Position numbers and translations under genes: made by a program. Positions 1 to 25,697 of a stretch of 25,697 bases of DNA are shown one piece after another (position 1 is the first letter of the stretch; each line of letters opens with the position of its first letter). Origin of the DNA: a virus. The notes under the pieces are model-generated. The model was not told the DNA's origin and did not search any database. It saw only the letters and a list, made by a program, of their open reading frames with translations. The DNA lies in the IMG/VR virus record IMGVR_UViG_3300037042_001087, positions 1 through 25,697 of that record, one strand, 5' to 3'.

Positions 1-144
1 AAGGACAAGGCTGCCGACTTTGAGCGCGACGCCAACCAGCTCGACGACAAGGTCTACCAGCTCCGTATGGAGATTGCGAAGAACGAGCAGATCATCGCCG
101 GACTGTCGGCAGAAATTCAACACCTGAAGGAGACATCAAAGTGA
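1..144 (+). CDS. C-terminal end of an unidentified coiled-coil protein (partial)
   Basis: The first frame is open from the window edge and ends with TGA at 142-144, giving the last 47 residues of a protein whose start lies outside. The visible part is almost entirely charged and helical, with heptad-like spacing of Leu, Ile and Val (DKVYQLRMEIAK and QIIAGLSAEIQHLKE), as expected for a coiled coil. Its stop codon overlaps the GTG start of the next gene in a GTGA arrangement, so the two are probably translated together. No family can be named from this fragment. By position at the head of the replication block it could assist DNA metabolism, but that is only inference. Confidence 0.75.
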   Translation, partial: KDKAADFERDANQLDDKVYQLRMEIAKNEQIIAGLSAEIQHLKETSK

Positions 145-575
145 TCAAGATTGAAGTAACCGGCAACAGCATTGGCGAAGTCGCTGACAAGCTGCTTGCC
201 ATCGGCGGCAGCCTGCGCAACGCCGCTGTGACCACCGCCCCGCAGGCTAAAACAAAGATTGATCCGGTTATGCCCGAACTGCGGGAGGCCGCCGAGCAGG
301 CACCTTCGGACCCTACCCCGTCGGAAGCTGTCTTCTCTGGGGAGACGGAAGCATCTCCGACTGCGCCGTCTGGGACGGAGCCGGAAACCCCGACTACTGG
401 TGAGCCGCTCAACTTCGAGCTGGACGTCGCGCCGGTCGTGCTGCGCGCAGTGGCCCTCAAGACGAAGTCCTTCGTGCAGGACGTCCTAAGCGAGTTCGGC
501 AGCGCGCGTGCGTCTGAGCTGGACCCAGCACGCTGGCCCGAGCTGATCGCCCGCCTCGAAGCCGAGATGGCCTAA
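141..575 (+). CDS. Unknown protein, two folded ends joined by a Pro/Thr/Glu-rich linker
   Basis: This 144-residue protein starts with GTG overlapping the previous stop (GTGA) and ends in a TAATG overlap with the DUF2800 nuclease gene. Residues 1-35 look like a small folded segment (IKIEVTGNSIGEVADKLLAI). Residues about 45-88 are rich in Pro, Ser, Thr and Glu and should be disordered. Residues 90-144 form a helical acidic tail ending in a pattern around ELDPARWPELIARLE. I do not recognise the family. Its place directly before a nuclease and a single-strand DNA-binding protein suggests an accessory role in replication or recombination. Confidence 0.7.
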   Translation: MIKIEVTGNSIGEVADKLLAIGGSLRNAAVTTAPQAKTKIDPVMPELREAAEQAPSDPTPSEAVFSGETEASPTAPSGTEPETPTTGEPLNFELDVAPVVLRAVALKTKSFVQDVLSEFGSARASELDPARWPELIARLEAEMA

Positions 576-1795
576 TGGCGCACGCGAAGCTCAGCCCCTC
601 TGGGGCGCACCGCTGGATGGCGTGCCCCGGCAGCGTCGTCCTCGAGGCGGCCTTCCCCGATCAGAGCAGCAGCTACGCCGCTGAGGGCACGCTGGCGCAC
701 GAGATTGCGTCCGAGTGCCTGACTAAGGGCCTCTACCCTGCCGAGTTCGTCGGCACCAAGCACACCGTTGACGGCTTCGACTTCACCGTCGGGCTGGACA
801 TGTCGGCCCACGTCGCCGACTACATGGGACTGGTCCGCGATCTGGCGGAGGACAAGACCCTGTACGTCGAGAGCAAGGTGCCAATCGGCCACCTGACGGG
901 CGAGGAAGGAGCCACAGGCACCAGCGACGTCGTCATCGTGGACGTCGCCAACCGGAACCTGTCCATTGTCGATCTGAAGTACGGCATGGGCGTGAGGGTG
1001 GAGGCCACAGACAACCCGCAGCTCATGATGTACGCTCTGGGCGCATTGGAGCTGTACGGCGTCCTGTGCGACTTCGACACGGTCAGCATGTACATCCACA
1101 TGCCGCGCCTGAACTATGTAGGTGAGTGTCACCTGTCGACGGCGGAGCTGCTACAGTTCGCCTCTGAGGTGCGCATCGCAGCCGGTCACGTTCAATTGGC
1201 GCAGAGCCTCGAGCTGCGGGAAGACGACGACGTGTCGGACGGCTTCTTCAGCCCCGGCGAGAAGCAGTGCCGCTTCTGCAAGGCCAAGGCGACGTGCCCA
1301 GCCCTGCGCGCCGAGGTCGCTGAGATCGTCAGCGGATCGGCCACGCTCGAGGACTTCATGGCGGAGGTGCCGGACATGCAGACAGGCGACAACTACCTGT
1401 CCATGGCGATGGCCAAGGTCGGGCTGGTCGAGGACTGGTGCAAGGGCGTCCGCGCCGAGGTCGAGCGGCGTCTGCTGGCGGGCCAAAAGGTCGACGGCTT
1501 CAAGCTCGTGGAGGGCCGCAGGGGCAACCGCAAGTGGGCCGATGAGGCCGAGGTTGAGGCCCTGTTCAAGTCGTTCCGCCTGCGGGCCGACGACATGTAC
1601 GATAAGAGCTTGATTTCGCCGACAAAGGCGGAGAAGCTGTTCAAGAGTAACCCCAAGCGCTGGGAGAAGGTCGAAGCCCTGACCTCGCGCAGCGATGGGA
1701 AGCCATCTGTGGCATTTGCCTCGGATAAGCGGTCAGAGATGACCGTCCACGCGGTCGCTGAGGATTTCAGTGACCTTTTTAAAACTGCTAACTGA
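575..1795 (+). CDS. DUF2800 protein, Cas4/RecB-like PD-(D/E)XK nuclease with Fe-S cysteines
   Basis: The 406-residue product matches the DUF2800 pattern: N-terminal KLSPSGAHRWMACPGS, then a nuclease core with GTSD (D118) followed by IVDLKYG (D133, K135), the D...D-x-K signature of PD-(D/E)XK nucleases. One Cys near the start (C17) and a late cluster C232, C235 and C241 (CRFCKAKATC) reproduce the one-plus-three cysteine arrangement that holds a 4Fe-4S cluster in Cas4 and AddB-type nucleases. I infer a DNA end-processing exonuclease working with the adjacent DUF2815 protein in recombination-linked replication. The ATG at 575 shares a base with the previous stop (TAATG), favouring translational coupling. 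C-terminal residues beyond about 250 are less diagnostic. Confidence 0.9.
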   Translation: MAHAKLSPSGAHRWMACPGSVVLEAAFPDQSSSYAAEGTLAHEIASECLTKGLYPAEFVGTKHTVDGFDFTVGLDMSAHVADYMGLVRDLAEDKTLYVESKVPIGHLTGEEGATGTSDVVIVDVANRNLSIVDLKYGMGVRVEATDNPQLMMYALGALELYGVLCDFDTVSMYIHMPRLNYVGECHLSTAELLQFASEVRIAAGHVQLAQSLELREDDDVSDGFFSPGEKQCRFCKAKATCPALRAEVAEIVSGSATLEDFMAEVPDMQTGDNYLSMAMAKVGLVEDWCKGVRAEVERRLLAGQKVDGFKLVEGRRGNRKWADEAEVEALFKSFRLRADDMYDKSLISPTKAEKLFKSNPKRWEKVEALTSRSDGKPSVAFASDKRSEMTVHAVAEDFSDLFKTAN

Positions 1796-1809
1796 GAATT
1801 GGATAAGAC

Positions 1810-2403
1810 ATGGCTGCTAAGACACAAATTCGTATCAAGAACGTAATGCTCGGGTTTCCCGCTATCGCGGAGCCGGAAGGCTACGCCGATGGAGAACCAG
1901 CTTATGGCGCAAAGTTCCCGATCAAACCCAACAGCGAACAGCACAAGGCCATTGAGGCCGCCATGCTGCAAGTCGCCAAGGAAGAGTGGAAGGACAAGGG
2001 CGAGAACATTCTCGAAAGTCTGGTTGAGGACGGCAAGGTGGCCTTTCTGAAGAAAGTCTACAAGTCAAAGAAGACCGGCGAGCCTTACGCCGGTTTTGAG
2101 GGCGCGCACTATCTGTCTGCTCGCAGCACGCTGACCAAGCCGTCAGTCTACAATGACTACGGCGACGAGCTGAAGACCAAAGCCGACATCGAGCGTCAGG
2201 CCTTCAGCGGTGCCGTTGTCACCGCTTCGCTCGAAATCTGGGCGCAAGACAACAAGTATGGACGCCGCATCAATTGCGTTTTGCGCGGCGTCATGCTGAC
2301 AGGCGAAGGCGAGAACTTGGGCGGGGGCGGGTCTGCCCCAGCGTCGGCGGATGACTTTGCTGATTTGGCCAAGGCCAAGGCAGACGCGGACGACATCCTG
2401 TGA
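1810..2403 (+). CDS. DUF2815 single-strand DNA-binding protein
   Basis: This 197-residue protein has the DUF2815 layout: an N-terminal strand with IRIKNVMLGFPAI, a central KKVYKSKKTGEPYAGF region and YLSARS, then a beta-rich half ending in CVLRGVML. A Gly-rich linker leads to an acidic tail (ADADDIL). DUF2815 proteins are regarded as phage SSBs related in role to T7 gp2.5; the acidic tail normally recruits partner enzymes. It would coat single-stranded DNA for the polymerase and nucleases in this block. The start lies 14 bases after the nuclease stop, with only a weak GGATAAG ribosome-binding site. Its TGA overlaps the GTG of the GapR gene. Confidence 0.88.
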   Translation: MAAKTQIRIKNVMLGFPAIAEPEGYADGEPAYGAKFPIKPNSEQHKAIEAAMLQVAKEEWKDKGENILESLVEDGKVAFLKKVYKSKKTGEPYAGFEGAHYLSARSTLTKPSVYNDYGDELKTKADIERQAFSGAVVTASLEIWAQDNKYGRRINCVLRGVMLTGEGENLGGGGSAPASADDFADLAKAKADADDIL

Positions 2404-2654
2404 GCGAGGCGGGTCACAACAGCGCGGGCGAAGAGCTTCGTCTCCTGATCGAGCGCATCGAGCGCATGGAAGAGGAGAAGAAGGGCGTCGCGGATGACAT
2501 CAAGGACATCTACACTGAGGCCAAGGCCCGTGGATTTGTCCCGAAGATCCTCCGCGAGATCGTCCGCATCCGCAAGATGTCGAAGGACGATAGGGACGAG
2601 CATTTTGCAATCCTCGAGACCTACGCTTCGGCTATTGGCTTGGACCTGCTTTAG
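2400..2654 (+). CDS. gapR: GapR-family (DUF2312) DNA-binding protein
   Basis: The 84-residue product carries the DUF2312 signature: GHNSAGEELR near the start, then LIERIERMEEEKKGVADDIK and a second helical half with YTEAKARGFVPKILREIVR. In Caulobacter, GapR is a nucleoid-associated protein that clamps around overtwisted DNA ahead of forks and stimulates type II topoisomerases. It is typical of Alphaproteobacteria and their phages, which gives the best host clue here. The GTG start overlaps the SSB stop (GTGA), so it is produced together with replication proteins. I infer that it helps relieve positive supercoils or redirects host GapR function during phage replication. Length is close to that of bacterial GapR. 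Confidence 0.88.
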   Translation: MSEAGHNSAGEELRLLIERIERMEEEKKGVADDIKDIYTEAKARGFVPKILREIVRIRKMSKDDRDEHFAILETYASAIGLDLL

Positions 2655-2665
2655 GTCTATATAAC
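2635..2665 (+). promoter_or_regulatory. Possible sigma70-type promoter at the end of gapR
   Basis: TTGGCT (2635-2640) is followed after 17 bases by TATATA (2658-2663); an overlapping TATAAC (2660-2665) is closer to consensus but at 19 bases. This is the only A/T-rich patch in the gap before the helix-turn-helix gene. Matches are partial, and chance occurrence cannot be excluded. Confidence 0.25.
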
Positions 2666-2666
2666 C

Positions 2667-2701
2667 GGCGTGCTCGTCTCTCCCCTCGGGGCGGGCACGT
2701 C
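2667..2701. terminator. Hairpin after gapR, weak terminator candidate
   Basis: GGCGTGCTCG (2667-2676) can pair with CGGGCACGTC (2692-2701) using two G-U pairs. An inner CCC (2682-2684) pairs with GGG (2689-2691) around a short loop, leaving a five-base bulge on the 5' side. It is followed by TCCTTT rather than a true T-run, so termination may be weak or the element may act as an attenuator. Confidence 0.35.
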
Positions 2702-2708
2702 CTCCTTT

Positions 2709-2776
2709 CTGGCGAGCCGCGCGCGGGTGCGGGTTTGCTCCTGCGTTGCTGATACACGAAGCGCGCGGCTCACCAG
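2709..2776. promoter_or_regulatory. 16-base inverted repeat with 36-base spacer before the HTH gene
   Basis: Left arm 2709-2724 and right arm 2761-2776 are complementary over 16 bases with one mismatch: an 11-base perfect core (GAGCCGCGCGC against GCGCGCGGCTC) and an outer CTGG/CCAG. The spacer is 2725-2760. The right arm ends 3 bases before the GGAGGAG ribosome-binding site of the HTH gene. It could be a dyad operator, a long-stem leader RNA structure, or an origin-related element. Confidence 0.6.
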
Positions 2777-2793
2777 AACGGAGGAGTATCAGC

Positions 2794-3087
2794 ATGAAAC
2801 GCACAATCCCACAAATCCGCGAACTGATCGCTGGGCTGACCGAGGAGAGCAAGACGCTCTCCCGTCGCCAGCTCTACATCGCCACCAAGATCGGCCAACT
2901 GGCCGAAGAGACGCGCCGCCGCAGCTACGAGCGTGCGCCAACCACCAGCCGCCGCGTGACGGCTGCCGTGCGCCTGTCCGTGCGCGTGATGGCCGCCAAT
3001 GACCCAGACATGTCGCATCAGGCTCTGGCCGAGGCGCATGGCATCAACATTGGTCGCGTCAGCGAGATCCTGCACGGCAAGCGATAA
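2794..3087 (+). CDS. Small helix-turn-helix DNA-binding protein, probable regulator
   Basis: I choose the ATG at 2794 because GGAGGAG lies at 2780-2786, seven bases upstream; an in-frame earlier start at 2746 would run through the inverted repeat. The resulting 97-residue protein is basic and helical. Residues about 62-95 (MSHQALAEAHGINIGRVSEILHGKR in part) form a helix-turn-helix in which HGINIGRVSEIL would be the recognition helix. The preceding half contains two Arg-rich helices. It is the first gene after the regulatory gap and reads into the methyltransferase gene. I infer a transcriptional regulator, possibly acting on the adjacent dyad. No named family is recognised. Confidence 0.7.
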   Translation: MKRTIPQIRELIAGLTEESKTLSRRQLYIATKIGQLAEETRRRSYERAPTTSRRVTAAVRLSVRVMAANDPDMSHQALAEAHGINIGRVSEILHGKR

Positions 3088-3089
3088 CC

Positions 3090-4091
3090 ATGCCTGCTTA
3101 CTATAACGAAATCGACCCTTACGCCGCCGCATGGCTGCGCAATTTGATCGACGCTGGGCATATCGCGCCCGGTGACGTCGACACCCGCTCGATAGAGGAC
3201 GTGACACCTGATGACATCCGAGGCTACACCCAATGCCACTTCTTCGCCGGGATCGGCGTCTGGTCTCATGCCCTACGACGCGCAGGCTGGCCAGACAGCA
3301 AGCCAGTCTGGACAGGCTCCTGTCCGTGCCAGCCTTTCAGCGCGGCAGGCAAAGGCGCAGGGTTTGCTGACGAGCGGCACCTCTGGCCAGCTTGGCACTA
3401 TCTCATCGAAGAGTGCCGCCCTCCAGTCGTCTTTGGCGAGCAGGTTGCAAGCAAGGACGGCCTTGGTTGGCTCGACCTTGTACAGGCTGACATGGAAGCA
3501 ACGGGCTACGCCCTCGGGCCGGTCGATCTATGCGCTGCGGGCATCGGCGCGCCGCATATCCGGCAGCGCCTCTGGTTCGTCGGAGAGCGGCTGGCCGACG
3601 CCAACGACGCGCGACTACAAAGGGCAGAGCGGCTCTGGTCGTCAGGAGAAGAAAGGCGACCCATCGGACACACTGCCCAACGCGGCGGTGACAGCGGGCT
3701 GGCCTACACCGACAGCGCTGGAGCGCAACGCAGGGCCGGAGACGATGGCGAAGCGGCGAGACTTTCGCAAGCAGAACGCCAACCAGTCGAACGTGCCGAT
3801 GTACCTGAACGAGGCAGCGCAGATCACGACGGACGCGCAGATGGCCGAAGCGATGGGGCATCGGGTGACGCCGCACGGCCCTGCCCGACTAACGGGCACT
3901 GGAGAGCTGCTGACTGGCTCTTCTGCCGAGATGGAAAGTGGCGGCCAGTTGAACCCGGCACATTCCCGCTGGCTCATGGGGCTACCAGCCGCGTGGGACG
4001 ACTGCGCGCCTATGGTAACGCAATCGTCGCGCAAGCAGCCGAAGAAGTGATCGCCACGTACATGGCGGATGAAGCATTGGACTTGCTATGA
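3090..4091 (+). CDS. dcm: DNA cytosine-5 methyltransferase
   Basis: The 333-residue product has C5-methyltransferase motifs in order: FFAGIG (residues 51-56, SAM-binding motif I), SCPCQPFS with the catalytic Cys at C80, a motif VI variant GEQV (E117) where ENV is usual, HIRQRLWFVG around residues 155-164 (motif VIII), and a C-terminal YGNAIVAQAAEE helix (motif X). It would methylate C5 of cytosine in phage DNA, probably to evade host restriction. A long low-complexity Ala/Gly/Arg/Asp-rich stretch (about 170-265) replaces an ordered target-recognition region. The same DNA also encodes a long frame in +1. The stop TGA overlaps the polymerase ATG (ATGA). Confidence 0.88.
   Translation: MPAYYNEIDPYAAAWLRNLIDAGHIAPGDVDTRSIEDVTPDDIRGYTQCHFFAGIGVWSHALRRAGWPDSKPVWTGSCPCQPFSAAGKGAGFADERHLWPAWHYLIEECRPPVVFGEQVASKDGLGWLDLVQADMEATGYALGPVDLCAAGIGAPHIRQRLWFVGERLADANDARLQRAERLWSSGEERRPIGHTAQRGGDSGLAYTDSAGAQRRAGDDGEAARLSQAERQPVERADVPERGSADHDGRADGRSDGASGDAARPCPTNGHWRAADWLFCRDGKWRPVEPGTFPLAHGATSRVGRLRAYGNAIVAQAAEEVIATYMADEALDLL
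3211..4050 (+). CDS. Long ORF nested in the methyltransferase gene (+1 frame), likely a real overlapping gene
   Basis: A 279-codon ATG frame lies wholly inside the dcm gene in the +1 frame. Unlike the antisense shadows, it holds features I associate with a recurrent phage protein type found beside dcm genes: STLYRLTWKQRATPSGRS, two GWPTPT motifs (one followed by TRDYKG), and a C-terminal LNPAHSRWLMGLPAAW followed by a SSRK basic tail. A GAGG at 3195-3198 precedes the ATG by 12 bases. In the last third both frames carry family-like motifs over the same bases. Function is unknown; a partner of the methyltransferase or an anti-restriction factor is a guess. The alternative is that it is a G+C-driven open frame. 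Confidence 0.55.
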   Translation: MTSEATPNATSSPGSASGLMPYDAQAGQTASQSGQAPVRASLSARQAKAQGLLTSGTSGQLGTISSKSAALQSSLASRLQARTALVGSTLYRLTWKQRATPSGRSIYALRASARRISGSASGSSESGWPTPTTRDYKGQSGSGRQEKKGDPSDTLPNAAVTAGWPTPTALERNAGPETMAKRRDFRKQNANQSNVPMYLNEAAQITTDAQMAEAMGHRVTPHGPARLTGTGELLTGSSAEMESGGQLNPAHSRWLMGLPAAWDDCAPMVTQSSRKQPKK

Positions 4092-6052
4092 GCGTCCTCT
4101 ACCTCGATCTCGAGACCTTCTGCGCAACCAAGATCACCAACGGCGCGTACCGCTATGCGGAAGACGCCGAGGTGATGCTTGTCGCCATCGCGAAGGACAA
4201 CGATCCTGTAAGCGTCTGGGACACGCAGGACGACCCGAGTTGGCGCGCTGCGCTCCAACATTACATCGACGCCGCAGACACGGTCGTCATCCACAACAGC
4301 AACTTCGACCGCACGGTGCTGCGCGAGCAGGGCGTCAACATCCCCGTCGAGAAGATCGTCGACACGATGGTGCTCGCCCTCCAGCACAGCCTGCCGGGGT
4401 CTCTGGGCCAGCTCTGCGACGTCCTGAACGTGCCCACCGATAAAGCTAAAGACAAGGCGGGTAAGAAGCTGATACACCTCTTCACCAAGCCGTGCCCCAA
4501 GAACTGGAAGTTGCGGCGCGCAACACGGGAGACCCACCCAGATGAGTGGACAGCCTTCATCGAATATGCCCGGCTCGACGTGGACGCGATGCGAGACGTA
4601 CATGGACGTCTGCCGCATTGGAACGATAATGACTATGAGCGCAACCTTTGGCGGGTTGACCAAAGAATTAATGACCGTGGTATCGCCGTCGACCTCGATT
4701 TTGCACGATCCGCTCTCCGAGCTTTTGACCGAGCTTCAAGAACTCTGGCCGCTCGTGCGAACCATCTGACAGGCGGCAGCGTCACCTCGGCCACGCAGCG
4801 CCAGCGGCTGCTCGACCACTTCAAGGACAAGCTCAACTTCGAGCCGGAAGACCTGACCAAGGACACGCTTGGCAACCTGCTTGGCGGCGATCTGGACCCG
4901 CAGGTGCGCGAGCTGCTCGAGATCCGGCAGCAGGCCGCAGCGACCAGCCCCGCCAAGTACAACGTGCTGCTCAACGCCACGTCGCGCGACGGTCGCCTGC
5001 GCGGCCTGATCCAGTTCTGCGGCGCGGCGCGCACGGGGCGCGATGCCGGTCGGCTGTTCCAGCCCCAGAACCTGCCCCGCTCGCCTGACTGGTTCGACGA
5101 CGTTGTGCAGGAGACGACCGTGGCCGCGTTCAAGGCAGACTGCGAAGACATCATCTGGGACAACGTCAGCGAGCGCTGCGCCTTTGGCGTGCGTGGAGCG
5201 CTGGTCGCGCCCATCGGCAAGAAGCTGGTCATTGCCGACCTGTCGAACATCGAAGGGCGCGTGCTGGCATGGCTGGCGGGCGAGGAGTGGAAGATCAAGG
5301 CCTTCAAGGCTTATGATCGCGGCGACGGACACGACCTGTACAAGGTGACCGCAGGACGCATCCTCGACAAAGATCCCGGCGACATCACGAAGACCGAGCG
5401 TCAGCTCCAAGGCAAGGTGCCCGAGCTGGCTGGGGGCTATCAGGGCGGCGTCGGCGCGTACCGGAAGATGGGCGGCGCGGTCTTCAACGCGATGTCCGAC
5501 GAGGCCATCCAAGAGATCGTCACGGCATGGCGGCGGGCGCACCCGCGCACGCGCAACCTGTGGTACGACATGGAGGCGGCTGCGCGCGAGGCGATCAACA
5601 ATCTGGGCGAGAGCTTCGGCGTGCGTGACCTGATCACGTTCGACGTCAAGCCAGACACGCAGGGCATCGCGTGGCTGCGCATGCGCCTGCCGAGCGGTCG
5701 CTACCTGTGCTACCCGCGCCCCGAGCTGTCGGACGGCGGCAGCATCACGCACGAGGGCATCAACCAGTACACGCGCAAGTGGGAGCGCCTCGACACGTAT
5801 GGCGGCAAGCTGACGGAGAACGCCGTGCAGGCCATTGCCCGCGACGTCTTCATGTCGGGCATGCTGCGCGCCGAGGTGGACGGCTTTGAGGTGTGCATCC
5901 GCGTGCATGACGAGCTGGTCGCCGAGACGCCGGACGACCCGACGTACACGAGTGAGGGTCTGGCCGAGCTGATGTCGACCAACCCGAGTTGGTCTGCGGG
6001 CCTGCCCCTGTCGGCGGCTGGCTTCGAGACCCTCAGATATAGAAAAGAGTGA
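4088..6052 (+). CDS. polA: Family A DNA polymerase with 3'-5' exonuclease domain
   Basis: This 654-residue replicative polymerase starts with an exonuclease domain: LDLE (D7, E9; Exo I), HNSNFD (D74; Exo II) and YARLD (Y160, D164; Exo III) are intact, so proofreading is expected. The polymerase part has motif A DLSNIE (D384, E389), motif B with R438, K443 and Y451, and motif C VHDE (H607, D608, E609). The position equivalent to E. coli Pol I Phe762 (four after the motif B Lys) is Leu447. There is no 5'-3' nuclease domain, as usual for phage enzymes. It overlaps dcm at its start (ATGA) and the VRR-NUC gene at its end (GTGA). It is the core of the replisome encoded here. Confidence 0.96.
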   Translation: MSVLYLDLETFCATKITNGAYRYAEDAEVMLVAIAKDNDPVSVWDTQDDPSWRAALQHYIDAADTVVIHNSNFDRTVLREQGVNIPVEKIVDTMVLALQHSLPGSLGQLCDVLNVPTDKAKDKAGKKLIHLFTKPCPKNWKLRRATRETHPDEWTAFIEYARLDVDAMRDVHGRLPHWNDNDYERNLWRVDQRINDRGIAVDLDFARSALRAFDRASRTLAARANHLTGGSVTSATQRQRLLDHFKDKLNFEPEDLTKDTLGNLLGGDLDPQVRELLEIRQQAAATSPAKYNVLLNATSRDGRLRGLIQFCGAARTGRDAGRLFQPQNLPRSPDWFDDVVQETTVAAFKADCEDIIWDNVSERCAFGVRGALVAPIGKKLVIADLSNIEGRVLAWLAGEEWKIKAFKAYDRGDGHDLYKVTAGRILDKDPGDITKTERQLQGKVPELAGGYQGGVGAYRKMGGAVFNAMSDEAIQEIVTAWRRAHPRTRNLWYDMEAAAREAINNLGESFGVRDLITFDVKPDTQGIAWLRMRLPSGRYLCYPRPELSDGGSITHEGINQYTRKWERLDTYGGKLTENAVQAIARDVFMSGMLRAEVDGFEVCIRVHDELVAETPDDPTYTSEGLAELMSTNPSWSAGLPLSAAGFETLRYRKE

Positions 6053-6348
6053 GAGTGACCCCCGCAGGCAAGCTACAGGCGCATCTCAAGCACGTCGTGC
6101 AGGGCAGCGGCGGTCAGTACCGCAAGGTGCGCTGGGAGGGCCGCAACGGCTGCCCAGACTGCTTTGTGTGGTGGACGTGGCCCCACGTCGCCTTCATCGA
6201 GATCAAGGCCTTTGGCGACCGCGTCAGCAAGGTGCAGGATCGCGAGATCGAGCGCATGCGCAACTACGGCATTCCGGTGTTCATCGTTCGGACGAACGAA
6301 GAAATCGACGAGATCGTGAAAAAAGTGCAGAAAGGGGTTGCAACCTGA
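6049..6348 (+). CDS. VRR-NUC domain nuclease
   Basis: The 99-residue product is a stand-alone VRR-NUC domain, the minimal PD-(D/E)XK fold found in phages and in FAN1. The catalytic set is visible as CPD (D37) and FIEIKA (E51, K53), followed by a C-terminal helix and a strand PVFIVRT. Such stand-alone phage proteins are expected to act as structure-specific nucleases during replication or recombination. The GTG at 6049 overlaps the polymerase stop (GTGA); a second in-frame GTG at 6055 is a possible alternative. It always keeps company with PolA and the SNF2 helicase in this cassette type. Confidence 0.88.
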   Translation: MRVTPAGKLQAHLKHVVQGSGGQYRKVRWEGRNGCPDCFVWWTWPHVAFIEIKAFGDRVSKVQDREIERMRNYGIPVFIVRTNEEIDEIVKKVQKGVAT

Positions 6349-6397
6349 CGTTGCACTCCTTATGTGGGGTTCATCAACAACGCAGAAAGACACTGAC

Positions 6398-6784
6398 ATG
6401 ACGAACACCGCCCGCCAAATCGACAACCTCAAGGCTGAAGGCCGCTACTTTGAAGCTGGCGTCCTCGCCCGTCAGTCGGGCCTCACCGACGACTACGGCT
6501 GCCACTTCGGTATGCGCTCGGAACTGGAGAAGGCCCGCGCTGAGTTCAAGCTGGGCTACTCTGCGGAAGATACCGTGGCAGTCTGGCCGCGCGGTTACGC
6601 CCACGAAGAAGGCACCTCTAAGTTCAAGGTTCCTGCTGGAACCGCCGAAGCCACCATCCTTCGCGAAGCCGCTAAGCGTTTCGGCGCGCTGGCCTCGATC
6701 AGCGGCATCAGCCGCGCCCGCCCGCCGGTCGCCCCTGTGACCGAAGAGCAAGCCGCCGCCTACAGCAAGCACGACAACAGCTAA
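6398..6784 (+). CDS. Unknown 128-residue phage protein
   Basis: I take the ATG at 6398 as the start because the upstream extension of the frame shares bases with the VRR-NUC gene and has no convincing ribosome-binding site. The protein starts with a helical TARQIDNLKAEGRYFEAGVLA, has a central segment with FKLGYSAEDTVAVWPRGY, and ends in a flexible tail. There is no membrane segment or recognised motif. Its codons favour synonymous forms somewhat different from the polymerase, as in highly expressed small phage proteins, but this is a visual impression. It is followed by a strong hairpin, which would protect the 3' end of its message. Confidence 0.7.
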   Translation: MTNTARQIDNLKAEGRYFEAGVLARQSGLTDDYGCHFGMRSELEKARAEFKLGYSAEDTVAVWPRGYAHEEGTSKFKVPAGTAEATILREAAKRFGALASISGISRARPPVAPVTEEQAAAYSKHDNS

Positions 6785-6792
6785 TCAGCAAC

Positions 6793-6810
6793 GGGGGACT
6801 TCGGTCCCCC
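6793..6810. terminator. GC-rich TTCG tetraloop hairpin without a T-run
   Basis: GGGGGAC (6793-6799), TTCG (6800-6803) and GTCCCCC (6804-6810) form a perfect 7-bp stem closed by the exceptionally stable C(UUCG)G loop. The downstream bases are ACCATCAGG, so this is not a canonical intrinsic terminator. An mRNA-stabilising or processing role, or partial termination before the helicase, is more likely. Confidence 0.6.
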
Positions 6811-6829
6811 ACCATCAGGAGACAACGAC

Positions 6830-6982
6830 ATGAAGACCAAACGCACCGAAGCCGAACTCAAAGCCATGGCCTACGCCCTCGCCGACGAGGTCGAGACCCG
6901 CGCCGACGCCATCTGGCAGCGCGCGCCGAAGCTCTCCTACGCCCAGTGCCAGAAGCTGGCCCTACTACAGATGACGAAATGA
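6830..6982 (+). CDS. Small unknown protein (50 aa) coupled to the helicase
   Basis: ATG at 6830 is preceded by CAGGAGACAACGAC, giving an AGGAG ribosome-binding site about 7-10 bases upstream. The 50-residue product (MKTKRTEAELKAMAYALADE and onward, ending LALLQMTK) is helical and rich in Ala, Glu and Arg, with one Cys and one Trp. Its stop TGA overlaps the helicase ATG at 6979 (ATGA). It is too short for family assignment. The good ribosome-binding site and coupled junction support it as real. It might be a helicase accessory peptide or may simply set helicase expression. Confidence 0.65.
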   Translation: MKTKRTEAELKAMAYALADEVETRADAIWQRAPKLSYAQCQKLALLQMTK

Positions 6983-8337
6983 GCTTCAAGCCACACGACT
7001 ACCAAGAGGAGGCCCTCGCGCACCTGTACAAGGAGCGCAGGGCAGCCCTGTGGATGCCGATGGGCGGTGGGAAGACCGTGACCACTCTGACGGCTCTGGA
7101 GGCCCTCTCCGTGGTCGAGGACACCTATCCGGCCCTCGTGCTCGCCCCGCTGCGCGTCGCGCGCTCTACGTGGCCTGACGAGGTGCTGAAGTGGCCTCAC
7201 CTGTCGCACCTGCGCGTCAGCGTCATCACCGGCACGCCTAAGCAGCGTCAAGCGGCGCTTGACACTCCGGCAGACATCTACACGACCAACTATGACAATC
7301 TCGTGTGGCTGCGCGGTGCGCTGGGCGATGCGTGGCCCTTCAAGACGGTGATCGCCGATGAGTTCACGCGCCTGAAGTCCTTCCGCCTGCGGCAGGGCGG
7401 ATCGCGCGCACGCGCCTTGGGCCAAGTGGCGCACACGCACGTCAGCCGCTTCATCGGCCTGACGGGCACACCCGCGCCGAACGGCGTAAAGGATCTCTGG
7501 GGGCAAATCTGGTTCCTCGACAAGGGCGAGCGTCTGGGCAAGACGTTCAGCGCCTTTGAGCAGCGCTGGTTCCGCAAGGGCTATGACGGCTACAGCCTCG
7601 TGCCTTACGAGCACACGCAAACGGAGGTGGAGAATAAGCTCAAGGACATCTGCCTGACCGTGCGCGGCCTGCCGGTGGACGAGCCGATCAGCACCCCGAT
7701 CTACGTCGACCTGCCGCCAGCCGCGCGCAGCACGTACATCGACATGGAGCAGGAGATGTTCGCGCAGATCGGCGAGGAGGGCGTAGAGGCCGCCAACGCC
7801 GCAGTGCGGACGCAGAAGTGTTTGCAGCTCGCCAACGGGGCGATGTATGTCGACGACGAAGGAAACTGGGAGGCGGTTCACGATGCCAAGCTGGAGGCGC
7901 TGGATAGCATCATTGAGGAAGCCAACGGTGCGCCCGTCTTGGTGGCCTACAATTTCAAGCACGACTTGGCCCGGCTACAGAAGCGCTACCCTAAAGGTCG
8001 GGTGCTGGACGCTGTACCTGACACGATCCGGCAGTGGAACGCAGGGCAAATCGGGCTACTTTTCGCTCACCCTGCATCGGCAGGACATGGTCTGAACCTC
8101 GCCGACGGGGGCAACATACTGGCCTTCTACGGGGTCAACTGGAACCTCGAGGAGCACATGCAGATCATCGAGCGTATCGGCCCGATGCGGCAGAAGCAGG
8201 CGGGCTATGACAGGCCGGTCTTCATCTACCCGATCCTCGCCCGCGACACGGTCGACGACCTCGTCATGGACCGCCTGACGTCGAAGAAGAGCGTTCAGGA
8301 GGTTCTATTGGAAGCGCTTAAACGGAGGAAGAAATGA
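6979..8337 (+). CDS. SNF2-type superfamily II helicase
   Basis: With the ATG at 6979 the protein has 452 residues; a longer in-frame start at 6946 would overlap the small upstream gene. RecA-like lobe 1 has Walker A PMGGGKT (K32), the motif II box DEFT (D127, E128) and motif III LTGTPAPN (about 161-168). Lobe 2 has VLVAYNF, SAGHGLNL and the motif VI region QIIERIGPMRQKQ (Q395, R399, R404), a variant of the SNF2 Arg-finger motif. It should couple ATP hydrolysis to movement on double-stranded DNA or branch remodelling. This compact phage type is regularly found with PolA and VRR-NUC. Confidence 0.92.
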   Translation: MSFKPHDYQEEALAHLYKERRAALWMPMGGGKTVTTLTALEALSVVEDTYPALVLAPLRVARSTWPDEVLKWPHLSHLRVSVITGTPKQRQAALDTPADIYTTNYDNLVWLRGALGDAWPFKTVIADEFTRLKSFRLRQGGSRARALGQVAHTHVSRFIGLTGTPAPNGVKDLWGQIWFLDKGERLGKTFSAFEQRWFRKGYDGYSLVPYEHTQTEVENKLKDICLTVRGLPVDEPISTPIYVDLPPAARSTYIDMEQEMFAQIGEEGVEAANAAVRTQKCLQLANGAMYVDDEGNWEAVHDAKLEALDSIIEEANGAPVLVAYNFKHDLARLQKRYPKGRVLDAVPDTIRQWNAGQIGLLFAHPASAGHGLNLADGGNILAFYGVNWNLEEHMQIIERIGPMRQKQAGYDRPVFIYPILARDTVDDLVMDRLTSKKSVQEVLLEALKRRKK

Positions 8338-8693
8338 CAGACACTTGTGAGCACGGCAACCTGAACGACGGTCAGTGTATTGGGTGTATGGCCAAGAAGA
8401 TTTTGCGGGAGGAGTTTGGCCCTAAAGCGATCAAGCGCCTGACCGGCGGATCGTCGGACTATTACAAGGTCGATGTCAGCAAGCCGACGTCTGGCGGCAT
8501 CCCGTACACGGCGGAGTGCAACGACATCATCGAGGCGCTCAACATGGAGTACGACGTGGCCAACGCCTTCAAGGCGGCGTGGCGCGTGGCTGCGCTGCGT
8601 CAGGGGCGCGGCAAGCCGGGACAGGACAGCGCGGTGTACGACGGCGAGAAGATCGTCTTCTTTGGCAAGCGCATCATTGAGAGGGCGAAATGA
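8334..8693 (+). CDS. Zn-ribbon protein with DUF3310-like region
   Basis: The 119-residue protein starts inside the helicase stop (ATGA) with GGAGG at 8324-8328. The N-terminus has C5, H7, C15 and C18 (CEHG then CIGC), a likely single zinc site. The rest begins with SDYYKVDV and continues TAECNDIIEALN, then a helical FKAAWRVAALR segment, which recalls DUF3310-type phage proteins that follow replication genes. No catalytic motif is evident. It probably binds nucleic acid or a protein partner through the zinc site. The DUF3310 relation is from memory of the pattern and should be taken as tentative. Confidence 0.7.
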   Translation: MTDTCEHGNLNDGQCIGCMAKKILREEFGPKAIKRLTGGSSDYYKVDVSKPTSGGIPYTAECNDIIEALNMEYDVANAFKAAWRVAALRQGRGKPGQDSAVYDGEKIVFFGKRIIERAK

Positions 8694-8848
8694 CGGAAGG
8701 CTTGGACAGCTACGAGCGCGTCCTTCAGGAACTCGGGATGCAGCGCACCCGCGAAAACTACCTGTGGGTCATGTACGACGGGGTGTTGCCGGACGAGTGG
8801 GACGAAGAGGCCGAGGAGCAGTTGCCCCCCGACCTTCGTGTTATTTGA
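8690..8848 (+). CDS. Small acidic unknown protein (52 aa), last gene of the plus-strand block
   Basis: ATG at 8690 overlaps the previous stop (ATGA). The 52-residue product is acidic, with LQELGMQRTRENYLWVMYD in the middle and a DEWDEEAEEQLPPD tail. It ends with TGA at 8846-8848, which lies inside the 3' end of the convergent minus-strand gene. The coupled start supports expression. I do not recognise a family; the acidic tail is compatible with a small protein-binding or DNA-mimic role, but nothing proves it. Confidence 0.6.
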   Translation: MTEGLDSYERVLQELGMQRTRENYLWVMYDGVLPDEWDEEAEEQLPPDLRVI

Positions 8849-10541
8849 CCTGAAACATCCGACGCACGGGTTTCCCGAGCAGTTCGGCGATCTTGAAACG
8901 TGCTTCGTCTGGCGAACTGGACGTTTTCCAAATGTCGGCGATGGCGCGTTTCAATTCAGGCGTTTTACCTTCTTGGCCCCACAGATCGCGGACACCTTCC
9001 CACGTAGCGGACTGCACCTCACGCGGTGTGTCAAAGCCCATTTCCTTGGCAGCCAAAGTGTGCATGTCCGAAAGAGGACCGTACAGGCCCTTTGAGCCGG
9101 TGCGCGCCACGTCCGCCGCAGCAGGCGGCATACCCTTCCCAGATGGCCCGAGACCCATTGCGCGGTAGACAATCGGGTCGTTCCCGCCGCCGGGGAAGAG
9201 ACTAGCCGCCCCCGCGCTGTGCGTGTCAATCGTTGAGATCGGCGCTTCGCTAAACGGGTTGGCGATGTTGTTGTAGAACGACGGAACTTTGCCGCCGCCG
9301 AGAAGCTGGGCGTTGATGTTTTCCATCGACGGGTTGTCCAAGATCGCCAGCGCCTTGCTGACGCTGTCGCCGCTGCCCCACGTCATGCCGCCATAGGGAT
9401 CGCCGTACTCGCCTGACAGGTCGATCTTGCGAACAATAGGCGAGTTCCGCGTGGCGTCGGCCAGAGACACACGAGCAAACTTGTCGAACTTGTCCGTCAA
9501 TTCCTCGTAAGGCATTGCGGCGATGCGCTCTGCGTAATCAGGACCGCGTGCGGCGACCGCACCGGGCAGCTTCATCGTGTCGATACGGTTCTGGATGTAC
9601 CGGCGGGCTTCTGCGGGATCGGTGGCAAACTTGTCGCCGTACATATCCATCATGCGGTCGAGACGAGCCACGTTGATGTCCCAAGGCGTCTGCGGCGACG
9701 TAACCGCAGTCACGCCGTACCCAGCCTCTGGAGGGAGGCCAGCACGCGCTGCGGCACGTTCGGACACCATTTGCGCTGTCGGGTACCAGCCGCGCGCGGC
9801 ATCGACTTTCTCAGCAGGCATGAGGTCCGTCATGATGAACTTCAGGTTGTCCGCTCCGCGACGAAGACCCTCGTCGTAGATACCCTCTGGCGAAGCGCCA
9901 GAGACGCCGGTCATAAACGGCTCCTCGGCAAGCATCGTCATGTTCTTCTCAAACGCAGCAGGAGCGGCTTTGAGCGCCTCCCCTGTCTGCACGAGGAGTT
10001 GCTCGTCTGGGTTTCCGTAGGCGGCGTAGTTCGGCGCGGAGGGACGCCGCGTGCTGACCATCAGAGGGCTGTCAGCCCCTGCCAGTTGCGCGGGGCGCGA
10101 GGGCTTCACCGCGAGTGCTGGTGCCTTTGTGGTGGCTTTTGGAGCGGCCTTGGGTGCAGCCTTCGCAACAACCTTTGCGGCGGGCTTTGCCGCCCTGACC
10201 GCTTTTGCGACTGGCTTGGCCGCTGCGGGGAGAACAGCCATGCCAATGTTGAGGTAGTCCTCCGCGCCGCCACGCCCGCCCACGATGTTGCGGCCAGACT
10301 GCTCGGTCGCCTTCGCGCCGGTCAGCCCTTCGACACCGCCAGACAGGCGCTTGCTGTACTCGTAGGCTTCACCCTCAGACATGCCGAGACGCCGCGCCAA
10401 GGCGGCGAGAGGCGCGTCGAGGACGTCGTAAAGCGTTTCCATAACGCCGGGTTTGCGGACGGACAGGGACTGGCCCTTTGTGATCCTCCGCTTCTCGGCG
10501 TTCTTTTTACGAACAGACAAACTTCCGCGACTTCCAGACAT
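8841..10541 (-). CDS. Virion/ejection protein with histone-H1-like linker and DUF7178-like domain
   Basis: The 566-residue product starts with a basic N-terminus (GSRGSLSVRKKNAEKRR) and has a Lys/Ala/Pro-rich stretch at about residues 107-145 (AKAAPKAAPKATTKAP), like histone H1 tails. The C-terminal half carries TSPQTPWDINVA (W287), KVPSFYNN (418-425) and TIDTH (D439), then a late TPREVQSATWE. That order matches proteins I know as DUF7178, whose Lys/Tyr...Ile-Asp-x-His pattern recalls HhH-GPD-like DNA glycosylases; that last link is inference. It ends the structural operon, coupled to the previous gene by TGATG, so it is probably packaged and delivered with the DNA. Confidence 0.7.
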   Translation of the reverse strand: MSGSRGSLSVRKKNAEKRRITKGQSLSVRKPGVMETLYDVLDAPLAALARRLGMSEGEAYEYSKRLSGGVEGLTGAKATEQSGRNIVGGRGGAEDYLNIGMAVLPAAAKPVAKAVRAAKPAAKVVAKAAPKAAPKATTKAPALAVKPSRPAQLAGADSPLMVSTRRPSAPNYAAYGNPDEQLLVQTGEALKAAPAAFEKNMTMLAEEPFMTGVSGASPEGIYDEGLRRGADNLKFIMTDLMPAEKVDAARGWYPTAQMVSERAAARAGLPPEAGYGVTAVTSPQTPWDINVARLDRMMDMYGDKFATDPAEARRYIQNRIDTMKLPGAVAARGPDYAERIAAMPYEELTDKFDKFARVSLADATRNSPIVRKIDLSGEYGDPYGGMTWGSGDSVSKALAILDNPSMENINAQLLGGGKVPSFYNNIANPFSEAPISTIDTHSAGAASLFPGGGNDPIVYRAMGLGPSGKGMPPAAADVARTGSKGLYGPLSDMHTLAAKEMGFDTPREVQSATWEGVRDLWGQEGKTPELKRAIADIWKTSSSPDEARFKIAELLGKPVRRMFQVK

Positions 10542-13306
10542 CAGCCGTACTTCCTCATGAGGTTCATCAGGCCGCCACGGTACATGGCCTCGGGCGGCGG
10601 GCGGGTGATGTCTTCGCTGTTCTTCACGCGGCGGCCAGTCTTCGGCTCCAAGTACGTGTCAGTGCTCTCATCGTACACGAGTTCGTGGATCGTACCGTTT
10701 GCGCCGGGGATGCGGATGGTCTGAGCCATTGGCGCAGCCTCCACCCCTGCGGCAGGCATCTGCGGTGCTGGCAACGCGCTGACCCGCATCTGTTCCGGTG
10801 CTGCCACTGCACCAGCCGTCGGAGACAGTTGCTCCATGCGCGTCATGGCGTAGTCTTCAGGCGTCTGGTCCGACGGGCTGAGTTGACGACCAGCTTCCGA
10901 CCCGAGATACCGCAACGGCACCTTGTACTTGTCCATCAACTCGCCAATCGCGTTGATTGGGGCTGGACGCTTTCCGGCGAACACCGCAGGCAAGACGTCG
11001 CGCACGACAGGCGCGTTGGCCAGCCCGATTGCGGCATTCGGCAACAAAGACCACGGCGACAAAAGTGCGCCGCCGCCCGTCACGGTAAGGCCACCCGCGA
11101 GGCGTTCAGTTGTGCCAGAACTGGGCAAGACGTTGCCTAAGACGTTCTGACCTGCCTCGGCAAGGCGCTGCCCCTCCATGTCACCCTCAACGAATGCGCG
11201 GGAGCGGTTACGCGTGTCGGCGGCCCGTTGGCGGCTCAAGATTTGCGTCGGGGAAAACTCACCCGGCCTGTTGCCCGCCATCTTCGCGGCTTCTTGCGCC
11301 TGAGCAAGCAGCGCAAAGCCACGGTCGGTGTTGTTGAGCATATCGACCACTTCGGACGGTGAGCGACGGCGGGCAGCGTTGTCGAGGATAGCTTGCATGT
11401 TTTCAACGCCGTCGGCCATTTCTTGGTTGCCAGACCGAGCAAAACTTTCGCGCCGCTTTTTGAGAAGGCTTTGGAGATCTTTGTACTCCCCGCCGTCAAT
11501 AGGATTGGCCGTGCGGCGCTTCAATTGATCGTCAAGAAGCCGCTTCAAGCGGGAGGCGTTCTCCGCCGAAAACGTGACGCCGTCGTTGATTTGCGTCTCC
11601 AGCATGGCAATGTCGTCAAGCAACTCTTGATCCGGCGCGACAGACATCTGAGCGCGGATGGTGTCGTACTGGTTGTCGAAGGCCTCACCGATTTTCTTCA
11701 TCCGCGCGTGCGGCTTCAGGTCGTTCGGAAGCTGAAAGCCGATGTATTTGCCTGCCTGATTAAGGTAGGCGGTGCCGAAGTCGTTAAATGCGCGCTTGCG
11801 GGCGGCGATGCCGATGTCGCCACCACCGATAAGCATACGAGAGGCAGCCTCTTCCGTCTGATCGAAACGACCGCCGATGGTTTGCGCGGGCGTCAAACGC
11901 ACGCCAGCCTCACGCAGGATTTTAATATCCTCGTCAGGGTTTGGCTTGAGCACACGTTTCACGACGCTCGGCGCAGCAGCGCCCATGCCGGAGAAGAGCA
12001 TGTTGGTGGTCGCGCCAGCTATGCGGTCGCCCTCTGGTGCGCCGGTATAGCCTGTGATAGCGCTGTAGGCGGCGTCGGAAAGCAATTCAGCTTTTGGCGC
12101 GGACGTGCCCGCCAGCTTTAGAAGGCTGCCACCCCCAGTGGTCATGGCGAGGTTACCGGCAAGTTCGCCTATGCCGTACGCCAGTCCGTTTTCGTCGCGG
12201 ACACCTTCCGTGCTGCGGCCAATGTCCTCGCTCATCATCGCGGGAATGCCCATCGTCGTCGCGTTAAACACACCTGTGGCTGCGGCACCGGGGGCTGACA
12301 GCAACGCCTCGTTGACGCCGCGCTCTACAGCCGTCAGCGGGCGTTCGGCAGGCGCAGCGCCGCCGTAACGAGCGCCGCCCAGAATAGCGTCAACATTGCG
12401 TTTCGCTTCTTCTGCGCTGATCCGACCGGGATGGTTAAGTTTCTTTGCGGTGTTGTTGAAGAACGCTTCAAAGTCTTGCGCGTCGAGGTTCTTGCCCTTG
12501 GTGTTGACGTACTCAATCAACGCCGACTGGAACTCCTTGGACGCAGGAACCGTCGTGCTTTCGGCACCAGCGCCAGCTACGCTGTCTTTTGTGGCCTCGT
12601 TGACGGGGCGCTGTTCTTTCGCGTTGATGCCGGGGATTTCAAAACCCTGTGCGGCGAGATCGAGTTCCGCCTGCCGCGCACCCGGACCAGCTTCAGCCTT
12701 CAGGCCGTTGATGGCGAGTTCACGCGCCTTGCGCTTCTGCTCGACTTCCTCCGGCCCAGCATCGGGCTGGGGGAAGTAGATGCGATACTGCCGCTCGAAC
12801 TCATCTTTTCCGATGGCCGCGCCGCTTTCCAGACGCAGCGTTGCGGCGATGAAGTTCTCAACGGCGCTGCGGTATGCGTTGCGCTTATCCGAGGACATGG
12901 CGTGCGTTATGCTAGGCGCGTTCTGGTAACCGAACTGACCGATCATGCTGTCAGGATCGAGGCCGAGACGGTTAAGTTCCAGATTTGACGAGAGTGTGCG
13001 GCGGTAAAAGTTCGAGGCTTTACCCTGCCCCTCTGTCAAAGGTGTGGCAGAGGCTTTGAGCCGATCAACTTCAATCCGCGCCCTTTCGAGGTCGAGTTCG
13101 GCCTTGTCCGCCTTGGCGCGGTTTTCGCGGATTTGATCGGCGGAGGTCGCTACCGCGATATTAGCGTCGGCTTGCTTCCTCGCCGCATCAGCACGGCGCT
13201 GGGCGTCAGCGTACCTCGCCTCGGCGTCCCTGATCGTCTGCTCTGAGGTTGCTTTAGCCGACGGCTGCGTTGGTTTGGCATAGGCCGCGTAAGGATCGGT
13301 AGCCAT
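10541..13306 (-). CDS. Large internal virion / DNA ejection protein (921 aa)
   Basis: The N-terminal 90 residues are a charged coiled coil (DAEARYADAQRRADAARKQA). Residues about 330-400 are rich in Gly, Ala and Met and could insert in membrane. The central LREAGVRLTPAQTIGGRF is a pattern common in podophage injection or internal core proteins, followed by long helical segments (residues 500-700). The C-terminus (about 840-921) holds a Pro/Ala linker and ends in MYRGGLMNLMRKYG. Size, composition and place among tail genes fit a protein ejected from the capsid to form a trans-envelope conduit. No peptidoglycan hydrolase motif is seen. It is joined to both neighbours by TAATG/TGATG junctions. 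Confidence 0.75.
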   Translation of the reverse strand: MATDPYAAYAKPTQPSAKATSEQTIRDAEARYADAQRRADAARKQADANIAVATSADQIRENRAKADKAELDLERARIEVDRLKASATPLTEGQGKASNFYRRTLSSNLELNRLGLDPDSMIGQFGYQNAPSITHAMSSDKRNAYRSAVENFIAATLRLESGAAIGKDEFERQYRIYFPQPDAGPEEVEQKRKARELAINGLKAEAGPGARQAELDLAAQGFEIPGINAKEQRPVNEATKDSVAGAGAESTTVPASKEFQSALIEYVNTKGKNLDAQDFEAFFNNTAKKLNHPGRISAEEAKRNVDAILGGARYGGAAPAERPLTAVERGVNEALLSAPGAAATGVFNATTMGIPAMMSEDIGRSTEGVRDENGLAYGIGELAGNLAMTTGGGSLLKLAGTSAPKAELLSDAAYSAITGYTGAPEGDRIAGATTNMLFSGMGAAAPSVVKRVLKPNPDEDIKILREAGVRLTPAQTIGGRFDQTEEAASRMLIGGGDIGIAARKRAFNDFGTAYLNQAGKYIGFQLPNDLKPHARMKKIGEAFDNQYDTIRAQMSVAPDQELLDDIAMLETQINDGVTFSAENASRLKRLLDDQLKRRTANPIDGGEYKDLQSLLKKRRESFARSGNQEMADGVENMQAILDNAARRRSPSEVVDMLNNTDRGFALLAQAQEAAKMAGNRPGEFSPTQILSRQRAADTRNRSRAFVEGDMEGQRLAEAGQNVLGNVLPSSGTTERLAGGLTVTGGGALLSPWSLLPNAAIGLANAPVVRDVLPAVFAGKRPAPINAIGELMDKYKVPLRYLGSEAGRQLSPSDQTPEDYAMTRMEQLSPTAGAVAAPEQMRVSALPAPQMPAAGVEAAPMAQTIRIPGANGTIHELVYDESTDTYLEPKTGRRVKNSEDITRPPPEAMYRGGLMNLMRKYG

Positions 13307-13908
13307 TATTTGATCTCCATCTCACGACCGTCAGTCGTGAAGAACTTCATGCCACGGTTCTTCGGGTCTTTTGCGTACTCGGCAGCTTGTTCAGGCGTCA
13401 GAGTAGGGGGTGCGCCCTCCGCTCCGGGGCGCATCACCCACCGCTTTTCGCCCGCGTCCCACACGGCCCCAGAATATGGGTTTTTCGGCTTATTGTACTG
13501 CGCCTGCAACCGCTGGAGGTCCAGTGCGCTCTTGATCTCAGCCTGCGTCGCGCCCATGCGCGCCATCTGGAGCTTCTGCATATCCTCAGCGCGTGCCTCT
13601 TCGGCGTCACGCTTGGACTTCTCGAACTGCTGGAACACGGGCATGACGTTGCTCATAACGCCGCCGAAGCCGCGTGTGCTCGTCGGCGCGGCGAAGGCTG
13701 CCGACAGCGCAAACAGACGCTCCGATGCCGTCGGGCCGTAGCGCTTGGCCTTGAGCTGCTCGGCCAGACTATCGTAATACGCCTTCTGCTCTAGGCTCGA
13801 GCGCTGGATAGCGCGAGCGACGTCGGCAGGGTTCTGGTAGTCCAAGGCCATCTCGTCGCCCTGCTCCGCCGCCGTCAGGCCCCCGAGGGTCTCTTCGTCT
13901 TCAAACAT
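13306..13908 (-). CDS. Helical internal virion protein (200 aa)
   Basis: This protein is mostly helical with an acidic start (MFEDEETLGGLTAAEQGDEM). It has a central coiled coil (FQQFEKSKRDAEEARAEDMQ) and a C-terminal part with a proline-rich hinge and the motif WDAGEKRWVMRPG, ending in KFFTTDGREMEIK. The RLFALSAAFAAPTSTRGFGG segment is a recurrent pattern in small internal proteins of alphaproteobacterial podophages, as I remember it. It lies between two larger presumed ejection proteins and its stop overlaps the ATG of the 921-residue protein gene (TAATG). A structural or scaffolding role inside the capsid is inferred. No enzymatic motif is visible. Confidence 0.65.
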   Translation of the reverse strand: MFEDEETLGGLTAAEQGDEMALDYQNPADVARAIQRSSLEQKAYYDSLAEQLKAKRYGPTASERLFALSAAFAAPTSTRGFGGVMSNVMPVFQQFEKSKRDAEEARAEDMQKLQMARMGATQAEIKSALDLQRLQAQYNKPKNPYSGAVWDAGEKRWVMRPGAEGAPPTLTPEQAAEYAKDPKNRGMKFFTTDGREMEIK

Positions 13909-13928
13909 GCCACCAACTCCAATAAACT

Positions 13929-15116
13929 TTACCCGACGATATTCGCGATTTCTTTGACGATGCCCGCCGCGCCAGTGAGGCCGCTTGCGATCTGCGACGC
14001 CGTCGAGGCGGGGTACTCAGGCCGGTACGACGTCGGCTGAATGCCGTACTCCTGCGTCGCCGTCGGGACACCGCCCGCCACGCCCTGCATCGTCCGCGTC
14101 ATCGCGTCGATCTGCTGCTGCGGGTACGCCTGCCGTGCGAGGAAGTCCTCGCGGGCAATGTCGAGGTTCTGCTGCGCCAGACCCTGCTGCTGCGCGCCGA
14201 TCTGCTGGAGCGCACCTGCGCCTGCCAGCTCCTGCTGCTGACGCTGCTGTGCGAGGTTGCCAAGCTGACCGGCTGCACTGAGGATGTTTCCGGTGTCTGC
14301 GCCGTATACGTTGGCCATCTGGCCACCCAGAGCGCCCATCTGCTGCCCTGCCTGCGCCAGAACGCCCTGCTGCTGGAAGCCAAGGCCGCCAGCCGTCTGG
14401 GCCAACTGAGCCTGCCGTGCGAGGTCGGCCTGCGCCAGACCTGCGGCCTGACCGTAGCCCTGCTGGAGCGCCTGCGACTGCTGCGCCGAGATGCCCTCCA
14501 TCGTGTCGCGAAGGGCGCGGCCCATCAGCTCAGCTTGGCGCGTGCCGCCAAACTGACCCGCGCCAATCATCTTGTCGCTGATCGCGGGGAGAAGCTGCTC
14601 TTGCAGCGTGCGTGCGCCCAGTGCCCCGATCCGACCGACAACGGCGTCCTCGTATGGGTTCATGTACTGGTTGATGTTCTGAACCGCCGTCTGGCCAGCC
14701 TGCCCCAGATAGGGCTGCGCCATGTTCAGGCCCGTTGGTGCCGTGCTCTGCGCGGTGTACTGGCCCGACTGCTGAAAGGACGGCTGTGCGACGCCCATGG
14801 CCGAGCGGCCAAAGACGTCCTGCGTCTTGCTTGCGGCGGTGCCGAGTTCAGGCCGGAAGGAGAATGCGCCGTTGCGCGTCGCTTGGAAGCCTGCTTGCTG
14901 GTCAGGCGCAAAGTCTGCGACGCGCGGGATCGGCTTGCCCGAGGCGTCGACGTACTCTTGGAACGGACGCGCGGAGGCGGTGCGCTGGTTGGCGAGGACG
15001 TCCATCGCGTAGTTGGAGTACCAGTCAGGCAGCACCGTCTGCTTGGTGATGTCAGTCAGCGCAGATCCGGCGGGGATAGGCTGCCCCTCGGACATAAAGG
15101 ATGTGGTGTCAGCCAT
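13929..15116 (-). CDS. Gln/Ala-rich internal virion protein
   Basis: The 395-residue protein has an N-terminal 130 residues with folded character (LPDWYSNYAMDVLANQ). It is followed by a conserved-looking INQYMNPYEDAVVGRIG and QFGGTRQAELMGRALRD. From about 200 to 330 it is a Gln/Ala/Gly-rich helical repeat region (QQQGLAQQNLDIARE and similar), encoded by many CTG/CAG-type codons. The C-terminus is short and Gly/Ala-rich. Such proteins occur next to ejection proteins in marine and freshwater podophages and are thought to line the internal core. TAATG couples it to the preceding gene; 20 bases separate it from the next. No catalytic residues are recognised. Confidence 0.7.
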   Translation of the reverse strand: MADTTSFMSEGQPIPAGSALTDITKQTVLPDWYSNYAMDVLANQRTASARPFQEYVDASGKPIPRVADFAPDQQAGFQATRNGAFSFRPELGTAASKTQDVFGRSAMGVAQPSFQQSGQYTAQSTAPTGLNMAQPYLGQAGQTAVQNINQYMNPYEDAVVGRIGALGARTLQEQLLPAISDKMIGAGQFGGTRQAELMGRALRDTMEGISAQQSQALQQGYGQAAGLAQADLARQAQLAQTAGGLGFQQQGVLAQAGQQMGALGGQMANVYGADTGNILSAAGQLGNLAQQRQQQELAGAGALQQIGAQQQGLAQQNLDIAREDFLARQAYPQQQIDAMTRTMQGVAGGVPTATQEYGIQPTSYRPEYPASTASQIASGLTGAAGIVKEIANIVG

Positions 15117-17263
15117 TAGATACGTCCTCCAAGCATATACGCTTCGGGGTGTTTTGCGTTCACGCTGAACTTACCCTTCGCCAAATTCTTGCCCTTGTGT
15201 TTGCGGACCTTGACCCGCAGTTCGTCGAGTTTCTTCGCCCCCGCGCGGGACGAGCCGTCACCGAGTAGGGCGACCGTCTCGGCGTCGATAACATACTCGC
15301 CATCGGAAAGCACTGCCGGAATGTCGTCCGAGCGGCCAGTGCCGGGGCCTTCGACGGCGAAGCTGTCGCGGGACGAGCCGCGTGCGTAGCCCATCGCGCC
15401 GCCGTGCGACATGCCGGTGACCTGCTTGAAGGTTTCCTCACCCAGCGTGCCGGGTCCGAAGCCTGCGTAGGGCGACGTGGCGTTGCTCAGGTCTGCGCCT
15501 TCGGGGATGTCCATGGCGGGGCCGGTCGCGTAGCGATACCAGTCGGCAGTGGGGCGCGCGGCCAGCGGGTCCGTGCCGCCCGCAGTGCCGCCGAGACCGC
15601 CGACCGTGAACGCGCCTTCCGTGCCCGGCGTAGGCAGCTTGGCGGAGAAGATCGGGTTGAGCGCGCCCTTGCCGGTGTTGTACCTGCCCGTGCCAGCGCC
15701 ACCCCCACCGCCACCACCTAGAAGGGGGATCAGTAGGCTCGCCGCCTTCGCGGCAGCGAGGGCTTTGTCGAGATCGGATTTTGGTTCGACGACCTTGTCG
15801 GTTACCTTCGGCCCAGTGCCCGCCAGTGTGCTGGCTACGTCAAGGTTTACGGCGAGAGACTTGTCCTCGAGGTCGACAACATCCTTCTTTGGCGCAGTCA
15901 CCTTAATCTCGTCGCTAAGGCCAGCGTTAAAGTCCGGTACGACTGGGTTGATGCGCGTGTAATCGTCTTCAACCGCCGGTACGTCTTTCTTGGCGTTAAC
16001 AAGGATTTCGGAAGGCGTTGACGTACCCGGCACAACGGCGAGAGACGTACCCTCGGTCGTCGGTACGTCTTTCTTGGCGTTAACAAGGATTTCGGAAGGC
16101 GTCGGCCCGTCACCCGAATAGCGCGCGGGCGTGAACAAGTTACTAGCGCCAGCAAAATTCGGACCCGACAACCGAGTACCTGTGACGACCATGGCGGGGT
16201 CTATAGCCGACGACACAGGGGCCGCTGGATACGCAGGCGGCGTCCCGTTGGCCCACGGAGCGGGCAACGCGCCATCTGGGCTGAATGGGATAAGACGTCC
16301 GGCGTCGTCCAAAACTCCAGCGCCTGTATACGCCGCACTGATGAGATCAGGCGCAAATGCCCCAACGTCAATCAGCCCGTTTTCAAGACCGCGCATTGCG
16401 TTGGAGACGTTCTGGTTGATAATGTCATTCTGGCTAGGACCAAACAGCTTGCCGCCAAGGTACGTCGCGCCGCCCGCCGTGACGCCGCCGATCAGCGAGT
16501 TTTTAAGGCTCTGACCTGTTGCGAGGCCACCACCAGTCGCGCCGAGGCCTGTGCCAACGGCAGTCGCGACATCCGTAGACAAGCCGAGCTTACTGAGTGG
16601 GCCGGTTGCGCCGCCCAGAAGCTGGCCACCGGCAGCCGTTGCGCCGCCCATGAGAGCACCCTTGAGGATGTTCTGACCCTTCAGGCCCGCGCTTACGCCT
16701 CCGACACCCGCGCCCAGACCGATAGTCCCAGCCGTACCCAAGCCCGCCAGCGGCGCGCTTGCGCCCATCGTGAGCGGGATCATGGCAATCGGAAGCGCCG
16801 TGCCGACAACGCTGCCGATCTTGCCGAGCGTGCTCTTGTTGGCCTTCTCGTGCGCCACGGTCGCGTAGCCAGACATCCCCGGCGTCGCCGCCTGAATGTC
16901 CCAGTTGGCTTTCCGACCGCCAGCGTCGGTCAGCCCCTGCGCCATATCGCGCGCTTTCTGCGCCGCGTCGTAGCCGACGCCCTCGAACACAACTTCACCA
17001 GTCGCGTTATTTATGAGGCGCACAGCCGTCTGCGGGCCTACCGCAAAGGTGTTGGTTCCCTTAGAAATCTGAGATGTCGGGTTACCCTTGTTCGACACCG
17101 GAGCCGCAAACGTCTGCGTCGGACCGCCGTAGCGCCCACCGATCAGGTCATAAGTGCCCAAGTCCGCGAGGGTGGTTCCCTGCGTGGCAGCGCTAAATGC
17201 GGTGTTGCCGTAGCCAGAGCCGGTAATATCTTCGCCGTCTTCGTAGGTGTACGGGTAGGCCAT
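15116..17263 (-). CDS. Large virion protein with Gly-rich membrane-like segment and SDGEYVID C-terminal module
   Basis: The 715-residue protein has a beta-rich N-terminus (to about 130), then a Gly/Ala hydrophobic region (about 150-280) that could cross membranes on ejection. A repeat region follows at about 387-470, with two DNA-identical copies of PSEILVNAKKDVP and a third degenerate copy (SDEIKVTAPKKDV). A polyglycine run lies near 525. The last 95 residues carry GRSDDIPAVLSDGEYVIDAE and a Lys-rich KVRKHKGKN. That end is a module I know from many phage tail and internal proteins. I infer a tail-associated or ejected protein. It is coupled to both neighbours by TGATG and TAATG. Confidence 0.72.
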   Translation of the reverse strand: MAYPYTYEDGEDITGSGYGNTAFSAATQGTTLADLGTYDLIGGRYGGPTQTFAAPVSNKGNPTSQISKGTNTFAVGPQTAVRLINNATGEVVFEGVGYDAAQKARDMAQGLTDAGGRKANWDIQAATPGMSGYATVAHEKANKSTLGKIGSVVGTALPIAMIPLTMGASAPLAGLGTAGTIGLGAGVGGVSAGLKGQNILKGALMGGATAAGGQLLGGATGPLSKLGLSTDVATAVGTGLGATGGGLATGQSLKNSLIGGVTAGGATYLGGKLFGPSQNDIINQNVSNAMRGLENGLIDVGAFAPDLISAAYTGAGVLDDAGRLIPFSPDGALPAPWANGTPPAYPAAPVSSAIDPAMVVTGTRLSGPNFAGASNLFTPARYSGDGPTPSEILVNAKKDVPTTEGTSLAVVPGTSTPSEILVNAKKDVPAVEDDYTRINPVVPDFNAGLSDEIKVTAPKKDVVDLEDKSLAVNLDVASTLAGTGPKVTDKVVEPKSDLDKALAAAKAASLLIPLLGGGGGGGAGTGRYNTGKGALNPIFSAKLPTPGTEGAFTVGGLGGTAGGTDPLAARPTADWYRYATGPAMDIPEGADLSNATSPYAGFGPGTLGEETFKQVTGMSHGGAMGYARGSSRDSFAVEGPGTGRSDDIPAVLSDGEYVIDAETVALLGDGSSRAGAKKLDELRVKVRKHKGKNLAKGKFSVNAKHPEAYMLGGRI
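15977..16102. repeat. Two identical 42-base direct repeats, 84 bases apart, inside the 715-aa protein gene
   Basis: 15977-16018 and 16061-16102 are identical over 42 bases. The 84-base offset is exactly 28 codons, so the repeat keeps frame and encodes the duplicated PSEILVNAKKDVP segment. A further, diverged protein-level copy (SDEIKVTAPKKDV) lies just downstream in the gene. This indicates recent tandem duplication or ongoing homogenisation. Confidence 0.9.
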
Positions 17264-17496
17264 CAGTTATAGTCCTCAAGCATTGGGTAAGCACGCATGG
17301 CCCATTCCCGCCAATCATCGAATTGATATGGGTTTGGCGGGTTGCGCTGCGCAAATGGCTGCGCGCGTACAAAACCTGCTGCCCAAGTTTGCCATTCAGC
17401 CTCGTCATTCAGTTTCCCAAAGGACCAAGCGTCACCGATAGACAGTATAACAGCGTCGGCCCACTGAAGCAATGTCATCCCACGCGGGTCGATCAT
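17263..17496 (-). CDS. Small unknown phage protein (77 aa)
   Basis: The product starts MIDPRGMTLLQWADAVILSI and contains several Trp residues (WSFGKLNDEAEWQTW, WREWAMRAYPML). The spacing of aromatic residues suggests a small helical protein that packs on a partner. It sits between the nozzle-like gene, whose stop it overlaps by four bases (ATGA), and the 715-residue virion protein gene, whose start its stop overlaps (TGATG). Its conserved-looking composition and strict coupling suggest a tail assembly or chaperone role. I do not know a family name. Confidence 0.68.
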   Translation of the reverse strand: MIDPRGMTLLQWADAVILSIGDAWSFGKLNDEAEWQTWAAGFVRAQPFAQRNPPNPYQFDDWREWAMRAYPMLEDYN

Positions 17497-19121
17497 CCGA
17501 TCACCGTTGCATCGCCGGGCTGCGTGTGCGCCAGAATAAGGCCCATCTGGTAGTCGCCCCCGACCGTGTTGCTTTCAAAGCGGAAGCGCAATTCGCGGCG
17601 CTGCGTCTTGAAGTAGATCACCTGATCTTGCGGCGTCGGTGGCTCCTCATAAATCGTCATGATGTCGCCGTTTACCTCCGGCGCGCGAGCGTTGGCGCGG
17701 CCCATAACCTGCACCGTCATGTTGCCCGACTGCACGAAGTCAGGCTCCATCATCAGCACCTGAATGGCCTTGTTCGTCTGCGCCGAGACAGGCAGCGATA
17801 GATCGGCGGTCTCAAAGAAAGACTGGATCGGCTGGATGCTCTGCCCGTCAATCGCATCGGTGCCGACCTCATGCACCCAGAGGCGGTACTGCGCCGTGCC
17901 GCTTTCCTCAGTGATGCGAGTATTTCCGTTTTCCGTAATGCGGACGTCGCCGCCCTGCGTAACGCGCGTCCCTGTCGGCGTGAGGTTGATCTCAACGCCC
18001 GTCATAAGCGGCTTGCGGAATACCGTCGGGAACGTGCCAGCACCGCGTCCGCCTTCAGGCAGTGGCGTGTCGTACCATGTGTCTTCGCGCACATTGTAGA
18101 CGACTGCGTGGTTCGGCTCGGTGGATGACCCCTTGGGGAAGCACCACCATATCTCACCAAAGCGCGGAACCTTGATGGCAAACACCTTCTGGCGATACTC
18201 ATAATTGAGGTTATCGAAGAAGAAGTTCAGGTTTAGGTTGTTGGGCACCTCGCGCACAACGCCGTTGAAGCTCAGGAAGCGATCCGAGCCGACCCAGAAG
18301 AATATTCCGTCATACTCAATCACGCTGTTGGCGCTCATGATGGACGACTGTGTGCTGATCGTGTCGAACTGGAAGATGGCATCGCCGCCCACAAAGGAGG
18401 CGCGCAGGAGGCTGTCCGCCGACCAGAAGAGGCCTGACGGTGAGTTGCCGGGGCCGCCACGCAGGGGCATGCCCTTGACGATCTTCTGGCCGGTGATGTT
18501 CGCAGCGCCTGCGCCAGAGCCGGTATAGTCAGCCGGATCGCCCGGCACAGACCAAGCCACATAGCCGTCATTACCGAAGATGAACGTGTAGGGCTGCAAC
18601 GACACAACGCCGCCCGTCAGGCTGTAGCCCGTGGGAAGGTTGGTCACTTCGGTCAGTGCCGCAGTGCCGATCAGGTCGCCGATGAAGAGCTGCCCGCCAT
18701 CGCTGTTGCAGATGCAGTTCAGGTTCGGCGCGACCTGCGCTATGATTTTGTTCGTGAAGTTGCCAAGGACATCTACCTCGGTGGCGACGTCAAACTGCCA
18801 CATATTGCCAGCGTTCGTGGCAAGCGTTGTCGGCGTGCGGTCGTAGATGATCGACGTGTTGTACGTGCCGTCCATGTAGAGCCGCTCAATCAGATTGGCG
18901 GAGCCAGCATGGATGTAGGTTAGCGCGTCTTGAGTATACGCTTGCAAGGCGCGAGGGACGCCGCGCAGATACTTATTCGCCGAACGATAGCCGCCCATCT
19001 TACGCGGCAAGCCACGCTGAAAGCGCACCCAGCTACCGTCGACGTACTGGTCGCCTTCGAACTTGGTGCCGTCGCGCTTGATGCCCGGCAGTGATTTAAT
19101 CTGTACGACGTTGTCAGCCAC
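17493..19121 (-). CDS. Tail nozzle / P22 gp10-like tail-hub protein
   Basis: The 542-residue beta-rich protein starts with SLPGIKRDGTKFEGDQYVDG and WVRFQRGLPRKMGGYR, a pattern I associate with podophage packaged-DNA stabilisation (P22 gp10-like) or nozzle proteins. Repeated strands with Trp and Asp turns (VAWSVPGDPADYTGSG, FFWVGSDRFLSF, GEIWWCFPKGSS) fit a propeller-like body. It should close the tail below the adaptor. The gene lies on the same strand two genes after the adaptor, which supports the role. A duplicated GDVRITENGNTRITEESG segment near residues 390-410 is a small internal repeat. It lies 12 bases after the glycine-rich tail protein gene. Confidence 0.78.
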   Translation of the reverse strand: MADNVVQIKSLPGIKRDGTKFEGDQYVDGSWVRFQRGLPRKMGGYRSANKYLRGVPRALQAYTQDALTYIHAGSANLIERLYMDGTYNTSIIYDRTPTTLATNAGNMWQFDVATEVDVLGNFTNKIIAQVAPNLNCICNSDGGQLFIGDLIGTAALTEVTNLPTGYSLTGGVVSLQPYTFIFGNDGYVAWSVPGDPADYTGSGAGAANITGQKIVKGMPLRGGPGNSPSGLFWSADSLLRASFVGGDAIFQFDTISTQSSIMSANSVIEYDGIFFWVGSDRFLSFNGVVREVPNNLNLNFFFDNLNYEYRQKVFAIKVPRFGEIWWCFPKGSSTEPNHAVVYNVREDTWYDTPLPEGGRGAGTFPTVFRKPLMTGVEINLTPTGTRVTQGGDVRITENGNTRITEESGTAQYRLWVHEVGTDAIDGQSIQPIQSFFETADLSLPVSAQTNKAIQVLMMEPDFVQSGNMTVQVMGRANARAPEVNGDIMTIYEEPPTPQDQVIYFKTQRRELRFRFESNTVGGDYQMGLILAHTQPGDATVIG

Positions 19122-19133
19122 TAGCAGTCGCCT

Positions 19134-19868
19134 TTACGGGATGATGTAAGAAATTGCGACGGAGCCGCCCGCACCAACCACAATAGGATAGTTCGTACCG
19201 GGAGTTACTGCGATGTTGCTATATGTCACGGGAGTTGCTGTCTGGGACGCGCGATTAGGGTACGAGCCAGATAGCGTGGCGGCAGGGAAAGTGTAGCCTA
19301 AAGCCGATGAGTTTGTTCCATTATTGCCATACTGCTGAAACATCCCTTGGATCCGGTATTCTCCCACATCGGTATAATATGCGAGGCCAGACGGAGGATT
19401 TGGGGCCGTCCCAGTGCTACCAATCTGCCAAGTGGTTGCATACGTGTAATAGGGAAAGTTTACCGCTCCGAGGTTAACAAGAGTGTAAGTGTCGGTCACG
19501 CCGTTGCTAACAAAATCATATCTAGTTATATCATAAAAATAACCGCTTTGGTCACCGCCAGCGTTAAAAGTGTTGTAAACGTCATAAGGAATAGAGGCAA
19601 TGTCGGCCCAAGGAATTGGTAGCGGACTTGTCCCAGTGCCAAAACCATTGTCTATGACTTGACTAATCCCCATCCAATTTTGAAACTCAGGATAGTCACC
19701 TTGCGCAGATCCGCCCTGACCAACCAATGTAGTGACGTTCGTCACTCCAGCCAACGGCGTAAAAGTGCCGTTTGATGTAAACGTCTGGGTATAAAGCTGG
19801 CCGCTATTCGATCCGCTGAAACCGAAAGCCCGCGCTGCCGCTGTCCCTCTACTGATGAGCGTGGGCAC
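19134..19868 (-). CDS. Glycine-rich-domain tail appendage protein, AT-rich insert
   Basis: The 244-residue protein has the two ends of a phage glycine-rich domain: TFTSNGTFTPLAGVTNVTTL (about residues 30-50) and IAVTPGTNYPIVVGAGGSVA at the C-terminus. Between them is a long Tyr/Asn/Gly-rich insert (about residues 58-205) with no familiar motif. The DNA for the insert is unusually A+T-rich for this genome (22 G/C of 60 in 19501-19560). This type of domain is common in adhesive tail proteins, and the insert is the sort of surface part that would recognise a receptor. It lies between the tail fibre and the nozzle gene. Function is inferred. Confidence 0.7.
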   Translation of the reverse strand: MPTLISRGTAAARAFGFSGSNSGQLYTQTFTSNGTFTPLAGVTNVTTLVGQGGSAQGDYPEFQNWMGISQVIDNGFGTGTSPLPIPWADIASIPYDVYNTFNAGGDQSGYFYDITRYDFVSNGVTDTYTLVNLGAVNFPYYTYATTWQIGSTGTAPNPPSGLAYYTDVGEYRIQGMFQQYGNNGTNSSALGYTFPAATLSGSYPNRASQTATPVTYSNIAVTPGTNYPIVVGAGGSVAISYIIP

Positions 19869-19878
19869 CTTAGCCTCC

Positions 19879-21675
19879 TCAAGAGAACTTGGATTGAGAA
19901 CCTAGAACCGTAAAAGTTCCAGAGCCGGTCTTGATGATCGTGTACGTATACACGTCGATGCTGTTAGCGTTTCCGGCTGTTGGAACAAAGCCGCCCTGCC
20001 ATTTTGTCGTGACGCCAGACGTGGTGCCATCGACCTGAACGGAACTGTTGTAATACGCCGTCGCGCCCTGCGTCGCCATGAACACAACAGTCACAGCCTG
20101 CCCAGTAGCAAGCGCCGTGTTCATGGTCGTGCCAGCCGCCCAAGTGAGGTTGACGGTCCAGTTAGCTGAGGCATTGGTCGTGTAGTACAGGACCGACTGC
20201 GTTGACGGGTAGATTGGGATGGTCCCAGTCGAAGCCGTTGCAGACACCGTGACAGGCTCAACGATGTTGCGTGTCGCGATTGCCTGCGCAGATGTGGAGC
20301 CGGTGAACGTCTGCGTTGCAGTGAACGTCGTTGCTGTGCTGGGGGCAACGTAGTCCGTACCAGCCGTCGCCGCGCTGAATGCCGACGCGCCTGCGCCCTT
20401 TACGATGCCCGTGATGTTGTTAACGCCCGTACCGCCCTGAGCGACCGTCAGGGGCGTCGTGAGGCCCGACAGGGACGTGATGTCGCTGTTAGCCCCAGAG
20501 GCAGCCGCAGCAATCGCAGAGCGAGCCGCAGCCGTTGTGCCAGCCGTAAAGACCGCGATACCAGCCGTCGTGCCGCCCAAGTTAATGAGAGCGCCGCCAG
20601 CGGTGATCGACCCCGTACCGCCCTGAGCCACACCCAGCGGAACCGAGAGGCCAGCAGTGGCCGCGTCAACGACGTTAGTGCCGTTTGAGTAGAGAATGGC
20701 GCGCGAACCCTGAATGACGTTCGCGGGCGTAACCTGCGACGCCGTGCGCACACCAAGCGTGAAGCTGCCCGTCGTCTGGTTATCGACCCAGTATTGCTGC
20801 GTCGTGTTCGGAACGACGATCTCCATGTTGGCGACCAGTGTGCCAACAAACTGGTATGCGATACGGTTAAGTTCCGAGCCAGACAGCGTGTATGGGCTGG
20901 TCTGGCCAGTCAGGTTAATGGACGTAAAGTCAAACGCAAAAGTGGCGTTCTGACCAAAACCAACCGTGTACCACGTAGTCCCATCGGTAACGACCGTGCA
21001 GCTATCTTCAATCGCAAGGGTGAGCGTGCTGTCGCCGTTAATCGTCTCGCCGCCGGACGGGTCAATCGTAAGATCGCCTGTGCCGTTGTTGCGGATGTTG
21101 ACGTACCAGCCGTTTGTCAGCGACGCAGCGGCAGGGAGGGCGACAGTGCCAAGCGCGCCAGTCCAAACGTAGGTGGCACCGCGATCAGTAGCGCCCAGCG
21201 TGAAGTTGCTGTTAAAAGATGTGACCAGCGTGTTTGTCGAAAGCGTAGAGCCAGTGGCCGTCAGCCCATAGCCAGCCAACGCAGAAGCCTGAGCCTGTGC
21301 AGTGGCAGCGCCCATCTGATAAACGCGCCATGTGCCAGCCGCTGTCGTGTTGCTCGTCAGGTAAAGCTGAAACTGTAAGCCCTGCGCAATCGAGGCCAGA
21401 GTGCCGCCAGCATTGTTCTTGATGGTGATCGTGTTCGGGCCGAGGTTGTTGAACAACACCGTTTGCCCAGTTCCCGTCTGATCGGCAGGGGGCATGAGGA
21501 TGGAGTAGGCACCCGTCGGCGTTACGTCGATGATACGCGCAACAGGCGTGAGGGTCGTGCCGCTCTCAAGAGGCCACTCAAGTTCGGTGTCTGCCGTCAG
21601 AGGCAGCGCCAAATAGGAAACGTCGGACGGATAGATCGTCGATCCGCCGAAGACCTGTGTGTAGGTGTTGGTCAT
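19879..21675 (-). CDS. Tail fibre protein
   Basis: The 598-residue product is rich in Thr, Ser, Gly and Asn with almost no charged clusters, typical of beta-structured fibres. Two linker repeats, PLGVAQGGTG (about 345) and PLTVAQGGTG (about 406), are classic tail-fibre segments. The N-terminal 130 residues include an attachment-type beta domain (SILMPPADQTGTGQTVLFNN). The last 120 residues end in KWQGGFVPTAGNANSIDVYT and a TFTVLGSQSKF close, a C-terminal domain I know from fibres of aquatic phages. It should trimerise and bind the host surface. It is coupled to the adaptor gene (TAATG) and followed by the glycine-rich tail protein. Confidence 0.85.
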   Translation of the reverse strand: MTNTYTQVFGGSTIYPSDVSYLALPLTADTELEWPLESGTTLTPVARIIDVTPTGAYSILMPPADQTGTGQTVLFNNLGPNTITIKNNAGGTLASIAQGLQFQLYLTSNTTAAGTWRVYQMGAATAQAQASALAGYGLTATGSTLSTNTLVTSFNSNFTLGATDRGATYVWTGALGTVALPAAASLTNGWYVNIRNNGTGDLTIDPSGGETINGDSTLTLAIEDSCTVVTDGTTWYTVGFGQNATFAFDFTSINLTGQTSPYTLSGSELNRIAYQFVGTLVANMEIVVPNTTQQYWVDNQTTGSFTLGVRTASQVTPANVIQGSRAILYSNGTNVVDAATAGLSVPLGVAQGGTGSITAGGALINLGGTTAGIAVFTAGTTAAARSAIAAAASGANSDITSLSGLTTPLTVAQGGTGVNNITGIVKGAGASAFSAATAGTDYVAPSTATTFTATQTFTGSTSAQAIATRNIVEPVTVSATASTGTIPIYPSTQSVLYYTTNASANWTVNLTWAAGTTMNTALATGQAVTVVFMATQGATAYYNSSVQVDGTTSGVTTKWQGGFVPTAGNANSIDVYTYTIIKTGSGTFTVLGSQSKFS

Positions 21676-22328
21676 TAGGCCTCCTTACGAACCGACGAGC
21701 GGTCGAGTATCTTGGCGAGGTCTTCGCCGTTGAGCATTGCGGCGGCGCGGTCGTACATCTGCTGCCATACGGGGATGCGCTCGTCGTTCTTGAGGAACGG
21801 CGTTGCCTCCAAAAGCGTGCCGTAAAGCAAGAGCTGCGGCGCGTAATCGGTGAGCCAGTTGGTCTGTACCTCATCATCGAGAAGAGGCGGCAACTCGTAA
21901 TACAGCACCTCAAACGGATACGCAGCATCCGGCGTCGGGGCGATCAGCCAGTTGCTATAGTCGTAATCACCGTAAAAGATTGGCTGTTCCGTCTGAGAGC
22001 GATCAGGCCAGTAGCTGAGTAGATACTCATAAGCGCGAGTGAACAGCACCTTGCGCGTGTTGTTCTGCGTGCCTGTGCCGATGTTCATCGACACCGTATC
22101 GCGCCAGCGATCAGGCTTGGGGTAGACTGACTGGCCGACAGTGAGAGTGCCCGTGACGACGTTGATGAAGCCCTGTATCTTGAGTTCACGGGAAATCCGG
22201 CGCTCCGCGAGGTTAATCAGGCGCGGGATTTGCTCGTAAACAACAGGATCTGACGCATAGGAGTTGCCGCGCTCTAGGTAGCGCCGAACGTCCTGCTGGA
22301 GCGTCGTGAAGGTCATTGTGGTCGCCAT
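21675..22328 (-). CDS. Head-tail adaptor (P22 gp4 / SU10-type adaptor)
   Basis: The 217-residue product starts with TFTTLQQDVRRYLERGNS, then IPRLINLAERRISRELKIQGF, and later WLTDYAPQLLLYGTLLEA and a C-terminal helix. This arrangement of helices with a middle beta portion is the pattern of podophage adaptor or tail accessory proteins that form a ring under the portal. It is followed by the fibre and nozzle genes, a standard order. The start has a weak AGGAC ribosome-binding site. A GTGGC/GCCAC mini-hairpin with a five-base loop lies 22-36 bases upstream of the start. The portal gene itself is not in the window. Confidence 0.85.
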   Translation of the reverse strand: MATTMTFTTLQQDVRRYLERGNSYASDPVVYEQIPRLINLAERRISRELKIQGFINVVTGTLTVGQSVYPKPDRWRDTVSMNIGTGTQNNTRKVLFTRAYEYLLSYWPDRSQTEQPIFYGDYDYSNWLIAPTPDAAYPFEVLYYELPPLLDDEVQTNWLTDYAPQLLLYGTLLEATPFLKNDERIPVWQQMYDRAAAMLNGEDLAKILDRSSVRKEA

Positions 22329-22366
22329 GGCGCAGTCCTACAGCATTTTGTGGCAAAACGCCACGG

Positions 22367-22522
22367 TCAGGATAGGTACTCGAAAAGAAGTCCAGCGACA
22401 GCCAAAACGAGCGCCCCGAGTGTCATTTTACCCTTGGAGACGCCGACCTTCTTCCCGAGGGGGAGGGTCTCGCCGATCACGGCCTTCGCTGCTTTCTTTG
22501 CGAGGATGTCTTTGATTTTCAT
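22367..22522 (-). CDS. Small one-TM membrane protein (51 aa) after the endolysin
   Basis: ATG at 22520-22522 has AAGGAG six bases upstream (22529-22534), overlapping the endolysin stop. The N-terminal 34 residues are basic and amphipathic (KIKDILAKKAAKAVIGE). A single hydrophobic helix follows (TLGALVLAVAGLLFEYLS) up to the stop at 22367-22369. The layout resembles short phage membrane peptides associated with lysis or the inner envelope. It could be a pinholin or holin-like factor, or an unrelated membrane anchor. It is the sixth small membrane-associated protein in this cluster. The strong ribosome-binding site argues it is real. Confidence 0.68.
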   Translation of the reverse strand: MKIKDILAKKAAKAVIGETLPLGKKVGVSKGKMTLGALVLAVAGLLFEYLS

Positions 22523-22532
22523 GTCGATCTCC

Positions 22533-23144
22533 TTACGCCCAAGCGGCGTATTTTTTGGTCTTCAGTTTGCGGTCGTCGAGGCCGTGCGTGCCACCATTGA
22601 TGCGCTTCGTCAGCGCAAGGATGGCCTTGTCGTTGATCCCTTGGTCGCAGATGCCCCAGAGCTTGTTGCGGTCGAAGAACCACAGCGCGCTCTCAAAGCA
22701 GAGTTCGCCAGCCACAAGGTCTGGGTTGTCCATGATGTCGGGGCGACCGATGTAATTGGCGAACGCCTGATAGTTGTCCTTCCCGGTCAATTGGAGCGCG
22801 CCGCGTCCACGAAATTTCCAGCCGTCGCCGGAGTTCTCAGGCCCGTTACCCATGCGGTTGGCATAGACGCGATTGGCGATCTTCTGCGGCTGGCGCTCGT
22901 ACAGGCGCGCCTCCAGATCGGTCTTGAAATACTTGCCGAAGATGGCGCGCAGGCCCTTCGCGCTGTAATTCAGGTTCTCGCTGAACGTCTTGAAGCCGCC
23001 GCTTTCATGCGCCGTTTGAGCAAAGAAATGCGAAGCCCGAGCATGCGACAGCTTATAGTAAGCCGAAGCCTTCTTGAATGTGCTCGGACCAAACGCACCA
23101 TCTGCCGATACTCCGATCTTTTTCTGAAGTTCAATCAGGCTCAC
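22533..23144 (-). CDS. Endolysin, glycoside hydrolase family 19 (chitinase/lysozyme-like)
   Basis: The 203-residue protein starts with a short peptidoglycan-binding-like element (LQKKIGVSADGAFGPSTFKK). The GH19 domain has FFAQTAHESGGF with the catalytic acid E47 and SENLNYSA with E56, then KIANRVYANRMGNG, KFRGRGALQLTGK and a C-terminal helix. It would cut the glycan strand of peptidoglycan at the end of infection. No signal peptide is visible, so release depends on a holin, for which candidates lie just upstream. The start is GTG at 23142-23144, overlapping the stop of the upstream small membrane gene (GTGA), with no other nearby ATG in frame. Confidence 0.92.
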   Translation of the reverse strand: MSLIELQKKIGVSADGAFGPSTFKKASAYYKLSHARASHFFAQTAHESGGFKTFSENLNYSAKGLRAIFGKYFKTDLEARLYERQPQKIANRVYANRMGNGPENSGDGWKFRGRGALQLTGKDNYQAFANYIGRPDIMDNPDLVAGELCFESALWFFDRNKLWGICDQGINDKAILALTKRINGGTHGLDDRKLKTKKYAAWA

Positions 23145-23305
23145 TTGTCCTGCCCCTTATTCCAAAGCTCAAAGAGCGTTTTGATCTTCTCCTCCGCCAC
23201 GCCAAGGCGCACGTCCATCTTCGCGAGGATGATCGTCAGCGTAATGAACGCAAGAACAATTGGCCATAGCTGACCAATCATTTCAACGGTGGAGAGTTCG
23301 TCCAT
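23141..23305 (-). CDS. Small membrane protein (54 aa), TM plus amphipathic helix
   Basis: The product MDELSTVEMIGQLWPIVLAF and onward has one TM helix (about residues 11-29), then a charged helical tail (MDVRLGVAEEKIKTLFELWN). This is the topology of class III-like holins and of very short i-spanins. It starts three bases before the stop of the EF-hand protein gene region (23308) and its stop overlaps the endolysin GTG by four bases. Such a tight bond with the endolysin start suggests a lysis role. Whether it works as a holin, a spanin or a regulator cannot be decided from sequence. Confidence 0.72.
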   Translation of the reverse strand: MDELSTVEMIGQLWPIVLAFITLTIILAKMDVRLGVAEEKIKTLFELWNKGQDK

Positions 23306-23307
23306 CT

Positions 23308-23817
23308 TTATGCCGCCGGATTGCGCCAGTCAGGGAAGTCATCCTCATCGACCACGCCGTCGCCATTAGCGTCATAGCGCAGGTCGTTCCGGTACTTTTC
23401 CCAAGGGGCCATATCATCGTCATCGTCGTCGTTGTCTTCCACAATCGGCTCTTCGTGAGACACAACGGGGTTTGATGTTACTGGGTGAGACACAACAGGC
23501 TCAGGCTCTGGCTCAGGTGCAGGCTCAGTCAGTTCCAGTGGCTCTTCGGGCTTCTTGTCACGCGCATTGGCGTTGAGGCTCAGGCCGCCCAGCAGACCGA
23601 CAAAGGCACCGATGACCATGTTGAAGGCTGGGCCGACGATCTCGAACACCTTGTCGCTGTCCACGACAGTGTCAGGAACGAACAGTCCGATGACCAGAGC
23701 GGCCACGACCACAAGCACGACGCAGGCCAGCGTCACGACGGCGGTGCGGATCGTGAACTCGACCGTGTCCTCGATGCCCTCGCGGTTGCTCTCCAACTTA
23801 TCCCAGAAGCTCATCAT
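23308..23817 (-). CDS. Holin-like two-TM protein with acidic linker and C-terminal EF-hand
   Basis: The 169-residue protein has two TM segments (about 25-48, TLACVVLVVVAALVIGLFV; about 61-80, MVIGAFVGLLGGLSL). These are followed by a Pro/Glu repeat linker, a VSHPVTSNPVVSHEEP duplication and a run of seven Asp. Residues 149-160 read DANGDGVVDEDD, a full EF-hand loop with ligands at positions 1, 3, 5, 9 and 12. The TM half resembles the adjacent 95-residue protein, so the pair looks like a duplication. The ATG lies inside the end of that gene (20-base overlap) behind AAGGAAG. A Ca2+-responsive holin or envelope protein is inferred. Confidence 0.78.
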   Translation of the reverse strand: MMSFWDKLESNREGIEDTVEFTIRTAVVTLACVVLVVVAALVIGLFVPDTVVDSDKVFEIVGPAFNMVIGAFVGLLGGLSLNANARDKKPEEPLELTEPAPEPEPEPVVSHPVTSNPVVSHEEPIVEDNDDDDDDMAPWEKYRNDLRYDANGDGVVDEDDFPDWRNPAA

Positions 23818-24085
23818 CTTCTTCCTTCTCTGGCTTCTTCGGCTTCGTCTCGCCGCTGCCCTGTCCTGCCATCAACCCAGCCAATGCTCCGACGATGAAT
23901 GTCGCAATCGGGTTGATCAGCTTAAAAAACTCCGCGTCGTTAGGTGCCTGCCCATCCATCGGCTGTGAAACGAATATGAGCGAGTATAGCACAGTCGCGA
24001 CGATAAACATAAGGGTCACCGACAGCACGACGCCGACGATGAAGCGGAGCAGTTCCTCTGGCGTCCATTCTCTAGTGGGTTTCAT
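23798..24085 (-). CDS. Holin-like two-TM membrane protein (95 aa)
   Basis: I prefer the ATG at 24083-24085, which has AGGTGAGGA just upstream; a GTG at 24094 would add three residues. TM1 is about residues 14-38 (FIVGVVLSVTLMFIVATVLY), TM2 about 58-76 (NPIATFIVGALAGLMAG). The C-terminal tail is charged (KPKKPEKEEDDELL). Small size, two TM helices and a charged tail are holin features. It overlaps the lipoprotein gene by 14 bases and the EF-hand protein gene by 20. Its second TM and linker match those of the EF-hand protein (NPIATFIVGALAGL against GPAFNMVIGAFVGL). Confidence 0.75.
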   Translation of the reverse strand: MKPTREWTPEELLRFIVGVVLSVTLMFIVATVLYSLIFVSQPMDGQAPNDAEFFKLINPIATFIVGALAGLMAGQGSGETKPKKPEKEEDDELLG

Positions 24086-24251
24086 TTTCCTCACCTGTCG
24101 TCACCAGATATTCGGTGCAATAGCCTGAAGCCACGCAGCCGGGCTTCTGGCACTCTGCCGCTTTCCAATTCTCTGGATCTTGGCAGTAGTACCGGAAGCG
24201 GTCCTTGCACCCAGACAGCAGCAGAAGCGCTACGATAAGGGCCACCTTCAT
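24072..24251 (-). CDS. Cysteine-rich small lipoprotein (59 aa)
   Basis: The signal peptide MKVALIVALLLLSGC carries a clear lipobox (LSGC, with C15 as the lipidated Cys). The mature 45 residues begin KDRFRYYCQDPENW and have four more Cys (23, 34, 39, 45), enough for two disulfides in the periplasm. This DRFRY.CQDPENW type is one I know from aquatic phages, usually near lysis genes, without an assigned role. As an outer-membrane lipoprotein it could be an o-spanin or an exclusion factor. It starts two bases beyond the stop of the XhlA-like gene and overlaps the holin-like gene by 14 bases. Confidence 0.82.
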   Translation of the reverse strand: MKVALIVALLLLSGCKDRFRYYCQDPENWKAAECQKPGCVASGYCTEYLVTTGEENETH

Positions 24252-24252
24252 G

Positions 24253-24420
24253 TCAGTTCACCTTGAGCGCAATCGTTGCCAGTAGGCCGATGATGCCTCC
24301 TGCGCAGCCAATCATGACCGCCTCGAGGCGCTTGATGCGCAGGATGGTCTCGCGCCAGCGTTCGGCGCAAACCGCCTCGTGCGTGTCCAGACGGGCGTCA
24401 ACGTCTTTTACTGTAGCCAT
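24253..24420 (-). CDS. Small tail-anchored membrane protein, XhlA-like (55 aa)
   Basis: The product has an N-terminal charged helix (MATVKDVDARLDTHEAVCAE, then RWRETILRIKRLE) and a C-terminal TM segment (VMIGCAGGIIGLLATIAL). That layout matches XhlA/haemolysin-type phage lysis proteins, which associate with the membrane and the holin. ATG at 24420 shares a base with the stop of the preceding gene (TAATG). The stop lies one base before the lipoprotein ATG. Two Cys are present. The role is inferred from topology and location only. Confidence 0.72.
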   Translation of the reverse strand: MATVKDVDARLDTHEAVCAERWRETILRIKRLEAVMIGCAGGIIGLLATIALKVN

Positions 24421-24782
24421 TATTTGAGGTTCCGCAGCTTGTAGATGGTGGAGAGATATACACCTGTCAGGGTATCAATCAGGTTAGCGACAGCCCGATT
24501 GCCCTGACAGATGTCCTCGTGATGCTCTTCAATCCACGCAGCGTCGGCCTCGAGGAGGGACAGAATGTCGCTGTTCGTGTCCGTTGGCGCGGGGATGTTG
24601 CCGATCAGCTCGAATGCGCCCTGATAGGCCTCGACGAGGTCGTCGATGGCCTCGATGATCTCGTCGTAGAAGGTGCCCAGCGCCATGTGCTTGGCGAAGC
24701 TGCCTGTGCCGGTCGCACGCCAGTGCTGGAAGTGAGCGCAGTTGCGGGCGTAGAAGACCCGACTGATTAGCTGTTCGATCAT
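24420..24782 (-). CDS. Ferritin-like/Dps-like small phage protein (DUF5856-like)
   Basis: I take the ATG at 24780-24782, six bases after AAGGAG (24789-24794); the longer frame from 24920 would run into the LamG gene. The 120-residue helical product reads RVFYARNCAHFQHWRATG near the start, then ALGTFYDEIIEAIDDLVEAYQG. That His/Asp/Glu spacing is what I remember for DUF5856, a family with Dps-like helical folds in phages. The residues could bind metal, but iron storage is unproven. It sits between the LamG adhesin and the membrane-protein cluster. It ends with TAA overlapping the next ATG. Confidence 0.75.
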   Translation of the reverse strand: MIEQLISRVFYARNCAHFQHWRATGTGSFAKHMALGTFYDEIIEAIDDLVEAYQGAFELIGNIPAPTDTNSDILSLLEADAAWIEEHHEDICQGNRAVANLIDTLTGVYLSTIYKLRNLK

Positions 24783-24792
24783 GTTGGTCTCC

Positions 24793-25697
24793 TTAGTAAG
24801 TCGGGAACGCCTGCGTTGGCGGCGTAAAGGTTGTGGTGTAGCGAGCAATGCCAGCGGTAACCCGCAGGTCGTCAATGTAGCCGTTGAAATAGCCCTGAGC
24901 GCCGTCCCAGTTACCGCCACCTACGAAAGTCCCGCTGTAGCCCCAGTTGAAAGTTGCGCCAGATGATACGGTTGCGTTTGCCACCTGAGTGCCATTGCGG
25001 AACATCTTGACCGAAGTACTGCTATCGCGGACGATTGCTAGGTGGTACCAAGTGCCAGTGCTGTTGGTTACGTTGGCAACCAAAAGGGCACTATTGCCTG
25101 CGGACGGACTACTCCAACCCGAGCTACCCCAAGCGATCACAAACTTATCATTGTACGAAGCATTGTCTGAATTGCTGGCCGTCAGGGCAAGCGCATCTGT
25201 CGTGAAACTTCCACGGTTGTTACCGAAGACCAGCGGGTAATTTGTGGTGCGCGTAGAGACGTAAACCCAGCATTCAATGGTCCAGTTGCCAGTGCCGAAA
25301 TTCATGCTGGTCGCACTGGGCATGAATAAGTTGTCTCCGCTCCCATCGAAATACACCGACGATCCGCCGAACTTCGACACCGCTGTGCTGACCTGCGCGT
25401 TACCGACAGTCTCCATGTCGTTGATCGCCGTCGCATCGTATGCGCCAGCGTTCATGCCGTTGAGCAGGAGAACCGTGTTTGGGGTTGGTGTTACTGGGGC
25501 GGTCGGCGGGGTGAAGTTGGCGGTGTAAACGGCAGTGCCATTGACGGCTCTGAGATCGGTGATGTAACCGGGGAAATAATAGCCCGCCCCGTCGCGTATG
25601 GCACCGATAAGCTGTGAAGCTGCGTTAGCGTTAATTGATGTGGTAACGCCGGACCACGAAGTGTCGAGAACCCCGTTTACAAAGATACGAAGCGTCC
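24793..25697 (-). CDS. LamG-domain (concanavalin A-like) adhesin, partial at its N-terminus
   Basis: The frame is open through the right edge, so the start is missing; 300 residues are visible. The edge carries the end of one LamG domain (RIFVNGVLDTSWSG, GYITDLRAVNGTAVYT), then a Thr/Pro linker (FTPPTAPVTPTPNTVLLL). A full second domain follows, with KFGGSSVYFDGSGDNL, NWTIECWVYVS, WYHLAIVRDSS and GYIDDLRVTAGIARYT. The two ends are clearly homologous, so the domains are tandem copies. LamG domains bind glycans or proteins, and in phages they are usually in tail fibres or decoration proteins. An internal ATG at 25453-25455 is not needed as the start. Confidence 0.85.
   Translation of the reverse strand, partial: TLRIFVNGVLDTSWSGVTTSINANAASQLIGAIRDGAGYYFPGYITDLRAVNGTAVYTANFTPPTAPVTPTPNTVLLLNGMNAGAYDATAINDMETVGNAQVSTAVSKFGGSSVYFDGSGDNLFMPSATSMNFGTGNWTIECWVYVSTRTTNYPLVFGNNRGSFTTDALALTASNSDNASYNDKFVIAWGSSGWSSPSAGNSALLVANVTNSTGTWYHLAIVRDSSTSVKMFRNGTQVANATVSSGATFNWGYSGTFVGGGNWDGAQGYFNGYIDDLRVTAGIARYTTTFTPPTQAFPTY

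Follow-up and report, generated by a model that had tools for sequence, protein, structure and literature searches.

A nested frame in a phage dcm gene most likely encodes the recognition and motif IX half of an m5C methyltransferase

Introduction

A viral contig carries a dcm gene, encoding a C5-cytosine (m5C) DNA methyltransferase, in which a second long reading frame lies open, and the locus raises the questions of whether this second frame is a gene and what its product contributes. The window analysed here is the whole stretch of 25,697 nucleotides (positions 1 to 25,697 of IMG/VR record IMGVR_UViG_3300037042_001087). In single-chain m5C methyltransferases, motif IX and the recognition region are part of a small, DNA-reading domain. 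Phage methyltransferases have an established role in the protection of phage DNA from host restriction. A sequence-only reading of the window had proposed that the two frames are a true overprinted gene pair, the nested product being possibly a methyltransferase partner or an anti-restriction factor. Here, we describe a comparative analysis of the two frames and of their relatives in nested, tandem and single-chain form.

Results

The nested frame within the dcm gene

The two chains, designated alpha and beta, are encoded as follows.

3090-4091, + strand: alpha, the dcm-frame m5C methyltransferase catalytic chain with motifs I-VIII and X (333 aa)
3211-4050, + strand: beta, a nested +1-frame ORF, most likely the half with recognition modules and motif IX (279 aa)

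The nested ORF begins with ATG, spans 281 codons from stop to stop, and lies wholly inside the dcm ORF in the +1 frame relative to it. It was found as the sequence-only reading had described it, together with every motif quoted there: GWPTPT at 3589-3606 and again at 3697-3714, STLYRLTWK at 3472-3498, and LNPAHSRWLMGLP at 3949-3987. That reading had also assigned motif X of one frame and RWLMGLP plus SSRK of the other to the same bases at about 3960-4050. The sharing holds for YGNAIVAQ (4011-4034), which overlaps the nested ...TQSSRK (SSRK at 4024-4035), but not for RWLMGLP (3967-3987), which lies just upstream of motif X and opposite PLAHGAT of the dcm frame. Upstream of the pair, at 2797-3087, is a 96-aa ORF belonging to phrog_23243 with a weak match to the phrog_1468 transcriptional repressor; it ends 2 nt before the alpha start and is therefore probably co-transcribed with the methyltransferase.

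The catalytic chain

The features of alpha are listed below.

3240-3257, + strand: motif I, FFAGIG, from sequence and conservation
3315-3341, + strand: motif IV, GSCPCQPFS, with the catalytic Cys, from conservation and profile alignment to M.HhaI
3435-3446, + strand: motif VI, GEQV, with G-E-Q invariant
3558-3578, + strand: motif VIII, IRQRLWF, from conservation
3585-3893, + strand: low-complexity linker on the same bases as the cassettes, unconserved yet stop-free in 160 of 161 loci
4011-4034, + strand: motif X, YGNAIVAQ, downstream of beta motif IX by 35 nt (G to G)

Alpha displays the hallmarks of C5-cytosine DNA methyltransferases, namely PCQ in motif IV, E-x-V in VI, QxRxR in VIII and GN in X, and its residues C80, E117, R158, R160 and N310 are invariant in 77 relatives. 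It matches phrog_363 over nearly its full length (1.1e-87). Its Pfam match, PF00145, is confined to residues 75-167; neither Pfam nor TIGR matches extend beyond about residue 168, and those in Pfam and the PDB stop after motif VIII. Between motifs VIII and X the dcm frame is low-complexity, as had been noted earlier, and unconserved. No motif IX was seen in the dcm frame; it is present in the +1 frame instead.

Several relatives have interrupted alpha frames. In Pseudomonas phage PMG1 (L003) the alpha N-terminus (AYYNEFDPYAAQWL...) is out of frame with the rest at about 1380-1460 and beta is intact; the alpha frame is interrupted and beta intact in L182, L183, L041 and L141; and on Klebsiella aerogenes NCTC9644 plasmid 3 (LR134256.1 / L168) the gene pair is apparently fragmented in both frames.

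Selection acts on both frames

Loci were recruited from viral contigs separately with the nested protein and with the dcm protein alone. All 80 loci recruited with the dcm chain alone, and all 80 recruited with the nested chain alone, carry both frames, with an offset that is always +1. The tests of open frames and of substitution rates were made on these related sequences, the third frame and the flanks serving as internal controls. Breakage of the +1 frame by stops in relatives, named in the sequence-only reading as evidence against a gene pair, did not occur: the frame is open in 78 of 78 non-redundant relatives. Across these 78 dcm genes, +1-frame stops average 0.19 per gene against 3.77 expected from synonymous shuffles of dcm codons, and the remaining frame is not depleted of stops (13.5 against 11.5 expected). 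The openness of the +1 frame across the family is thus far beyond chance.

The converse holds across the cassette region, where the dcm frame is stop-free in 160 of 161 loci, averaging 0.006 stops per locus where synonymous shuffles of the nested codons predict 3.35, and where the third frame matches expectation (7.90 against 7.92 stops). Fourfold third-position divergence of dcm is 0.67 before the overlap and 0.72 after it; inside, it is 0.44, 0.36 and 0.21 in three successive parts, reaching 0.057 at codons 286-300, where the nested frame reads LNPAHSRWLMGLP. Constraint on the nested frame is clear from about dcm codon 76 onward, and none is evident on nested residues 1-35. When like cassettes are compared (1,548 pairs), the rates of difference are 0.159, 0.111 and 0.379 at nested codon positions 1, 2 and 3, a protein-coding pattern in the nested frame; its second positions, whose neutral evolution would also have told against a gene, are the slowest in these modules.

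These comparisons bear on the possibility that the +1 frame is open through composition, or through a DNA- or RNA-level signal, rather than as protein. For the window gene taken singly, 97 of 10,000 synonymous-codon shuffles reach the same +1 open length, which is only moderately unlikely and leaves room for such an origin. The depletion of stops throughout the family, the codon-position pattern of the beta frame and the normal third frame make it extremely improbable, and we rejected composition or a DNA-level signal as the source of the open frame on the stop depletion and codon-position pattern. Comparison of relatives thus confirms the nested ORF as a real, selected gene, and the proposal of a true overprinted pair is borne out by selection in both frames.

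A contig labelled as a Bacteroidia bacterium MAG (L170, 3-377) carries the 3' half of the pair at 99.2% identity, with three differences, at nested positions 3, 2 and 2. Given this identity, the metagenome-assembled contig probably derives from a near-identical phage.

Beta resembles the C-terminal half of single-chain methyltransferases

Two segments of beta stand out by conservation.

3469-3498, + strand: conserved core GSTLYRLTWK, near-invariant in 69 relatives, overprinting the motif VI-VIII region of alpha
3949-3996, + strand: motif IX, LNPAHSRWLMGLPAAW, from fourfold divergence of 0.057 and hhalign to single-chain motif IX (5.6e-9)

Of 214 loci scored, 203 keep a spacing of exactly 35 nt between this second segment and the motif X that follows it in the other frame. 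Beta matches phrog_1008 (1e-32). It has no match in Pfam, NCBIfam or PADLOC, nor did a sequence search of the PDB return one. AlphaFold gave a poor model for beta by itself (pLDDT 59), and Foldseek with this model gave no PDB match.

The nested arrangement is common to hundreds of related phages. Beta frames are also found in far more distant ones, including N15 (gene 58), K1 phages, Rhodobacter phages, Paenibacillus phage Shelly, Stenotrophomonas SOVA965 and a spring-water podovirus; annotators have called them "g55 internal gene" (Shelly gp56) or "Mte8-like" (K1 phages) and gave no mechanism. The statement, in the sequence-only reading, that proteins of the GWPTP...RWLMG type occur beside dcm genes did not hold for window-type relatives, which lie inside dcm in every locus examined. 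A standalone window-type beta without alpha was sought among these loci and none was found; PMG1 and Cr-LKS3, considered as beta-only cases, were rejected, as alpha-frame sequence is present in both and merely unannotated. Only the beta frame is annotated, as a methyltransferase, and the catalytic alpha is missing from the annotation, in Mycobacterium phage Bipolar (gp69; L261, 1147-1698), FoX4 (L005), Cr-LKS3 (L006) and PMG1 (L003); other records have the reverse gap, with alpha listed and beta missing.

Homologues of beta outside a full nest, for which the sequence-only reading had called, do occur: in single-chain enzymes they form the C-terminal half within the one frame, and in actinophages they are mostly separate genes. 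Gp17 of prophi104-2 is a single chain with motifs I-VIII, LLPTP..D modules, LAAPFSEWMQGWPLGW and a motif X reading IIGNGVVPQQA, all in one frame; its catalytic part matches phrog_363, and its residues 209-412 match phrog_1008 (9.5e-63). The single-chain model is confident in I-VIII and in IX-X, and along its entire length it matches M.HhaI and M.HaeIII (~1e-13). The actinophages Stasia (gp76/gp75) and Catdawg (gp6/gp5) have tandem splits in which a +1-frame beta holds the modules together with IX and X; both beta proteins, Stasia gp75 and Catdawg gp5, match phrog_1008, motif X included. Among 63 further loci surveyed, single-chain forms were numerous and there were several splits. In profile comparisons, alpha aligned with the catalytic part of the single chains (1.9e-15), and hhalign of diverse beta chains against single chains aligned a PTP module and the WMMG segment (5.6e-9). 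This alignment, with the match to M.HhaI and M.HaeIII, identifies the nested LNPAHSRWLMGLPAAW as motif IX. The link between alpha and beta is supplied by the single-chain and tandem-split enzymes of actinophages.

An unrelated overprinted protein, such as an anti-restriction factor or a regulator, that merely shares the gene would fit the want of Pfam, NCBIfam and PADLOC matches. However, phrog_1008 places beta in one family with the C-terminal half that single-chain methyltransferases carry in frame, hhalign reaches 5.6e-9, and every locus examined that has beta also has alpha, so that we regard this explanation as very unlikely. The earlier suggestion of a methyltransferase partner is upheld and can be refined: beta is most likely the half of a frame-split m5C methyltransferase that recognises the target and supplies motif IX.

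The layout differs again in Gordonia phage JKSyngboy gp4 (L262, 1296-2360): motifs I-VIII, IX and X are in frame 0, and PTP modules occur only in the +1 frame, ending before IX. The prophi104-2 locus (Mycobacterium phage; L263, 756-2006) and several of L265-L316 are single-chain, yet have a PTP-type +1-frame stretch over motif VIII (GTWPTSGTTRNGQLL...LLPTPRATDG). These stretches over motif VIII are perhaps relics of a re-fused split ancestor, or the beginning of a split.

An internal start codon for beta

The beginning of beta falls within one short region.

3199-3213, + strand: probable beta start region, with ATG at 3211 here and, in most relatives, at the position of 3199

GAT is the codon for alpha D37 in 64 of 73 genes, whereas among Asp codons further upstream it accounts for 106 of 225 (p=3e-10); with the following G, the GAT at D37 creates an ATG in the nested frame. 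The ATG is present at the D37 site in 62 of 78 loci and at the window's 3211 site in 33 of 78, with at least one of the two in 70 of 78; the position of the beta start codon thus varies among relatives. Selection for the D37 ATG points to internal initiation rather than frameshifting.

A programmed +1 frameshift after motif VIII could instead join the catalytic half to the recognition (TRD)/IX half, with no separate beta. The colinear order of VIII (frame 0), modules and IX (+1) and X (frame 0) would suit it, as would the fusion of the halves in one chain in actinophages. We nevertheless consider a frameshift quite unlikely, since the +1 constraint starts well upstream of motif VIII (at about dcm codon 76), the internal ATG is selected (GAT at D37 in 64 of 73), and a single shift would drop motif X, which is conserved in frame 0.

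The WPTP cassettes

From the GSTLYxLTWK core to motif IX, beta is made up of WPTP cassettes of about 30-40 residues each. The window beta has two, of which the second segment is longer than this usual size.

3592-3699, + strand: cassette 1 (WPTPTTRDYKGQ...VTAG), which also occurs, at other places in the order, in L010, L066, L071, L084 and L171
3700-3879, + strand: cassette 2 (WPTPTALERN...TPHG), with a second copy in L009

The 162 distinct cassette strings almost always comprise 1-6 cassettes, most commonly 2-4, and a given cassette type can turn up at various places in the order, next to varying neighbours. Cassette 1 of the window is elsewhere 1 of 4, 3 of 5, 3 of 5, 2 of 5 and 1 of 4, in five loci that include a Yersinia genome. 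Tandem variable modules between motifs VIII and IX, the mark of multi-TRD enzymes, are thus present, and the WPTP cassettes look like swappable recognition modules.

Alternatively, the cassettes might be mere spacers in beta, with target recognition residing in alpha, for example in CRDGKWRPVEPGTFPLA. In favour of this, the alpha segment shows high conservation, the single-chain model has low confidence in the PTP cassettes and renders them disordered, and a review places the predicted TRD of M.EcoHK31I in alpha (PMC3404938). A strongly conserved segment, however, cannot account for varied specificity, whereas the cassettes vary in type, order and number and in single-chain relatives lie between VIII and IX, where TRDs are found. 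We therefore view a spacer role as somewhat unlikely, though a good deal less so than a frameshift, and favour recognition by the cassettes.

Discussion

We propose that the locus very probably specifies one m5C methyltransferase made as two chains from the same bases, alpha bearing motifs I-VIII and X and beta the cassettes and motif IX. Alpha, read in frame 0, would provide the AdoMet site, the catalytic cysteine and motif X, its motifs I-VIII and X being joined by a flexible linker that is presumably a passenger and need only stay open. Beta, read in the +1 frame, would be translated from an internal ATG and contribute the WPTP cassette array and motif IX, that is, the reading of DNA. The chains would assemble as a heterodimer, the active enzyme, in which beta sets the sequence that is methylated through cassettes acting as specificity determinants, and the phage would mark its own DNA against host restriction, anti-restriction by self-methylation being the likely purpose. 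Two-chain assembly is plausible, since complementation between fragments of split m5C methyltransferases is documented (PMC3404938).

By motif layout, the closest characterised enzyme is M.EcoHK31I. Lee, Kam and Shaw are said to have described in 1995 a beta chain of this enzyme encoded in an alternative frame inside alpha, and the window beta gene likewise lies in an alternative frame inside alpha. M.EcoHK31I (YGGCCR) consists of two polypeptides, alpha with motifs I-VIII and X and a smaller beta chain with IX (PMC3404938), and the window pair distributes its motifs in the same way. Unlike M.EcoHK31I, the window enzyme has a longer beta (279 aa) with a shuffled WPTP cassette array, and is phage-borne with no restriction gene seen nearby. 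The two-subunit m5C methyltransferase M.AquI shares with it a natural split between motifs VIII and IX, but has motif X with beta (PMC3404938), whereas the window motif X is in alpha; the M.AquI-type layout occurs here only in the actinophage relatives Stasia and Catdawg. The methyltransferases of Bacillus phages SPR, phi3T, rho11 and H2 are, as cited in PMC8936443, multispecific, with consecutive recognition modules between VIII and IX. The window array resembles these modules of phage self-protection enzymes, and the WPTP cassettes may likewise set specificity, but the SPR, phi3T, rho11 and H2 enzymes are single chains in one frame, unlike the window pair.

The nested protein is a member of phrog_1008 / phrog_31772, entries that are labelled just "DNA methyltransferase" and are silent on the recognition/IX half and on the overlap with phrog_363. 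Our literature search found no account of a phage-wide nested arrangement, and the frameshifting papers that it covered are silent on it too. A broader scenario, whose chances we put a little below even, is that a recombining library of cassettes is kept in one frame, the catalytic chain being tethered by what the same bases encode in the other, that specificity changes by swaps kept open in two frames, and that the design has switched again and again among its nested, tandem and single-chain versions.

The beta family, usually missed or mislabelled, would thus be a functional half of a very common phage enzyme, so that annotations confined to one frame lose half of it. The gene pair is among the broadest cases of long overlap with evidence of selection in both frames, and the arrangement would be explained as a single enzyme in two halves, for which single-chain and tandem relatives offer a comparison. 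If the cassettes set specificity, phage methylation targets would become predictable and re-programmable module by module.
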